This document shows, piece by piece, positions 1 through 64,000 of a DNA stretch of 64,000 nucleotides. The position numbers and the translations under genes are program-made. Within the stretch, counting starts at the first letter, position 1, and each line of letters opens with the position of its first letter. A model generated the notes under the pieces. The model was not told the DNA's origin, did not search any database, and worked only from the letters and a program-made list of their open reading frames with translations. This stretch comes from Bacillota bacterium (lineage in GTDB: Bacteria; Bacillota_I; Bacilli_A; Erysipelotrichales; Erysipelotrichaceae): assembly GCA_023249475.1 (NCBI GenBank), contig JAHFCO010000008.1:1-64000 (forward strand). Reading direction: 5' to 3'.

Positions 1-8
1 TTTCCCAT
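1..8 (-). CDS. gltD: Start of probable glutamate synthase small subunit (partial)
   Basis: Only the first codons are inside the window. On the minus strand an ATG at 8-6 follows an AAAGGGG ribosome binding site placed right after the gltB stop, and the visible codons read M-G-K. GltD, the NAD(P)H-oxidising beta subunit that feeds electrons to GltB, commonly starts M-G-K and commonly follows gltB. The call rests on position, RBS and these three residues only; the rest of the gene lies outside the window. Confidence 0.55.
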
Positions 9-19
9 GGTTTCCCCTT

Positions 20-3000
20 TCAGTCCGCATCAGTAGTCGCGGATTGTTCTTGTTTCGGCGTGGCGTTGAAACTTTCTTCGAACGCCCACATCAGGGCGTC
101 GTCATGCGCTTTCCCCAAAGATTTCGCTTTCGCGATGTTTTCAAGCATCCTTCGGTAATCGCCCGGGATGACTTTCGTAAACCGATTCAAACTCTCGTCC
201 CACGTTTCAAGCAATCGTTTCCCCTGTTCGCTTCCGGTGTAGAGGACGTGCTTGACGAGCCGGTCTTTCAATTGAGCTTGTTCTTCGTTATGGGTGACGC
301 GTGAGAATTCGACCATGGCGGGATTGCATTTGCTGCGGTCGAGATCCAGCACGTAGGCGATCCCGCCCGACATGCCCGCCGCGAAATTGCGTCCGGTCTT
401 GCCCAGGATGATCGCTTCGCCACCGGTCATGTATTCGCACCCGTGGTCGCCGACTCCTTCCACCACCGCAAAGACGCCGCTGTTGCGTACGCAGAAACGT
501 TCGCCGGCGATCCCGTTAATATAGGCTTCCCCTTCGGTCGCCCCGTAGAACGCGACGTTCCCGATGACGATGTTGTCTTGCGAGGCAAAGAGCGAGGACT
601 TGGGCGGATAGACGATGATTTTCCCGCCGGAGAGTCCTTTCCCGAGATAGTCGTTGGCGTCCCCTTCGAGTTCCAACGTCATCCCTTTGGGGATGAAGGC
701 ACCGAAACTCTGACCGGCCGATCCGTTGAAGGAAAGGTGCAGAGTGTCTTCGGGGAGTCCTTCTTCGCCGTACTTGCGGCTGATTTCACTCCCCACGATC
801 GTCCCGACGACGCGGTGGGTGTTGTCGATCTTGAGGCGCGCCCGGATTTTCTTGCGGTTCTCCAGCGCCGGTTTGCACATGCGAAGCAGTTTCTTCATAT
901 CCAAGGTTTCGTCCAGGTGGTGGTTCTGACTGATCCGATTGTATCTACCGACGGTGGAAGGCGCATAGGGTTGATAGAGCATTTTGGAGAGATCCACATG
1001 CCGCGCCTTCCAGTGTTTGATGTTGTCCCGCGCTTTCAGGCGGTCGGTCCGACCGACCATTTCCTGAATCGTCCGAAAGCCGAGGGTCGCCATGATTTCA
1101 CGTAGTTCCTGCGCGATGAAACGCATGAAGTTTTCCACATGTTCGGGTTTCCCTTTGAAATTCCGGCGTAGGTTCTCGTCTTGGGTCGCGACGCCGACCG
1201 GACAGGTGTTCAGGTTGCAGACACGCATCATGACGCAGCCGATCGCGATCAGCGGGGTCGTGGCGAAGCCGAATTCTTCCGCGCCCAAGAGCGCCGCGAT
1301 GGCGACGTCCCGTCCGGTCAAGAGTTTCCCGTCGGTTTCCAAAACGACGCGGTCGCGGAGTTTATTGAGGACCAGGGTTTGCTGGGTCTCGGCCAAGCCG
1401 AGTTCCCAAGGTAGTCCCGTATTGTAGATGCTGGTACGCGGCGATGCGCCGGTCCCGCCGTCGTAGCCGCTGATCAAGATGACGTCGGCCTTGCCTTTCG
1501 CCACCCCGGCGGCGATCGTGCCCACGCCGACTTCCGAGACGAGTTTCACGTTGATCCGCGCTTCGCGGTTGGCGTTCTTCAAATCCTGGATCAACTGTGC
1601 CAAATCCTCGATCGAATAGATGTCGTGATGGGGCGGAGGGGAAATCAGTTCGACCCCGGGGATCGAATGACGGACCTTGCCGATCGAAGGATAGACTTTC
1701 TGGGCGGGCAATTGACCGCCTTCGCCGGGTTTGGCTCCTTGCGCCATCTTGATCTGGATTTCCGACGCATGGATCAGGTAGTTGCTTGTGACGCCGAAAC
1801 GACCGGAAGCGACCTGTTTGATGGCGCTGTTCTTGAAATCCCCGTTGGGCATCGGCGTGTATCTTTCCGCGTCTTCCCCGCCTTCGCCCGTGTTGCTTTT
1901 CCCACCCAGGCGATTCATGGCGATGGCGAGACATTCATGCGCTTCTTTACTCAACGAGCCATAGGACATCGCCCCGGTCTTGAATTTCTTGACGATGCTC
2001 GCTACAGATTCCACTTCTTCGATGGGGATGGCATCCGAGCCTTCGACGTTGAAATCGAGTAATTGACGTAAGGTGAAAAGCGTTTCCCCGTTGATTTTCT
2101 GACTGAATTCCTTGAAGCGCCGATAATCCCCTTCCCGGCACGCTTTCTGCAGAAGATAGATCGTCTCGGGATTGTAGAGATGGCGTTCGCCGCCCTCCTT
2201 GCATTGGTATAACCCGCCGATTTCAAGCGTTTTGGTTTCAAGCGAGTTGATCGCATAGGCGCTTTCATGGCGCATCTTGTTTTCCATCGCGATTTCTTCC
2301 AACCCGATCCCTTCGATGCGCGACGAAGTCATCGTGAAGCAGCGGTCGACGACTTCCTTACTCAACCCGACCGCTTCGAAAATCTGGGCGCCGTGATAGC
2401 TCCGCAAGGTGGAGACCCCCATCTTCGAGAGCACCTTCATGACGCCTTTCACGATCGCCTTGATGTAGCTCGCCTGGGCTTCGCGGTAACCTTTCCCCTC
2501 GAGTAACTTCTTTTCCGAGAGGTCTTTGAGGGTTTCATAGGCGAGATAGGGGTTGATCGCCGTGACGCCGTAACCGATCAGCGTACAGAAATGATGGACG
2601 TCGCGCGGTTCGCCCGACTCCAAAACGATTCCGATGCTGGTGCGGATTTCATTGGCGATGAGATGATGGTGAAGTCCGGACGAGGCCAGAAGGGCGGGGA
2701 TCGCCGCATGGGTTTCATCCACGCCGCGATCGCTAAGCAGAAGGATGTTGGCTTTGTCTTCGATCGCCTTGTCCGCTTCGCGGAACACCCTTTCCAACGC
2801 TTTCTCCATCGCCGAAACCCCCTCGTCGATCCGATAGAGGATCGAAATCGTAACCGTTTTGAACCGGTCGTCGTTTAGCGATTGGATTTGTTTCAGTTGG
2901 GAATCGGTCAAAATGGGATGCTCGAGGTAGAGGCTATGGGTCGTCGGGTCGTCGGGATCCATCAGGTTTCCCGAATTGCCCAGCAGGACGGATGACGAGG

Positions 3001-4621
3001 TGATGAGTTCTTCACGGATCCCGTCGATCGGCGGGTTGGTGACTTGGGCGAAGAGCTGCTTGAAATACAGATACAACATCTGCGGTTTTTCGCTGAGCAC
3101 GGCCAAGGGGGAATCGATGCCCATCGACCCCAGCGGATCCAGGGTGTTGATGACGGTGGGGACCATCGTCGCCATGATGTCCTCATAGGTGTAGCCGAAG
3201 GCTTTCTGTTGCTGCAGGAGGTCCTTGCGGACAGGGGCATCCGGCACATCGACCGCGGGGAGTTGGTCGAGATCGACGATGTGGGATTGGATCCACTCAG
3301 AATAGGGATGAAGTTTGGAGACGTCCGATTTGATCTCCTCATCCGAAATGATCCGTTTGGCCTGTGTATCGATCAAAAGCATTTTCCCGGGTTCAAGCCG
3401 CCCTTTGCGTTTGATGTTCTTGGGATCCAGGTCGATGACCCCGACTTCGGACGCCAGGATCACCCGATCGTCGTGGGTGACGACATAGCGCGAGGGACGC
3501 AATCCGTTGCGATCCAGGACGGCGCCGATCTTAACCCCGTCGCTAAACGCCATCGCGGCCGGTCCGTCCCAAGGTTCCATGATGAAATTGTTGAACGCGT
3601 AGAAATCCTTTTTGGATTGGGATAGATCGTTGTTCTTTTCGTAGGGTTCGGGGATCATCATCATGACCGCATGCGGAAGCGACCGGCCGGCCAGACTAAG
3701 AAACTCCAGGCTGTTATCGAACATCGCCGAGTCGCTTCCCGATTCATCGATGATCGGAAACACTTTCGAAATGTCTTCGAAAAGCGGCGAAGCGATCCGT
3801 TTCTGTCGGGCCTTCATCCAGTTCACGTTCCCGCGGATCGTATTGATTTCCCCGTTATGGACGATATAGCGGTTGGGATGCGCCCTTTCCCAACTGGGGA
3901 AGGTGTTGGTGCTGAAGCGCGAATGGACCATCCCGAGGGCGGATACGAAGTCAAGGTCGGAGAGATCGAGGTAAAAGTCGCGCAGTTGTTTCGATGTCAG
4001 CATCCCTTTATAGACGATGGTCTTGGAAGAGAGGCTGGCGATATAGAATTTCCCGCCTTTGCCTTCACACAGCGGCGTAATCAGGTTCTCGGCTTGTTTG
4101 CGGATCGTATAGAGTTTCCGTTCGAATTCCATGTCGGATCGGATATCCGGGTTTTTTCCGATGAACACCTGGATGAAGCGCGGCATGACGGCTTTCGCCC
4201 CTTCGCCCGGAACGGTCTTGTCGATGGGCACTTCACGCCACCCCAGGACCGATTGTCCTTCTGCTTTGACGATCTTCTCGAACATCAGGATCTGTTCTTT
4301 CCTGAACTCATCGTATTTATGGGCGAAGATCATCCCGACACCGTATTCGCCGGCTTCCGGGAGATCGAAGCCCAAGACTTCGCATTCCCGTTTGAAAAAA
4401 CCATGGGGTAGCTGAAGCAGGATCCCGGCGCCGTCGCCCGTGTTTTCATCCGCCCCTTGCGCCCCGCGATGGCTAAGGTTCTCCAGGACCGTCAACGCCT
4501 GGTCGAGGATGTCATGGGATTTGACACCCGAAATGTTGACGACGAAACCCATCCCGCAGGCATCGTGTTCATAGGCCGGGTCATACAGTCCTTGCTTTTG
4601 GGGGTAATCCTCGTAGTTCAT
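20..4621 (-). CDS. gltB: Glutamate synthase large subunit
   Basis: Cytoplasmic enzyme that moves the amide nitrogen of glutamine to 2-oxoglutarate, giving two glutamates. The 1533-residue length is right for the bacterial alpha subunit. A short N-terminal stretch precedes Cys22 in the motif CGMGFVV; this Cys becomes the N-terminal nucleophile of the glutaminase domain after propeptide removal. The central and FMN-binding synthase domains follow, with a 3Fe-4S cluster motif ([16 protein letters not shown], three Cys) and a C-terminal GXGXG beta-helix region. It is transcribed toward the window's left end into probable gltD. Just upstream at 4715-4738 is an 8+8 bp inverted repeat, and the ammonium transporter lies next, so nitrogen control is likely. 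The start ATG at 4621 has a GGGAGGTTCGACCG leader, a good RBS. Confidence 0.97.
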
Positions 4622-4653
4622 CGGTCGAACCTCCCTGACATCTCTTGTTTTTT

Positions 4654-4738
4654 TGATTTTATCACAAACCCAAGGAAACTTCCCGTTCTTTTTGAAAATA
4701 ATTCATTCACTTTCATGTAAATTTTTCGCAATTTACAT
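4654..4738 (-). promoter_or_regulatory. gltB promoter region with palindromic operator
   Basis: Between the amt terminator and gltB, the minus strand carries TGTGATAAAAT (4655-4665), a plausible extended -10. About 60-80 bp upstream of the expected start is a perfect inverted repeat, ATGTAAAT-N8-ATTTACAT (4715-4738). Its place upstream of the promoter suggests an activator site. It does not match the GlnR/TnrA spacing (TGTNA-N7-TNACA), so the regulator is unknown. Confidence 0.45.
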
Positions 4739-4772
4739 TCATCCCCATCCCCTTCCATTTTGCTTCTTCCAT

Positions 4773-4795
4773 AAAAAAACCGCCGGTACGGCGGT
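4773..4795 (-). terminator. Rho-independent terminator of the amt operon
   Basis: On the minus strand ACCGCCG-TAC-CGGCGGT forms a perfect 7-bp hairpin (4779-4795), followed by seven T residues (4773-4779). It lies just past the stop of the amt-PII gene. Confidence 0.9.
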
Positions 4796-4810
4796 AGTGT
4801 CTTCTTATTT

Positions 4811-6847
4811 CTATTCCACATCCTGCAGGGCGTCGTATCCTTCTTCGCCCGTGCGGACTTTGATGACGTTTTCCACGTCGTAAACGAAGATTTTCCCATC
4901 CCCGATATGCCCCGTGTAGAGGACGCGCTTGGCCGTTTCGATGACTTTACGCACCGGCACTTTGGCGACGACGATCTCGATCTGCACTTTCGGCAGGAGG
5001 TTGAGTTCCGTTTCGACCCCGCGGTAGTATTCCGACTTCCCTTTCTGGATCCCGCAGCCCAGCACCTGGGTCACGGTCATCCCCGTGATGCCGATTTCGT
5101 TCATCGCTTCTTTCAGTTCCTCGAACTTGCTTTGGCGAGTGATGATGTCGATCTTGGTCATTTTGACATCGGAAATCACACTGAGCGAGGGCTCGGAAAC
5201 CAATTCGACCGGAACTGCTTGGTCGACGCGTACTTCCTCCGCTTCCTTCTTCGATTTCGCCTTCTCTTCGGGGTAATAACGGAAGCGCTCCAATTGCTTG
5301 ATGCGGACGTTGTCATGGGAATCGTAGTCGAGTTCCGACCGCGTCAGCATCAAATCGGGGTAGGCGAGGACACCCATTTCAGGACCGTCCAGACCTTCCA
5401 GTTCGTCTTCGGGCGAGACGCGCAAGCCCCAGACTTTATCCAAGAGTTTGAAGAAGACATAGGATAAGCCGAAACCCCAGACGACCAAGACAAGCAGGGC
5501 GATCAACTGGGCGACCAACTGCGAGGCATCGCCGTAGAATAAGCCGCGTACGCCGCCGGCGACACCGTTGAGGCCATCCCCATAGACGCCGTCCGCGAAC
5601 AACCCGACCGCGATCACGCCCCAGAAACCGTTGACGCCGTGGACCGAAATCGCACCGACAGGGTCGTCGAGTTTCAACTTGTTTTCAACGAAGGGCACGG
5701 AGAGACACACCAGGATCCCGGCGATCGCCCCGATCAACAACGACGTGAGCCCGTTGACAAACGCACAGGGCGCCGTGATGGCGACCAATCCGGCCAAGGC
5801 GCCGTTGGCGGTCATCGACGGATCGGGTTTCCCATACTTGATCCACATATAGAACATGGCGACCAAGCCGCCGATCGCACCGGCGATCATCGTGTTCGTC
5901 GCGACGACCGCGAGACGGAAATCCGAAGCGTTCAACGTCGAACCGGCGTTGAAAGCGAACCAACAGAAGAAGAGGATGATGGTCCCGATGATCGCCATCG
6001 GGATATCGTGACCCGGGAAGGCGCGCGCCGTCCCGTCTTTCTTGAATTTCCCGATACGCGGACCCAGGACGATCGCACCGGCCAAGGCGATCATCCCGCC
6101 CATGCTGTGGACGACCGCGGATCCCGCGAAGTCCACCACCCCGTGGCCGATCCCGAAGTTCTTCCCCAGGGTTGCCAACCAACCGCCGCCCCAGACCCAG
6201 TTCGCAAAGAGCGGATAAAGCAGGATGGAGATGAAGAAGGACGTGATGACCATCGCGGAGTACTTGACCCGCTCGGCCATCGCTCCGGTCGGAATCGTGA
6301 CCGTCGTATCCATGAAGACCATCTGAAAGAAAAACAAGGCATAGATACCGGCGTCGTAGGTGCCAAGGAGGGCGAAGCCTTTATAGCCAAGGACGCCGCC
6401 CAAGCCCGGAATGGAAACCAAGGCATTCAACGCGGAACCTCCGCTTCCCAAACCCGCGGCGCCGCCCGAACCGCCCATCTGAAGGGCGAATCCGAACAGG
6501 AAGTAACCGATCGCACCGACCAGGAACACCATGAAGTTCATCGTCATGGTGTGGGCCGCGTTCTTCGCCCGGCAGAACCCGGTTTCGACCATCGCGAACC
6601 CGCATTGGAAGAAGAAGACGAGGAATCCGCAAATCATGATCCAGACATAATTGGAACCCAGATAGGCTTTATTGGCGAGGGCGGCGACATCGTCCAAGGT
6701 TTCAAGTCCACTAGTCGCGATGTATGACGCACCGGTCGGATCGGCGGCGGAAGAATCTCCGTGAAACAAGAAGGCGACGACCAGGATCGTGACCACCGCG
6801 ATCCCGAGGAACCACAATGAAGCGAGATATTTCTTTGAGAGTTTCAT
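4811..6847 (-). CDS. amt: Ammonium transporter fused to a PII signalling domain
   Basis: Membrane channel for ammonium/ammonia, 678 residues. After a first hydrophobic segment (signal/TM), residues to about 500 form the Amt barrel: the two pore histidines are recognisable in GSAVVHSMGG and ISVHGVNGFWG. A charged linker (about 500-560) leads to a complete PII (GlnB/GlnK) domain at residues 563-678, with the T-loop Tyr region KSEYYRGVE and the C-terminal TGHIGDGKIFVYDV signature that binds ATP/2-oxoglutarate. In most bacteria the gate protein GlnK is encoded separately as amtB-glnK; here sensor and channel are one chain. It overlaps the upstream small membrane gene by four bases (ATGA), so the two are probably translated together. 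A strong terminator follows. Confidence 0.95.
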   Translation of the reverse strand: MKLSKKYLASLWFLGIAVVTILVVAFLFHGDSSAADPTGASYIATSGLETLDDVAALANKAYLGSNYVWIMICGFLVFFFQCGFAMVETGFCRAKNAAHTMTMNFMVFLVGAIGYFLFGFALQMGGSGGAAGLGSGGSALNALVSIPGLGGVLGYKGFALLGTYDAGIYALFFFQMVFMDTTVTIPTGAMAERVKYSAMVITSFFISILLYPLFANWVWGGGWLATLGKNFGIGHGVVDFAGSAVVHSMGGMIALAGAIVLGPRIGKFKKDGTARAFPGHDIPMAIIGTIILFFCWFAFNAGSTLNASDFRLAVVATNTMIAGAIGGLVAMFYMWIKYGKPDPSMTANGALAGLVAITAPCAFVNGLTSLLIGAIAGILVCLSVPFVENKLKLDDPVGAISVHGVNGFWGVIAVGLFADGVYGDGLNGVAGGVRGLFYGDASQLVAQLIALLVLVVWGFGLSYVFFKLLDKVWGLRVSPEDELEGLDGPEMGVLAYPDLMLTRSELDYDSHDNVRIKQLERFRYYPEEKAKSKKEAEEVRVDQAVPVELVSEPSLSVISDVKMTKIDIITRQSKFEELKEAMNEIGITGMTVTQVLGCGIQKGKSEYYRGVETELNLLPKVQIEIVVAKVPVRKVIETAKRVLYTGHIGDGKIFVYDVENVIKVRTGEEGYDALQDVE

Positions 6848-7197
6848 GCGGTCACCTTCCCTTTGAAGTTTTCAATGGAAAACGTCGATGCGCTTTGGTA
6901 GACCCGCTGTTTGAGCTTCAGCACGGACATAAAATAGCGGATGCCCAGGAAGGCGATGACGACGCCCCAGAGCGAGCCGTGGATCGATGAACCCATGACC
7001 GTGAAGGAGACATCGTTGATAAGACTCAACACAAGAATCGAAACGCCCATAAATATCAAAGTAATCGCAACAAACCCTAGCACTGCGATCGAAAGCCGTT
7101 TGGAAAGGCCGATGCGATGTTGGATCGCAATGCCTTCTTTACGGCTTCCCTTTGTCCGAATCAAATCCGAATCTTTCCTCTTTTGTTTCTTCTCCAT
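6844..7197 (-). CDS. Small two-helix membrane protein upstream of amt
   Basis: 117 residues. A basic N-terminus (MEKKQKRKDSD) is followed by two hydrophobic segments (about residues 36-60 and 70-92) and a polar tail. I do not recognise the family. The ATG at 7197 is chosen because GGAGGG lies six bases before it; a TTG five codons upstream has no RBS. The stop overlaps the amt start (ATGA), so it is in the amt operon. It may be a membrane accessory to the transporter, but nothing in the sequence shows this. Confidence 0.75.
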   Translation of the reverse strand: MEKKQKRKDSDLIRTKGSRKEGIAIQHRIGLSKRLSIAVLGFVAITLIFMGVSILVLSLINDVSFTVMGSSIHGSLWGVVIAFLGIRYFMSVLKLKQRVYQSASTFSIENFKGKVTA

Positions 7198-7552
7198 AGT
7201 TTTTCCCTCCAACTATACGTTCTATTTTATTGTCTAATTTTGATTTGTCCATCATTTTTTCATTTTTATTTAATTTTTTTACATTATTTTTCTGTTTTAT
7301 TTCATTATTCCTATTTTTAACTTATGTTATATGCACTATTTTTGGTTTTTTATCACATGTTTTCGATTTGTATGATTTGGATGGATCATTGTTGGGGGTT
7401 GTTGTTTGACGACGGGCATCAAAAAGAATTGTATTCGATGGCGAAGTAGCGATAGAATGAGTTCAGAAGCATCCATTTTTATGTATCCGCATCGATTCTT
7501 CGTATTTCGCGCTCATCGATGGCGATACCGGTCAAATCAACCAGGGGGTTAT
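7198..7552. promoter_or_regulatory. Divergent AT-rich intergenic region
   Basis: About 350 bp separate the amt operon (minus) from the lipoprotein gene (plus). It is strongly AT-rich from 7200 to 7400 and holds no gene that I can support. On the plus strand TTGACG (7406-7411) and TGTATT (7430-7435), 18 bp apart, are a possible promoter for the lipoprotein. No clear hexamer pair is seen for the amt side. Confidence 0.4.
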
Positions 7553-9445
7553 ATGAGAAAGTTCCTAACCATGATCTTCGCTTTCATGCTTGTTTTATCT
7601 CTACTGACGGGTTGCGGTAAAAAGCCCGTCGTACCGGACGATGATGACGACGATGATCCGATCCCGACCGAATTCACGGCCAAGGTCATCGGGAACACCA
7701 GCGGCAACCTGATGAACGGCGGTCTGTACGCCGAAGCCGACGGATGGGTCTATTGTTCCTGTGAATCGTTCGACGAATCGACGTTCACCTTCAAGACCGG
7801 TCTATTCAAAATGAAAAGCGACGGCACAAACATGACCAAATTGGCGGATGGCGAACATAAATCGATCAATGTCGTCGGTGAAAACATCTACACTTTGACC
7901 GATGAAGGGGTCTACACCGTCAAAACCGATGGAACATCGGGTCATATCATCTCCGGTATTCCCGCCGACCGCTATGGAATGATTTTAGTGCTCGACGAAA
8001 CCATCGTCTATCTCAACGTCAACGGACAGATCTACCGCAATTCCGTCGACGGAAAGAACCCGCAAAAAATTGCGAGCGTGAATGCCTATGGCTTCTACTA
8101 TCATGACGGATGGCTCTATTACGGCATCAACGATACCTCGTATACGATCCAAAAAGTCAAAATGGACGGGAGTTCGACGACCGGCGTGTCGACCGACGGA
8201 CGGGATTTCGTCTTTGCGAACAACCGCATCTATTTTCGCAATATGATGGATCAAGCCAAGGTTTACTCGATGGCCATGGATGGAAGCGATCGGAAGGAAA
8301 TCTCGGATGTCGATGTCAATTCAATCAATACCGATGGACAAAAGCTCATCGTCAGCAGTTTTACCGGTGTCCGAACATTAAACTTCGATGGAAGCGGGGA
8401 TAACGTGATTAGCGATAAAGTCTCGACAACCCTATCCGTCGTCGGAGGGTTTGCCTATATCTCCAGTCAGGATTTTTTACCCCAATCCTACAGATTATCC
8501 CTTTCGACGGGCAACTTGGAGAATATCGTGCAAGTTCGCCTCATCGACCCTGAAACGGGATCGATCTTAGGTTTGGGGATCAGCGACCCCTCCCTCGTCC
8601 GGGTCGGCGAATGGATTGTTTATCGTGATGGTAGCGAGGCAAACAAAGGGATCTATAAAGTGAAAACGGACGCTTCGGGGAAAACGCGTTTGATCGATGC
8701 CTATGCGCACAATCTAACCGTCATCAATGACTGGATCTATTTCGTGAACGATAGTCTCAATCATTATCTCTGCCGAATGAAACTTGACGGGAGTGAAAAA
8801 GGGGTTGTCCTTGATATACCGGTGAATGATTTCGTGATAAAGGATGGATGGATTTACTATACGGATCTCAATAAAATCCATATCATGAAAGCGAAGATGG
8901 ATGGAACGCAAATCAGTGTGATCGACGATTCCAGCTCGCTTGGTGATATCAAACTTGTCGGAGACTTCCTTTACTATCAAACGATCGGGATGGAGGCGGG
9001 CAATTTCGGGATTCATCGGATCGCATTGGATGGAACACAGAAATACACATACCTCGACGAATCGATCAATTCCTATGTCGTGGATACGGAATGGATTTAT
9101 TACGTAAAGAAGAAAGGCGAAAGCGAACTCCCCATGCAGATTGTCCGAATGAGTCAAGACGGATCGGAAAGCGTGGTATTGGACACCTTCGACGGATACT
9201 TTAATGTGATCGGCGTCGCAGAAGACATGCTTTATTATATGGCATGGAACGACGAAAACGGGTCGTTGTATCGCATGAACCCTGAGAGCGGACAGAAACA
9301 GCTTATCTTTCCGTTAAACATTCGAAGCGGTCGTACGGTGATTTTCGAGAATTCTCTGATCACCTTGAAGAGCAGTGAAGACGGTTCGGTCAAGGTCTAT
9401 CTTAGCGACATGGACGGAAGCAATCTCCGGGCGATCGTCGAATAG
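7553..9445 (+). CDS. Lipoprotein with DUF5050-like beta-propeller repeats
   Basis: 630 residues from the ATG at 7553, which follows AGGGGG; the reading frame extends further 5' but without a good RBS. Residues 1-21 are a lipoprotein signal peptide with lipobox LLTGC (Cys21). An Asp-rich linker (DDDDDDD) follows. The body is a chain of repeats with the recurring pattern GWIYY/EWIYY (GWVYC, GWLYYG, DWIYFV, GWIYYT, EWIYYV) and KxDGSxxx turns, typical of DUF5050 propeller-like proteins on Firmicute cell surfaces. The ligand is unknown. Monocistronic: own promoter candidate and a shared terminator at 9456. Confidence 0.85.
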   Translation: MRKFLTMIFAFMLVLSLLTGCGKKPVVPDDDDDDDPIPTEFTAKVIGNTSGNLMNGGLYAEADGWVYCSCESFDESTFTFKTGLFKMKSDGTNMTKLADGEHKSINVVGENIYTLTDEGVYTVKTDGTSGHIISGIPADRYGMILVLDETIVYLNVNGQIYRNSVDGKNPQKIASVNAYGFYYHDGWLYYGINDTSYTIQKVKMDGSSTTGVSTDGRDFVFANNRIYFRNMMDQAKVYSMAMDGSDRKEISDVDVNSINTDGQKLIVSSFTGVRTLNFDGSGDNVISDKVSTTLSVVGGFAYISSQDFLPQSYRLSLSTGNLENIVQVRLIDPETGSILGLGISDPSLVRVGEWIVYRDGSEANKGIYKVKTDASGKTRLIDAYAHNLTVINDWIYFVNDSLNHYLCRMKLDGSEKGVVLDIPVNDFVIKDGWIYYTDLNKIHIMKAKMDGTQISVIDDSSSLGDIKLVGDFLYYQTIGMEAGNFGIHRIALDGTQKYTYLDESINSYVVDTEWIYYVKKKGESELPMQIVRMSQDGSESVVLDTFDGYFNVIGVAEDMLYYMAWNDENGSLYRMNPESGQKQLIFPLNIRSGRTVIFENSLITLKSSEDGSVKVYLSDMDGSNLRAIVE

Positions 9446-9455
9446 GAACATAATG

Positions 9456-9484
9456 AAAAAAGTCGGGACGTCGTTCCGACTTTT
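9456..9484. terminator. Bidirectional terminator
   Basis: AAAAAAGTCGG (9456-9466) and CCGACTTTT (9476-9484) form a hairpin with A-rich and T-rich flanks. It lies between the ends of two convergent genes and can serve both. Confidence 0.85.
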
Positions 9485-9486
9485 CT

Positions 9487-9996
9487 TTACTCATGGGTCT
9501 GATTTAAGGGTTTCTCCAGGATGAACCGGGTGGGTTGGAATTGATAGAATCCGATGGATTCGACTTTCGCACTGAAGGGTTGGAAGTTTCGGGCAAGGAA
9601 CTCGACGGCTTGAAGGACTTGACTTGTCTCTTCGATGAACATCGTCGAATGCGGCACCCAGTTCGCATCCTCATCGATCCCTTGATGCAAGGCATCGTGC
9701 ATTCGATGCAAGGCGGAATTGGCGACCGGTGAAATGAAGAGCACATCGGTCCGGAAGAGTCCCAGGCTCCCCAGACGAATCTCAAATGGAGTGAAATCGC
9801 GTGTGATCTCATCGATCCTGTCCTTGATCCTCGCTTCTTGGGAAACATCGAAGATCCCTAAGGTAATATGATGTTTCAGATGCTTGGACTGTCTTCCGAT
9901 ATACCCCGCTTCCGCCATTTTTCGCTGGAGATCCGCAAGTTTCATTTCCGTTTCAGAGTCGTATTGCGCCATGACGCAAAGGAAGGTTTCTTTCAT
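9487..9996 (-). CDS. 2H phosphoesterase (2'-5' RNA ligase-like) family protein
   Basis: 169 residues. Two His-x-Thr/Ser motifs, HHITLG (about residue 48) and PHSTMF (about residue 118), mark the 2H phosphoesterase fold shared by LigT/YjcG-like proteins, which act on 2'-5' or cyclic phosphodiesters; the substrate here is unknown. The ATG at 9996 overlaps the pgsA stop (ATGA), giving translational coupling; the frame is open further upstream inside pgsA but that is a shadow. Confidence 0.8.
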   Translation of the reverse strand: MKETFLCVMAQYDSETEMKLADLQRKMAEAGYIGRQSKHLKHHITLGIFDVSQEARIKDRIDEITRDFTPFEIRLGSLGLFRTDVLFISPVANSALHRMHDALHQGIDEDANWVPHSTMFIEETSQVLQAVEFLARNFQPFSAKVESIGFYQFQPTRFILEKPLNQTHE

Positions 9997-10577
9997 AGGT
10001 TGCGTGTCGACCGATTGAGTCGCAGGATCCGCTGATACTCGATGAAATACATGACGAAGGTGAATAAGATCGAAATACAACTGATGAGAATCAGGATGTT
10101 TCCGACATTCACCGGCATCGTATACCACAAGATCATGAAGATCGAACAGCCATACAAGATCACCGTATTCATCTTTCCATACCACCGCGCCCCGAGGTTC
10201 TCGCGCACCCGCTTAAGGATCAGGATCCCGGCGATCGACATATAGGTCTGTTTGATCGTGAACAGAACCAACTCGACGACGATGAACGGGAAGCGTCCGA
10301 TCAAGGCGATCATGATCATCCCTTGGGTGACTTTGTCCGCGATCGGGTCCAGGATTTTCCCGAGTTCGCTGACCATGTTGAAGCGACGCGCGATTTTCCC
10401 GTCAAGGATGTCCGTGATTCCGGAGAGAACCAGATAGAACACCGCCAACATCACGTCGTTCGCACTTGTCGCGTTGGTGTACCGATGCCAGAACGCAAAG
10501 GCCAAAACCAGCCTGAAGAGACTGAGGAAATTAGGGATGGTCAGTATTTTATCGATCGTGAAATCTTGCTTGTTCAT
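9993..10577 (-). CDS. pgsA: CDP-alcohol phosphatidyltransferase (PgsA-like)
   Basis: 194-residue integral membrane enzyme of phospholipid synthesis, most likely CDP-diacylglycerol-glycerol-3-phosphate 3-phosphatidyltransferase. The family signature D-G-x2-A-R-x8-G-x3-D-x3-D is complete (DGKIARR...GKILDPIAD, about residues 59-81), and about five hydrophobic helices are visible. The start ATG follows TAGGAGAG. It is first in a two-gene operon with the 2H phosphoesterase. The exact alcohol (glycerol-3-phosphate, inositol phosphate, or other) cannot be fixed from motifs alone. Confidence 0.88.
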   Translation of the reverse strand: MNKQDFTIDKILTIPNFLSLFRLVLAFAFWHRYTNATSANDVMLAVFYLVLSGITDILDGKIARRFNMVSELGKILDPIADKVTQGMIMIALIGRFPFIVVELVLFTIKQTYMSIAGILILKRVRENLGARWYGKMNTVILYGCSIFMILWYTMPVNVGNILILISCISILFTFVMYFIEYQRILRLNRSTRNL

Positions 10578-10632
10578 GTCGCTCTCCTACAGGATATACG
10601 CGATGCGGACGCGATGGCTTCTTTATAGTTCC

Positions 10633-10638
10633 ATTATA
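10633..10638 (-). promoter_or_regulatory. -10 box of the pgsA operon
   Basis: A consensus TATAAT on the minus strand, about 55 bp upstream of the pgsA start. No good -35 is visible at the usual distance. Confidence 0.5.
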
Positions 10639-10696
10639 CTAAAGAATCGACGATGAGAGAACGAAGAAACAAGTATGTTGGTCGGAAAACCGCATT

Positions 10697-10720
10697 AAAA
10701 AGGTGTTCGCGACGAACACC
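10697..10720 (-). terminator. Terminator of the FAD/SnoaL/SDR operon
   Basis: GGTGTTCG-N3-CGAACACC (10702-10720) is a perfect 8-bp hairpin, followed on the minus strand by TTTTT. It lies 60 bp past the SDR stop. Confidence 0.88.
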
Positions 10721-10782
10721 CGATATCAGTCTTGGATTGTGGGAAGATACATGGTTATTGCGAATCCTACGTCATCTTTTCC

Positions 10783-11697
10783 TTACTTCACTAAACCGGT
10801 CAAACGTAGGCTCTCTTCATAGATCCGCTTCCCCATCGTCCGATCCAGCGCATGCTTGGCCGGTGTCTCTTCGATCGTCAGATGGAAGAATTTCCCGCTG
10901 ACTTCCCGTAGCGACGGATCCGCGACCAGATAGTAGATCGCTTTCCCGGAAATGACGGGGCTTCTGAGCGAAGGTTGGATCACCAGTTTCGAAAACAAAC
11001 GATAGAGAAACCCGTTGTTGCTTCCAATCCGGGTCTTCACATCCCCCGGATGCATCGCATTGATCGTCACGCCGGTGTTTTTCAGTCGGTCGTCGATTTC
11101 CCACACCGTCAGTAATTGGGCGGTCTTGGAGGCCCCGTAGCCGCGTAGGCCGGTATAGTGCCGCTTCTTCCAATCGAGGTCGTCGATGTCCAATCCGTTG
11201 AAGCGATGACCTTCCGAATTGATCTGCAAGATCCGTGAAGGCGCGCTTTCTTTCAGCCGTTCCAATAAAAGCTCGGTGAACAGAAACGATGCGAGGTGGT
11301 TGACACAGAAAACGGTCTCGAACCCTTCGGGGGTGTAGGTCGCCTTGGTGGAATGGAGCCCGGCGCAATTGATCAGCACGTCGATCTTGTTCGTCGAAGC
11401 TAGGATTTGCTTCGCCGCGTTACGGACATCTTCCAACCGGCTGAAATCCGCGACCACGATGTCGACGGATCCACCGAACCGTTCGACCAATTCTTTCTTC
11501 ACTTCTTCGCCTTTGGCGAGGTTTCGGACCACCATGACGATCGATGCCCCGCCTTTCGCCAACGCCCTTACGGCTTCAAGTCCGACACCCGACGTCGCGC
11601 CGGTGACCACGCAGGTCTTGCCCTTCATCGATGCCTCGGATTCATGTTGGAGGGCGTTTTTATTCTTAAGAAACATCAGTTCATCGGGTGTTTTCAT
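10783..11697 (-). CDS. Short-chain dehydrogenase/reductase (retinol dehydrogenase-like)
   Basis: 304 residues. The nucleotide-binding motif TGATSGVG near the N-terminus, NCAG, and the active-site YGASK (Tyr-x3-Lys) identify an SDR; the overall layout, with a C-terminal extension after the NAMHPGDVKT motif, is like retinol/WW-domain oxidoreductase SDRs that act on lipophilic alcohols and ketones. Start at 11697 follows AGAGGAA. It is the last gene of a three-gene operon with an FAD oxidoreductase of the desaturase type and a SnoaL-like protein, which suggests a shared lipophilic substrate. The actual substrate is not evident. Confidence 0.85.
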   Translation of the reverse strand: MKTPDELMFLKNKNALQHESEASMKGKTCVVTGATSGVGLEAVRALAKGGASIVMVVRNLAKGEEVKKELVERFGGSVDIVVADFSRLEDVRNAAKQILASTNKIDVLINCAGLHSTKATYTPEGFETVFCVNHLASFLFTELLLERLKESAPSRILQINSEGHRFNGLDIDDLDWKKRHYTGLRGYGASKTAQLLTVWEIDDRLKNTGVTINAMHPGDVKTRIGSNNGFLYRLFSKLVIQPSLRSPVISGKAIYYLVADPSLREVSGKFFHLTIEETPAKHALDRTMGKRIYEESLRLTGLVK

Positions 11698-11713
11698 ACG
11701 TGTTCCTCTCTTC

Positions 11714-12232
11714 CTAACCGAAATACTTGGAAAGGAACTTGCGGTAGGTCTTCTTGAAATAAGGGATGTTGTTGAAGATATCGCCCCATAGATCATAATA
11801 ATCGCGTTGTTGGATGATCCGTCCGTCTTCCCCCAAGGTCAACCGCGTCACGCCGTAAAGCGGGGTCGTCGGGGACTTCTTGAAGGACATGGTCATCACC
11901 CATTCCATACTGATGACGTTGTCGCGTTTCATGACGTTGGATAGATCCATCCGTAACGACTCGCAGCGTTTCGTCAATCGGTTGCACATTGCTTCGAACT
12001 GTTGGATCCCTTCGATGCGTTGGATCGAATCCTGAAACACGATGTCGGGATGATAGTAGGGGAAGATGTGCGACCAGTCCGGTTTGCCTTGGGTGTTGTA
12101 GGTCTTCGACCACAGGTGTTCGACCAAGTCCGCCGTCAACTCCGCCAGTCTCGATTGATCTTCAGGTTTCGTTTCGACGTCCCCGGCTTCGCTTTCTTTT
12201 GTCTCCAGAATCGTGTTTTCTTGAAGATGCAT
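11714..12232 (-). CDS. SnoaL-like (NTF2-fold) protein
   Basis: 172 residues. After a polar N-terminal 30 residues comes a region with the SnoaL/NTF2 pattern: WSHIFPYYHPDIVFQDSIQRIEGIQQFEAMCNRL in pieces, then WVMTMSF, GVTRLTLGEDGRI and QRDYYD. Such folds form small hydrophobic pockets and act as isomerases, cyclases or binding proteins. It starts two bases from the end of the FAD oxidoreductase gene and ends 17 bases before the SDR start, so it is a middle gene of one operon. Function is inferred only as fold level. Confidence 0.7.
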   Translation of the reverse strand: MHLQENTILETKESEAGDVETKPEDQSRLAELTADLVEHLWSKTYNTQGKPDWSHIFPYYHPDIVFQDSIQRIEGIQQFEAMCNRLTKRCESLRMDLSNVMKRDNVISMEWVMTMSFKKSPTTPLYGVTRLTLGEDGRIIQQRDYYDLWGDIFNNIPYFKKTYRKFLSKYFG

Positions 12233-12233
12233 G

Positions 12234-13862
12234 TTATCGGCCCTTCCCGTTCTTTGTCCGTTTCAGATCTTTTTCCACCGCGTCCGATGCCAGTTTCCCC
12301 GTCAGGATGGCGACCGGAACCCCGGCCGGATTGAACGTCCATTGGCCGGCTTGTTTGATCGAATCGACGGGGGTCAAGACGGAACGGCTGACATTGAGGA
12401 ACTTGTATTCGACCGGGAACGGATGATTCCCGAACGACCAGCCCGTCACGGATCCTTCCGTACTGTGCGTCCTCGACTGGATGGTCAACGGCGAAGCGAC
12501 CAAGGATTTCTTGATCGAATCCTTGAATCCCGGCCAATCCTTCTCATCGAAGAAGGCGATGATTTCGTGTGTGACAAATCGCTTGAACTCGTCATACCAG
12601 CCCATATCCGCGATGTGTCGGGTCAACCGATAATCAAACAAAGTCGAAATGATGACCCCCGTCTCCCCTTGGGGAGAGAGCGTCGCATCGCGCAAGGAAG
12701 GGATGGAGACTTCGAACGTGTTGTATTCAAGATATTTCTTGATCCATGCGAAAACCTCGTCCTTGTCGGTCGAAAATTCTTTCTGTTGATTCTGAATCTG
12801 GGATAAAGCGATGTTCGCCAAGCCTTCTCTGCGTTTGGTATAGAACCAATGCGGTCCGCTGCTCTCGCGGAATTCATCCGCCGGCTTGTTGACCAAGGCA
12901 TACAGGGTCAGAATCGATTCCGCTCCCCGTAAGTCCTTCAGTTCTTCTTTTCGCCGGATCGCTTTTTGGCGTTGAACGGAATCACGGATCGATTCCGTCT
13001 TTAATACCCGATAGAACAGGTTGGTATCCGCCGCCCAAATCAGTTGACGATAACGATAGGTTCGACCATCCTGGGTGATGACTTCTTTACGTTCGGGATC
13101 GATCGCGCCGACTTCGCAGCGATTGACGATCTCGCCCTTGTTTTTTAGGATCAACTCGGAGAGTTTATCCACGATGACCTGGGTCGACCCTTTGGGGTAA
13201 TGGTATTGCATGTATAAGGTGAAATAGGATAGCGCGAAAAAGGTCGGCGTTTCGCTGAAGAAATGCTGGCCGATGATTTGGATCAATTCCTTATTGCTTG
13301 TTTTCTTTTCCAAGTACTCGTTGATCGGTTCAAGGAACTTCATCGCCTGGTTCATGTTGACGAGGAATTTCCCCATCCACGGCAACAACGTTTTCGTTAC
13401 ATACTTCATGTCGTAGGGTTTCGGCAAGAACAGCGGGTTGTCGATCCCGTACAAGACATCCATGTTTTTCATGATTTTGCGGATGTCGACGAAAATCGCA
13501 TCGATCTCGCGGCTGTTTTGCGGGTAGGTTTCCTTGAGGATTTGCGCATATTCTTCCAAACTGGCTTTATCGACCAAGTCGACGGATCTCGCTCCGACCG
13601 ACAATCTGATCGGATTGGCTACGAATTCGATCTTGACGCCCAATTGTTTCAGCATCGAAAAGACGATGCCGGAATCGATGATCCCGCGCGCTCCTTTGTC
13701 GAGAAGATGTCCGTCGAGTTTGAAGGCACCCAAAAGGCCACCGCATTCCGCCTCTTTTTCCAAGAGCAATACACGGCGGTCCTCTTTGCTTAAGTATGCG
13801 GATGCGGTCAGACCGGCGATCCCCGCACCGACCACGATGACATCATAGTCCATGATTTCCAT
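12234..13862 (-). CDS. FAD-dependent oxidoreductase of the phytoene desaturase/isomerase type
   Basis: 542 residues. The N-terminus holds a dinucleotide-binding motif, VVGAGIAGLTASAYLSK, with the acidic end EKEAECGGLLG, as in carotenoid desaturases, CrtISO-like isomerases and related amine-oxidase-fold enzymes. The C-terminal SVTGWSFGNHPF...QAGQWTFNPAGVPVAILTGKLA matches the FAD-contact end of this family. Start ATG at 13862 is preceded by AAGGTGAGGG; the open frame upstream lacks an RBS. First gene of the operon with SnoaL and SDR proteins. Carotenoid, quinone or unusual lipid substrates are possible; no prenyl synthase lies nearby to decide. Confidence 0.82.
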   Translation of the reverse strand: MEIMDYDVIVVGAGIAGLTASAYLSKEDRRVLLLEKEAECGGLLGAFKLDGHLLDKGARGIIDSGIVFSMLKQLGVKIEFVANPIRLSVGARSVDLVDKASLEEYAQILKETYPQNSREIDAIFVDIRKIMKNMDVLYGIDNPLFLPKPYDMKYVTKTLLPWMGKFLVNMNQAMKFLEPINEYLEKKTSNKELIQIIGQHFFSETPTFFALSYFTLYMQYHYPKGSTQVIVDKLSELILKNKGEIVNRCEVGAIDPERKEVITQDGRTYRYRQLIWAADTNLFYRVLKTESIRDSVQRQKAIRRKEELKDLRGAESILTLYALVNKPADEFRESSGPHWFYTKRREGLANIALSQIQNQQKEFSTDKDEVFAWIKKYLEYNTFEVSIPSLRDATLSPQGETGVIISTLFDYRLTRHIADMGWYDEFKRFVTHEIIAFFDEKDWPGFKDSIKKSLVASPLTIQSRTHSTEGSVTGWSFGNHPFPVEYKFLNVSRSVLTPVDSIKQAGQWTFNPAGVPVAILTGKLASDAVEKDLKRTKNGKGR

Positions 13863-14182
13863 AATATCCCTCACCTTACGATGAACCCAACCCCCGTTCA
13901 GGGATGAATCCTGCTTCATTGATTCCATTATAGTACAGTACGGGAAGGATTTGAATCACAGATGCCCGTTGATTGTACCCATCGTTGAATGAATTATACC
14001 ACGTGAAAGACCGGTGCAGAGTGATTGCAGGGAAGGATCCGTACTGTGGGGATTGAAACGGGTTTTCGAAATCACATGCGAGATACCCTTGATTCCTCGC
14101 GATTATCGGGATTCTTTGATATTCAATGGAATATACAGTCATCTCGACCCGTCGATCTTTAGCATTTTCATCCCAACAAGAC
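13863..14182 (-). promoter_or_regulatory. Intergenic region with promoter of the FAD oxidoreductase operon
   Basis: A consensus -10 TATAAT lies on the minus strand at 13927-13932, with a weak TTCAAA 17 bp upstream (13950-13955). The rest of this stretch up to the terminator at 14183 shows no gene or strong structure. Confidence 0.5.
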
Positions 14183-14215
14183 AAAAAGAACGAAGGACAC
14201 TGAAGTGCCGATCGT
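14183..14215 (-). terminator. Probable terminator of the pdh operon
   Basis: On the minus strand ACGA...TCGT enclose an interrupted stem with CACT-TC-AGTG at its tip, followed by TCTTTTTG. The stem has a 2x2 internal loop, so this is weaker than the other terminators here. It lies about 50 bp past the E2 stop. Confidence 0.5.
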
Positions 14216-14262
14216 CCGTTGATTATAGAATGAAAATCGTCTAAACTTATTATCTTTTCCGA

Positions 14263-15486
14263 TCATTCAACCAATAAAGTCAGGGGATGTTCGATCAGAT
14301 AGACAAGGTCGCTGAGAAACAAGGCTGCGGGATAGCCGTCGACGGCGCGATGGTCGAAACTCAGGCTCAAGGTCAGTTTCTTGACCTTGACCAAGGTATT
14401 GTTGGCGTCGAATTCCACCCGGTCGACGATTCTGCCGACCCCGAGGATGCAGATCTCGGGAACGTTGATGATCGGGTTGAAGTCGATGACGGCGGTGGTT
14501 CCCAGCGATGTGATCGTAAAGGTTCCGCCGGACAAGTCATCGGGCGATAGGGTGTTCTTCTTGGGTTTCTCGGTCTGCGTCTTGATGGCTTTCGCCAGTT
14601 CCACAAGGGAATAGGACTGCGCATTCTTGACGTTGGGGACGATCAATCCGTTTTCCATCGCGACGGCGATGCCGAGGTTGATGGACGGCAGGACATGGAT
14701 GCCATCGTCGAGGGCGCGGGCGTTCATCGTCGGATGTTTACGCAATGCCTTGGTGACGAAATACGCCAGCAGGTGCGTGATCGACAAGCGGATGCCGGAT
14801 TCCTTCTCGACTTTTTCCAACACTTCGGCCCGTAGTTTCAGCAACATGTCGACGTTGACTTCCGCGTTGATGGTGACGGAAGGCACGGTGGCATGCGACT
14901 TGCTCATCTGGTCGGCGATCAACTTCCGGATGCCGGTCCAAGGGATGATTTTCTCGACGCCCGTTTCCACGTACGCCGCTTTTTTCATCGGCGCGTGATA
15001 CCCTTCGACGTCTTTCAATTGGACGCGTACGAGACCGGGGGTGTTCGCATAGACTTCTTCGATCGTAATCCCTCTTTCACGGGCCGCCTTGCGGGCGGCG
15101 GGTGTCGCTCGGACGCCGAAGCCGTCTTCGGGAAGCGTACGCAGGGTTTCGAGTGCGACGGCCGGAATCTCGACGACAGCCGGCTCGACAGCCTGTGCTA
15201 TGGCGACTTGTTTCGTTTGGTTTTTGCTTGGTTTTTCGACGGTTTCGTCCGCCTTCCCGATGTGGGCGATGACGGTGTTGACCGGGACGACTTCCCCGAC
15301 TTCCACATATCTTCCGATCAGGAATCCGGCGTCGTAGGCTTCGACTTCGATGGCGATCTTGTCGGTCATGACCTCGAAGACGACATCGCCGACCTTGACG
15401 GGATCCCCGACGTTCTTAAACCATTGGGTGACGTGCCCCTGATCCATCGTGGATGAGAGTTTGGGCATCAATACTTCTTTCGCCAT
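14263..15486 (-). CDS. pdhC: Dihydrolipoamide acyltransferase (E2) of a 2-oxoacid dehydrogenase complex
   Basis: 407 residues. One lipoyl domain at residues 1-80 (lipoyl Lys in MTDKIAIE), a peripheral subunit-binding domain around 125-155 (VRATPAARKAARERGI), and the catalytic core ending in SFDHRAVDGYPAALF with the active-site His-x3-Asp-Gly. It transfers the acetyl group from lipoamide to CoA. Last gene of the order lpdA-pdhA-pdhB-pdhC. The start lies 12 bases past pdhB with a GGAGGAG site. An acetoin dehydrogenase E2 is the main alternative. Confidence 0.92.
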   Translation of the reverse strand: MAKEVLMPKLSSTMDQGHVTQWFKNVGDPVKVGDVVFEVMTDKIAIEVEAYDAGFLIGRYVEVGEVVPVNTVIAHIGKADETVEKPSKNQTKQVAIAQAVEPAVVEIPAVALETLRTLPEDGFGVRATPAARKAARERGITIEEVYANTPGLVRVQLKDVEGYHAPMKKAAYVETGVEKIIPWTGIRKLIADQMSKSHATVPSVTINAEVNVDMLLKLRAEVLEKVEKESGIRLSITHLLAYFVTKALRKHPTMNARALDDGIHVLPSINLGIAVAMENGLIVPNVKNAQSYSLVELAKAIKTQTEKPKKNTLSPDDLSGGTFTITSLGTTAVIDFNPIINVPEICILGVGRIVDRVEFDANNTLVKVKKLTLSLSFDHRAVDGYPAALFLSDLVYLIEHPLTLLVE

Positions 15487-15498
15487 GGGTTCTCCTCC

Positions 15499-16482
15499 TT
15501 ATTTCGCTGCCATGATTTTGCGGCAGGCGGTTACGATGTCGTCCACTTGGGGGACGGCGAGCTTTTCAAGCGTGGGTTCATAGGGAATGGGGGTTTCCGC
15601 ACCGGCCAAACGGACGATCGGGTGATCGAGGTAGTCGAAGGATTCTTCTTCGGAAATGACAGCGGCCAGTTCGGATGAGAATCCGCTGCGTTTCACCGCT
15701 TCGGTCACCACCAAGGCGCGTCCGGTTTTCTTGACGGAATCGACGATCGTTTTCTTATCGAGGGGGACCAAGGTACGCGGATCGACGACTTCGATGTCGA
15801 TCCCTTCCAGGGCGAGGATTTCCGCCGCTTCCAAGGCCTTATGCACCATGTAGCTGGTGGCGATGACGGAAATGTCTTTGCCCGGACGTTTGATGTCGGC
15901 GACGCCGATTGGGATGAAGTATTTCCCTTCAGGAACGTCCCCTTTGGTCCGATAGCAGAGTTTATGTTCATAGAACATCACGGGGTTGTTGTTGGCGATC
16001 GCGCTATGAAGCAGCCCTTTGGCGTCATAGGCGGTCGAGGGTTGGATGACGATCAAACCGGGGATGTGCGCCGTCCAGTTCTCCAAGGATTGGGAATGCT
16101 GGGCCGCGGCCCCGGTCCCCGATCCTCCGGGGGTACGCATGACCAAGGGGATGCTGACGTTGCCGCCGTACATGTAGTGGATCTTGGCAGCCTGGTTGAC
16201 GATCTGATCCAGGGCGATGGTGATGAAATCCGAGAATTGCAGTTCGAAGACAGGACGCATCCCGGTGATGGCGGCGCCGACGGCCGCCCCTGCGATCGCG
16301 CTTTCCGAAATCGGGGTATGTCGGATCCGTTTCGGTCCGAATTCTTCAAGCATCCCGCGGGTCACGCCGAACGCCCCGCCGTAGATCCCGATGTCTTCCC
16401 CGAGGATAAACACCGACTCATCTTCACGCATCGCTTCGCTTAACGCTTCGCGTACGGCTTCCGTATAGGTTATTTCTCTCAT
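15499..16482 (-). CDS. pdhB: 2-oxoacid dehydrogenase E1 beta subunit
   Basis: 327 residues, usual length for E1 beta. The N-terminus [18 protein letters not shown], the GEDIG...GGAFGVT motif and [13 protein letters not shown] match the pyruvate/acetoin dehydrogenase beta family; the C-terminal transketolase domain has [14 protein letters not shown]. It pairs with E1 alpha to decarboxylate the 2-oxoacid on thiamine diphosphate. It sits ten bases after pdhA. Beta subunits of acetoin dehydrogenases look alike, so pyruvate specificity is inferred. Confidence 0.92.
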
Positions 16483-16491
16483 GTTGGCTCC

Positions 16492-17481
16492 TTACTCGGC
16501 ATAGATGTCGGTCATGAGTTGATCGACATCGGGTTTGCTTCCCGCTTCCGCGAACGCGACGGCGTTTTCGATGACTTCGGCGGCTTTAGCGAGGATCTCT
16601 TCGCTTTGCGCTTCGCTAAGCAAGCCCGCTTGGATCAGCTTCGCCTTGAAATTGGCGATCGGATCGCGCTCCGTCTTCCACATCTCTTCTTCTTCACGCG
16701 TCCGGTATTTCTTCGCATCCGACTTCGAATGCCCCTTCCAACGATAGGTCTTGGCCTCGATCAAGGTCGGGCCTTCACCCTTGCGGGCACGCTCCACCGC
16801 ATCGTAGGTCGCATCGATGACCGCAATCAAGTCGTTGCCGTCGATCGTGATCCCGGGCATCCCGTACGATACCGCACGGGTGGAAAGGTCCTGGATGTTG
16901 ACGGTTTCCTTGATCGGTCCGCTCATGCCGTATTGGTTGTTTTCGATGAAGAAGACGACCGGGAGTTTCCAGATCGACGCCATGTTGAGGGATTCATGGA
17001 AACTGCCTTCGTTGGTCGACCCGTCGCCCGCATAACACAGGCAGATCTGGTCGGTATGCTTCATTTGCGCGGTCAGCGCCGCGCCGCAGGCGATCGGGTA
17101 TCCGCCTCCGACGACACCGTTGGCGCCGAGGTTCCCGGTCGCGATATCGGCGATATGCATGGATCCGCCTTTGCCTTTGTTGGTCCCCGACGTCTTCCCG
17201 AACAGTTCGGCCATCATTTTGTTGATGTCCGTCCCTTTCGTAATGGTTTGCCCATGTCCGCGGTGGGTCGCCGTGATCCAGTCGCTATGACGAAGAACCG
17301 AGCCCGACCCGACGGCCGCCGCTTCTTGTCCGACGCACAGATGGGTCGTCCCGTGGATCATCCCTTTAGCGAAGAAATAGTCCACTTTCTCTTCGAATAA
17401 ACGGATCAGACACATCTTGCGGTAGGCTTCGATGAGCTGTTGATCGTTGAATCCTGCTTTATTAACCAAGGTCATTGTCAT
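16492..17481 (-). CDS. pdhA: 2-oxoacid dehydrogenase E1 alpha subunit
   Basis: 329 residues. The thiamine diphosphate motif GDGSTNEGSFHESLNMA (Gly-Asp-Gly ... Asn) and the phosphorylation-loop region YRWKGHSKSD are present. The stretch GGSMHIADIATGNLGANGVVGGG is very close to acetoin-dehydrogenase-type alpha subunits as well as to single-complex PDH of some Firmicutes. Start at 17481 follows AAGGAGC; a second ATG two codons later is possible. No acoR-type regulator is near, and a lipoyl-transfer enzyme gene precedes the operon, so a central pyruvate dehydrogenase is the simpler reading. Confidence 0.9.
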   Translation of the reverse strand: MTMTLVNKAGFNDQQLIEAYRKMCLIRLFEEKVDYFFAKGMIHGTTHLCVGQEAAAVGSGSVLRHSDWITATHRGHGQTITKGTDINKMMAELFGKTSGTNKGKGGSMHIADIATGNLGANGVVGGGYPIACGAALTAQMKHTDQICLCYAGDGSTNEGSFHESLNMASIWKLPVVFFIENNQYGMSGPIKETVNIQDLSTRAVSYGMPGITIDGNDLIAVIDATYDAVERARKGEGPTLIEAKTYRWKGHSKSDAKKYRTREEEEMWKTERDPIANFKAKLIQAGLLSEAQSEEILAKAAEVIENAVAFAEAGSKPDVDQLMTDIYAE

Positions 17482-17493
17482 GATTTCTGCTCC

Positions 17494-18879
17494 TTACATA
17501 TGGATGGGATAGCCGAGTCCGACTTCCATCGTATCCATGATCGCTTCCGATACCGAAGGATGGGGGAAGATCGTCAATGCGACGTCCTCCAGGGTCAACC
17601 CGGTCTCGATGGCCATCGTCAACGTCGTGATGATTTCGCTGGCGTTGAGTCCGGCGATCTGGGCACCGAGGATCAATTTGGTTTTCTCGTCGTGGATGAT
17701 CCGGACAAAACCTTCGGTCCGGGATGCGGCGATGGCTCTGGAATTGGCCGCCAAGGGGAAATCGGTGGCTTTCGCGCCGATTTTCTTCGCGAGGCATTCT
17801 TCCAGCGACAAACCCGTCGTCGCGATTTCCGGCGTCGTGTAACAGACCGCGGGCATGGCTTTATAGTCGATCTTGGAGGCATGGCCGGCGATGGCTTCGG
17901 CGACGACCTTGGCTTCATAGGACGCCTTGTGGGCCAAGGCCAGCCCCGGGGTGATGTCTCCGATGGCATAGACGATCGGGTTGGTCGTCTGCGATGTCGC
18001 ATTGACCTTCACGAATCCTTTGGGATCCAGTTCGATGCCCGACGCCTGGATGTTCACGCGGTCCGTATTGGGTCTTCTTCCGACCGACACCAAGACGATG
18101 TCGGCGTCGATCGTCGATTCCGTCTCGCCTTTTTTATACGTCAAGGTGACGTTGTTCTCTGTTTCCTTGGATGAAACCACCAACGCTTCCGTCAGGAGCG
18201 TCACCCCGAGTTTTTGAAGGTTGCGCTTCACCAAGTCGGACAGTTTCGTATTGAAGCCCGGTAGAATTGTCGAAGTGGCTTCGACCAGCGTGACATTCAC
18301 GCCGAAGGATGCGAAGGCTTCGGCCAGTTCGCAACCGATATAGCCCGCCCCGATCACGCAAAGCGATTCCGGGAGCGTGGGGATGTTGAGGAGTCCGGTC
18401 GAATCGACGATGCGTTTTCCAAAGGGCGCGACTTTGATTTCGATCGGCCGGCTACCCACCGCAAGGATCGCATGCTTGAACGAATAGTCTTCCGTTTTAC
18501 CGTCTTTACTGACGCTGAGCGACGATTTCGAGGTGAACTTCGCTTCCCCCGTCACGATCGTCACGTTGTTTTTCTTCAGGAGTTGGCTTACCCCCGTGCT
18601 GAGTTTCTTGACGACCTGGGTGTTCTTCCAGTGTTGCGTCTTGGCGAAATCCAAGGTGCCCGCGGCTTGGATGCCGAAGGTTTCCGCATGTAGGATTTCC
18701 TGGTAGGTGTGACCGGCATGCAGCAGCGCCTTCGACGGGACGCAGCCGACATTCAGGCAGGTTCCCCCGATGTCGTTTTTCTCGATGATGGTGACCTTTT
18801 GTCCAAGTTGGCTGGCCCGGATCGCGGCGACATATCCGCCCGGTCCCGAACCGATGATGACGGTATCTAGAGTGTTCAA
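17494..18879 (-). CDS. lpdA: Dihydrolipoamide dehydrogenase (E3)
   Basis: 461 residues. FAD-binding [10 protein letters not shown], redox-active disulfide [14 protein letters not shown] (two Cys five residues apart), NAD-binding [17 protein letters not shown], and the C-terminal [11 protein letters not shown] dimer interface with the catalytic His are all present. It reoxidises dihydrolipoamide with NAD+. It is the first gene of the operon, unlike the common order in which E3 is last. A leader of about 250 bp with a dyad lies upstream. Confidence 0.95.
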
Positions 18880-19223
18880 TGGATTCCCTCTCTTTCGTAT
18901 GAATGGATCGATACGTGAAGACGCTTCCGTGGGTTTTGCGGATTGAAACGGTTTAAGTCAAAGAATATTGAGACAAGGAAAAGATCGAAGTCTGTCTTAA
19001 CTCGATCCCAAACCGAATCGGCGGATTCACGACGGACACGAAGAAAGGTTCATGAAGCACTTCGGTGTCCCTCTACCATGAATTCTAAACTCTATTTCGC
19101 GTTATGAACGTTTTTGATGGTCAATAAACTTTCCACATCATAGTGGTAAAAGCAAACAGGTTTCTTCACGATCAAGGGTGGGGGATCGCGAATCGGATGG
19201 AGATCGCGATCGTCGTTTCAAGT
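18880..19223 (-). promoter_or_regulatory. Leader and control region of the pdh operon
   Basis: About 340 bp lie between the upstream terminator and lpdA with no gene. At 19130-19150 is a near-palindrome with core CCACATCATAGTGG flanked by TTT and TAAA; a copy differing at one base lies upstream of the gat regulator at 25026-25046. Past it on the minus strand TTGACC (19119-19124) occurs. At 19060-19073 CACTTCGGTG can form a short UUCG-type hairpin in the leader. No clear -10 was found, so the promoter position is open. Confidence 0.5.
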
Positions 19224-19225
19224 AA

Positions 19226-19246
19226 AAAAGTGCGATTCGCACTTTT
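19226..19246 (-). terminator. Terminator after the lipoyl-transfer gene
   Basis: AAAAGTGCG-N3-CGCACTTTT, a perfect 9-bp hairpin with a T-run on the minus strand. Its first base overlaps the stop codon of the upstream gene. Confidence 0.9.
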
Positions 19247-19986
19247 CATCGGGATTCGATGCGCAGATCGAAAGATGCCAGTCTCTTGACCATCCTTTGT
19301 TTCAACGAAAGTACGCCGACTTCGGTTTGGCTTAACTCGGACAGCGTTTTCATCGCATCCGATTCGACGCAAGGATAGGCGGGGTCGTTTAGCGGATTGG
19401 CGATCGCATAGAAGTCCCGTATCCAGTCTGAGCGACGTTTCTGGTCGCCGTCGACGAAGATCGTGATCATCAGCATCACCGCGTCTTTCGTCCGGTATTG
19501 GGCCATGCCCGCGAACTTCTTACCAGCGACGCTCAGGTCGTACTTCCCCGGGCAGTAGGAATGTATGATTTCCCCTTCATGAATGTCCAGCTTCAGGTCT
19601 TGAAGAAGATGCTTCATCAGATCGACCCCGAACGCATACGACTCGTTCAATCCACCGAACTCGGCGTGATGTTTGGAATAGAGGAGGCTGAGGTTCAACA
19701 CCCCTTCATCGCAGGCCACCGCCAAGCCTCCGGCTTTGCGCACCAAGGTTTCGATCGATCGATCGTGGAAGTAGGCCACCCCTTCGTCAAACCGTGGAAG
19801 GAGCGAATCCAAGCGCCCGAAAAGAATCCCCTTGGTCGTCCAAAAGCGGACGATCAGGGTCTTCGGTGGGATCGAGCTTGAAAGGGACGTGTCGAAAGAA
19901 AGTTGGTCCACAAGGGGGACCGCTTGATCGATCAGATGGAGGGTTTCAAAGGAGTCGCTAAGGTTCATCGTGGACATGGATACCAT
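19246..19986 (-). CDS. Lipoyl/octanoyl transferase (LipL or LplA-like)
   Basis: 246 residues of the biotin/lipoate protein ligase fold. RKAGGLAVACDEGVLNLSL matches the R-x2-G-G-x-A-V-x2-D-x-G-x-L-N family motif, and SYCPGKYDLSVAGKKFAGMAQ matches the Cys-containing active-site region and conserved Lys of LipL-type protein-N-octanoyltransferases. It would load lipoyl groups on the E2 subunit of the neighbouring dehydrogenase. No C-terminal lipoate-ligase domain is evident, favouring a transferase over an ATP-dependent ligase. It may begin at the first ATG or at one three codons later. Confidence 0.8.
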   Translation of the reverse strand: MVSMSTMNLSDSFETLHLIDQAVPLVDQLSFDTSLSSSIPPKTLIVRFWTTKGILFGRLDSLLPRFDEGVAYFHDRSIETLVRKAGGLAVACDEGVLNLSLLYSKHHAEFGGLNESYAFGVDLMKHLLQDLKLDIHEGEIIHSYCPGKYDLSVAGKKFAGMAQYRTKDAVMLMITIFVDGDQKRRSDWIRDFYAIANPLNDPAYPCVESDAMKTLSELSQTEVGVLSLKQRMVKRLASFDLRIESR

Positions 19987-20009
19987 GGATCCTTTCGTAG
20001 AATGCGAAA

Positions 20010-20040
20010 GACTGTCGCCAAGGCATGCCTGACGACAGTC
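20010..20040 (-). terminator. Hairpin between the PH-like gene and the lipoyl gene
   Basis: GACTGTCG (20010-20017) pairs with CGACAGTC (20033-20040), enclosing the palindrome AGGCATGCCT. On the minus strand it is followed only by TTTCG, so termination would be partial at best. Confidence 0.4.
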
Positions 20041-20055
20041 GATATCAATACAGCG

Positions 20056-20532
20056 TCACTTGGTGCGGGTGAACGACCGACGGTCGAAGTTCTTCATCAT
20101 CGGATGTTTCGCTTCGATCAAGGCGTTCAAGCGGGCCAAGAGTTCATCCCCGTCATTCAGGTTGTCCAACTGAAGCCAATACCTGCCGTTGAGAAGACCG
20201 GCATCGTTGATCCGCAGGTAGGCGCTCTTGGTGAACGCGGTTTTGCGGAGGTTGATGCGCGTGATCTGCTCGAAGGAATAGCGGTGCGAACGGTTGAAAC
20301 CCATGAATTCGATGCTTGAGTCACCCATCACGATTTTGTCGGGATGGGAGAGGGCGATGAAATGATCCAGGAAAACCAAGAGGGCGAGCCCTCCGATCGA
20401 AAGCGAGGTTTGCGATGATTCGTTCGTCATGACCATAACGATCACGTAGAGAACCACAAGCGCCGATAGGACGGTCGGAACCACGATGTTGAAGAAGGTT
20501 CTTCGAGAAGGATAACGGAATTCTTTGGTCAC
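20056..20532 (-). CDS. Membrane protein with possible PH-like domain
   Basis: 158 residues. Two hydrophobic segments (about residues 14-36 and 43-60) are followed by a soluble part with the strand pattern KIVMGDSSIEFMGFNRSHRYSFEQITRINL, which resembles bacterial PH-like domains in small membrane proteins. I do not recognise a specific family. It starts 33 bases past the gat IIC gene on the same strand, so it may be co-transcribed; a possible weak terminator follows. Confidence 0.6.
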   Translation of the reverse strand: MTKEFRYPSRRTFFNIVVPTVLSALVVLYVIVMVMTNESSQTSLSIGGLALLVFLDHFIALSHPDKIVMGDSSIEFMGFNRSHRYSFEQITRINLRKTAFTKSAYLRINDAGLLNGRYWLQLDNLNDGDELLARLNALIEAKHPMMKNFDRRSFTRTK

Positions 20533-20565
20533 ACGGCACCCGCTTTCGTTGTTAGGGATGAAAGA

Positions 20566-21903
20566 CTATTCGCCTTTGGCTTGTTTGGCGATGCGTTTGA
20601 AGTTGATGAACGCCATGCCCAAGGTGATGGCTGCCAAGACGGCCAGACCGATCCACTTGAAGTTCATGAGTTGGACGAACGCCCAGCTCAACGGTGACGC
20701 ACCGTCGGCGATGCTGGAAATCAGCGTCGCGCCGACCGGCATCGTGAAGTTCGCCGCGATGGCGGCTTCGGTCAATAACGGAGCGATGCCCGTGGCGATC
20801 CACAACCCGGAGACGACGATGAAGATCCCGACGACCAAGGTTCTAAACAGGTCGCCTTTGGTGATCGGAACGACGAGGACGAACAAGAACGGAAGAACGG
20901 CTAAATCGGCGAACGGGAGGAACTGGTTGCCCGGAAGGATGGCGGCGATCAGGACCGAAAGCGGGACAAGGATCAAGGAAACGGCCAAGGTCGTCGGATG
21001 TCCGATACCGACGGCGGCATCCAATCCGATGTAGATCTTCGCATTCGATTTGAAACGTTTTTCGACGAATTCAGAAGCGGCGTCGGAAATGGGGATCAAG
21101 CCTTCCATGAGGAGACCGGCCATCTTGGGGATCAAGACGAGGGCGGCGCCCATGGTGATGCCGAGATTCAATACGCCTTTAAGATCATATCCGGCCAAGG
21201 CTCCGATGAGTGCGCCAAGGACGGTGCCAACCAAGATCGGTTCTCCGAAGATGCCGAACTTCTTTTGGACGGCGACGGCATCCATGTTGATTTTATTGAT
21301 CCCGGGGATATAGTCGAGGATTTTGTTGATGACCAATGCGACAGGGACGAACGCGACGGACAATCCGTGCGGAATCGATACACCCGGTAAACCGCAGTAT
21401 TCTTCAACGCCCTTCGCGGTCCAGTCGGCCAAGATCAAGGTCATCGCGGCTTGGATCGCCGCTGCGATCAATCCGAAGACCAAGTTGTCGGTCGCGAAAC
21501 TGACAAGCGCGCCGGTGAAGGCATAGTGCCAGAAGTTCCAAACGTCGATGTTGACGGTCTGGGTGGTTTTGGTAAGGATCATGACGAAGTTGACGGCCAA
21601 TGCGATCGGAATGACCAAGGCGCCGACTTGCGATGCGAAGGCGATCGCCGCCGCCGCAGGCCAACCCACGTCGATGACGGTCAGACTTAAGCCATAGTTC
21701 GTAACCATCTGTTGTACGGCCGGACCGAGGTTCCCGCCCAACATACCGATAACCAAATTCAAACCGATGAAGCCGACGCCGACGGTAAGACCCGCACGGA
21801 TCGCTTTCCCCGGCTTGGCACCCATGATGAGACCGATCAAGGTGATGACGATCGGCATCATGACGGAAGAACCTAAACCTACGATGTAGTTAATGATTTC
21901 CAC
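20566..21903 (-). CDS. gatC: PTS galactitol-type transporter subunit IIC
   Basis: 445-residue membrane permease. The N-terminus MEIINYIVGLGSSVMMPIVI, the stretch GAKPGKAIRAGLTVGVGFIGLNLVIGML and DVGWPAAAAIAFASQVGA are characteristic of the galactitol EIIC family; about ten membrane segments follow. It carries the sugar alcohol across the membrane while IIB phosphorylates it. Genes for IIB and IIA lie directly upstream in the same operon. No catabolic enzyme for galactitol or tagatose lies here, so the real substrate is open. Confidence 0.92.
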   Translation of the reverse strand: MEIINYIVGLGSSVMMPIVITLIGLIMGAKPGKAIRAGLTVGVGFIGLNLVIGMLGGNLGPAVQQMVTNYGLSLTVIDVGWPAAAAIAFASQVGALVIPIALAVNFVMILTKTTQTVNIDVWNFWHYAFTGALVSFATDNLVFGLIAAAIQAAMTLILADWTAKGVEEYCGLPGVSIPHGLSVAFVPVALVINKILDYIPGINKINMDAVAVQKKFGIFGEPILVGTVLGALIGALAGYDLKGVLNLGITMGAALVLIPKMAGLLMEGLIPISDAASEFVEKRFKSNAKIYIGLDAAVGIGHPTTLAVSLILVPLSVLIAAILPGNQFLPFADLAVLPFLFVLVVPITKGDLFRTLVVGIFIVVSGLWIATGIAPLLTEAAIAANFTMPVGATLISSIADGASPLSWAFVQLMNFKWIGLAVLAAITLGMAFINFKRIAKQAKGE

Positions 21904-21927
21904 AATTTTCTCCTTTGTTGTGTGTTT

Positions 21928-22221
21928 TTACTTAAGACCTAATGTATCGAGGATGTCTTGTAAAACGGGTTCAGTGCCTCGTCCGATTAGAAAAGCCACG
22001 CCCATGATTACTTTGACCGGCATCGGTTTACTGTTGTGCGCCGTCGTCACGATCAAGTCAAACTTCGAAGCTTTGGATTCCATTTCGGCTACCGTGCAGG
22101 TCGACACTTCGACCAAGTCCCCGAAACCTCTTTCCTTAAAGATATTCTCCAGCTTTCGGGCCACTGCAACGGATGTTGCCACTCCGGTTCCGCAAGCAAC
22201 CAGCACTCTTTTCTTAATCAT
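21928..22221 (-). CDS. gatB: PTS galactitol-type subunit IIB
   Basis: 97 residues. The phosphocysteine motif ACGTGVATS (Cys10) near the N-terminus is the IIB P-loop of the galactitol/ lactose type. The ATG at 22221 is chosen since AGGAGG lies five bases before it; the frame's GTG two codons upstream is inside that RBS. It hands phosphate from IIA to the sugar bound in IIC. Confidence 0.9.
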   Translation of the reverse strand: MIKKRVLVACGTGVATSVAVARKLENIFKERGFGDLVEVSTCTVAEMESKASKFDLIVTTAHNSKPMPVKVIMGVAFLIGRGTEPVLQDILDTLGLK

Positions 22222-22242
22222 CGCCACCTCCTTTCTTTTTCA

Positions 22243-22701
22243 TCAAGCAATATTAGCACTCATGAGTTGAAGTAACGTATCCTGAGTGGCTGCTTCTTTG
22301 ATTTGCTTCAATAGGCTTTCGTTTTGAATCACATCCATCAGGCTCTGCAAGACCGACATGTGCGAATGCGATTCCTTCAGCGCCAACATGAATACGACTT
22401 CCACGTCGATCGTTTCATCATGGTTGCCCATCATTTTGAATTGGACGGGATTGCGCAGGATGCCGACCGCGATCACGGAAGCGTTCACATGTTCGGGATC
22501 CGCATGCGGGATCGCGACCCCCCGGCCGAAACCGGGCAGCCCGGTCGAGAATTCCGTTTCCCGCTCAAGGATCGCTTGGGTGAAGCTTTCTTTGACGTAC
22601 CCTTCCGCGATCAAGCGGTCGGATAGGCGGGTCAGGACTTCGGTCACGGTGTTTGCTTCAAGATCCAGCACCATCAGTTTCGGATTGAAGAGCGATGTCA
22701 T
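22243..22701 (-). CDS. gatA: PTS subunit IIA (fructose/mannitol fold)
   Basis: 152 residues. The active-site GVAIPHADPEHV with His66 is the phosphorylation site of the IIA-Fru/Mtl/Gat superfamily. Preceding residues show the usual LTRLSDRLIAEGYV helix. Its start overlaps the end of the cold-shock-like gene by four bases (ATGA), and gatB follows 22 bases on. Takes phosphate from HPr. Confidence 0.9.
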   Translation of the reverse strand: MTSLFNPKLMVLDLEANTVTEVLTRLSDRLIAEGYVKESFTQAILERETEFSTGLPGFGRGVAIPHADPEHVNASVIAVGILRNPVQFKMMGNHDETIDVEVVFMLALKESHSHMSVLQSLMDVIQNESLLKQIKEAATQDTLLQLMSANIA

Positions 22702-22895
22702 GCGTTTTCCCCCATGGCGACGATCTGCGTCGCTTTGAGCTCTTTCGGCGTGAATTCCACCGCCTGGTTCTCGCTCAGTCGGCGTAATCCGACGCCGACG
22801 ATGTCCGCCATCTTGAATGGATATTCTTTGTGGTCGTCCGCGACGATCACGCCTGCGCCTTTCACAAGGCTATAGAATTTAACGATTCCCTTCAT
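22698..22895 (-). CDS. Degenerate cold-shock-domain-like small protein
   Basis: 65 residues. The sequence MKGIVKFYSLVKGAGVIVAD...YPFKMADIVG...LSENQAVEF lines up with a CspA-type domain (MKGTVKWFN-KGFGFI-VFVHFSDI-L-EGQAVEF). However, the RNA-binding aromatics are altered: RNP1 KGFGFI is KGAGVI and RNP2 VFVHF is YPFKM. It lies between the PRD regulator and gatA and overlaps gatA by ATGA, so it is made with the PTS proteins. An RNA- or protein-binding role in PTS control is a guess. The RBS is weak but present. Confidence 0.7.
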   Translation of the reverse strand: MKGIVKFYSLVKGAGVIVADDHKEYPFKMADIVGVGLRRLSENQAVEFTPKELKATQIVAMGENA

Positions 22896-22953
22896 AGGTT
22901 ACCTCACGTTATATGACGTCGTATTCCGCGCTTCTTTTCTTATTATTGGATGA

Positions 22954-24903
22954 CTAGACACGGATCATCAAGATTTCGCTTAGCGCCAAGGCGAGATCCT
23001 CTTTGGTTTTCATCGTACAGATCCGATTCCATAGTTCCTCATCCTCCGAATGGTCGGCGAGATGGGTGAAGAACGGGATGTAGTCCGAAGCCTCTTCTTT
23101 CGTCGACGCGACGTTAAGGATCAGACGAACTTCGTGTTCATCGTCCCAAAGCACGGGATGGGCGAGCGTGATGACCTGCACCGTACTCTTGAGGACGGTC
23201 TCGAACGTGCCATGCGGGATTGCGATCAAGGAGGATATGACCGTCGGCCCCATCGCTTCCCTTTCCCACAGGCTATCCAGGTAGTCCTCGGTGACATGGT
23301 TCTTCGCGCTCAGATGCCGCGCCATGAAACTCAAGATGTCTTCCTTGGTCTTCAGATCGACCATGAGATGGATGTCTTCCTTATACAATCGGACTTTGGA
23401 CGTCGGCTGGATCTTCTTCCCATCGACGACTTCACGGATCGCGTTCATGTCGTATTGGGAAAGAAGGGAATTGATGACGATCGTTTTGACCTTGGACTGC
23501 ACCGCGACGGTCGAGATGATCAAGTCGATCATCGATTCGTCGTAGTCGCTGACATCCATGGTCGAGATGACATCGACGATCTCCAGGTTGTTGAAGGCGC
23601 GCTTCAGTTTGGCGACGATCAACTGCGACGTCCCGATCCCGCTGGCGCACATCACCAGGACACGGATCGGTTTGACGTTGCGCTCGCGTGCCGCGGCGAT
23701 ATGCAAGACCAGATAGGCGATCTCGTTGGGCGGCATTTCGATGTGGAACATGTTCCTGAACAAGTAGACGTTATTGGCGACCGCGCCGTAAATCGACGGG
23801 TAGGAGAACTTGATTTCTTCAAACATCGGATTATCCAAGGAGAGTCCGTAGATGAGGCGGTTGATGGTGGGCTTCAGATGAAGGATCAGGCTGTTGAACA
23901 GCTGCGTATCCGACTCCAGAAACAAGCCCAGTTCGATCTGCAGGTTCTGGATGAACTTCAGGATCAGGTCTTCCAACACCGGGGTGTCCGACGAGAGTTT
24001 GAAGTTGAGGACGTTGAGTCCTTCTTTAACGCGTTTCGCCCCCATGAAGTGAAGCAGGATGTAGTAGGTTTCGGTGTCGGACAACTCGACTTGGAACTCT
24101 TCGTTGATCCGCCTTGATGTCTCAAAGGCGATCGAATACTCTTTCTGATCATCCAACGCATGGATCAACTCTTGCGTCAGACGGATGTTGTAGCCTTGCT
24201 GGGTCCGGCGTATGGCGATGGCGATGTGGATGATGAGGTTGATCCGCGCATCGGTCGAGAAAGAATACCCTAGCTTGTTCTCGGCTTCCGCCACGATTTC
24301 TTCCACTTTCTTGAAATCCAATTGAAGCGCGTTTTGGAAACGGTTCATGAAGGAATGGGATCCCTGATCGTCATGGATGTAGTAGACCAGGTTCTTGTTC
24401 TCTTCAAACGGTACGAGTTTCGCCAACGCTTTCCGTTTATCCGCTTCTTCCCCGACGATGACGATGCCTTCGCCCTTTTGATAATCCACGACCAGGTTGA
24501 AGTCCTTGATCATCTCGTTGATTTCGCTGATATCCTTGGTGATGGTCGATCGGCTGACATAATAGTCCAAGCTAAGTTCCTTGATCATCAACGGTCGGTT
24601 CTCCGCATAGAGCTTCGACAAGATGCTGCGTTGCCGATCGGCAGGGGATAAGTAACTCGTATCATGCTTCGTCTTGAAATAGCTTAACAACCGTTGCTTA
24701 TCCGTTGGGTCCCCGTCGATCGCTACGCCTTGTCCGGGTTTCCGGATGATCGTAAGGTTATGTTCCTGCAAGATGGGCACGATTAAATCGAGCTCGTTAC
24801 GAACCGTCTTGGGAGAGGCATTGATCGCTTTCGCGATCACGTCGACACTGACAAGAGTTTTCTCATTTAGGATGAATTTGACGATTTCTTCTTTTCTGTT
24901 CAT
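22954..24903 (-). CDS. PRD-domain transcriptional regulator with PTS IIB and IIA domains
   Basis: 649 residues, BglG/MtlR/LicR family. N-terminal helix-turn-helix segments (KTVRNELDLIV; SRSTITKDISEIN), two PRD domains (about residues 175-400), a GatB-like IIB domain with VMCASGIGTS (about 415), and a C-terminal IIA-like domain with the phosphorylatable His in LIAIPHGTFE (about 565). The protein senses PTS flux by phosphorylation and controls the operon it heads. It is first gene, followed by the cold-shock-like gene and gatABC. Upstream lie a cre-like site and the dyad shared with pdh. Confidence 0.92.
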   Translation of the reverse strand: MNRKEEIVKFILNEKTLVSVDVIAKAINASPKTVRNELDLIVPILQEHNLTIIRKPGQGVAIDGDPTDKQRLLSYFKTKHDTSYLSPADRQRSILSKLYAENRPLMIKELSLDYYVSRSTITKDISEINEMIKDFNLVVDYQKGEGIVIVGEEADKRKALAKLVPFEENKNLVYYIHDDQGSHSFMNRFQNALQLDFKKVEEIVAEAENKLGYSFSTDARINLIIHIAIAIRRTQQGYNIRLTQELIHALDDQKEYSIAFETSRRINEEFQVELSDTETYYILLHFMGAKRVKEGLNVLNFKLSSDTPVLEDLILKFIQNLQIELGLFLESDTQLFNSLILHLKPTINRLIYGLSLDNPMFEEIKFSYPSIYGAVANNVYLFRNMFHIEMPPNEIAYLVLHIAAARERNVKPIRVLVMCASGIGTSQLIVAKLKRAFNNLEIVDVISTMDVSDYDESMIDLIISTVAVQSKVKTIVINSLLSQYDMNAIREVVDGKKIQPTSKVRLYKEDIHLMVDLKTKEDILSFMARHLSAKNHVTEDYLDSLWEREAMGPTVISSLIAIPHGTFETVLKSTVQVITLAHPVLWDDEHEVRLILNVASTKEEASDYIPFFTHLADHSEDEELWNRICTMKTKEDLALALSEILMIRV

Positions 24904-25025
24904 GGGCCCTCATTCTTTGATGCGTGATGTTGCCTATGCACACGATGCTTTTTTCGTGCAATTCTGCCTTGCCCTTATCTTAACGCATAAGGTCAAGAAA
25001 GAATCGCATCGTGTGGTCAGTGTTC

Positions 25026-25069
25026 TTTCCACATCATTGTGGTAAATTTCGAACAATCAAGCGCTTACA
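25026..25069 (-). promoter_or_regulatory. Control region of the gat operon: shared dyad and cre-like site
   Basis: At 25026-25046 the near-palindrome with core CCACATCATTGTGG repeats the pdh upstream site (one base changed), and the similarity goes on to TGACCA at the same distance. At 25056-25069 the minus strand reads TGTAAGCGCTTGAT, a 13/14 match to the CcpA cre consensus TGWAARCGYTWNCW. A possible -35 (TTGATT) overlaps the cre. Confidence 0.55.
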
Positions 25070-25551
25070 TTCTTAAAATCTTTCTTTGTATCTATCTGTA
25101 GAGGATAAAAAAAAGAAACCTGACCTGCAATGGATGGATTGAGTCCATTCCGTGATCAGCGACTTCCCTTGTGAGATTTTACCATAGTTTCGCTTCTAAT
25201 ATGGATTGAAGTACATCGTTCTTGAAATCGATCGTTGTTTTCGATTCAACTCCGATATTCGATCGAGTGCTTGCCTTGGGATCATGAAGACACAAAAAAG
25301 CCCTTAATCGTGGTGGTTATGATCGACCGACACCATCAAGGAGTATTAGTACCAGTTTATTGAGACTGGATTGAATTAGTATTAGGGACGGAGTAAGGTT
25401 AATCGAGAGTAGGATCGGTCGATGATTTCATACAGTTCTCTAGATTCGTATCACATGCGCTTGTTATCCATAACTACGATGATTCATCGGATTTTCTTTT
25501 TGACTTCATTTGATTTCGATTGGCTTTTCATATTGGTTTCATTTTTGTTTA
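25070..25551. other. Intergenic stretch without recognisable gene
   Basis: No reading frame that I can support on either strand. Short hairpins such as CCAGT-N8-ACTGG (near 25350) are seen but nothing followed by a T-run. Base composition drops toward AT from here on, marking the approach to the accessory region. Confidence 0.5.
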
Positions 25552-25612
25552 GGATATAAAAAAGCCTTTTTAAGGCTTTGATTTTCTATGGTGCCAACAG
25601 GAGAAACTCGGA
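25552..25612 (-). repeat. tRNA-Thr 3'-end-like repeat R3 with terminator
   Basis: On the minus strand: T-arm remnant TCCGAGTTTCTCC, acceptor half TGTTGGCACCA, a short spacer, then the terminator AAAGCCTT-N3-AAGGC followed by T-run and TATCC. The order and spacing match the tRNA-Thr gene end at 32301-32378 and repeat R2. No tRNA body precedes it. It is the most diverged of the three copies and marks the left edge of the AT-rich region. Confidence 0.65.
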
Positions 25613-25824
25613 TACGTATGTTTTTTGCATTAATTTATACTTTAATATGCTGAATCGATGAATACGATTGATTTATAACCTTAAAAGTCAATATTGAACA
25701 AAGGTTCTCTGGAGAACTGTTCCGATTCCAATTTTAGTAAATCAATCGAAATTTGAATCAAGGTTTAGGATTTCGTTTCACTTATTTTTGCACATCGAGT
25801 TCTTAGATTGTAGCTATACAAAAT

Positions 25825-26328
25825 TCAACCCATCGAGTTTGCCGATATGTCGACGAAACGAGTTATTTTACAGCCGTTGCTTTCATAATAGTGCAACATT
25901 TCATCGATTTTCCTTTTATCGTAACTGGTAATGCAATCCGACAGTACATTGACATCATAGTTTTCTTTGCGCATGTTGTAACAGGTCGATTTAACGCATG
26001 CAACAGCATCCGCTCCCGTTATGAAGAAATCACGAATTTCATTTTCATTAATGAAATCGGAAAATTCTTCACTGGTTAATGCATTGCCTTTGTATTTTGT
26101 AAAAACATTCTTTGATACTATTTTCAAGTCTGAGGCTAATTCCGATCCAGGTGTGTTTGGCTTAAACGTCCTCGTTCCGGCTGATAAATTTTCATGCCTT
26201 ATATAGATTACGTGAATGTCATTATTCACCGCCCAATCAATCGCATGGTTGATATTGCCGATAACATCTTTGTAATTCTTCGTTATGTCTTTCTGAATAT
26301 CGAGAACTACCAGAGCCTTTTTCTGCAT
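25825..26328 (-). CDS. Isochorismatase-family cysteine hydrolase
   Basis: 167 residues. The catalytic triad of the family is visible: Asp10 in VVLDIQKD, Lys in VFTKYKGNALTS, and Cys in GADAVACVKSTCYNM. Members hydrolyse amides or vinyl ethers (nicotinamide, isochorismate, N-carbamoyl compounds); substrate unknown. Start ATG at 26328 follows AGGAGG; the frame extends 25 codons further without an RBS. It is flanked by tRNA-end repeats R3 and R2 and has AT-rich codons, so it was likely acquired. Confidence 0.8.
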   Translation of the reverse strand: MQKKALVVLDIQKDITKNYKDVIGNINHAIDWAVNNDIHVIYIRHENLSAGTRTFKPNTPGSELASDLKIVSKNVFTKYKGNALTSEEFSDFINENEIRDFFITGADAVACVKSTCYNMRKENYDVNVLSDCITSYDKRKIDEMLHYYESNGCKITRFVDISANSMG

Positions 26329-26696
26329 CGTGTTTCCTCCTGATCGGTGCAAATGATTAGCTAAGCACATATATCGTTCCGCAACATCTATGCAAGTAAT
26401 CACAGTAATGCATCGACTGATTGTAGACCATTGGTTAAGTAAGCTTTTTCTTGGTGTTCACCTTTTTCTCTTTCTGTATTACACATTCTAGAATCCGGCA
26501 AAAAGAGTTCGACTTCTTTCACTCTTAAAAATCGACCTCTTCCGTTTCTAGTTCATGATTTATCGACTTGTTCGAGTATATTCCCCGAGACTCTTGAACT
26601 CGCTATTCATCATTAGTCCAAACAGTGCCAAACCGGAACATCCGCTGACAATATCCCCAAGAAAGCCAATGAAAATCGCATTCGAATGAATCAATG
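26329..26696. other. Intergenic stretch, no gene seen
   Basis: AT-rich, with no supported reading frame, promoter pair or repeat. Confidence 0.4.
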
Positions 26697-27107
26697 CTAT
26701 CTTCTCATAAGTTTGATTCTACGGATTAATCTTGTGTATCGAACAACTTGAACGATGAGCAGAATCATGATTAGGATGAAAACGATGAAAACAAACAATA
26801 AGGCAATGCCGGGATCGATTGATTCGATACTTTTCAGTATTTCAACGGTAATCCATAACGTACCTGGAAACACTACGAGAAACAAAACGAAGATGGACGC
26901 TAGGATTTTATACGCATTGTTTTGAAGTTTCTCTACTGGAATCGCTTGATGAGTCTGGATATACTCTGTATCTTTTACCCTTTGTCTTTCGGTCCATAGC
27001 ATGTAGACAACACGAAGAAGTGTTATTGTCAGAATACCTAAAACCATCCCTCCAAGATATTCCCATTTACCTTGGATCAAAGTCTCCAGAATATCAACGA
27101 TATTCAT
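26697..27107 (-). CDS. Three-helix membrane protein of unknown function
   Basis: 136 residues starting MNIVDILETL. Three hydrophobic segments (about residues 20-40, 68-92, 103-127) separated by a polar loop and ending in a basic tail (RRIKLMRR). Start choice: AAAGGAGG lies 11 bases before the ATG at 27107, and a promoter (TTGAAT-17-TATAAT, 27133-27161) puts the transcription start just upstream, excluding the longer frame. No family recognised. It lies between repeats R3 and R2. Confidence 0.65.
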   Translation of the reverse strand: MNIVDILETLIQGKWEYLGGMVLGILTITLLRVVYMLWTERQRVKDTEYIQTHQAIPVEKLQNNAYKILASIFVLFLVVFPGTLWITVEILKSIESIDPGIALLFVFIVFILIMILLIVQVVRYTRLIRRIKLMRR

Positions 27108-27132
27108 CGCGAGGTAATCCTCCTTTAATCGC

Positions 27133-27161
27133 ATTATAACTACTTTGATTTTGATATTCAA
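27133..27161 (-). promoter_or_regulatory. Promoter of the three-helix membrane protein gene
   Basis: On the minus strand TTGAAT (27156-27161), a 17-bp spacer, and TATAAT (27133-27138). Confidence 0.7.
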
Positions 27162-27227
27162 TTCGATTTCATTATTAAGCAAAGTAACCGTTTTTACCCC
27201 AATAATAAAAGAACCTTCTCTTAAATT

Positions 27228-27304
27228 CTGTTTCACTTGGACATTTGGACATGAAAAAAAGCTTTTTTTAAAGGCTTTGCTTGTAAATGGTGCCATCATG
27301 GAGA
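27228..27304 (-). repeat. tRNA-Thr 3'-end repeat R2 with terminator
   Basis: About 85 percent identical over 77 bp to 32301-32378. It holds the tRNA acceptor end CTCCATGATGGCACCA, the spacer, and a terminator hairpin (AAAGCC/GCTTT with T-run), then GGACA-like sequence beyond the terminator. There is no tRNA body upstream of it. This is the expected left junction of an element inserted at the tRNA-Thr gene. Confidence 0.8.
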
Positions 27305-27452
27305 GCAGAGCACTAGCGTATAAATTATGATGAAAATAAAGCAAATGCACAAAAGTATAGGCATTTTGATAGAAATTGTGGAAAGAAATCGATTAATGAT
27401 AATATAGATCGACGTATTCATTTCACATTTGCTTCAATTGAAGTTTAGTATA

Positions 27453-27646
27453 TTAAACGGAAAGTTTACTTAATTCCTTGACTACCATTGATGGAAAAAA
27501 GTATTCTAAGTCCTCGTTCCCAAAGTAAAGTGTGAGAATTTCAGGGGTGTATCCGCTACTGCTACCATGCTTTTTCTTCTTTTGTGCGCATACAACTTTA
27601 ACATTATGGATCAACAAAAGTTGACCTAATCCAAAATTCGAATGTC
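27453..27646 (-). pseudogene. Possible C-terminal remnant of a protein gene
   Basis: An open frame of about 64 codons without an ATG ends at 27453. It reads as plausible protein (GYTPEILTLYFGNEDL, FFPSMVVKEL) but starts just after a TGA and has no RBS. I do not recognise it. It may be a decayed gene fragment or chance. Confidence 0.25.
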
Positions 27647-27672
27647 ATAATTTTGTATATCAAGGAAGATGA

Positions 27673-28121
27673 ATATGTTTAGGAAAGAAATATTTATTTC
27701 GCTTTTGTTAATTTTTCTTACTGGTTGTGAGTCCCGTGACAGTTTAGATTTAACATATAGTAATATAGCGGAATATTTAATGTACGAGTAATTACTACTG
27801 GTTTAGTCGGAAGTAATAATTCTATATGTATCAGTACTTTTTTAGAGATTTAGTATTTGCGCTAGTTGTTGAACCACGATCAAAAGAGAATAAATTTGAA
27901 GTTTGAGTTTTGAAGTTACTGGTTCAACGTATACTTGTGTAAGAAAGTCAGCTACATTGTCTATGCGAGATTCTGCATTTTGTGTTGTAACTGTATCGAA
28001 AGGTGGAGAAGCTAAGAAAGTTAAAGTTATGGAAATTGGTGATTCGAGAAATGGAAGTGATTTTGCTGGAATTGGAAATTCATCTGTTATTATTAGACAC
28101 GTAAGTGGTAAAGTTTCTTAA
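27673..28121 (+). pseudogene. Decayed lipoprotein gene
   Basis: An ATG at 27673 opens a lipoprotein signal peptide (MNMFRKEIFISLLLIFLTGC, lipobox FLTGC) and then stops after about 40 codons. The same kind of sequence goes on in other frames: a segment reading VRVITTGLVGSNNSICISTF and a longer frame at 27903-28121 (VTGSTYTCVRKSATLSM ... GIGNSSVIIRHVSGKVS). At least two frameshifts and stops break the gene. No family recognised. Confidence 0.55.
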
Positions 28122-28228
28122 CCTGAAACTACAAGTTGTATTTATATATTCAATTCAGTAAAGCAACATCATCGATAATATGTTAAAACTAGATAGAGAA
28201 AATAAAGTTAGTTAAGCGAAAGGTGGAA

Positions 28229-28800
28229 ATGGACAAATTGAATAAGTTCTCAAGTTTTTATAAAAAAAATATTCAGAGATTGTTGTCATAAAAAAAATTC
28301 TAGATAGTAAGTATTGTATTCAGGATGATGACATTTTACTCTACAAGTATTTCTCAAATGATTTCTATATATCTAAAAATGTGATTCCTCATATATCAGC
28401 CGATTCTACTATTGAGTTTATTCTGATTACCTGGGATAAACTTAAGACGTTTATAAACATTTTAGACTTTAACAAAGTCTCGTTCTTAGTATTGGGGAAA
28501 GAAGATGAAATTTTGAAATTCAAAAAGTTTGAAGGGTATCTAGAAAATTACAACCGAATTCTCAAGGACGCAAGAGAAAGAGATTTAATTGAATCCTCTA
28601 AAATAACCACGAAAAGAAAAGAAGTTGCTCAAGAAAGCTCAGACGAGAAACCTTCTAAATCTCAAATAATAAAACAGTCACCATATTTTAGTAAACGAAA
28701 TTTCTATGAAAACTATATTCATCGTAAAGCAGGACAAGCTTTTGATCCAAGCAGCAATCTAAAATCGCCACGCTTAATTTGGAATGGCAGGAAAAAATAG
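28229..28800 (+). pseudogene. Frameshifted hypothetical gene (A8 tract)
   Basis: An ATG at 28229 preceded by AAAGGTGG begins MDKLNKFSSFYKK and then meets a run of eight A (28262-28269). In the starting frame it stops 21 codons in; a -1 shift at the A-run joins it to a frame open from 28264 to 28800 that has no good start of its own. The joined protein would be about 190 residues, with a charged middle and the tail QSPYFSKRNFYENY. Either a sequence error, a decayed gene, slippage phase variation, or programmed frameshift. Unknown family. Confidence 0.55.
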
Positions 28801-28885
28801 AGTCAGAATTATATCCAAACATTCATGAATGAACACATTCCCTTTAGTTTTGTATTGAGAAATAGTTCTCCAAAGAAATTCATTA

Positions 28886-29896
28886 TTAGCCTTTTTTTGA
28901 AATCTGGTTAGAAGTGACTCTTGGATAATTTAGGATATCGAAATCTAGAGGTATACTATCCATCGCCTTATGTGCAAAATCGAAATTACATGATTTGGAA
29001 AAGACACTTGAATAACTAGAAGCAAATTGCAGACTATTCATAGCATCGATTGTACTTTCATCCAATAAAATAACTCTATTTGAAACCCCTTTACCTCTCT
29101 TACTAAAGTTCGACTTTTCGAACAATATTAATACTAACTTTGGGGACAATGGATAATTAATTATGGACTTCTTTGAAAAAAAACCACCGTTTTTACCTTC
29201 TCCAGGTATATAAATGGCTATCGGATTATCCGAAGTAACAAAATCGCGATCTGAGTCATTATATCCAATAACAAATATATATTCTAAAAGTTTAGCTGTT
29301 ATCTCTTTGTTAGTTAATTCTTTTTCAATCATTTTAAGTGTAATTATGTTTTGAAGAGATCTGTTTTTTTGATAAATTGGCGCACTTTCGATTATGTCAG
29401 TAATTTGCTGAGAATACTCTTTCCCAACCATCATATTTTCTATTGATTCTTCAACTACTGAGAAAAGTTGATTTGTTTTGATACTTGATTCTTTGCTCCT
29501 AATATATTGCGAAGCAATAAATTGAGCTAATATTGATTTATTTTTTTGGTTTAGCCAAGAAACTCTTTTTCCACTAAAATTGCATACAGAGGGCAACGAG
29601 CATAAATCAGAGACAATTCTCGACATTGGATTTTCAATTTTGGTTTCAAAGATCTTCTCAAGGACTTGATTATCAAAACTATACTTCTCACCAAGTTGTT
29701 TTCCATAACACTTAATTACATCGTTATTATTCCAATCTATATCATAGAAGTATCTTTCACATGCAACCTTTTTTATTTCCTGATTTAGCCTTACTAATCT
29801 TGTTCGCTTATCAAATACATTAATCTTTGTTTTTCTATCATTTGTGGAAAATTGCCTTAAGTAGAACTGCGGTACATAGTGTTCTTGAATTACCAT
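28886..29896 (-). CDS. DUF4238-family protein
   Basis: 336 residues. The N-terminal HYVPQFYLRQFS, followed by INVFDKRT and ERYFYDID, is the DUF4238 signature. A later segment (FVTSDNPIAIY) matches the conserved NP motif of these proteins. Function of the family is unknown; it is patchily distributed and often lies in variable genome regions. Start at 29896 follows GGGGGATGAA; an ATG four codons upstream lacks an RBS. AT-rich codon use unlike the flanking core genes points to transfer. Confidence 0.8.
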   Translation of the reverse strand: MVIQEHYVPQFYLRQFSTNDRKTKINVFDKRTRLVRLNQEIKKVACERYFYDIDWNNNDVIKCYGKQLGEKYSFDNQVLEKIFETKIENPMSRIVSDLCSLPSVCNFSGKRVSWLNQKNKSILAQFIASQYIRSKESSIKTNQLFSVVEESIENMMVGKEYSQQITDIIESAPIYQKNRSLQNIITLKMIEKELTNKEITAKLLEYIFVIGYNDSDRDFVTSDNPIAIYIPGEGKNGGFFSKKSIINYPLSPKLVLILFEKSNFSKRGKGVSNRVILLDESTIDAMNSLQFASSYSSVFSKSCNFDFAHKAMDSIPLDFDILNYPRVTSNQISKKG

Positions 29897-30011
29897 TTCA
29901 TCCCCCATTTACTTGCATTATTGTTCTTGAAATATTCTGTGGTCTCAATATAAAGCCGTGATTGCGCGACATATCAAAGTGTAGGTATTATCCCTCTGCT
30001 ATTTATTGTGT

Positions 30012-30165
30012 GATCACGTCTCACCTTTGAAACATATGGCTGGGCTGACTTATTTTCTCGACAAAATCCTTGAAGACAATTAAAGAGAACCATCAGGAGT
30101 CTCATCTGATCACCATGTTGAAGTATCATAACCGATTCTCTTAAAAATCTAGAGTGTGAAATAAA
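30012..30165. repeat. Structured 150-bp repeat, copy 1
   Basis: Diverged direct repeat of 30821-30970. It keeps ATCACGTCTCACC at one end, ACATATG, and a folded 3' half: outer stem AGAGAA/TTCTCT (30084-30089 with 30136-30141) enclosing hairpin ATCAGG/TCTGAT with loop AGTCTCA. The third arm is weak in this copy. It lies about 100 bp past the end of the small gene at 30267. Confidence 0.75.
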
Positions 30166-30266
30166 TCGGATAATTGAGAAGTTCATATGTAAACATAGAA
30201 CTCAAATATTTGCATGCTTTCTATATACCGTAAATGGTCTCTTAAACTCTCATAGAACTTTGTATA

Positions 30267-30593
30267 CTATTTTTTCTTCTTTTGATCTTCGTAGTATTGT
30301 TTGCTATAGTCCACTACTTCGGGATGATTACCAAACATCTCTGTAAGAAATCCATACTTCTTTAAGAATGTGTCCTTCTTTTCATCTGTGTCAAAAAATT
30401 CTTCAGTTCGCTTTCCGGGTGACTTAATGTTTTCTTTATTATCAAAAAACTTCGAGCTTAGCCCTTCCCGAAACTTAACAGGGGTTCCTTTGTCAATGTA
30501 ATAGCCAGATGAGACCCCATTTATTTCGCTATCTTTTCTTAATCCATCATACTTTCCGTCAGCTAAATTTTTCAGTAAATCTTTAATAGCCAT
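30267..30593 (-). CDS. Small hypothetical protein of the island
   Basis: 108 residues, lysine-rich and hydrophilic (MAIKDLLKNLADGKYDGLR ... YYEDQKKKK), no signal or membrane segment. An RBS GGAGG lies nine bases before the ATG. Not recognised. Flanked on both sides by the structured 150-bp repeats, so gene plus repeat looks like a unit. Confidence 0.6.
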   Translation of the reverse strand: MAIKDLLKNLADGKYDGLRKDSEINGVSSGYYIDKGTPVKFREGLSSKFFDNKENIKSPGKRTEEFFDTDEKKDTFLKKYGFLTEMFGNHPEVVDYSKQYYEDQKKKK

Positions 30594-30820
30594 TCCGTGA
30601 TTCCTCCATCATGCCCTTCCCACAAATTTTCAAAACAGAACCGAGTTTTAACAACGATTTTCTTGAATTGTAAGTGAGTTGGTGCTCTGTTATCTATATT
30701 TTATCACAACAATATGAGTCCAATCGCTGATATGTCAAAACTCAATACATTCTCAATATGTGCCCATGGGAAAGCGAAAACTATCCAGAGAGATAATGCC
30801 TAAGTTAAGTCACATCACTC

Positions 30821-30970
30821 TATCACGTCTCACCAATGAGACATATGAATGTAAGGACACTCAAAGGCTAGGACAGATTGACAAAAAGTAAAAAGAACCG
30901 TCAGCAGTCTCAGCTGATCGCCATGTTGGGGATCATGGCCGGCTCTCAAGAATACTGTATCGTGAAATCA
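30821..30970. repeat. Structured 150-bp repeat, copy 2
   Basis: Contains hairpin GTCTCA-CCAA-TGAGAC (30827-30842) and a near-perfect three-way junction: outer stem AGAACCG/CGGCTCT (30894-30900 with 30940-30946, one mismatch), hairpin TCAGC-AGTCTCA-GCTGA (30901-30917), and hairpin GCCATG-N8-CATGGC (30920-30939). The loop AGTCTCA, identical in copy 1, is complementary to TGAGAC of the first hairpin, so a pseudoknot is possible. It lies downstream of the DUF1232 gene. Confidence 0.75.
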
Positions 30971-31188
30971 ATTATTCGAATACATAACAATATGAAATAT
31001 TGTACTTCATCAGCGTTGAATTCTTGATAAATCTATTAATAGAGTTTCAATTATGTTCAACCTTTCAGTTTCTCTTCTTGATGATTGTCGCTAAAGCAAT
31101 ATCACCATACGATGCAGATTCTACCAGATATTTAAATATCATGAAAAAAGCATCGTCAAATCTATTAAAATAGTTAATCCATTCTTGG

Positions 31189-31608
31189 TTAATTTGACTC
31201 TTTCTTTTCTTCGACTTTTTTGTCGATAGGATCCAATTCCTTTTCATCATAATCTCCAAACCATACATGCAACTTTGCTTTAGCGCTAGTTTTTGTATCC
31301 TCTTCAATAAACATAGCAATAGTAACAAGTGTAGCTAACAATATTGCCCAATCATCTAGTTGCCCAACAATCGGTATAGCATCAGGAACAGCGTCAAGTG
31401 GCGAAATAAAATAACCTAGAGATCCTACAATTAAAGTTTTTGCCCAATTAGGTGTCGAGGATTGTTGCAAAACATAAAAGAGCAATAATACAACATATAT
31501 TGTTTTAATTCCGAATGTCTTTGCATACTTGACAACTTTTTCTAATAGTTTTACGTCAGAATAAGCCTCTGTATACTTAGGATCACTGAGTGTTTCATTT
31601 ATTTCCAT
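31189..31608 (-). CDS. DUF1232 (YkvA-like) membrane protein
   Basis: 139 residues. The central SPLDAVPDAIPIVGQLDDWAIL matches the DUF1232 motif (SPiDLiPdfiPvlGylDD), and hydrophobic segments flank it. The family is small and of unknown biochemical role. Start at 31608 follows GAGGGG. It is in the AT-rich island between R2 and the tRNA gene, with a structured repeat downstream. Confidence 0.8.
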   Translation of the reverse strand: MEINETLSDPKYTEAYSDVKLLEKVVKYAKTFGIKTIYVVLLLFYVLQQSSTPNWAKTLIVGSLGYFISPLDAVPDAIPIVGQLDDWAILLATLVTIAMFIEEDTKTSAKAKLHVWFGDYDEKELDPIDKKVEEKKESN

Positions 31609-31823
31609 TTTATTTTCCCCTCAATTTTTCTATTTATCGAAATTATACCATATTGATAGTGATATAAGAATTTGAAATCATGTTTAATTAATTCGTACTA
31701 ATTGTAATTAATCTTTCATTTGCCCAAGTGTCTAGGTCAAATACTAATTACATGACCACATCATTTGATAATTTTCTTCTTTCATAATACTTCAGTTAAG
31801 ATTCAAGAAATGTTTAGTCCGAT

Positions 31824-32183
31824 TCACTTATACTTGCCTAAAATTTCCGCCACTTGTTGTTCTTCGATAATTCTACTACTTACAAACTCAGATAATGTTT
31901 TTTCTTTGTCCTTTATATAGACTGAATGCCATGTTAAACATGCTGTTGGAACTATATCGGTAAATGGCAACATTTCCTCTACCATCCCACCAATAGCCAT
32001 GTATTTTCGCTTAGGAAATAGAACAAAAATAAGCAATCCACTTATCGGACCCCAAATTATATCCGTAGTTCCGCCTGCAACTGGAATAAAGGCACTTAAA
32101 AGCCCTAACATATCAATCATAAACGCAAATATGAGTTTAAGATTTCTTATTTTATTGTACTTAGCTAATAGATTGCTCTTCAT
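31824..32183 (-). CDS. Small two-helix membrane protein
   Basis: 119 residues with two hydrophobic segments (about 17-37 and 44-57) and a polar C-terminus (KDKEKTLSEFVSSRIIEEQQ). GGAGG lies 11 bases before the ATG. The pattern LSAFIPVAGGTTDIIWGPISG recurs in small uncharacterised membrane proteins; the neighbouring DUF1232 gene shares the theme of a Pro/Asp-rich membrane loop. Function unknown. Confidence 0.6.
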   Translation of the reverse strand: MKSNLLAKYNKIRNLKLIFAFMIDMLGLLSAFIPVAGGTTDIIWGPISGLLIFVLFPKRKYMAIGGMVEEMLPFTDIVPTACLTWHSVYIKDKEKTLSEFVSSRIIEEQQVAEILGKYK

Positions 32184-32300
32184 TTCGTAATCATCCTCCG
32201 GTTTCTATTACTGAAATCATATGCTTTTCAAGAACAATAAAGCAACATTTTTTGAAATTGACTCAGGAATTTTTGATGTTTTCTCAAAAAGTGTTCACAT

Positions 32301-32378
32301 TTGTTCCACTTCGACAAACGGACATAAAAAAAAGCCTTTGTTTAAAGGCTTTGATTACAAATGGTGCCATCACGGAGA
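32301..32378 (-). repeat. tRNA-Thr 3'-end repeat R1 (intact gene copy)
   Basis: The 3' end of the tRNA-Thr gene with its terminator and about 25 bp beyond; matched by R2 (27228-27304, about 85 percent) and R3 (25552-25612, weaker). It is the right junction of the accessory region. Confidence 0.8.
32326..32352 (-). terminator. Terminator of the tRNA-Thr gene
   Basis: On the minus strand AAAGCCTTT-AAA-CAAAGGCTTT followed by a run of T. It lies ten bases past the CCA end. Confidence 0.85.
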
Positions 32379-32435
32379 ATCGGACTCCGAACTGAGCATT
32401 ACCATTGCTCTGTTTTACCATTGAACTATGATGGC
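32362..32435 (-). tRNA. tRNA-Thr(GGT), slightly degenerate
   Basis: 74 nt with encoded CCA. Acceptor GCCATCA/TGATGGC, D-stem GTTC/AAAC (one C-A mismatch at 13-22), anticodon stem GAGCA/TGCTC with loop ATGGTAA (anticodon GGT), T-stem CGGAG/CTCCG. The T-loop reads TCCGATT: position 55, almost always T, is C. Cloverleaf otherwise complete. It serves as insertion site for the AT-rich islands. Confidence 0.82.
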
Positions 32436-32479
32436 GTGTGCCATAATATAATAACCAAAATAGTTCAATAAATCAAGAG

Positions 32480-33040
32480 CTATAAATACTTTTGTATACT
32501 TTGGTAGACCCGGGCGATGGGGAGTCCCATGACCGTATAATAGTCCCCGACGATCCCTTTGATGAAGAGCGCGCCCTTATCTTGGATCCCGTACGCTCCT
32601 GCTTTATCCAGGCAGACTTTGGTATCAACATACTTTTTAATCTGGTCTTCCGTCAAAGGAAAGAACTCGACGTCGGTTTCGGTGAAGAATTTCTCTTCCG
32701 AACCCGGACCGATGATACTGACGCCGGTGATGACTTTATGGACGCGCCCTGAAAGTTTACGCAACATTTCCATCGCGACCGGGACTTCGACCGGTTTTCC
32801 CAAGACTTCATCGTCGATGACGACGATAGTGTCGGCACCGATGACCACGGAATCCGGATGCTTCTGAAAAACCAAATGCGCCTTGCGGTATGCAAGATCG
32901 GCCACCGCATCCCCCAGCGGCAACTCGGCATTCAAGGTTTCGTCGACTTGCGGATTGATGATCGTAAACGGAATCTCACACAAAGCCATGAGTTCTCTGC
33001 GGCGAGGGCTTTGGCTCGCCAAAATGAGTTGCTTATACAT
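32480..33040 (-). CDS. maf: Maf-family nucleotide pyrophosphatase
   Basis: 186 residues. LILASQSPRRRELM at the N-terminus and VIGADTIVVIDDEVLGKP are the Maf signatures; PLTEDQIKKYV and DKAGAYGIQDKGALFI complete the fold. Members hydrolyse non-canonical or modified nucleoside triphosphates (dTTP/UTP or m7GTP types). Marks return to core chromosome after the island. Confidence 0.93.
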   Translation of the reverse strand: MYKQLILASQSPRRRELMALCEIPFTIINPQVDETLNAELPLGDAVADLAYRKAHLVFQKHPDSVVIGADTIVVIDDEVLGKPVEVPVAMEMLRKLSGRVHKVITGVSIIGPGSEEKFFTETDVEFFPLTEDQIKKYVDTKVCLDKAGAYGIQDKGALFIKGIVGDYYTVMGLPIARVYQSIQKYL

Positions 33041-33095
33041 TGTCCCCCTCCTGACTTTACTATTATAGCGTATCCGAAATAAATGTCATGTGAAA

Positions 33096-34640
33096 TTACA
33101 CCAGATATCCAAAATCTTGCGAAATATTTTCCAGTCCGTTTGCACGCAAAACATAGCGCGTTTCGGTCACGTTCAGCAGGAAGCGTCTGTCGTGGGAAAC
33201 CGCCAGAATCGCCCCGTGGTAGTTGTCCAGCATTTCTTCGACCACGGGGAGGGTCAACGGACTGAGATTGCGCGTCGGTTCATCGAGGATCAAGAGATCG
33301 TTGTCGCCAAGCACCAACGAGACCAAGAGGATTTTCGCTTTTTGCCCTTGCGAACAGGCCGAGATCGGCTGACGCATCTCTTCTTCGGTGAACTTGAGAT
33401 TGCCAAGGTAGGTCATGATCCGCGTCTTCTCTTCCTTGGTCCCGTCTTGGGTCAGGAATTCGACCGCGGTTGACGACAAAGGCAATCGTTCGTCGTAGTT
33501 TTGCGGCATATATCCGACGCTGGTCCCTCGTTCGCGGGCTTTCTGCTGAAGATGGGCGAGGTAGGTGGTTTTACCGGATCCGTTGTCGCCGATGAGACCG
33601 ATGCGGGCACGTCCATAGATGGTGAATGCCAAGTTCTTCGACAGAACCCGGTCACCGATTTTCAACTCGGGCAACACATCGTCCAACAGGCATTTCTGAT
33701 CGTAGACCGGTTCCTTTTCCTGGAAGAACAAAGTGATCGATTCTTCCGGATCCGGCTTCTTGATTTTCTCTTCGCCATCCAGACGATCCCGTACCGCCTT
33801 GAGATTCTTGATTTTCTTCTTCAACAACCGCGCCCCCGCTGGGTCTTGGCGGCTGATGGTCGACTGGGCATGTTCGACCTTCTGATAAATCTGACGCCAC
33901 TTCTCCAGCTGCTTCTCGTATTCGGCCTTCTGCTTGCGCGAGAGCGTCGTTTGGCGTTCGATCAAGTACAGACGCGTACTCACGTATTCGTCGTACCCGC
34001 AGGACACGCAGGTCCACAGCGGCACGGTCTTACGTTGCGTCTGTTCCAAATGCAGGATGCGGTTGGCGCATCGCTTCAACAACGTCTCGTCATGGGAGAC
34101 GAAAAGGATCGGCAACGCCGTGGTCAGGATGAAGTCTTCGAACCACCGTAAGGCGGTCAGATCCAAGTCGTTGGTCGGTTCGTCCAGAACCAACAACTCC
34201 GGTTCCTTCAGCATCAACCTTACCAGCTGGATCTTGATGCGCTCCCCGCCGCTCATCCGGTCCAGCGTGTCTTCATATCGCTCTTCCGGGATGCCGACGT
34301 CCAACTTCGCCATCCATCGTTTCATTTCGGTCAGTTTCTCATAGTCGACCCATCCCTCTTCCTTCAGCACGAAGTCGATCATGGTCGTGTTCAATTCCTC
34401 TTCTTGAAGCCATTGGGGAAGATAGCCGATCCGTTTCGTATCGCCGGTGACTTTCCCTTCGACGATCAGCGTTTCAATGATCGAGGACGGTGCGGCGATG
34501 AGTTTGCAGAGGGTGCTTTTCCCATTCCCCTCTTCCCCGATGATCGCCATCTTATCCCCGGCTTGGATGGAGAAAGACAGGTCGTTGACCAAGACCCTGC
34601 CTTTGGGTGTCGTGATTGTGATGTTTTGTAGTGTTAACAT
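33096..34640 (-). CDS. ABC-F family ATPase (ribosome-associated type)
   Basis: 514 residues. Two ABC domains in one chain without membrane segments: Walker A GEEGNGKST with signature MSGGERIKIQL and LDEPTNDLD, then Walker A GDNGSGKTT with CSQGQKAKIL and LDEPTRNLSP. The linker between them is long and basic and has a Cys pair (CVSCGYDEY). ABC-F proteins bind the ribosomal E site, acting in translation or in protection against ribosome-targeting antibiotics. Start at 34640 (GAGG seven bases ahead) is preferred to the longer frame. Directly upstream is a terminator hairpin and a short leader ORF, which suggests induced readthrough. Confidence 0.9.
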   Translation of the reverse strand: MLTLQNITITTPKGRVLVNDLSFSIQAGDKMAIIGEEGNGKSTLCKLIAAPSSIIETLIVEGKVTGDTKRIGYLPQWLQEEELNTTMIDFVLKEEGWVDYEKLTEMKRWMAKLDVGIPEERYEDTLDRMSGGERIKIQLVRLMLKEPELLVLDEPTNDLDLTALRWFEDFILTTALPILFVSHDETLLKRCANRILHLEQTQRKTVPLWTCVSCGYDEYVSTRLYLIERQTTLSRKQKAEYEKQLEKWRQIYQKVEHAQSTISRQDPAGARLLKKKIKNLKAVRDRLDGEEKIKKPDPEESITLFFQEKEPVYDQKCLLDDVLPELKIGDRVLSKNLAFTIYGRARIGLIGDNGSGKTTYLAHLQQKARERGTSVGYMPQNYDERLPLSSTAVEFLTQDGTKEEKTRIMTYLGNLKFTEEEMRQPISACSQGQKAKILLVSLVLGDNDLLILDEPTRNLSPLTLPVVEEMLDNYHGAILAVSHDRRFLLNVTETRYVLRANGLENISQDFGYLV

Positions 34641-34653
34641 AGGTACCTCGCAT

Positions 34654-34675
34654 AAAAAAAGACCCGACGGTCTTT
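34654..34675 (-). terminator. Attenuator-like terminator in front of the ABC-F gene
   Basis: On the minus strand AAAGACC-GTCG-GGTCTTT with seven T residues. It ends only 14 bases before the ABC-F start codon, so it either ends coaD transcripts or attenuates the ABC-F gene itself. Confidence 0.85.
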
Positions 34676-34706
34676 CAGTGGAAAACAACAGGAAAAATCC
34701 GATGCA

Positions 34707-34748
34707 TTAATGAAGATTCGCTTTTTTCTCCGTTGGTTTTTTGTACAT
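34707..34748 (-). CDS. 13-residue leader peptide upstream of the ABC-F gene
   Basis: ATG at 34748 with AGGTGAG six bases ahead encodes MYKKPTEKKANLH and stops with TAA. It sits between a promoter (TTGAAC-17-TATCAT) and the terminator hairpin before the ABC-F gene. Short lysine-rich leader ORFs with this layout regulate several antibiotic-resistance ABC-F genes by ribosome stalling. Confidence 0.55.
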   Translation of the reverse strand: MYKKPTEKKANLH

Positions 34749-34765
34749 GTTCTCACCTGCTGGTT

Positions 34766-34794
34766 TTATGATATCAAAGATTGGAATATCGTTC
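34766..34794 (-). promoter_or_regulatory. Promoter inside the 3' end of coaD
   Basis: On the minus strand TTGAAC, a 17-bp spacer, and TATCAT, overlapping the last coaD codons and its stop. It would start transcripts just ahead of the leader peptide RBS. Confidence 0.6.
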
Positions 34795-35256
34795 AATCAA
34801 TTTTTTTGCGACGTAGGGGGAAACGAAATAACTTACGTCGCCGTGGTTCATGACGATATTCTTGACGACGGAAGAGGAGACGAACGAATGTTCGGGGCTG
34901 GAGAGCAGGAAAACGGACTCGATGTCCGGTGAAAGCATCATGTTGGCGGTCGCCTGCTGCATTTCATATTCGTAGTCCATGACGGCGCGGATGCCCCGGA
35001 TCAGGATCTTGGCGTCGATCCGCTTCGCATAATCGACCGTCAAACCCAAACTGAAATCGACGGTGACGTTGGGGAGATGCTTGATGGATTCCTTGATCAT
35101 GTCCATCCGTTCTTCCAAACTGAACGCAAAAGCTTTATCGGGGTTGACCATGATGGCGACGACGAGTTCGTCGAAAATCCCGGCAGCGCGTTCGATGATG
35201 TCCAGATGACCGTTGGTGATGGGATCGAAGGATCCCGGATAGATGGCTTTCGTCAT
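34774..35256 (-). CDS. coaD: Phosphopantetheine adenylyltransferase
   Basis: 160 residues, cytosolic, fourth step of CoA synthesis (4'-phosphopantetheine + ATP to dephospho-CoA). N-terminal YPGSFDPITNGHLDII holds the nucleotidyltransferase T/HxGH motif; RGIRAVMDYEYE and SSSVVKNI are diagnostic. Full length. It follows the TetR gene by 34 bases on the same strand. Confidence 0.97.
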   Translation of the reverse strand: MTKAIYPGSFDPITNGHLDIIERAAGIFDELVVAIMVNPDKAFAFSLEERMDMIKESIKHLPNVTVDFSLGLTVDYAKRIDAKILIRGIRAVMDYEYEMQQATANMMLSPDIESVFLLSSPEHSFVSSSVVKNIVMNHGDVSYFVSPYVAKKLIERYSNL

Positions 35257-35290
35257 GTTTCCTCCGAAGAAAAACGCACTCGAGGCGCGT

Positions 35291-35881
35291 TTAGAAGAGT
35301 CCTTTGTCTAAGATCTCGATGACTTGGTCGACCGCATGGTCGAAATCGTCATGTTCGCTGAACATGACATAGTTCAAGCCGATGAAGTTGGAAATCCCCA
35401 TCATCATATAGGCGACCACTTCCGGATCGTAATTCTTCATTTCACCCGACAATTGGGCGTTTTTGATCTGATGGATGTAGTTCTCGGCGAATTTCGCATA
35501 ATAGTCGATGAACAGTTTCTTGTCGATGTACAAGGATTCCCAGATGATGTTGTACATGTGCTTGTGTTCGCGGATGAAATCGAGATAGGCGTGCAAGCCT
35601 TTGCGTTCGGCTTCCTTGCGGGTCGTGCATCCTTTGATGTTGAGGGCGATATGCATGCGGATCTGATGGGAATACTGCAACAACAAGTAGCAATACAGAC
35701 TCAGTTTATCGGTGAAATAGATGTAGAAAGTCCCCGGCGCCACGTTGGCCAGGCTCGTGATTTCATTGATCGACGTACCGTAATACCCGTTCTTGAAGAA
35801 CAGTTGTTCCGCGGCATCGCAGATCCGATCGAGCGTTGCTTGACCGCGCTTGGTCTTTGGCTTGTTCACTAAGGATTCCAA
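35291..35881 (-). CDS. TetR-family transcriptional regulator
   Basis: 196 residues if started at the TTG at 35881, which has GAGGTGG eight bases ahead; no ATG is available. N-terminal helix-turn-helix: ATLDRICDAAEQLFFKNGYYGTS and ANVAPGTFYIYF, typical TetR. The C-terminal half is a ligand-binding helical domain of the FadR/acyl-CoA-sensing sort by length, but ligand cannot be read. It lies at the end of the acyl-CoA gene block, and a TetR-style operator (ATGAAT-N4-ATTCAT) occurs at three promoters of that block; this is the natural candidate regulator. Confidence 0.88.
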   Translation of the reverse strand: MESLVNKPKTKRGQATLDRICDAAEQLFFKNGYYGTSINEITSLANVAPGTFYIYFTDKLSLYCYLLLQYSHQIRMHIALNIKGCTTRKEAERKGLHAYLDFIREHKHMYNIIWESLYIDKKLFIDYYAKFAENYIHQIKNAQLSGEMKNYDPEVVAYMMMGISNFIGLNYVMFSEHDDFDHAVDQVIEILDKGLF

Positions 35882-35941
35882 AGCGTCCACCTCGACTTTC
35901 TTTGTTATTTTACCATCTTTCCACAATTTTCACAATTTAAT

Positions 35942-36015
35942 CGTGCCGTATAACGACTGGACATGGCGGACAACATGACACAATTTTTAGAGGACAACAT
36001 TCGTTGTACGGCACG
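35942..36015. repeat. Long inverted repeat between hydrolase and tetR
   Basis: CGTGCCGTATAACGA (35942-35956) and TCGTTGTACGGCACG (36001-36015) match 14 of 15, the odd pair being G-U in RNA. Between them ATGTTGTCC occurs twice on the minus strand, 13 bp apart. The T-tail of a terminator is missing. It may control tetR expression. Confidence 0.6.
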
Positions 36016-36020
36016 GTCCG

Positions 36021-36836
36021 TTAAATCACGTCGTCGCTTTTGCTTGTGGATACGAAGCCAAGGACGAGTGAACTAAACAGCATGGGTTTTTCATACATCG
36101 AGGCATGCCCGCTGTCGGGGATCATGACCAAGGAGGCATGGGGGATCTTGCTTGCGATGAAGCTTTGTTCCTGGGCCGGCGTGATGTAGTCATGCTCGCA
36201 GGAAACCACCAAGGTCGGCGCCTGGATTTCATGCAGCCGATGCCGGACATCATGGTCGTTGGCGCTGTTGGTCAAGCGGATCATCGCGTTGATGAAGACG
36301 GGGTTGGAGAACACCCCGAGCAGTATTTTCTTGCGGTTGTTCATCCATTCTTGATGTTTCGTGTAGAACGAAGAGGAATAGATGACCGGGATGGTCGTGG
36401 CGTAGTACGCTTCCGGATCGTTGGTCGCCTTGTTCCAAGCGACACCGATCTCCCGTAGCCACGGGCTGGTGTAGGCGGTCGTGTTGAAGAGGAGCAGACG
36501 ACGGACCAATGAAGGATGGTCGATCGCGAACCGCATCGCGACCTCCCCTCCGTAGGAAATCCCGAAGAGATCGATCTGGGTTAACTCGAGATGGTCGCAC
36601 AAGGCTTTCACGACCGATACTTGAATGTCCTGGTTATATTCCAAGCCGTCCAGTTTGCTTGATTTCCCCTGGTCCAACAGATCCACCAAAATCAAACGGT
36701 GTTGGTTGCTGAAGGTTTCGGTGAAGGGTTTCCAGCTTAAGGTCGACATCATGATGCCGTTGAGTAAAACCAAGGGTGTCCCTTGACCATACTCTTCGTA
36801 ATAGACTTCATATTCTTGAAAAGTGAACGTCGCCAT
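36021..36836 (-). CDS. Alpha/beta hydrolase
   Basis: 271 residues. Oxyanion/turn region LVLLNGIMMS, nucleophile elbow GISYGG (Ser), DLLDQGKSS, and a late His in SGHASMY make the alpha/beta hydrolase triad. Its start overlaps the CoA-transferase stop by one base (TAATG). A thioesterase, lactonase or ester hydrolase is possible; the operon setting suggests action on a CoA ester or the imported substrate. Confidence 0.85.
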   Translation of the reverse strand: MATFTFQEYEVYYEEYGQGTPLVLLNGIMMSTLSWKPFTETFSNQHRLILVDLLDQGKSSKLDGLEYNQDIQVSVVKALCDHLELTQIDLFGISYGGEVAMRFAIDHPSLVRRLLLFNTTAYTSPWLREIGVAWNKATNDPEAYYATTIPVIYSSSFYTKHQEWMNNRKKILLGVFSNPVFINAMIRLTNSANDHDVRHRLHEIQAPTLVVSCEHDYITPAQEQSFIASKIPHASLVMIPDSGHASMYEKPMLFSSLVLGFVSTSKSDDVI

Positions 36837-38143
36837 TACATCAGGATCCCGAGATCTTTCGCTTGTTTCAACAGATCTTCACGGTAATCCGGGTGGGCGA
36901 TCGCGATTAAGCGATGGACACGTTCACGGATGTTGGTCCCGCGCAAGGCGGCGACCCCGTATTCGGTGACGACGAAATCGACATCGTTTCGCGACAAGGT
37001 GACGGCCGCCCCCGGTTTCAGCTGAGGGACGATCTTGGAGACTTCTTCACGCTCTCCGGTGAGAGGGTTTTTCACCATCGCCGTGGAATACAGGGCGATG
37101 AACGATTTGCCTTCTTTGGAATTCTGCGCCCCGATCGCCGTATCCGCTTGTCCGCCGGTTCCGCTGAATTGGAGCGAACCGATCGATTCGCTGCAGCACT
37201 GGCCGGTCAAGTCGATTTCCAGGGTCGTGTTGATGGAGATTTGATGATCGTTGAGACCGATGACGGCCGGATCGTTGACATAGCCTCCGTCAAGGATCAG
37301 GATCGCCGGGTTGTGGTCGAGGTAGTCATAGAGTTCCTGGGTTCCCAAGGCGAAAGTCGCGACCATCTTCCCGCGATGAAGGGTCTTCTTCTCACCGGTG
37401 ATGACGCCCATTTTGGCCAGGCGCATCAAGCCCGTCGTCAGCATTTCGGTGTGCACGCCAAGGTCCTTCTTATCGTGCAGGTAGTTGGCGACGGCGTTGG
37501 GGATGCCGCCGATCCCGAGTTGGATGCAATCGCCGTCCTGGATGTAGGAAGCGATGTATTGTCCGATCTTCTCGTCTTTTTCGTTGGATTGCACTTCCGG
37601 CAAGACGGGCACCGGATAGTCCGCTTCGATCAGGTAATCGATTTTATTGATATGGAGTTCGACATCGCCATAGGTATAGGGCATGTTCGGATTGATTTCA
37701 AGGATCACGAGCTTGGCTTGGTCGATCGTCATCTTTTCATAGGTGTTGGAAAGGGACAAGGAAACATAGCCGTGTTTATCGGGCATGGAACAAGCGCCGA
37801 CATAGAGGTCGGGCGTCACATGGTGCAGGCGTTTGGAGCCGGCGAGATGAAGGTGGTTGGGGATGAAGGAAATGTTCCCGTTCTTGTGCGCTTTACGCAA
37901 CGCCGGGGAATAGAACCATCCGTCCACGTTGAAACTGTTCTTGTATTCTTCTTTGATGAAGGGCGCGTCGCACATCGGAAGGCAGTTGGTGATGGTAACG
38001 TTATTGACGCGGTCCGCGATCGTATGCAGATTCAGCATGAATAAGCGGGCTTCGGCGCTGCCGAGTCCGGTGACGATCTGATCGCCGGTTTTCACTTTGG
38101 AGAGGGCTTCTTCGACGGTGATCAGTTTATGAGCGTAGTCCAT
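36836..38143 (-). CDS. Acetyl-CoA hydrolase/transferase family CoA-transferase
   Basis: 435 residues, 4-hydroxybutyrate/butyryl-CoA:acetate CoA-transferase type. The glycine-rich GIGGIPNAVANYL, VHTEMLTTG with the likely catalytic Glu, and GTGGQADTAIGAQNSKEGKSF are characteristic. Such enzymes swap CoA between butyryl-CoA (or another acyl-CoA) and acetate. It comes after the LIV transporter genes, separated from livK by a strong hairpin. In the fermentative reading it releases butyrate and forms acetyl-CoA; in the catabolic reading it activates an imported acid. Confidence 0.88.
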   Translation of the reverse strand: MDYAHKLITVEEALSKVKTGDQIVTGLGSAEARLFMLNLHTIADRVNNVTITNCLPMCDAPFIKEEYKNSFNVDGWFYSPALRKAHKNGNISFIPNHLHLAGSKRLHHVTPDLYVGACSMPDKHGYVSLSLSNTYEKMTIDQAKLVILEINPNMPYTYGDVELHINKIDYLIEADYPVPVLPEVQSNEKDEKIGQYIASYIQDGDCIQLGIGGIPNAVANYLHDKKDLGVHTEMLTTGLMRLAKMGVITGEKKTLHRGKMVATFALGTQELYDYLDHNPAILILDGGYVNDPAVIGLNDHQISINTTLEIDLTGQCCSESIGSLQFSGTGGQADTAIGAQNSKEGKSFIALYSTAMVKNPLTGEREEVSKIVPQLKPGAAVTLSRNDVDFVVTEYGVAALRGTNIRERVHRLIAIAHPDYREDLLKQAKDLGILM

Positions 38144-38157
38144 GGTAAACCTCCTTT

Positions 38158-38188
38158 AAAAAACACGGGGGAGGGAATTCCCTCCCCC
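38158..38188 (-). terminator. Strong hairpin terminator after livK
   Basis: GGGGGAGGG-AATT-CCCTCCCCC is a perfect palindromic 9-bp stem; on the minus strand GTG and then TTTTTT follow. It lies inside the long operon, between the binding protein and the CoA-transferase genes. Confidence 0.88.
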
Positions 38189-38204
38189 ATTGTTTCATTG
38201 TAAC

Positions 38205-39413
38205 CTATTTGTTAAGAATTTCGTCCATGTTCGCCAAAGGTTCGACTTCAACCCACATCGTCGGGGCGGTCGGGTCCACTTTGGACAGATTCATTTCCTG
38301 GGTTCCCATACGTGCACCGTCGGCATAGTCGATGACGCCGCCGAACGGATTGGTGATCGGATCGGATTCCATGGCTGCGATGTACTTTTCCCAAGTTACG
38401 GTTCCTTCGACGCGCTTGAGGCCTTCGACGAAGAAGTAGGCGGCGATCCATCCCGTCATCGCATAGGCGTTGGCGGCATAGGCGGCATCGATGTTCTGGG
38501 CGTATTCGGCGATCGCGGCTTGGTGGGCGGCGTCGAACGCTACCCAACCGTTTCCGTAGACATCGAACTTACCGGCGATTTGATCCTTGAACAGGTTCGC
38601 GATCGCGGGGGAAACGTTGACATACGTGGTGATGACGTCTTTATTGACATCCTGGGCAGCCAATTCTTTGATGATCGTCGGGATGGTCGCCTGGATGGCG
38701 GCACCGATGACGAAATCGACGTTGGCGTTCTTGATCGTCGTGACGGCGGCGGAAACGTCCGTGGCACCGGCGGCGACTTGGACTTCGACGAGTTCGACGC
38801 CGAGTTCGGCGGCTTTCAGCTTGGCACCGGCTAACAGGTCTTTACCGGCATCGTCGCTGGTGGAGATGACACCGATTTTCTTGGCGCCGAAGTTACCGAC
38901 GGCGCGTGCGACCATGATCTGGCCTTCCGTCTTGTAGATCGGTTGAACCGGGAAGATGTTCAGGTTCTTTTCTTCAGCGGTGGCTTTGTCATCGTACAAC
39001 TGACCGATGCCCGTCGCGAAGTAAACCGCCGGGATACCGGCATCCTTAAGATCCTGCAAGGTCGCGCCGACGACGGGGGTACCGAAGTGACCGACGATCG
39101 CGAAGACTTTGTCGTCGTTGATGAACGAATCGAGACAGGCTTTGCCTTTGACGGGATCGAATTCATCGTCGTTGTGCAGGAATTCGATTTCGCGGCCATC
39201 GACACCGCCTTTGGAATTCACATAGGCCAGATATGCTTTGATGCCTTCTGTGAACGGAACACCGACCGGCGCGAACGCACCGGAGGTTGCGGCGCAGTTC
39301 GCGATCAGGACTTTGTCGTCCGTAACGCCTTGCGCGGCGACTTCTTCTTTCTTGCAGGCTGCCATGCTGCCCAGCAGCATAACGGAGAGAAGAACCACTA
39401 AAATTTTCTTCAT
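38205..39413 (-). CDS. livK: ABC transporter substrate-binding lipoprotein (LIV-type)
   Basis: 402 residues. Signal peptide MKKILVVLLSVMLLGSMAAC with a lipobox ending at Cys20, then a type I periplasmic-binding fold of the branched-chain amino acid family (FAPVGVPFTEGIKAYLAYVN, VGHFGTPVVGA). Start at 39413 follows AGGAGG by nine bases; upstream ATGs lack RBS. Paired with the LivF/G/M/H genes directly upstream. The substrate may be a branched-chain amino acid or a small carboxylate; LIV-type systems carry either. Confidence 0.92.
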   Translation of the reverse strand: MKKILVVLLSVMLLGSMAACKKEEVAAQGVTDDKVLIANCAATSGAFAPVGVPFTEGIKAYLAYVNSKGGVDGREIEFLHNDDEFDPVKGKACLDSFINDDKVFAIVGHFGTPVVGATLQDLKDAGIPAVYFATGIGQLYDDKATAEEKNLNIFPVQPIYKTEGQIMVARAVGNFGAKKIGVISTSDDAGKDLLAGAKLKAAELGVELVEVQVAAGATDVSAAVTTIKNANVDFVIGAAIQATIPTIIKELAAQDVNKDVITTYVNVSPAIANLFKDQIAGKFDVYGNGWVAFDAAHQAAIAEYAQNIDAAYAANAYAMTGWIAAYFFVEGLKRVEGTVTWEKYIAAMESDPITNPFGGVIDYADGARMGTQEMNLSKVDPTAPTMWVEVEPLANMDEILNK

Positions 39414-39458
39414 AAGATGTTTCCTCCTTTTATCATAATGCCCTAGCATTATTTCCAT

Positions 39459-40178
39459 TTAGTGCGACCCCAGATAGGCTTCGATGAGCTTGGGATCGTG
39501 CAACAATTCTTGTGCCGGACCATGGGTACGGATGACCCCGAGTTCAAGCACGTAGGCGTAATCGGCGATTTTCAGCGTTTGCGCGGCGTTTTGTTCGACG
39601 ATGATCACCGTGACGCCCGCATCGCGGATTTCGGTGACGATCTTCAGGATGTCGCGGACGATGAGCGGGGCCAACCCGAGCGAAGGTTCATCCAGGAGTA
39701 GGATCTTGGGTGAACTCATCAAGGCGCGCCCGATCGCAAGCATCTGCTGTTCTCCCCCGGACAATGTGGATGCGACTTGGTTCTTGCGCTCCTTCAACAC
39801 CGGGAAATAACCGTAGACTTTCTGGAAGTTCGCTTTGACTTCCTTGCGGCTCTTCACGGTGAAGGCGCCGACTTTCAGATTCTCTTCGACGGTCAGGTCG
39901 CGGAAGACCTGACGTCCTTCCGGACTTTGGGCGATGCCGATCGTGGCGATCTTCTCCGCTTCGAGATGGCTGATTTCTTTTCCGAGGAACTGGATCGATC
40001 CGCCGGTCGGCTTGATCAATCCGGAGATGGTACGTAAGGTCGTCGTCTTCCCTGCGCCGTTGGCGCCCAGCAGCGCGACGACGCTGCCTTCCTTCACGGT
40101 GATGTCGATGCCTTTCAAGGCTTCGATGGCACCGTAGTTCACTTTGAGGTTACGGATTTCCAACGCGTTGTTTCTCAT
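39459..40178 (-). CDS. livF: LIV-type ABC transporter ATPase LivF
   Basis: 239 residues. Walker A LLGANGAGKTT, the LivF-specific SPEGRQVFRDLTVEENL, signature TLSGGEQQML and Walker B ILLLDEPSLGLAP. Cytoplasmic ATPase partner of LivG. Start overlaps livG end by four bases. Confidence 0.95.
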   Translation of the reverse strand: MRNNALEIRNLKVNYGAIEALKGIDITVKEGSVVALLGANGAGKTTTLRTISGLIKPTGGSIQFLGKEISHLEAEKIATIGIAQSPEGRQVFRDLTVEENLKVGAFTVKSRKEVKANFQKVYGYFPVLKERKNQVASTLSGGEQQMLAIGRALMSSPKILLLDEPSLGLAPLIVRDILKIVTEIRDAGVTVIIVEQNAAQTLKIADYAYVLELGVIRTHGPAQELLHDPKLIEAYLGSH

Positions 40179-40987
40179 TGGTCGGCCTCCGTTTCGCCAA
40201 GGTAGGCGGCTTGGACATCTTTGTTGCGCTGGATTTCCTTGGGGCTTCCGACCGCCAGGAACTTCCCGAAGTTGATGGCGCAGATCTTATCGCAGACATC
40301 CATGACCAACCGCATGTCATGTTCGACCAAGAGGACGGCGCAACCGTATTTGTCGCGGATGGTCCGGATGACTTTCGCCAGGTTGACCGTTTCGATGTCG
40401 TTGAGACCGGCGGCGGGTTCGTCCAGGATGATGAGTTTAGGATGACACATCAGCGTACGGGCCAACTCGACTTTTTTCAGGATGCCGTAGGGTTGTCCGC
40501 CGGCCGGTAGAAGCATGCGGTCGGCGATGCCAAGGAACGTCAGGACCTCGATGGCTTCGTTGCGAAGCGCGGTTTCTTCATCTTTGGCTTTTTTGGTTTT
40601 CAGGGCTTGGGCCAAGAGCGAACTCTTGAAATCGATGTGCGCCCCGATCAACACGTTGTCCAGGATGCTTAGTTCGCGGATCAGTTCGACGTTTTGGAAG
40701 GTACGGACCAAACCGAGTTTGATGATTTCGTGGACGGGATGGTCGATCAGGTTGGTGACCTTGCCATGTTTGTCCCGGAAGTAGATTTTCCCGTGGTTGG
40801 GACGATAGAACTGGGTGATGCAGTTGAAGGCGGTCGTCTTCCCCGCCCCGTTGGGACCGATCAGACCGAAGATTTCCTTTTCCTTGATTTCAAAGCTCAG
40901 GTTATCCACGGCCTTCAAGCCGCCAAACGAGATGCTTAACTCTTCCAGACGAAGGACCGATCCTTCTTGCAGATCAAGATTGCTCAC
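40175..40987 (-). CDS. livG: LIV-type ABC transporter ATPase LivG
   Basis: 270 residues from the GTG at 40987, which overlaps the livM stop (GTGA) and has AAGGTG six bases ahead; an ATG ten codons earlier lies inside livM and is less likely. Walker A LIGPNGAGKTT, FQNVELIRELSILDN, and LDEPAAGLNDIET are LivG hallmarks. The usual LSGGQQR signature is changed: the corresponding stretch reads PYGILKKVELARTLM, lacking SGG. Confidence 0.92.
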   Translation of the reverse strand: MSNLDLQEGSVLRLEELSISFGGLKAVDNLSFEIKEKEIFGLIGPNGAGKTTAFNCITQFYRPNHGKIYFRDKHGKVTNLIDHPVHEIIKLGLVRTFQNVELIRELSILDNVLIGAHIDFKSSLLAQALKTKKAKDEETALRNEAIEVLTFLGIADRMLLPAGGQPYGILKKVELARTLMCHPKLIILDEPAAGLNDIETVNLAKVIRTIRDKYGCAVLLVEHDMRLVMDVCDKICAINFGKFLAVGSPKEIQRNKDVQAAYLGETEADQ

Positions 40988-42000
40988 GGTTTCACCTTCG
41001 CTTTCACTTTGCCCCACAGTTTCTTCATGTCGTTGCCGAGATAGATCAGACCGTAGGGATAATACATGATGACGACGATAATCAGGATGCCGTTGATGAT
41101 GTAGGCGAACCCGGGCATGGCTCCGAAATACGGGATTTGTTTGAGAAACAAATCCGGGACGGCGAAGACCACGAAGACGCCGAGGATCGTACCATAGATG
41201 TTCCGAACGCCGCCGATGATGATGGCCGAGAGGATGTTCAGCGACATGCCCAGGGTCCAGGTCGGGGGGTAGGTGTATTTGATGAAGTGGATATACAGGA
41301 TGCCCGAGAGGGCGGCGAGACTTGTGGCGAGGGCGAAGGCGACCAAACGGTATTTGAGCAGATGCACGCCCATCGCCTGGGCGGCGGCTTCGCTGCCGCG
41401 CATCGCATTGAGTGCGCGTCCCATCTGACCGTTGATCATGTTATGGATGAGGATCATGACCCCGACCAACACGACCACCAATAACAGATACGTGCCGTAT
41501 TTGTCGAGTTGGAAGAATCCCAGCAACTTCGGATAACCCGCGGTCTTGCCGGAGAAGCCGTTGGTGATGTCGCCGAACTCTTCAAAGGATTTACGCAGGA
41601 TTTCGGAAACGCTGAGGGTCGCGATGGCCAGATACAAGCCTTCGATCTTCAGCGAGACCAAGCCGACCAGGATGCCGACCGCCAAGGGGATCGAAAGCGC
41701 CAAGAGCACGGCGACTTCGAAGGGGAGTTTCAGGTTCACGGTGACATAGGCGGAGATGTAGGCCGCCAAGCCCATGAATCCGGCGGTTCCCAAGGAGATC
41801 AGGCCGGACCAGCCCAACAGGAGGTTGAGTCCGATGGCGGCGACGGAATAGATGATGACGCTGCCGACCAGGGTGAGATAGGAGTTCCGCAGCAAGCCCA
41901 GTTCGATGAGAAGCGGGACAAGGCAGAGGACGGCTCCGAATAAGACATAGTTCAAGTGTGCGTTCTTTTTCAGGTTGAATGCCGGTTTTTTGATTTTCAT
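40984..42000 (-). CDS. livM: LIV-type ABC transporter permease LivM
   Basis: 338 residues, eight to ten hydrophobic helices; GYSGLIS-like GWSGLISLGTAGFMGLAAY and the EAA-like loop AMRGSEAAAQAMG contact the ATPases. Located between livH and livG. Confidence 0.94.
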   Translation of the reverse strand: MKIKKPAFNLKKNAHLNYVLFGAVLCLVPLLIELGLLRNSYLTLVGSVIIYSVAAIGLNLLLGWSGLISLGTAGFMGLAAYISAYVTVNLKLPFEVAVLLALSIPLAVGILVGLVSLKIEGLYLAIATLSVSEILRKSFEEFGDITNGFSGKTAGYPKLLGFFQLDKYGTYLLLVVVLVGVMILIHNMINGQMGRALNAMRGSEAAAQAMGVHLLKYRLVAFALATSLAALSGILYIHFIKYTYPPTWTLGMSLNILSAIIIGGVRNIYGTILGVFVVFAVPDLFLKQIPYFGAMPGFAYIINGILIIVVIMYYPYGLIYLGNDMKKLWGKVKAKVKP

Positions 42001-42008
42001 GGACGCAC

Positions 42009-42884
42009 CTACACTTTCTTCACGATCTTCTTACCGATCAAACCGTAAGGACGGAAGACGATGAAGATGAGGATCCCCAGATACAGAAGCTGTTCGCCCC
42101 AGACCGAGGAGACATAGTAGACCAGGAGGTTCTTGGCGATGCCGATGATGTAGGCTCCCAGGACCGGACCATAGAAGGTCTGGAATCCGCCCAAGACACA
42201 AGCGATCAAGGCATTGAGTTGGACCCCGTCCATCAGGTTGAGGGTCACCGAGGTGAACGGCGCCGTCATGACGCCGGCCAGGACACCTAATACGGCCGCG
42301 ACCGCCCATGCGACCATGGTGACGGTTTTGGTGGGGACGCCCATGAGACGGGCGGTGAATTCGTTGGAAGCGGTGGTACGGATCGCCAAGCCCCACTTCG
42401 TCCGTTGAAGGACATAGAAGAGGACGGCCATGACGCTCAGTCCGAACCCGATGTTCAAGATCCCGTTGAACGAGATCGATGCACCGGCGACGGGTAGGCT
42501 GCCGGTCGGGATCAGTTGGGGAAGATTCAAGGGGTCGACACCGAAGAGAAACGGCGTCACTCCGACGAAAATCATGATCAAACCCAAAGTGATGATTTGT
42601 TTGGCGACCGGGGAGACTTTCTTGGTATGGCGGATGATCACGAAGTCGACCGTAAAGCCGGTGATCAAGGCGCTGACCATCCCTCCGATGATCGCCAGCC
42701 ACAACGGCATGCCGGCGGTGGTGAAGAGGAAGGTGACGACGAAGGTATTGAACATCCCCATGGCGCCTTGGGCGAAGTGGGTGATGTTGGAGGTGCGATA
42801 GATGATGATGATGCCAAGGGCGGCTAAGGAGTAGATACTCCCTGTTTCCAGGGATCTCAGCACGAGCTGGACGAAGGTGCTCAC
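42009..42884 (-). CDS. livH: LIV-type ABC transporter permease LivH
   Basis: 291 residues. N-terminal LETGSIYSLAALGIIIIYRTSNITHFAQGAMG is the LivH start in pieces, and ASNEFTARLMGV is the coupling loop. About eight membrane helices. Overlaps the KASIII-like gene by four bases, which ties the transporter to the acyl-CoA genes. Confidence 0.94.
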   Translation of the reverse strand: MSTFVQLVLRSLETGSIYSLAALGIIIIYRTSNITHFAQGAMGMFNTFVVTFLFTTAGMPLWLAIIGGMVSALITGFTVDFVIIRHTKKVSPVAKQIITLGLIMIFVGVTPFLFGVDPLNLPQLIPTGSLPVAGASISFNGILNIGFGLSVMAVLFYVLQRTKWGLAIRTTASNEFTARLMGVPTKTVTMVAWAVAAVLGVLAGVMTAPFTSVTLNLMDGVQLNALIACVLGGFQTFYGPVLGAYIIGIAKNLLVYYVSSVWGEQLLYLGILIFIVFRPYGLIGKKIVKKV

Positions 42885-43909
42885 TGCGCGTCCCCCCAGA
42901 CAACGATGCTGGCGGCCCAGACATAGCCGATGCCGGCCGCGATCATGCAGACCACGGTCCCATCCTTGACTTTCCCTTCTTTCAGGGCAAGATAGAGCGA
43001 GAGGATTTGGTCGACCTGACCGATATGGCCGTAGTTTTCCAAGTAGATCGATTGGTCTTCACGCAAATCCAGATCCTTCAGCATCCCCAGATGTCCCGAA
43101 CGTTTGATATGCAGGATGTCGAGATAGCCGATGTCTTTGCGCTGCAGTTTCGATTTACGTAACGCTTGGTCGATGCAGGTCATCCAGTTTTTCTGGGAGA
43201 CTTCGTTCAAGCGGTCTTTCATACGTTGCGGATCCATCAAACGAAGGGACTTGTAGCCTTCCGCAACGTTTTCGGGTGTCATCGGACAGGCGGTGCCGCC
43301 GATTTCCACCCCCGCGGTGCGGGAGATCGAGCCATCCGCGATCAGATGGGAACCCAAGAGCAGGTTTTTATTCGCGTTTTTCTTCAACAAGATCGCGCCG
43401 CCGCCGGCGCCAAGATTGTACATCATCGACATATCCTTATCGGTATAGTCGACGAAGTCGCCGTTACGGTAACCGCCGCAAACCAGGACGACGTGGATGT
43501 CATCATCCGCGACCAGCATGTCTTTGGCCATCTTCATCGCCGCGACGGATGTGCAGCACCGGTTTTGGACATCGATGCCCCAGGCGTTGATCGCCCCGAT
43601 GCGGTCTTGGATGTATAAGGCGGAGGTGGTGAGGGGGTATTCTTTCCATTCTTCGCCGAAACACAGGATGACGTCGATTTCTTCCGGTTTCACGTCGGAA
43701 TTTTTCAGACAATCCAGTGCGGCGAGCGCACCCATTTCCTGGGTGCCGTCGTTCTTGCCCGGGATGGTCTTTTGGACGATGCCCAGCTTGTCGATGATCG
43801 CCTGGGTCGACCAGACGCCTTTGGTGGCGGTGGAAATCTCCGCGGCCGACATCGTCGATTGCGGGAGATAGATTCCGATGCCTACGATGCCTACGTTTTG
43901 AGTTGACAT
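42881..43909 (-). CDS. KASIII/HMG-CoA-synthase-like thiolase-fold enzyme
   Basis: 342 residues. GIVGIGIYLPQ at the N-terminus, the nucleophile region DVQNRCCTSVAAMKMA (Cys), HIKRSGHLGM in the place of the usual His motif and YGHIGQVDQ where FabH has YGN. So the active-site Asn seems replaced by His. Enzymes of this group condense or transfer acyl groups from CoA or ACP thioesters; a beta-ketoacyl-CoA forming or degrading role is plausible. Start at 43909 follows AGGAGG by six. In the operon between the hydrolase and livH. Confidence 0.8.
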   Translation of the reverse strand: MSTQNVGIVGIGIYLPQSTMSAAEISTATKGVWSTQAIIDKLGIVQKTIPGKNDGTQEMGALAALDCLKNSDVKPEEIDVILCFGEEWKEYPLTTSALYIQDRIGAINAWGIDVQNRCCTSVAAMKMAKDMLVADDDIHVVLVCGGYRNGDFVDYTDKDMSMMYNLGAGGGAILLKKNANKNLLLGSHLIADGSISRTAGVEIGGTACPMTPENVAEGYKSLRLMDPQRMKDRLNEVSQKNWMTCIDQALRKSKLQRKDIGYLDILHIKRSGHLGMLKDLDLREDQSIYLENYGHIGQVDQILSLYLALKEGKVKDGTVVCMIAAGIGYVWAASIVVWGDAQ

Positions 43910-43927
43910 ATGCAACCTCCTCTACGG

Positions 43928-44818
43928 TTAGAAGTTTTCTTTGAGTGTACGGATGAAGAGATCCAGGTCGTCGGTGATGACGGAGTGCCCGGCGTTTTCG
44001 AAGGTCACCAGTTTCGCACGGTCGCCGAAGAATTGTTTCATTTCCACGGACATGGCGTACGGGACGACATAGTCTTTCGCCCCATGCATAATGACAAGCG
44101 GACACTTGACCAGGTCGATGCGACCCGATCCTTCCGCGACGGCGCTGGCTTCATGGGTGAAGTTGAACATCACCAGGCTATAGTCGACATCCACCAGGTT
44201 GCGCTGCTTCAGCATCGCATCCAGATAATGGTCGTAGTCTTCTTCACTGGGTTGATTTAAGTTATAGATGACGGCGTTCCAGATCGCCTTCAGCATCCCT
44301 TTATCCTTATTGGCATAGGCGGCCAGGATCGGCAGGACCTGGACGGGGTCTTTCGCGATGTCTTCCTTGGTTTTTAACAAGTCGGTCAATACCGGTTGGT
44401 ATTTTTCATCTTTCCTGTACATCGGATAGCCCTTCAAGCCCACCGAATCCAGAAGGAACAGTTTCTTGACGCGGTCGGGCATGTCGGCTGCGATTTCAAG
44501 TACGATGCCGCCGCCGGTCGACCAACCCAAGAGGTTGAAATCTCTCAGATCCAGCGCTTCGATCCACAATTCGACGTCGACCGCGAAATCACGCAGCGAG
44601 TTGAGTTCGTTCTTGTATGAACTGTCGCCGAACCCGCGTAGGTCCACCGCAAAGACGCGATGGTCGTTTTCCAACCGCTCCATGGTGGTTTGGAAATGGA
44701 CGGATGACGACATGTTTCCGTGTACCAGGACGACCAGGTCGCCTTGGGTTCCGGCTTGGCGATACGCGACGGTTTCCCCGTTTCTTAGTTGTAAGGTTTG
44801 GACGGGATAGTGTTTCAT
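43928..44818 (-). CDS. Alpha/beta hydrolase
   Basis: 296 residues. LVHGNMSSS (oxyanion), FAVDLRGFGDS, nucleophile elbow GWSTGG (Ser) and ENAGHSVITDD (His) mark a classic alpha/beta hydrolase of the C-C hydrolase/haloperoxidase/thioesterase sort. Start overlaps the reductase stop by one base (TAATG). Second hydrolase of the block; it is not close to the one at 36021 beyond the fold motifs. Substrate unknown. Confidence 0.85.
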   Translation of the reverse strand: MKHYPVQTLQLRNGETVAYRQAGTQGDLVVLVHGNMSSSVHFQTTMERLENDHRVFAVDLRGFGDSSYKNELNSLRDFAVDVELWIEALDLRDFNLLGWSTGGGIVLEIAADMPDRVKKLFLLDSVGLKGYPMYRKDEKYQPVLTDLLKTKEDIAKDPVQVLPILAAYANKDKGMLKAIWNAVIYNLNQPSEEDYDHYLDAMLKQRNLVDVDYSLVMFNFTHEASAVAEGSGRIDLVKCPLVIMHGAKDYVVPYAMSVEMKQFFGDRAKLVTFENAGHSVITDDLDLFIRTLKENF

Positions 44819-45537
44819 TAGAGTCTCATGCCTCCGTTGACCTCGAGCACATGGCCGGTCACATACGATGCATCGTCACTGGCGAGGAAGAGCGCGGCTT
44901 TCGCGATTTCTTCCGGTTGGCCCAATCGTCCCAGCATCGTCCATGAGGCGAATTTGTCCAACAAGTCCTGCGGAACGGTCTTCAAGATATCCGTCATGAC
45001 ATAACCCGGGGCGATGGCGTTGACGCGGACGTTCCCGCCCTTCATCGCGAATTCTTTCGCCCAGGTTTTCGATAAGCCGATGACGCCGGCTTTGGTGGCC
45101 GCATAGTTGGCTTGTCCGATGTTCCCGTAGACGCCGACGATCGAGGAGATGTTGATGATCGATCCCCCGCCGTTGGCCTGCATGTGCGGTCCGACATGGC
45201 GTGTCAGATTGAAAACGCCTTTGAGGTTGACATCCACGACCAGATCCCACATGTCGTCGGTCATCTTGCGGGTCATCGCATCGCGCGTGATCCCGGCGTT
45301 GTTGACGAGGATGTCGATCTTCCCGTATTTATTCACCACATAATCATATACCTTCTTGCAGCCTTCCACATCCGTGACGTTGAGCTGAACCCCTTCCACG
45401 TTTTCATGCGTGTAGGAGAGATCCCCCATATCGGCTGCGACGACTTTGCATCCTTCATTGGCGAACAATTCCGCCATCGCTTGTCCTAATCCGCGCGCCC
45501 CTCCGGTGATGAGGGCGACTTTGCCTTGAAGTCTCAT
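44818..45537 (-). CDS. FabG/PhaB-like 3-oxoacyl reductase (SDR)
   Basis: 239 residues. TGGARGLGQ cofactor motif, NNAGITRD, the Ser in INISSIVG, YAATKAG (Tyr-x3-Lys), and the C-terminal YVTGHVLEVNGGM make a standard FabG-family reductase. Acting on acetoacetyl-CoA, it would give (R)-3-hydroxybutyryl-CoA with NADPH or NADH. It lies nine bases after the thiolase gene, away from any fatty-acid synthesis genes, so a CoA-ester substrate is the better inference. Confidence 0.9.
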   Translation of the reverse strand: MRLQGKVALITGGARGLGQAMAELFANEGCKVVAADMGDLSYTHENVEGVQLNVTDVEGCKKVYDYVVNKYGKIDILVNNAGITRDAMTRKMTDDMWDLVVDVNLKGVFNLTRHVGPHMQANGGGSIINISSIVGVYGNIGQANYAATKAGVIGLSKTWAKEFAMKGGNVRVNAIAPGYVMTDILKTVPQDLLDKFASWTMLGRLGQPEEIAKAALFLASDDASYVTGHVLEVNGGMRL

Positions 45538-45546
45538 GTGTTTTCC

Positions 45547-46752
45547 CTACCCTTTCTTTACGATGATCGCGGTCCCCATGCCGCCGCCGATACACAGCGA
45601 GGCCAGACCGTATTTCACATCCATTTTCATCATTTCATTGACCAACGTGACCAGGATCCGGTTTCCGCTTGCGCCGACCGGATGTCCCAGGGCGATCGCG
45701 CCGCCGTTGGGGTTGATTTTCTTCATGAATTCTGCGCGATCGACGCCGTGTTCTTCCACCAACTCATGGACGACACCCAGACTTTGGGCGGCGAAGGCTT
45801 CGTTGAGTTCCAATACGTCGATCTCGCTTAAGTTCAGTTTCGCCATCTTCAATGCGTTGCGGATCGCCGGTGTGGGACCCAAACCCATCAGGCTCGGTTC
45901 GACACCGCCTTGACCGATTCCGACGATCTCGACCATCGGGGTCAGGTTGTATTTCGCCAGGGCTTCTTCACCGACGACCAACACAGCCGAAGCGCCGTCG
46001 TTGATACCCGACGAACTGCCTGCGGTGACGGTTCCGTCTTTCTTGAAGGCCGGACGTAAACCGCTAAGTTTTTCCAAATCCGTCTTACGGTTGGGGTATT
46101 CGTCTTGCTGGAAGAGGACGGTGTCCTTCCCGACCTTGACTTCGATCGGGACGATTTCATCCGCGAAGGCGCCGGTATCGACCGCCTGGATCGCTTTGCG
46201 TTGCGAAGCGATCGCGAATTCATCCTGCATTTGACGTGTGATGTTGTATTTGGTGGCGATGTTTTCCGCGGTGACGCCCATGTGCGAGCCATCGAAGGCA
46301 TCCCACAGCGCATCCGCCAGCATATGGTCCTTCACCGTGATATCGCCCATCTTGATTCCGCTACGGATTTCCTTGGGCATTAAGAACGGGGCGGCGCTCA
46401 TGTTTTCCGTCCCGCCGGCGACGATCACTTCGGCGATCCCGGCTTTGATTTCGGTATACGCGTTCATCACGGCTTTCAGTCCGCTTCCGCAGACCATGTT
46501 GACGCCATAGGCCGGTACGCTCACCGGAATCCCGGCTTTCAGCGAACTTTGGCGCGCGACGCCTTGTCCCTGTCCTGCCGGCAGGATATTGCCCATGCAG
46601 ACTTCGTCGATGACGTTGGGATCGATCTTGGTTTGATCGAGAAGCGCTTTGATGACGGCCGAACCCATATCCGACGCACTGGTTCCTTTCAGTGAACCCA
46701 GATGCGATCCAAGGGCGGTCCGCTTGGCGGCGACGATGTACACTTTCGACAT
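45547..46752 (-). CDS. thl: Acetyl-CoA acetyltransferase (thiolase)
   Basis: 401 residues. Cys88 in NMVCGSGLKAV, His357 in GHPVGASG and Cys387 in LCIGGGMG are the thiolase catalytic residues. Joins two acetyl-CoA to acetoacetyl-CoA, or cleaves 3-oxoacyl-CoA. Start at 46752 follows GGAGG. First gene of the long minus-strand operon thl-reductase-hydrolase-KASIII-livHMGFK. Its promoter carries a variant of the shared operator and sits next to a cre. Confidence 0.95.
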   Translation of the reverse strand: MSKVYIVAAKRTALGSHLGSLKGTSASDMGSAVIKALLDQTKIDPNVIDEVCMGNILPAGQGQGVARQSSLKAGIPVSVPAYGVNMVCGSGLKAVMNAYTEIKAGIAEVIVAGGTENMSAAPFLMPKEIRSGIKMGDITVKDHMLADALWDAFDGSHMGVTAENIATKYNITRQMQDEFAIASQRKAIQAVDTGAFADEIVPIEVKVGKDTVLFQQDEYPNRKTDLEKLSGLRPAFKKDGTVTAGSSSGINDGASAVLVVGEEALAKYNLTPMVEIVGIGQGGVEPSLMGLGPTPAIRNALKMAKLNLSEIDVLELNEAFAAQSLGVVHELVEEHGVDRAEFMKKINPNGGAIALGHPVGASGNRILVTLVNEMMKMDVKYGLASLCIGGGMGTAIIVKKG

Positions 46753-46779
46753 GTTGTTTTCCTCCACGGATGGTCTAAC

Positions 46780-46835
46780 ATGAAACATGATTCACCTATT
46801 ACTTATAGCGTAATCGAACGGATTCCGTTTGTCAA
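46780..46835 (-). promoter_or_regulatory. thl promoter with operator
   Basis: On the minus strand TTGACA (46830-46835), 17 bp, TACGCT (46807-46812); the alternative TATAAG at 46802 is too far. The operator variant ATGAAA-CATG-ATTCAC (46780-46795) follows downstream of the -10, as at the two other promoters of the block. Confidence 0.6.
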
Positions 46836-46843
46836 TAAGAACA

Positions 46844-46857
46844 TGTAAGCGTTAACA
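46844..46857. promoter_or_regulatory. Perfect cre (CcpA) site between thl and ackA
   Basis: TGTAAGCGTTAACA matches the consensus TGWAARCGYTWNCW at all 14 positions. It lies just upstream of both -35 boxes of the divergent promoters; centred about 60 bp before the expected ackA start. Confidence 0.8.
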
Positions 46858-46875
46858 CGACTTTTGTTTTCGTAC

Positions 46876-46926
46876 TTGACAGGACCTCGATCGACAGGTA
46901 AACTCTGTATATGAATACTGATTCAT
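46876..46926 (+). promoter_or_regulatory. ackA promoter with operator
   Basis: TTGACA (46876-46881), 17-bp spacer, TAAACT (46899-46904), followed seven bases later by the perfect dyad ATGAAT-ACTG-ATTCAT (46911-46926). About 200 bp of leader separate it from the ackA start; nothing else is seen in that leader. Confidence 0.65.
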
Positions 46927-47126
46927 GTTTCAAGTGAGTACATCATATCCAATGATTCGGGAAATTGCAAGCGATTTCAAACAAAATGTTTTCGGAGGGA
47001 TTCGGATGGTGAATCATGCCCCGTTTCGTGCACTTTGTCTGTCAAGGGGGGCATTTGGGACAAGCCGTTCTGCGGCTTGTGTCAATCATGGTATACTTAA
47101 GACGATAATCGTCAAGGAGGAAAAAT

Positions 47127-48314
47127 ATGAGTCTGATCATGTCATTGAATTCCGGTAGTTCGTCATTGAAGTTCCAGGTTTTCCGCATGCCCGCCGAAGT
47201 GCTGATCGCATCGGGATTGATCGAGAGGATCGGCCTGCCTTCCTCCGTCTTCACCGTCAAAGCCAACGACCATGAGGAAAGTTCCACCCTCGACATCCCT
47301 AACCACAAAGAAGCCATCCGCCTGGTGCTCGAATCCTTGATGAGCCACGGCATCGTCTCCGACTTGAAGGATATCGCCGGGATCGGTCATCGGATCGTCC
47401 ATGGCGGGGAGAAATATTCCGCGTCGGTCGTCATCAACGAACAGGTCGAGAAAGACATCGAAGTGTTGTCGGACTTGGCGCCGTTGCATAATCCGGCCAA
47501 CCTCCTGGGCGTGCGGGTCATCGACGAAATTTTGCCCGAAGCCGTCCAAGTCGCGGTCTTCGACACCGCCTTCCACCAAACGATGGAACCGGTCAGCTAC
47601 ATGTATCCCCTACCCTATGAATACTATGAAAAATACGGCATCCGTAAATATGGCTTCCATGGCACCTCCCACGGCTATGTCACCAAGCGTCTGCGCGAGA
47701 TCCTGGGATCGGAGAACAGCCGCCGCATCATCAGTTGCCATTTAGGCAACGGGGGCAGTTTGGCCGCGGTCAAGAACGGCAAGTGCGTCAACACGACCAT
47801 GGGCTTCACACCCCTGGCCGGCATCATGATGGGAACCCGTTCGGGGGACATCGACCCGTCGATCTTGGCCTATCTTTCCGAGAAAGAACATCTCTCGCTA
47901 CAGGGTGTGACCGATCTGTGCAACAAGAAATCCGGCTTGCTTGGCGTATCGGGGATTTCATCCGACATGCGCGATATCGAAAACGCGATCAAAGAAGGCA
48001 GTGCCCGGGCGAAACTCGCCTGCGACATGTACGTGCAGCGCGTCTGCAATACGATCGCGGCCTATGCCGTCCAACTGGGCGGGGTCGACGCGATCCTCTT
48101 CACGGCCGGGATCGGTGAAAATTCGATCTATCTGCGCCAATTGATCATCGAAACCTTGGAAGACGCTTTCCCGATCGAACTCGACCGCACGGCCAACAAC
48201 ATCCGCCGCAAAGAAGCGAAAATCTCGACGGCAAGTTCACGGATCCAAGTCTGGGTCATCCCGACCAACGAAGAACTTGTCATCGCCCGCGATACCTATC
48301 GCTTGATGAAATAA
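47127..48314 (+). CDS. ackA: Acetate kinase
   Basis: 395 residues. SLNSGSSSLKFQVF at the N-terminus, VVHGGEKY-type RIVHGGEKYS, VFDTAFHQTM, YGFHGTSHGYV and LGNGGSLAAVKNGK are acetokinase signatures. Converts acetyl phosphate to acetate with ATP gain. A butyrate kinase is less likely given the close match to AckA motifs. RBS AAGGAGG before the ATG. No phosphotransacetylase gene lies in the window. Confidence 0.96.
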   Translation: MSLIMSLNSGSSSLKFQVFRMPAEVLIASGLIERIGLPSSVFTVKANDHEESSTLDIPNHKEAIRLVLESLMSHGIVSDLKDIAGIGHRIVHGGEKYSASVVINEQVEKDIEVLSDLAPLHNPANLLGVRVIDEILPEAVQVAVFDTAFHQTMEPVSYMYPLPYEYYEKYGIRKYGFHGTSHGYVTKRLREILGSENSRRIISCHLGNGGSLAAVKNGKCVNTTMGFTPLAGIMMGTRSGDIDPSILAYLSEKEHLSLQGVTDLCNKKSGLLGVSGISSDMRDIENAIKEGSARAKLACDMYVQRVCNTIAAYAVQLGGVDAILFTAGIGENSIYLRQLIIETLEDAFPIELDRTANNIRRKEAKISTASSRIQVWVIPTNEELVIARDTYRLMK

Positions 48315-48337
48315 TTGTTAATTCGTTAACATACCCA

Positions 48338-48390
48338 TTGACAAACCATTCACAACGTACTAACCTAAAACATGAATCACCATTCATGTT
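48338..48390 (+). promoter_or_regulatory. Promoter and operator of the maoC-acd-etfBA operon
   Basis: TTGACA (48338-48343), 17-bp spacer, TAACCT (48361-48366), and the extended perfect dyad AACATGAAT-CACC-ATTCATGTT (48369-48390) right behind. Same layout as the ackA and thl promoters. Confidence 0.7.
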
Positions 48391-48416
48391 TTATTTTCAT
48401 GAGGGAAAGGAACGTT

Positions 48417-48839
48417 ATGAGTACAGGAAAAACGATTGCAGAATTGAAGTTGGGCGAGAGCGCGTCTCTCACCAAGACCATCACCGAAGCCGATGTCCTT
48501 GCGTTTGCGGATGTCAGCGACGACCATAATCCGGTGCATGTGGATGAAGCGTTTGCGAAGACCACGATGTTTAAGGGACGGATCGTCCACGGGATGCTTG
48601 TCGGATCCCTTTTCTCCTCGATCCTGGGTACGCAATTACCCGGGAACGGATCCATCTATCTCGGCCAGGAGCTCAAGTTCATCAAACCGGTTCGATTCAA
48701 CGACACCATCACGGCGAAAGTCACGGTGATCGAGAAACTGCTCGATAAGAATCGGATCAAGCTGGAAACGACGGCCCGCAACCAGGACGACGAATTGGTC
48801 GTCACCGGCATCGCGACGATCATGCCGCCGAAAGCGTAG
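48417..48839 (+). CDS. phaJ: MaoC/PhaJ-type (R)-specific enoyl-CoA hydratase
   Basis: 140 residues. Hot-dog fold with the hydratase motif [18 protein letters not shown] (catalytic Asp and His five apart) and [14 protein letters not shown], as in PhaJ. Interconverts (R)-3-hydroxyacyl-CoA and trans-enoyl-CoA. Start at 48417 follows AAAGGAA; the longer frame begins inside the operator and is not used. First in the operon with acyl-CoA dehydrogenase and EtfBA. Confidence 0.9.
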
Positions 48840-48847
48840 GAACAACC

Positions 48848-49987
48848 ATGGACTTCACCCTTTCGAAGCAGCATGCCCTTTTAGCGAAGATGTACCGTGA
48901 ATTCGCACTGAAGGAAGTGAAACCCTTGGCGGCACAGATCGACGAGGAAGAACGCTTCCCGATCGAAACGATCGCCAAGCTTAGGTCACAGAAAATGATG
49001 GGGATCTGTTTTCCCGAGAGTCTTGGCGGTGCCGGGGCGGATACCCTTGCCTATATTTTAGCCGTCGAAGAACTGAGCCGCGTCTGTGCGACCACCGGGG
49101 TCGTTCTGAGCGCCCATACTTCCCTTTGCGCCTCCCCGATCTTTACGTTCGGGACGGATGCGCAAAAACAGAAATATCTACCCAAACTCAATTCCGGCGA
49201 ATGGTTGGGTGCTTTCGGCCTGACCGAACCCAATGCGGGGACGGATGCGGCCGGCCAACAAACCGTCGCGATCAGGACGGAGAGCGGATACGTGATCAAC
49301 GGATCCAAGATCTTCATCACCAACGCCGGTTATGCGGATGTGTACGTAATCTTCGCGATGACGGATAAAACCCAGGGGACCCGCGGGATTTCAGCCTTTA
49401 TTTTGGAGAAAGACACTCCGGGATTCACCATCGGGAAGAAGGAAAAGAAACTCGGCATCCGAGGGTCGAGTACCTGCGAACTGATTTTCAAGAATGTCGA
49501 ACTGCCGAAAGAAAACCTGTTGGGATCGGAAGGCATGGGGTTCAAGATCGCGATGAACACCTTGGATGGCGGAAGGATCGGGATCGCCGCCCAGGCGCTG
49601 GGGATCGCGCAGGGGGCGATCGACGAAACCGTCGCCTATGTGAAGCAACGCAAACAATTCGGAAAGTCGATCGCCTCGTTTCAAAACACCCAGTTCACCC
49701 TGGCCGACATGCAGACAAGCGTCGAAACCGCACGTCTTCTGGTCTATCGGGCGGCTTGCCTGAAGGATGCCGGAAAACCCTATGGAACGGAAGCCGCGAT
49801 GGCGAAACTCTATGCGTCGGAAACGGCGATGGACGTCACGACCAAGGCGGTCCAACTCTTCGGGGGATACGGCTACACCCGTGACTATCCGGTGGAACGC
49901 ATGATGCGCGATGCGAAGATTACGGAAATCTATGAAGGGACCTCCGAAGTGCAACGGATGGTCATCGCCGGCGCACTGCTGCGCTAG
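48848..49987 (+). CDS. bcd: Short-chain acyl-CoA dehydrogenase (butyryl-CoA dehydrogenase type)
   Basis: 379 residues, full length. [12 protein letters not shown] and [14 protein letters not shown] bind FAD; the catalytic Glu363 is in [29 protein letters not shown] is conserved. Reduces crotonyl-CoA or oxidises butyryl-CoA together with the EtfBA encoded next. Eight bases after the hydratase gene. Confidence 0.95.
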
Positions 49988-49995
49988 GAGGCATT

Positions 49996-50775
49996 ATGAA
50001 CATCGTACTTCTTGTCAAACAAGTTCCGGATACGACGGAAATGAAAATCGATAAAGTCACGGGGACGCTGATCCGTACCGGGGTCCCCACCATCATCAAC
50101 CCCGACGATCTGGCCGCGGTCGAGGAAGCCTTGATTCTGAAAGAAAAATACGACGCCCGGATCACCATCGTCACGATGGGTCCGCCCCAAGCCGAGGAGA
50201 TGCTGCGTGAGATCCTGGGGAGAGGCGCGGATGAAGCGTATCTGCTCAGCGATGCCCGCTTCGCCGGTGCCGACACCTGGGCGACGTCCACCACCTTGGC
50301 CGCTTTCCTTAAAACATTACCCTATGATTTGATTCTCGCGGGTCGGCAGGCGATCGACGGGGACACCGCGCAAGTCGGGCCGCAGACCGCCGAGAAACTG
50401 CACATCCTCCAAGTCACCTACGTCGAGGAAATCATCAAACTCGAGAACGGTCGGATGATCGTCAAGAAGGCGTATGAAACCTTCAGCGAAATTCTTGAGG
50501 TTCCTCTCCCTTGTCTTCTTACGACCTTGAACACGATGAACCAGCCCCGCGGGATGAATGTCTACGATGCCTGGCGCGCCTACCAAAAGCCGTTGACGAA
50601 AATCACGTTCGACGACTTGGATCTTCCCTTAAGCCAGGTCGGTCTCAAAGGGTCGCCGACCCAGGTCAAGAAGACCTTCACCCGGACGATCCAAGCCGGG
50701 TCGCTGAACGAGAACCTGTCTTCACGGGACGCCGCGAAATTGATCGCATCGACGCTGAAAGCGTACATGGAGTAA
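49996..50775 (+). CDS. etfB: Electron transfer flavoprotein beta subunit
   Basis: 259 residues. MNIVLLVKQVPDTTEMKID start, NPDDLAAVEEAL, AGRQAIDGDTAQVGPQ and the basic-Cys-free C-terminus typical of EtfB. Pairs with EtfA as electron carrier for Bcd. Whether this Etf bifurcates (with NADH and ferredoxin) cannot be settled from motifs; the anaerobe-type Bcd/Etf operon order fits bifurcation. Confidence 0.95.
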   Translation: MNIVLLVKQVPDTTEMKIDKVTGTLIRTGVPTIINPDDLAAVEEALILKEKYDARITIVTMGPPQAEEMLREILGRGADEAYLLSDARFAGADTWATSTTLAAFLKTLPYDLILAGRQAIDGDTAQVGPQTAEKLHILQVTYVEEIIKLENGRMIVKKAYETFSEILEVPLPCLLTTLNTMNQPRGMNVYDAWRAYQKPLTKITFDDLDLPLSQVGLKGSPTQVKKTFTRTIQAGSLNENLSSRDAAKLIASTLKAYME

Positions 50776-51801
50776 ATGATGGTAACGAAAGATATCTATG
50801 TTTTTGCCCAGCAGACGGATTCGGTGTTCGAGAACGTGGTGTTTGAACTCTTAAGCGAAGCGCGGAAACTCTGCGACACGATCCGCTCTTCCAGGCCGGA
50901 TTTCAATGTCGTCGCTGTTTTGCTTGGGCATCACGTGAAAGCCAGTGCGAATGCTTTGTTTGAACATGGCGCGGACCAAGTGATCGTCTGCGATCATAAA
51001 AGCCTTGCGCATTATTCCACCGAGAAATACACGGATGTGGTCAGTCGAATCATCACGACCTATCATCCCGACTCGCTGTTGATCGGGGCGACGGTCGTCG
51101 GAAGAGATTTGGCACCCCGCATCGCGGCGCGCGTGGATACAGGCTTGACGGCGGATGCGACCAAGATCGAGATCGATCCGACCGGCGAACATCCGACGCA
51201 GCTCTGGATCACACGCCCGGCGTTCGGTGGGAACCTGTTCGGGACGATCGTTTGCCCGAACCATCGTCCGCAGATGTCGACCATCCGTCCCAACGTGTTG
51301 GACTCTGACTTCTTCCAGCACGGTCGGACCGGCGAAATCATCGAGTTCGGATTTGAAGACGAAACGGAAACCTTGGTGAAGTTTCTCCAACGGATCCCCA
51401 AGGAAGAACACGGCGTGAACATCGCGAAAGCCCGGATCATCTTTTCCGGGGGAAGAGGCATGAGCGGTCATTTCGACCTGCTTGAAGAATGCGCACGATC
51501 CGTCGGCGGCGTGGTCGCCGCATCCCGCGGCGCGGTCGACATGGGCGAAGCGCCGAAGGACGTCCAGGTCGGACAAACCGGCAAAACCGTCCGTCCGACC
51601 CTCTACATCGCCTGCGGGATTTCCGGTGCCGTCCAGCATACCGCCGGCATGGATAAATCCGAGTACATCATCGCCATCAACAAGGATCCGCAAGCCGCCA
51701 TCTTCTCGGTCGCGACCCTGGGGATCGTCGGGGATGCGTTAGAAATCCTACCTCATCTCGCGGAGGAAATCCGCAAACTCCAGCAACACTCCGAATCGTA
51801 A
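50776..51801 (+). CDS. etfA: Electron transfer flavoprotein alpha subunit
   Basis: 341 residues. C-terminal FAD motif is complete: GGRGMSG, ASRGAVDMG, GQTGKTVRPTLYIACGISGAVQHTAGM, AINKDPQAAIF. Two ATGs in a row follow the etfB stop; either may start. Last gene of the operon. Confidence 0.95.
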   Translation: MMVTKDIYVFAQQTDSVFENVVFELLSEARKLCDTIRSSRPDFNVVAVLLGHHVKASANALFEHGADQVIVCDHKSLAHYSTEKYTDVVSRIITTYHPDSLLIGATVVGRDLAPRIAARVDTGLTADATKIEIDPTGEHPTQLWITRPAFGGNLFGTIVCPNHRPQMSTIRPNVLDSDFFQHGRTGEIIEFGFEDETETLVKFLQRIPKEEHGVNIAKARIIFSGGRGMSGHFDLLEECARSVGGVVAASRGAVDMGEAPKDVQVGQTGKTVRPTLYIACGISGAVQHTAGMDKSEYIIAINKDPQAAIFSVATLGIVGDALEILPHLAEEIRKLQQHSES

Positions 51802-51930
51802 AAAAAACGATAAAATGCGTGTTTCGTCACGTCTTCACACTGATTAACACGCATCTACTGAATCGCTTGAAACCCCAATGAAAGAATGTAAAATGTTGCG
51901 ATTTTCTTTGCGGAAGACCGTCGGAATGCC

Positions 51931-52001
51931 TTGACATCGCTCTTCGCGGTTCATACAATAAAACCATGATACATGGGATGTCGCCGCACTACCGGGCGAC
52001 A
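51931..52001 (+). promoter_or_regulatory. Promoter and 5' hairpin of the sortase locus
   Basis: TTGACA (51931-51936), 17-bp spacer, TACAAT (51954-51959): a near-consensus promoter. In the leader TGTCGCC (51979-51985) pairs with GGCGACA (51995-52001), a 7-bp hairpin ending just before the GGGAGG RBS. Confidence 0.8.
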
Positions 52002-52014
52002 TGGGAGGAACAAC

Positions 52015-52599
52015 ATGAAAAAAATCATTCTTTTTTTGACAAGCGCGCTCGTTCTGGCGATGACGATGTTACCTGTTTTCGCGGCGACGACCGTCAACAC
52101 GTACGAGCAATCCATCCTTGATAAACTTGCGGCCGGCGTTGTTGTGGGGACCAAGACCGTCGCGCTTTCGACGGAGGAACTGAACATCGCGAAGAACTTC
52201 TTCATGATGGACGGTGTCGACTTCACGCAAGCCGACGCGACCGCGATCCTGGATGCGATCGACGACATCGCGGCGGTCATCAAGGCTGCCGGCGTCACCG
52301 ATTTGACGAAGTTGAGTTTGGATGACAAGAACGAGATCCTGGCGTTGGCCCAAGCCGCAACCGCGTCCGTCGCATCGATTTCCCTGACGTTCGAATACGA
52401 TGTCGCCACCAAGACGGTCAGCATCCTTTCGGGTCAATCCGTCATGGTCCAATCCGACGTGACCACCGCTTCCACCGTGGTGAAGAATACCGGCATGAAC
52501 GCGACCGTCAGTTTCTGGATGTTCTCCATCCTGGGTCTGACGATGGTCGCTGCCGTCGCTTTCGCCAAGAAAAACGACTTGCTTGTTGCGAAAGCATAG
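52015..52599 (+). CDS. Secreted protein with C-terminal sorting-like signal
   Basis: 194 residues. Residues 1-23 are a signal peptide (cleavage near VFA). The mature part is Ala/Asp-rich and probably helical. At the C-terminus VKNTG (156-160) is followed by a hydrophobic segment (about 163-184) and KK: the layout of a sortase substrate, but with VKNTG where LPxTG is usual. The next gene codes a sortase. Start at 52015 follows GGGAGGAACAAC. No known family. Confidence 0.75.
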   Translation: MKKIILFLTSALVLAMTMLPVFAATTVNTYEQSILDKLAAGVVVGTKTVALSTEELNIAKNFFMMDGVDFTQADATAILDAIDDIAAVIKAAGVTDLTKLSLDDKNEILALAQAATASVASISLTFEYDVATKTVSILSGQSVMVQSDVTTASTVVKNTGMNATVSFWMFSILGLTMVAAVAFAKKNDLLVAKA

Positions 52600-52603
52600 G
52601 TTG

Positions 52604-53266
52604 ATGACATCGGTGTCTAAAGTTTCAAAAGCAATGGTGGCGATTCTGATCGTGCCTTTGCTTTTTTCTTTGGTAACGTGCGGCTTACTCTACGTCCTCC
52701 TTAAACCGACGATCGATCTTTCCCTGTCCGTCGCATCGATGGTGATCGCGGAGAACGCCCCGGATTTCGATGCGGATCTGGGTTCGATCTATCAAGGGAA
52801 AGACTTGATCGAACGAAGCACGGTCCCTCTCGCCGAAGTGGTGATCCCGTTTGTCGGGGTCCACTACGCCAACCTGAGTATCCAGCGCATCGATCTCGAT
52901 GTGAGACTCTATTGGGGGGATAGCGAAAAAATCCTACGCTATGGCGCCGGTCAGTACATCGGAAGTTTCCTGCCGGGGTTTCAGAAACCCTTGTTGATCG
53001 GGGGACACAATCTCTCGGTGTTCAAACAGCTCCAATACGTCAGCCTCGACGACGAAATCGTCATCCACACCAACTATGGCGAATATGTCTATGCGGTCGA
53101 TGAGATCACGGTGAAGAAAGCCGACGATCCGACGTTCTATCAGCTGAACCAAGACGTCGAACAACTCATCCTGTATACCTGTTATCCCTTCCGCATCCTC
53201 TCCGGTCGTCGATATGATCGCTTCGTGGTGTATGGTCACCGGATCTCGGGTCCGGATGTGAAGTAG
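52604..53266 (+). CDS. Sortase (class D/E-like)
   Basis: 220 residues. N-terminal membrane anchor (about 11-33), then the sortase fold with His135 in LIGGHN, Cys193 in LYTCYPF and Arg202/203 in GRRYDRF. The short TCYP motif and single N-terminal anchor resemble class D/E sortases. It would cleave a sorting signal and join the protein to an amine acceptor. Start is uncertain: the ATG at 52604 has only a weak TAGG site. It follows the putative substrate gene by five bases. Confidence 0.85.
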   Translation: MTSVSKVSKAMVAILIVPLLFSLVTCGLLYVLLKPTIDLSLSVASMVIAENAPDFDADLGSIYQGKDLIERSTVPLAEVVIPFVGVHYANLSIQRIDLDVRLYWGDSEKILRYGAGQYIGSFLPGFQKPLLIGGHNLSVFKQLQYVSLDDEIVIHTNYGEYVYAVDEITVKKADDPTFYQLNQDVEQLILYTCYPFRILSGRRYDRFVVYGHRISGPDVK

Positions 53267-53270
53267 TGCC

Positions 53271-54107
53271 ATGATGAAAAACCAGGAAAAAGCACGAAGC
53301 GTCATCGCTTCGTTCACCGTGTTGATGTTGACGCTGGTTACCGTACTCCTGATCGGTCTCCTTACGATCACCCCCTTCTTCCTTAGCCAAAGCGCGTTGA
53401 CGGAAGCGATGGGAAAAAGCACCTTCGGTTCATCGGTCTATGACGAATGGCTCGCGAAATCCAAGGACATCGCGACCCAGTACGGCGTCGACGAAGGGGT
53501 CGTCGAAGACCTTGTCTCCAAGGCGAAAATGGAGGAGGACATCCGGCTTACCCTCCATGAATCAAGCCTGGGCGGGGATCCTTTCATCGATACGTTGAGC
53601 TTATCCCAGGAACTTCGAGAACGCCTGATTGCGTTCATGGAAAGCCAAGAGTTGACGCTGACTTCCGAAGTCCAGACGGGGATCGACGAATTGGTCGAAC
53701 TCATCACGGATGATTACATCCGATCTGCGACGATCCCTTATTATGACCTCTTTCTCTCGGCACGAAATCGGATCGCGATCCCCTCAAGAAACCTTTCGAT
53801 CATCCTTCTTCTTCTGATCGTGTCGCTCGCATACTTCCTTGCTCGGCTTCTTCCGCATAGACAATGGTATCGATCGATGACGACGGTGGTGTTATCCGCA
53901 GGCTGGATCTATTTCCTCATCCCCGGATATCTCTACGTCGAAGGGTTCTATGACCGCATCCAGATCCGTCCGTATTCCATCCAGCGTCTTTCAGCCGTCT
54001 TGCTTGAGAACGGGTTGGTGAAGATGATCGGGGTCGGACTCGTATCGGTGCTGGTCGGAAGCATCCTGATGTATCTTGCATCATCGAAAAAAGAAACCGT
54101 GGGTTGA
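53271..54107 (+). CDS. Membrane protein linked to the sortase locus
   Basis: 278 residues. One N-terminal membrane helix (about 11-40), an extracellular domain of about 130 residues rich in acidic helices, then three or four further helices to the C-terminus. Not recognised. Two ATGs in a row (53271 and 53274) follow the sortase stop by a few bases; the three genes share one promoter and one terminator. A membrane partner in assembly or anchoring is possible. Confidence 0.7.
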   Translation: MMKNQEKARSVIASFTVLMLTLVTVLLIGLLTITPFFLSQSALTEAMGKSTFGSSVYDEWLAKSKDIATQYGVDEGVVEDLVSKAKMEEDIRLTLHESSLGGDPFIDTLSLSQELRERLIAFMESQELTLTSEVQTGIDELVELITDDYIRSATIPYYDLFLSARNRIAIPSRNLSIILLLLIVSLAYFLARLLPHRQWYRSMTTVVLSAGWIYFLIPGYLYVEGFYDRIQIRPYSIQRLSAVLLENGLVKMIGVGLVSVLVGSILMYLASSKKETVG

Positions 54108-54119
54108 ACCACGGTTTTT
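54094..54119. terminator. Terminator shared by the sortase locus and mtlD
   Basis: AAACCGTGG-GTTGAA-CCACGGTTT with TTTTT on the plus side; overlaps the end of the plus-strand gene and abuts the mtlD stop. Confidence 0.88.
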
Positions 54120-55254
54120 AGTACGATTGAATGATTTGTTTGACGATGTCGCTCTCGACGGGTAAGCCGCTGGCTTCGGACAACGCTTGCGCGACGCCCT
54201 TTTCCCGGATCGCGGCTTGGAGTTTCACCGCTTCCTCATCGTTCGCATAATCATAATGAAGGGCGTTGGCGACCGATTGTTTGATCGCGTCCGAACTCAA
54301 TCCATGCTTGGTCAGTTCGACGATCGGTTTGATGAAGCGGTCCTGAGGGGTCAATTTACGCAAGGGCGAACGTCCGACCCGCGTCACTTCATCGACGATG
54401 TACGGGTTGGAGAAACGCCGGATGGTTTTCTGGACATAGTTCTCCTGTTCGATCGGATCGAACCCGTATTTCTTTACGATGAGAGATCCGGTTTCGCGGA
54501 TGACGGAGGTGACGAAGTCTTTGATTTCCTGATCCAGCATCGCCTCGGGGATCGTGGCGATGCCTTTTTTATAGGCCGCATAGGCCGCCGAAGCGTGTCC
54601 CGTGTTGACCGTGAAGAGTTTGCGCTCGATGAACGCTTCCAAACGGTCGGTGAAATGAACGCCTTCGATGGCGAGATTTCCTTTGATTTCACGTGAATCC
54701 ACGACCCATTCGAAGAAGGGTTCGACTTTTACGTGTAAGGGGTCTTCGTTGACTTGGTTGGGGACGATGCGGTCGACGGCGGCGTTGGGGAAACCGACCC
54801 AGGCATCCAGATAGGCGATCGCGACGGGGCTCAACAAGCCCCGTAGGGCGGCTTCGAGTTGCTTCGAACCGCCGATGGTGTTCTCACAAGCGATGATGTT
54901 GAGGAAGGAAGAGGTCGCGTGTACGGCGCGCGCCTCGATGACCGGTGCGAGTTGCTTCGCGATCATCGGAAGGATCGAAGGACCGACCGCCGTCGTAATC
55001 AGTTCCGCGGTCGACAAGGCGGAAAACGCCGCCTCCCCTTCGGTTTTACTGTTGATCCCGGAGACATTCACCACGGTTTCGATCGTCGTGGTTTCACCCA
55101 CCAATTCGACGGTATACGACTTCCTCTGTTTCAACGCCTGAATCACAACGTCGTTGACATCCAGGAAGGTGACATGGTATCCCGATTGCGTCAAGAGTAA
55201 TCCGATGAACCCCCGGCCGATGTTTCCGGCTCCGAAATGTACCGCTTTTTTCAT
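54118..55254 (-). CDS. mtlD: Mannitol-1-phosphate 5-dehydrogenase
   Basis: 378 residues. N-terminal VHFGAGNIGRGFIG NAD-binding motif and the KRSYTVEL-type region; central KLFTVNTGHASAAYAAYKKG holds the catalytic Lys and His of the family. Oxidises mannitol-1-phosphate to fructose-6-phosphate. One base from the IIBA gene; last of the mtlR operon. Confidence 0.97.
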   Translation of the reverse strand: MKKAVHFGAGNIGRGFIGLLLTQSGYHVTFLDVNDVVIQALKQRKSYTVELVGETTTIETVVNVSGINSKTEGEAAFSALSTAELITTAVGPSILPMIAKQLAPVIEARAVHATSSFLNIIACENTIGGSKQLEAALRGLLSPVAIAYLDAWVGFPNAAVDRIVPNQVNEDPLHVKVEPFFEWVVDSREIKGNLAIEGVHFTDRLEAFIERKLFTVNTGHASAAYAAYKKGIATIPEAMLDQEIKDFVTSVIRETGSLIVKKYGFDPIEQENYVQKTIRRFSNPYIVDEVTRVGRSPLRKLTPQDRFIKPIVELTKHGLSSDAIKQSVANALHYDYANDEEAVKLQAAIREKGVAQALSEASGLPVESDIVKQIIQSY

Positions 55255-55255
55255 A

Positions 55256-55981
55256 TCATTCTTCTTCCGCGGTCAAGAGGTTGTAGATCTCTTCCACGTC
55301 TTGGTTTTGGATCACCCGTTCCACGTCGCTCATTTCGCTGAACACGGTCGCACAGTTGGAAAGGATGGTGATATGGTCTTCGCCGATCCCGGCCAAACCG
55401 AGGACGAGGTGGACCTTCTCGCCATGCCAATCGATCGCCTGGGGGTAGACTTTGATGACGATGCCGGAGTGCTTGATGAATTTCTTGTATTCATATTCCC
55501 CATGCGGGATCGCCAAGGTATTGCCCATGAAGACCGACAATGAATGATCGCGTTCCATCATCCCCTGGATGTATTCCGGTGTAACATACCCCCCGTCCAC
55601 CAACATTTTCCCGACGGATAGGATGGCTTCATCGCTGGTTTCCACGGGACAATTGACGAGGATGTTTTCTTTACGGAGAACGTTGAGTTTATTTTGCTGC
55701 ATGTTTTGCATGATTTCTACCACCTTGTTGTAATTTTCGCGATTCATGAAATCGCTGAGCGAAATGATCAGCGTTTTGGGATATCTCTTCTTGAGGATAT
55801 GGGCGAAGTTCTCATGGGAGACGATGATGTCCGCCACTATGGTTTCATTGTCGATCGATGCGTTTTTGACTTCCGCCTCGATCTTGTATTCGGCCAGTTT
55901 GCGGCGAAGCATGCTTGCGCCCAACGCGCTGGACCCCATGCCCGCATCGCATACGAAGACAAGACGGTATTTTTTCTTCAT
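55256..55981 (-). CDS. Mannitol PTS IIB-IIA fusion protein
   Basis: 241 residues. Residues 1-95 are a mannitol-type IIB domain with phospho-Cys11 in [16 protein letters not shown]; residues 100-241 are a IIA-Mtl domain with His160 in NTLAIPHGEYEY. Usual MtlF is IIA only. Since MtlA (58241) carries its own IIB, the system encodes two IIB domains. Start at 55981 (GGAGG 11 bases ahead) overlaps mtlR by ATGA. Confidence 0.92.
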   Translation of the reverse strand: MKKKYRLVFVCDAGMGSSALGASMLRRKLAEYKIEAEVKNASIDNETIVADIIVSHENFAHILKKRYPKTLIISLSDFMNRENYNKVVEIMQNMQQNKLNVLRKENILVNCPVETSDEAILSVGKMLVDGGYVTPEYIQGMMERDHSLSVFMGNTLAIPHGEYEYKKFIKHSGIVIKVYPQAIDWHGEKVHLVLGLAGIGEDHITILSNCATVFSEMSDVERVIQNQDVEEIYNLLTAEEE

Positions 55982-58116
55982 TCGCCCACGACCTCCTTCA
56001 GCCATTCATCCAGTCCCGGCTTAAGCAAGGCTTCGATGGCTTCACGCAAACGGAAGGATTCTTCACGATGGATCGCAAAGAGAAAGGAGGGGTTCTCCAA
56101 GAGTCCGGCGCTGATGCGACTCATGAGCTCTTGGAGGATCGGATCCACACTGGGAGGAACCAACAATACGACGATGGTCTTCATCCCTTCCATTTCGGGA
56201 TCTTGGAACGACGAAGCGTTGCTTCGGAAAACCATGCAGATCGGATAATCGACGCCGGCGGTCTTCGCATGCAGAAGGATGACTTGTTCCTCTTCGAGGT
56301 GGATCGATCCCATCTTTTCCCTCTGACGCAAATCGTCGACGATCAATTTTCCTGATTTTTTATCTTTCCCGATGCGATAGCCGATGGTCGAAAAGATCTT
56401 TGTCATCGGAATCGTCGGATCAAGCACGACGATGTCGATATTTTCAAGCAGATGCTTTACACTCACAGCGATGTCTTCCATTTGATCCAGGACGACCCCC
56501 ATGCGGGCATGGGCCTGTCCTTCCGCTTGAATCATCGTCGAACGGGAGAGACGGCCGACTTCGACCTTCAGGTTCTCCACATCCGTATCGCTCAACAGCG
56601 GATTCACCATCAGTACGGGCAAATGGTCGGATTCGATCGGCATGGTCGAAACCAACAGATCGTATTTTTCGGGGTTCATGGATCGTACATCGACTTGCGA
56701 GCGCGGTTCGACCTTGACTTCGTCCTGGAAGATGCGTTTGATTTTCGAGGCAAGCAGGCTGGAGATGCCGATGCCCGAGGCACAGACCACCGCCAAGCGT
56801 ACCGTACGACGTTGTTCGAGCGGATTGCGACGTTCCATCGCCGCCCCGAAGTGGATCGCCAGAAATCCGATCTCGTCTTCATTGATCACCATGCCATATT
56901 CGGAGCTGATCTTCATCACGGCTTGCGATGTCAGCGAATAGACCTGGGCATATTGCGTCTGGATCTGTTTGAGCAGCGGATTGCGTATTTCCATCTTGAA
57001 TTTGATGCGTGTCAAGGCCGGGCGCAAATGCGTCGTCAAACCGGAGATCAGCAATTCATCTTGTTTGATATGCAAACCTGAAATCATTTCGAAGGCTTCC
57101 ACCAGTCGATAGACCAGGCGTGTCACTTCATAGGCGCTGACCAGCTCTTCTTCCGTCGCTTCGGGAACGGACGTATCCACGTTGAGAAGACGCGCCCCTT
57201 TGAGATGCATCGTGATGTACGCGATCTCTTCCTGAGGGAAGGTGATGTCGAACTCGTCTTCGATATACGCCGCCAAATCCTTGGCTTTCGTGTAATAGGG
57301 GTCTTCCTGGATTTGTTGGAGCAGACTGGGATTCATCTTGATTTCGTCGTTGTTCTGCATCCGTTCAAGCGCGATCGTGATATGCAGAATCAGTCCGATG
57401 TATGAACTCTGGGCTAAACGATGAACCCAGATCGAATCGTTCTCTTTCAAGACATTGATGACTTTCCAGAGGATTTCCTTGTTGACGAGTTGCAGGATGC
57501 TGTCGGGTCCCTGGTTTCGGAAGTAGTCTTCCACCTGCCACGGACGATCGTCGCGCTCCAGCATTCTCTTTAAAGGCTCTTCACCCATGTGTTTATGGAT
57601 GTAATCGGTGATCGCTTTACGGAAGTTTTCTTCCGAACCGACCAGATTCATCGGACTCCCGGGACGCCGGGTAAACTGCAGATCATAGCTCGAAAGGATC
57701 TGTTCGATCGCTTTCAAGTCGTTGCTGATGGTCGCCTCGGAAACGTCGAACTTACGGCTATACACCACGAATTTCTGTAGATTCTTATTTTTGAGGAGTT
57801 CCGTCAGCAGGTAGGCTTGTCGCTCTTCCTTCAGGATGAGCGAGTTCTGCGTTCCCGCCTGCAACAGTAAACTCTTGAAATGGATCTTCTCGTCTTTCTC
57901 CCCTTCCATCTTCACGCCATATCCGGTTTTGGATTGGATGTGGACGCGGTAGGGGCGCAGGATTTCATTGATGTCTTTCATCTCGCGGAAGAGGGTGCGT
58001 TTGCTTGTCTTGCAGGACTCGGCCAGCTTTGCGACCGTCACGAAATCATCGTTGTCCGCCAACAATACCAAACACTGGATCAACCGTGGGCTAAGAATCG
58101 CAAGTCGTTGGGTCAT
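55978..58116 (-). CDS. mtlR: Mannitol operon PRD-type transcriptional activator
   Basis: 712 residues. N-terminal HTH pair (TVAKLAESCKTSKRTLFREM; SEATISNDLKAIE), PRD1 and PRD2 (about 190-400), a IIB-like domain with VVCASGIGIS (about 415) and a C-terminal IIA-Mtl-like domain. Phosphorylation by PTS proteins sets its activity. Heads the operon mtlR-IIBA-mtlD; mtlA is separate just upstream. RBS and -10 TATAAT (58137-58142) are present. Confidence 0.94.
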   Translation of the reverse strand: MTQRLAILSPRLIQCLVLLADNDDFVTVAKLAESCKTSKRTLFREMKDINEILRPYRVHIQSKTGYGVKMEGEKDEKIHFKSLLLQAGTQNSLILKEERQAYLLTELLKNKNLQKFVVYSRKFDVSEATISNDLKAIEQILSSYDLQFTRRPGSPMNLVGSEENFRKAITDYIHKHMGEEPLKRMLERDDRPWQVEDYFRNQGPDSILQLVNKEILWKVINVLKENDSIWVHRLAQSSYIGLILHITIALERMQNNDEIKMNPSLLQQIQEDPYYTKAKDLAAYIEDEFDITFPQEEIAYITMHLKGARLLNVDTSVPEATEEELVSAYEVTRLVYRLVEAFEMISGLHIKQDELLISGLTTHLRPALTRIKFKMEIRNPLLKQIQTQYAQVYSLTSQAVMKISSEYGMVINEDEIGFLAIHFGAAMERRNPLEQRRTVRLAVVCASGIGISSLLASKIKRIFQDEVKVEPRSQVDVRSMNPEKYDLLVSTMPIESDHLPVLMVNPLLSDTDVENLKVEVGRLSRSTMIQAEGQAHARMGVVLDQMEDIAVSVKHLLENIDIVVLDPTIPMTKIFSTIGYRIGKDKKSGKLIVDDLRQREKMGSIHLEEEQVILLHAKTAGVDYPICMVFRSNASSFQDPEMEGMKTIVVLLVPPSVDPILQELMSRISAGLLENPSFLFAIHREESFRLREAIEALLKPGLDEWLKEVVGE

Positions 58117-58136
58117 GTCGCACCTCCGTCCTCTTT

Positions 58137-58173
58137 ATTATAGAGGGTTGGTGCCATAATTGAATAGTGACAT
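58137..58173 (-). promoter_or_regulatory. mtlR promoter with possible MtlR box
   Basis: -10 TATAAT (58137-58142); the -35 is weak. ATGTCACTATTC on the minus strand (58162-58173) is echoed by TTGTCACTAGTTC upstream of mtlA, and half resembles the TTGNCACA of Bacillus MtlR sites. Confidence 0.45.
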
Positions 58174-58213
58174 GATTAAATTGTGCATTCATATCACTCG
58201 TGCCAAAACTTAA

Positions 58214-58236
58214 GAAAGGGGCATTGCTGCCCCTTT
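58214..58236 (-). terminator. Terminator of mtlA
   Basis: AAAGGGGCA-TTGC-TGCCCCTTT, a perfect 9-bp hairpin just past the mtlA stop; the following minus-strand bases are only moderately T-rich. Confidence 0.75.
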
Positions 58237-58240
58237 TGGA

Positions 58241-59581
58241 TTATTTCAGTAAACGTTGAACCAACGTATCGTATTCCGGGGCTCCGACGAAATTCGTGAT
58301 GGTTACGACTTCAACGTTCGGATGATCCTGACGGGTACGTGCCGCCAAGGATTCGTGGGTGACGATCAGATTGGCGTCGTTGGGTACGTCTTCAACCGAA
58401 GCGTGGACGACTTCGATGTCCAAACCGGCGGCTTTGATTTTCTTGCGAAGGGTGGAAGCGCCCATGGCGGACGAACCCATGCCGGCATCGCAGGCGAAGA
58501 CGATCTTCTTGATGGAAACTTGACGCAAGCCCTTCATTTCTTTGACTGCGCCTTTGGCTTCTTCCAAATCGCTGCTCTTGTTGGTGAACTTCAAGACAAA
58601 GGCGGCAACGAGGAACGAAACGACGGCGGCGGTCAGAATGCCTGCCCAAACCGGTAGTAAACCACCTTTAGGCGCCATGGCGGATAATGCGAAGATGGAT
58701 CCCGGTGAAGGAGCGGCGACAAGGCCGGCACCCAAGAAGACGAAGGTGAGGACACCGGTGAAACCGCCGGCGATGACAGCAAGCAACAGAACGGGATTCA
58801 TCAAAACGTACGGGAAGTAGATTTCATGGATTCCACCCAAGAAGTGGATGATGATCGCTCCCGGAGCGGATTCTTTCGCTAACCCTTTACCGAATACCCA
58901 GCAAGCGGCCAGAAGTCCAAGTCCAGGACCCGGATTGGTTTCCAGAAGGAAGAAGATGGATTTGCCGGCATCGGCGGCTTCGGCGACACCCAGGGGTGTC
59001 AAGACACCGTGGTTGATCGCGTTGTTAAGGAACAAGATTTTGGCAGGTTCGATGAAGATCGAAGCGATCGGCAACAAGCCGGCTTTAACGATCGTATCGA
59101 CACCGGAACCCAAAGCATCGGACACGGTCTGAACGATCGGGCCGACACCGACCAAACCGATCAAGGCGAACGCCGCGGCAAGGATACCGGCGGTGAAGTT
59201 GTTGACCAACATTTCGAATCCGGTTGGAATCTTTCCATCCAACACTTCATCGATTTTCTTCATGACCCATGCGGTCGCAGGGCCCATGATCATCCCGCCC
59301 AAGAACATCGGGATCGTCGTACCGACGATGACACCCATGGTCGCTGCCGCACCGACGACTCCGCCGCGTACGCCATGAACCAGTTTACCACCGGTATAAC
59401 CGATCAATAACGGCAACATGTAAACGATCATCGGACCGACGAGGGCGCTTAACTTTTCGTTAGGCATCCAACCGGTAGGGATGAACAAGGCAGTGATCAA
59501 TCCCCAGGCGATGAACGCGCCGATGTTGGGCATGACCATACCGCTGAGGAAGCGGCCAAAACGTTGAATCTTTTCTCTCAT
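58241..59581 (-). CDS. mtlA: Mannitol-specific PTS permease IICB
   Basis: 446 residues from the ATG at 59581 (GGGAGG six bases ahead). IIC part: [38 protein letters not shown] and the [13 protein letters not shown] motif around the mannitol site. C-terminal IIB: phospho-Cys in [16 protein letters not shown] (about 373). Has no IIA domain; this comes from the IIBA protein. Own promoter with overlapping cre. Confidence 0.96.
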
Positions 59582-59638
59582 TTTAAACCTCCCTTTGGTT
59601 TCTCGAGAATTTCGGATTTCTCCGCTCTTCTTGATTTC

Positions 59639-59710
59639 AGTATAGGTTAGCGCTTTCACGCATTCAATCAATTGAAAAACAGGCTTGTCGCTGAAGAACT
59701 AGTGACAAAA
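59639..59710 (-). promoter_or_regulatory. mtlA promoter, cre and possible MtlR box
   Basis: On the minus strand TTGAAT (59662-59667), 17 bp, TATACT (59639-59644). Inside the spacer TGAAAGCGCTAACC (59645-59658) fits the cre consensus at 13 of 14 positions, so CcpA would block the promoter. Further up TTTTGTCACTAGTTC (59696-59710) may be an activator (MtlR) site. Confidence 0.7.
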
Positions 59711-59780
59711 CTGAGGGTTGCTCACATATTATACACGGAAATGGTGGCACGAGACGAGTTAGACCCTTTTGGTTTTTTTG

Positions 59781-59789
59781 TGTTAAAAT
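59781..59789 (+). promoter_or_regulatory. Extended -10 for the ferredoxin gene
   Basis: TGTTAAAAT (59781-59789) 24 bases before the start codon; no clear -35. The ATG has GCGAGGAA ahead as RBS. Confidence 0.4.
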
Positions 59790-59813
59790 GATACGGGAAA
59801 AGCGAGGAATACC

Positions 59814-60395
59814 ATGTTACGACAAATGATCAAGATTGATGAAGCCTTATGCAACGGATGCGGGAAGTGTGTCAAGAGTTGTGCCGAAGGGGCGATCGCG
59901 ATGGTCGACCACAAGGCGAAAGTCGTGCGCGAAGATTATTGCGACGGATTGGGTGCCTGTCTACCGGCCTGCCCCGTCGATGCGATTTCGTTCGAGATGC
60001 GCGAAGCCCTGCCGTTCGTCGACCCGCATGCCCCGACCCTAAAAACCAACTGGCCGCTTCAGATCCAATTATCCGCCCTGACTTCCCCCGCCTATGACCA
60101 AGCGCATCTGTTGATCGCCGCGGATTGTACGGCGTTCGCCTCCCCGTCGATCTACACCGGTCTTTCCGCCGGTCGCGTCGTTTTGATCGGGTGCCCGAAG
60201 TTGGATCGTGTCAGCTATGCCTCACGTCTGGGGTCGATCCTGAAAGCGAACGACATTCTCGATGTGACGGTGCTGCGTATGGATGTCCCTTGCTGCGGCG
60301 GCATGAGCGCCGCGGTCGCGGAAGCGATCGAACTCTCGGCTAAGGACCTTCCGTTGACCATCCATGTCCTGCATCGCGATGGAACGATAAAATAA
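59814..60395 (+). CDS. Ferredoxin-like protein with two 4Fe-4S motifs
   Basis: 193 residues. N-terminal two-cluster domain: CNGCGKCVKSC (C-x2-C-x2-C-x3/4-C) and a second CDGLGACLPACP with altered spacing. The C-terminal 130 residues have Cys in ADCTAF, IGCPKL and PCCGG, perhaps binding another metal centre. Similar ferredoxin-plus-extension proteins occur in anaerobes; exact partners unknown. It may serve the redox side of the adjacent genes, but no operon link is seen. Confidence 0.82.
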   Translation: MLRQMIKIDEALCNGCGKCVKSCAEGAIAMVDHKAKVVREDYCDGLGACLPACPVDAISFEMREALPFVDPHAPTLKTNWPLQIQLSALTSPAYDQAHLLIAADCTAFASPSIYTGLSAGRVVLIGCPKLDRVSYASRLGSILKANDILDVTVLRMDVPCCGGMSAAVAEAIELSAKDLPLTIHVLHRDGTIK

Positions 60396-60414
60396 CCCCT
60401 GAAAACCAGGGGTT
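60394..60414. terminator. Hairpin between convergent genes
   Basis: AACCCCTG-N5-CAGGGGTT; the minus-strand side is followed by ATTTTAT. It stands between the ferredoxin gene and the ATPase gene end. Confidence 0.6.
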
Positions 60415-60503
60415 GGATTAATGCATCCGTCTTTATTCATATCCATTATCCCTTATCAATTCAGTCCTAAGGATCGCGCAAGCCATCCTTTTTTCTTATT
60501 CAA

Positions 60504-62333
60504 TCACTTCTTACGCAGGATTCTTAGCGCATTCAGGATGACCGCAAGGACACTCGCTTCATGGACAAGCATCCCGGTATCCATGTGCACTTTTCCGACA
60601 AGGACGCCGAAAATCAGGAAGAAGACGGTTCCGATCGAAATCACGATGTTTTGTTTCAGTACGCTCGATGTGAACCGGGCGATCCGCATTGCGGTCGCCA
60701 CGCTTTCGACTCTCTCGCCAAGGATCACGATGTCCGCGGTTTTCATTGCGACTTCGCTGGCATCGCTCGACATGGCGATCCCCGCATCGCTTTCATTCAA
60801 CGCAAGCGTGTCGTTGATCCCGTCGCCGACCATGGCGACCTTCTTTTCTTTCTTTAATCTCTGGATGATCTCCGCTTTTTCCTGCGGAAGGATGTCCGCA
60901 TGGATCGTATCGATCCCTAGCGGTCCCAGGGTCTGCGTGGCACTTGCGGCACTGTCTCCCGTGATGACATGGATTTCCTTAACCCCCAATTTTCTCAATG
61001 AAACCAAGGCTTCCCGGGCATCGTCTCTCAAGGTATCGCTAAGGATCAAATAACCAAGCATTGTCCCGTTCAACAAGACGAAGACGCAGGTGGGATAGGT
61101 TTGGGTCAAGGCGGAATAGGATTCTAGTTGATCGATCGGAAACTCCGTTTCAGTTTGTTTCGCCAAGCGGAGGTTCCCGACGGTAACCTTACCGAATTCT
61201 CCGCTCGCGACGACACCGTATCCCGCCAGGACATCCAGATTCGACGCAATATACGACGGTTTGATTCCAAGTTCTTCCGCCTTGGCGAGAATCGCCTTGG
61301 CAAGGGCATGGCTGGATCCGTGTTCGGCGATGCTTGCATAATCCAAGATGGATGATTCATCCCCGTCGACGGGATGAATCATCGAAACCTTCGGTTTCCC
61401 GATGGTGAGCGTGCCGGTCTTATCGAACGCGATCGCATTGATTTTCGCCAGTTTCTCGATCGACTCCCCGCCCTTCACCAGGATTCCGTGTTTGGCCATC
61501 GTGCCGATCCCCGCCACGATCGCGACCGGGATGGAAATCACCATGGCCCCTGGACAGGCGATCACCAACAAGGTCAAGGCTAACCGGATGTCTTTTGAGA
61601 TGAGGAAGGTGACGATCGAAAGGACGACCACCGAAGGGGTATACCAGTTTGCGAACTTCTCGATCACACGTTGGGTTTGCGCCTTCTTGTCCTGCGCTTC
61701 TTCCAAGCGTTTGAGGATGTTTCCGAAAACGGTCGACTCCCCGACCTTCTTCGTCGCGATTTCAACATAGCCGTTTTGAAGGATGGTGGAAGCGAAGACA
61801 TTCTCCCCGATGATTTTTTCCGACGGCATCGATTCGCCGGTGATCTGCGACTGGTCGATGGTGGCTGAACCGTGGACGATCACGCCGTCGACCGGGATAC
61901 GTTGACCGGTGCGGACTTCCACGATGTCCCCTTCGAGAAGATCGAGGATGTCGACGGTTTCACGTCGACCGTCACGGAGGACGACGGCGCTGGATGGCGC
62001 GAGTTTGATCAGGCTCTCCATCGCGGAACGGGTCTTACGGATCGTCCGTGATTCGAGAAACGCCCCGAACAGAAAGAGGAACGAGACGATCGCGGCTTCC
62101 GAGTACTCACCCAGAAACAATGCGCCGACGACGGCGATCGTGACCAGCAGTTCGATCGACGCCATGCGAAACTGAAGTGCGCCCAGGGCCTTCCTTCCGA
62201 TCGGAAGCAGGGCGATCAGCGCGGCCGACGCAAGGGATCCATCGCTTAACGACGGCATTCCCATCGCATCCAAAAGCCAGGCGGAACCAAGCAATAGACC
62301 GGAGACAATCATCGGCAGATCTTGTTTTTTCAT
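60504..62333 (-). CDS. Heavy-metal P1B-type ATPase with altered CPx motif
   Basis: 609 residues, no N-terminal HMA domain. Phosphorylation site DKTGTLT (Asp304), TGES (about 165), GDGIND and six to eight helices. The metal-site motif in helix 6 is CPG (260-262) rather than CPC, and the N-domain HP dipeptide is HA (342-343), in EHGSSHALAKAI. GDGINDTLAL also lacks the usual Pro. So it is a divergent P1B pump; the metal (Zn, Cd, Fe, other) cannot be assigned. Follows the HMA protein gene by 27 bases. Confidence 0.88.
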   Translation of the reverse strand: MKKQDLPMIVSGLLLGSAWLLDAMGMPSLSDGSLASAALIALLPIGRKALGALQFRMASIELLVTIAVVGALFLGEYSEAAIVSFLFLFGAFLESRTIRKTRSAMESLIKLAPSSAVVLRDGRRETVDILDLLEGDIVEVRTGQRIPVDGVIVHGSATIDQSQITGESMPSEKIIGENVFASTILQNGYVEIATKKVGESTVFGNILKRLEEAQDKKAQTQRVIEKFANWYTPSVVVLSIVTFLISKDIRLALTLLVIACPGAMVISIPVAIVAGIGTMAKHGILVKGGESIEKLAKINAIAFDKTGTLTIGKPKVSMIHPVDGDESSILDYASIAEHGSSHALAKAILAKAEELGIKPSYIASNLDVLAGYGVVASGEFGKVTVGNLRLAKQTETEFPIDQLESYSALTQTYPTCVFVLLNGTMLGYLILSDTLRDDAREALVSLRKLGVKEIHVITGDSAASATQTLGPLGIDTIHADILPQEKAEIIQRLKKEKKVAMVGDGINDTLALNESDAGIAMSSDASEVAMKTADIVILGERVESVATAMRIARFTSSVLKQNIVISIGTVFFLIFGVLVGKVHMDTGMLVHEASVLAVILNALRILRKK

Positions 62334-62360
62334 CTCTTCCTCCTTTAAAAAAGAAAGCGC

Positions 62361-62579
62361 TTAGGCTTTCTTCGACTCTAGAACCCGATATCCCAAACGG
62401 TGGATGCGATCGATCAAGACCGTCACATCGACCGTGTCTTCGAAGGCGACGTTCACTTTACTCGAAGTGAACGAGACTTCCGCGCTTTCCACCCCGTCGA
62501 CTTTCAAAAGGACGGTTTCGATTTTCTTCGCGCAGGTCGGACAAGATAAGGGATTCAGTTGGAACACTCGTTTTTGCAT
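62361..62579 (-). CDS. Stand-alone HMA-domain protein
   Basis: 72 residues. LSCPTCAKKIETVLLKVDGVESAEV fits the heavy-metal-associated domain with the C-x2-C metal site (CPTC) instead of the more usual CxxC in GMTC. Likely metal chaperone for the ATPase encoded next, which has no such domain. One base after the DUF438 gene. Confidence 0.9.
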   Translation of the reverse strand: MQKRVFQLNPLSCPTCAKKIETVLLKVDGVESAEVSFTSSKVNVAFEDTVDVTVLIDRIHRLGYRVLESKKA

Positions 62580-62580
62580 G

Positions 62581-63747
62581 TTATTCTCCGATCAGGCGTT
62601 TTTCGCCCTGAATTGCTTGGATTTCGCTGATGTCCATCGTTACTTCCATGACACCCAGGAATTCAGCGTGTTTACGAACCGCATAATAGCGAATCAAGAC
62701 ATATTTGGGACCCATGTGGATCCAGAAATCTTCATGGTCCTTGGCGCCGGAACGTAGTCTTTCGACGACTTGTTCGACCACATGGACGGATTGCGGGGGA
62801 TGGCAGTTCTTGACTTCGCGTCCGATGACGGTCTTGGGTCGCGGGAAGATCCGGTCTTTCCCTTGCGAGACATATTTGACCACGTTGGCGGCATCGACGA
62901 AGGTGATGTCCATCGGTAAGGTGTTGAAGAGGGCGTCCGCTTCCGCGAAGGTCAATTGACCCAGGCTCATCGGGATGACGCCGGATTCCATTTCGACGTC
63001 ATCGGCTTGGGGATCTTGGTATTCATGGGTTGCTTCTTCACTCAGGGTTTGGGCGACTTTCTTCCAATCCTCTTCCCGCATCACATCGCGCAACATCGGG
63101 AACAGGATGTTGTCTTCCTTGTCGGCCATTTCAAGGATACTGTCGACGGTGGCGAGGAATTGTCCTTTAAGCCCTTCGATCGTCGCGTCGTCGGATTCGA
63201 TCATCACCCGGCATTTACGCAAGGCGGCACGGATGTTGTTGTCGACGCCCCACATGACTTTCGGCGGTGCGCTGATCCCGTGTTTCTCCAGGAAGGGGAA
63301 CAGGATGTTCTCTTTCTTGGCATAGTGTTCTTCGATCTGCATCAACCGGTCGACCCGTTCCCCCAGATGCGCTTTGACTTTGTTGATGTCGTTGGGCTTG
63401 GCGGTACGGATATGTTCGATGTTCTCTTCCACATAGATCCGTAATTCTTTATTGTGTTCTTCGAATTCCTTCAACGGATTGATCGTCAGGACATTGTCGT
63501 GCATTTCCTGGACGGAACCCTCGAAGATGGAAGCGTGGATATCGCAAAGGTATTGGATCTCTTCGACCTGCGTCCCTTCCAGGATCAGATTCCTCTCCAT
63601 CTCGGCGATTTCCGCGCCGGTGACATATTGGAAATGTTCCTTGAAGTCTTTCTTGACGGTCGCCGCATCCTCGCCGTTGTGTAAACGTTGGATCAGTTCT
63701 TTTAGTTTCTCTTGACGGAAACGTTGGTTGTCGATGATTTCACTCAT
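62581..63747 (-). CDS. DUF438/hemerythrin/PAS protein
   Basis: 388 residues. N-terminal DUF438 (LKELIQRLHNGEDAATVKKDFKEHF...EIAEMERNLILEG), a middle HHE hemerythrin-like domain with His/Glu pairs (EEHYAKKENILFPFLEKHGI; DKEDNILFP), and a C-terminal PAS_10-like domain (LPMDITFVDAANVVKYVSQGKDRIFPR). Proteins with this order occur in anaerobes and are thought to sense or handle O2/NO. Start at 63747 follows AAAGGAGG. Promoter upstream has a CRP/FNR-type box at -41.5. Confidence 0.9.
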   Translation of the reverse strand: MSEIIDNQRFRQEKLKELIQRLHNGEDAATVKKDFKEHFQYVTGAEIAEMERNLILEGTQVEEIQYLCDIHASIFEGSVQEMHDNVLTINPLKEFEEHNKELRIYVEENIEHIRTAKPNDINKVKAHLGERVDRLMQIEEHYAKKENILFPFLEKHGISAPPKVMWGVDNNIRAALRKCRVMIESDDATIEGLKGQFLATVDSILEMADKEDNILFPMLRDVMREEDWKKVAQTLSEEATHEYQDPQADDVEMESGVIPMSLGQLTFAEADALFNTLPMDITFVDAANVVKYVSQGKDRIFPRPKTVIGREVKNCHPPQSVHVVEQVVERLRSGAKDHEDFWIHMGPKYVLIRYYAVRKHAEFLGVMEVTMDISEIQAIQGEKRLIGE

Positions 63748-63772
63748 GATGGTTCCTCCTTTAGGCAAGCAC

Positions 63773-63815
63773 AGTATATCCCTTTCCCGAAAAAGAAAAT
63801 GTGACTTCCGTCACA
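63773..63815 (-). promoter_or_regulatory. Class II-type CRP/FNR-dependent promoter of the DUF438 operon
   Basis: -10 TATACT on the minus strand (63773-63778), no usable -35, and the perfect box TGTGA-N6-TCACA (63800-63815) centred 41.5 bp before the expected start. The same palindrome flanked by A and T runs can also end transcription of the regulator gene upstream. Confidence 0.7.
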
Positions 63816-63821
63816 CTTTTT

Positions 63822-64000
63822 CTACTCTTTGATGAGGATGCGTTTGTTGGGTAGGATCTTGATTTTATCTTCTTGCACCAACTGGGCGAAACGTCGGCTG
63901 ACCGTTTCGCGGGTTAAGCCCAACCGGTTCCCGATCTCTTCCCGGGTCATCGGCAGTTTCATGATCGTCCCTTCCTCGATTTTGGTTCCGTAATCCCGTC
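63822..64000 (-). CDS. Crp/Fnr-family regulator, C-terminal part
   Basis: Only the last 59 or so codons are in the window; the gene continues past the right edge. The visible end LPMTREEIGNRLGLTRETVSRRF and LVQEDKIKILPNKRILIKE is the winged helix-turn-helix of Crp/Fnr regulators, with recognition helix ETVSRRF. It is followed by a TGTGA-N6-TCACA box and the DUF438 operon, its likely target. Signal (O2, NO, redox) cannot be told without the N-terminal half. Confidence 0.88.
   Translation of the reverse strand, partial: RDYGTKIEEGTIMKLPMTREEIGNRLGLTRETVSRRFAQLVQEDKIKILPNKRILIKE

Follow-up and report, generated by a model that had tools for sequence, protein, structure and literature searches.

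Introduction

Why should two diverged copies of a short sequence, set among the genes of a single bacterial locus, keep the same loop and the same capacity to fold? The initial annotation of the window, by which we mean the whole 64,000-nucleotide stretch of DNA analyzed, described such a pair and proposed that a three-way junction was under selection in both copies, either as RNA or as single-stranded DNA. The analysis below finds that observation sound once the strand is corrected; the repeats become candidates for a structured RNA of an undescribed kind, a status limited by there being two copies only. The features discussed are listed in Table 1.

Table 1. Features of the repeat locus (window coordinates; paired segments of a stem are separated by a slash)
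Feature	Position	Strand	Basis or remarks
Repeat copy 1	30013-30166		blastn repeat
Repeat copy 2	30822-30972		blastn repeat
Putative RNA, copy 1	30013-30162	-	5′ end 30162; repeat and consensus fold
Putative RNA, copy 2	30822-30968	-	5′ end 30968; repeat, consensus fold, own MFE z = -3.5
Three-way junction, copy 1	30085-30140	-	core pairs, core shuffle test
P2, copy 1	30133-30140/30085-30092	-	
P3, copy 1	30127-30132/30112-30117	-	
P4, copy 1	30106-30109/30093-30096	-	loop UGAGAC 30099-30104
Three-way junction, copy 2	30893-30947	-	P2 30940-30947/30893-30900; P4 loop UGAGAC 30907-30912
P5 (3′ hairpin, 9 bp), copy 1	30015-30036	-	arm GUUUCA
P5 (3′ hairpin, 9 bp), copy 2	30824-30845	-	arm GUCUCA
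DUF4238 gene, downstream of copy 1	28886-29908	-	Pfam PF14022, E = 5.4e-40; start probably ATG 29896
108-aa gene, downstream of copy 2	30267-30593	-	distant same-family homologues
DUF1232 gene, upstream neighbor of copy 2	31189-31608	-	Pfam PF06803, E = 2.4e-14; phrog_14750
AT-rich island containing both copies	27305-32320		32% GC against 54% in the host; missing from G001
tRNA-Thr (GGT), insertion site	32362-32435	-	
att-like repeat of the tRNA-Thr 3′ end and terminator	27244-27304		partner 32321-32378; further copy 25554-25612

The repeats and the island that carries them

A blastn comparison with the whole genome showed the two copies to be approximately 70% identical over about 150 bp (E = 5e-8), confirming the pair first placed at 30012-30165 and 30821-30970. 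No third copy was found in the whole 2.09-Mb genome. The junction (80% identical) and the P5 3′ hairpin (86%) are better conserved than the linker between them (47%). The loop AGTCTCA (UGAGACU on the minus strand) is the same in both copies, as had been reported.

Both copies sit on a laterally acquired island at a tRNA gene. The island is about 5 kb long, lies at the 3′ end of tRNA-Thr, and has flanks of about 54% GC. A close sister species (G001) has the same tRNA-Thr without the island, and its protein matching 32480-33040, a product that we take to be maf-like, is 99% identical; the RNA model described below found no match at the tRNA-Thr locus of this species. The att-like repeats have diverged from one another, and we saw no integrase-sized ORF within the island.

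A conserved fold on the minus strand

In the consensus fold, P2 (8 bp) closes P3 (6 bp) and P4 (4 bp), the latter capped by a 9-nt loop that includes UGAGACU; 3′ of this junction, a fast-evolving linker of about 48 nt is followed by P5 (9 bp). RNAalifold was run on the aligned pair and on 1000 column-shuffled alignments in which gaps and conservation were preserved. The minus strand gave -23.6 kcal/mol and z = -4.9, matched by 0 of the 1000 shuffles, whereas the plus strand gave z = -1.6 (p = 0.07) under the same scheme. The junction alone gave z = -3.6 on the minus strand against -1.1 on the plus strand in alignment shuffles, and the minus-strand z for the full alignment was -4.2 to -4.6 when shuffling was kept within windows of 15-60 columns. 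A conserved fold that exceeds chance on one strand is the general mark of a structured RNA, and it is found here on the minus strand. Comparison of the two sequences thus supports a selected three-way-junction fold on that strand: the junction proposed in the initial annotation stands, while its assignment to the plus strand does not, and the stems quoted there (AGAGAA/TTCTCT and AGAACCG/CGGCTCT) correspond to P2 seen from the plus strand.

All 27 consensus pairs are formed in each copy, as are all 18 pairs of the core junction, and pairing falls to 33-59% when the pairing partners are slid. Eight of the 27 pairs differ between the copies, each by one transition that leaves a G-U pair in one copy and a Watson-Crick pair in the other. 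Two-sided (compensatory) changes number 0 of 27 in a comparison of only two sequences, so that this is not true covariation; the earlier use of that word was too strong, even though the eight pairs do vary on one side. Transitions account for every one of the eight differences in paired columns, compared with 11 of the 39 located in unpaired columns. The same eight pairs would be A-C mismatches in a plus-strand structure, which favors a minus-strand RNA over the plus-strand single-stranded DNA that had been offered as the alternative.

When each copy is folded alone, copy 2 has a better fold than its own shuffles (z = -3.5) and copy 1 does not (z = +1.5). The whole MFE structure of copy 2, with 44 pairs, gave a non-significant result (p = 0.14), because its extra stems are not conserved. 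It is therefore the consensus fold, and not the whole MFE of copy 2, on which the support for the structure rests.

Possible alternative pairings of the P4 loop and P5

The hexamer UGAGAC in the P4 loop is identical to the sequence of the P5 3′ arm, and consequently the P5 5′ arm, GUYUCA, can pair with either. All six pairs between the P4 loop and the P5 5′ arm can form in both copies, as six Watson-Crick pairs in copy 2 and five plus one G-U in copy 1. The complementarity between loop and neighboring hairpin had been recognized in copy 2, and it extends to copy 1 when the minus strand is read. The loop-arm duplex is predicted at -6.0 kcal/mol in copy 1 and -9.0 kcal/mol in copy 2, near the values for P5 itself (-6.9 and -9.3 kcal/mol, respectively). 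The competing pairings suggest a two-state switch, as far as can be judged from sequence.

Searches for known families and relatives

At the gathering threshold of Rfam 15, only tRNA was matched in the window and both repeat copies were unmatched; below the threshold the best matches had E values of 6-10, and none was noteworthy. The statement that no known element could be named therefore stands against Rfam 15. We built a covariance model, R1, from the two copies and searched it in 58 genomes of the family, 295 of the order, 395 of the class and 295 of the phylum (the sets overlap). Besides the two copies themselves, nothing in these sets was better than E = 0.07. The weak matches (L031-L033, L057) were partial only and not credible. 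The search filters were strict, so distant copies could be missed. The search for further copies in related genomes, which had been suggested as a check, was thus negative, and the repeats remain an orphan pair.

No homologue emerged when 2.9 million viral contigs and 84,980 genomes were scanned for sequence patterns. The strict, exact pattern had no match in the genome contigs; a relaxed pattern gave eight loci, mostly arrays of an unrelated palindrome, without a match to R1. The viral matches were rejected: L026 lies in a terminase-like gene, L035 in a nuclease-like gene, L041-L046 are mostly palindrome arrays, and L067-L069 are antisense to a coding gene that, we presume, resembles DUF3489. 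Comparison with plasmids and phages by blastn gave nothing credible.

We note that the tandem arrays of the palindrome TGTCTCANNGGTGAGACA, found in Bacteroidaceae MAGs and viral contigs (L043-L047, L049, L054), look like a protein-binding operator or a centromere-type array. Six sequences tried in this connection had no match in the papers searched.

Neighboring genes

The minus strand carries, in this order, a 119-aa gene, the DUF1232 gene, RNA copy 2, the 108-aa gene, RNA copy 1 and DUF4238. The gene-then-repeat order first described holds on this strand (the 108-aa gene before copy 1, DUF1232 before copy 2); each copy, however, equally precedes another gene. Copy 1 is followed after about 100 nt by DUF4238, and copy 2 after about 230 nt by the 108-aa gene, so that each lies upstream of a same-strand gene, as a cis leader would. 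The two downstream genes have no relation to each other.

Promoter-like matches in the region are at the level of chance (21 found, 20.8 expected). One such sequence lies between copy 2 and the 108-aa gene, and if real it would count against reading copy 2 as a leader. No convincing terminator was seen 3′ of either copy. The padloc library of defense proteins, compared with the neighboring genes, gave nothing but one weak match (E = 0.085), which involves the ORF 26697-27350 at the island edge.

The predicted structure of the DUF4238 protein has a mean pLDDT of 36.5 and is unusable. The 108-aa protein is one of a small unnamed family, with homologues in three or more further genomes of its bacterial family that are 29-39% identical in the alignment. 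Relatives of DUF4238 are found in the order, in the class, and on plasmids of Priestia and Alicyclobacillus. Near these relatives and the 108-aa homologues, the RNA model had no credible match at the loci searched. The viral data gave no usable relative of the DUF4238, DUF1232 or 108-aa protein. At one further locus (L036:1480-3713), a DUF4238 gene adjoins genes encoding helicase-like and nucleotidyltransferase-like proteins, the latter presumably CBASS-type by eye; these neighbors hint at a defense context for DUF4238.

Possible roles of the repeat RNA

Since no Rfam family matches and no relative was found, the repeats may represent a regulatory RNA not yet described, and its role is a matter of guesswork. 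Our preferred reading, a tentative one, is that each repeat is an orphan structured RNA that may act as a cis regulator of the island genes. Each would be a non-coding RNA of about 150 nt, encoded on the minus strand of the acquired island in a long intergenic stretch ahead of an island gene, and would be transcribed ahead of that gene or as its leader. The arm GUYUCA would pair either inside P5 or with UGAGAC of the P4 loop, and the two pairing states would set the expression of the downstream gene. As the genes that follow the two copies are unrelated, the RNA would amount to a module joined to different cargo genes. Several observations count against this reading: there are only two sequences, with no double compensatory change, and copy 1 is unremarkable alone; no homologue was found that would show a conserved association with any class of gene; promoter-like matches do not exceed chance, and neither copy is followed by a convincing terminator; the distances to the two genes differ, and DUF4238 relatives elsewhere lack the RNA. 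The bolder proposal, that the pair belongs to an undescribed class of modular riboregulators in which a three-way-junction RNA ahead of unrelated cargo, its loop and 3′ hairpin competing for one partner, controls genes in cis or binds their products, we consider unlikely.

A comparison is provided by RCd22, a structured RNA of about 100-150 nt encoded by a mobile element in Bacillota. It starts 168 nt upstream of abiF, a gene on the same strand, which it controls and whose product it neutralizes (PMC12373285). The repeats resemble this system (abiF motif, RF03085) in being RNAs of that size class ahead of a same-strand gene on mobile DNA. They differ from it in having no match to RF03085 and no AbiF-type protein in the Rfam and protein family searches, in preceding two unrelated genes, and in having no tandem motif inside one RNA. 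With orphan riboswitch candidates and cis leaders they share a multi-branched RNA upstream of genes and two possible, mutually exclusive pairings; unlike these, they have two copies, no conserved function of the downstream gene and no identified expression platform.

The main rival is a trans-acting or protein-binding RNA, that is, an independent small RNA that would serve, for example, as an antitoxin or RNA partner to the protein encoded downstream, in the manner of RCd22-AbiF. The layout fits this analogy: on a mobile island, an RNA of about 150 nt with an invariant exposed loop precedes a gene of unknown function by some 100-230 nt. One type of RNA would, however, have to serve two proteins, since the downstream genes are unrelated; the relatives of DUF4238 found in the order, in the class and on plasmids occur without it; and no terminator was seen behind the RNA, nor was there a padloc match. 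We regard such a role as rather doubtful. Alternatively, the copies could be decayed remnants of one structured element, either the end of a small mobile element or an older RNA gene, with no present function, so that the fold would record past selection. The poorer fold of copy 1 relative to its own shuffles, its paired changes (mostly C-to-T relative to copy 2), the lack of a visible integrase-length ORF and the divergence of the att-like repeats are all in keeping with decay, whereas the retention of 27 of 27 pairs, with every transversion in unpaired columns, would be unexpected in a decayed pair. There are also no further copies, and we identified no terminal repeats that the pair shares with any known insertion sequence. 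Like MITEs and IS200-IS605-type ends, the repeats are short and hairpin-bearing and lie in an AT-rich island, but they have two copies only and, by eye, neither terminal inverted repeats nor a target duplication. Decay is, in our view, an unlikely explanation.

The gene-repeat-gene-repeat order around a single-gene unit might instead point to an element acting as DNA: a recombination or protein-binding site, used as a folded single strand or as the bound palindrome GTCTCA-N4-TGAGAC, with one-gene cassettes gained and lost. Tandem arrays of TGTCTCANNGGTGAGACA-type palindromes do exist in viral contigs and in unrelated genomes, and the repeats recall integron attC cassettes in being diverged, structure-keeping repeats between single genes in one orientation. 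However, the palindrome of copy 1 is broken as DNA (GTTTCA/TGAGAC) and kept as G-U RNA pairing, the genome itself has no other such palindrome, and the plus-strand fold is not supported. The attC core motifs GTTRRRY and RYYYAAC, which are mutually reverse-complementary, are absent from the repeat ends, with only distant single plus-strand matches at 30804 and 30473, and the support for the fold concerns an RNA and not an attC hairpin. An element of this kind is improbable. Less probable still is that the repeats are diverged fragments of a protein-coding gene. Copy 1 contains a 70-aa minus-strand ORF (29974-30186), and one frame of a 54-nt conserved block keeps 12 of 18 residues, but differences in the best frame number 2, 5 and 4 at codon positions 1, 2 and 3, with no third-position excess; the frames break in copy 2; and there is no Pfam, PHROG or credible tblastn match. 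We therefore rejected a coding origin.

If the repeat RNA is transcribed and functional, it would be a class of RNA absent from Rfam, on a small tRNA-integrated island beside genes of unknown function. RNA-gene pairs on mobile DNA have sometimes proved to be regulators or RNA antitoxins, as with RCd22-AbiF (PMC12373285). With two known copies, the pair is a lead for covariance-model searches of low-GC mobile elements and not an established class.

Further observations on the island

An extra GTCTCA (TGAGAC on the minus strand) lies at 29942-29947 on the plus strand, between copy 1 and the start of DUF4238, and five of the ten occurrences of GTCTCA in the window fall inside 29942-30912. The tRNA-Thr 3′ end recurs in three att-like copies (Table 1), which suggests that islands have been stacked at one tRNA; the first stretch between these copies carries an isochorismatase-family gene that is common to the sister species.
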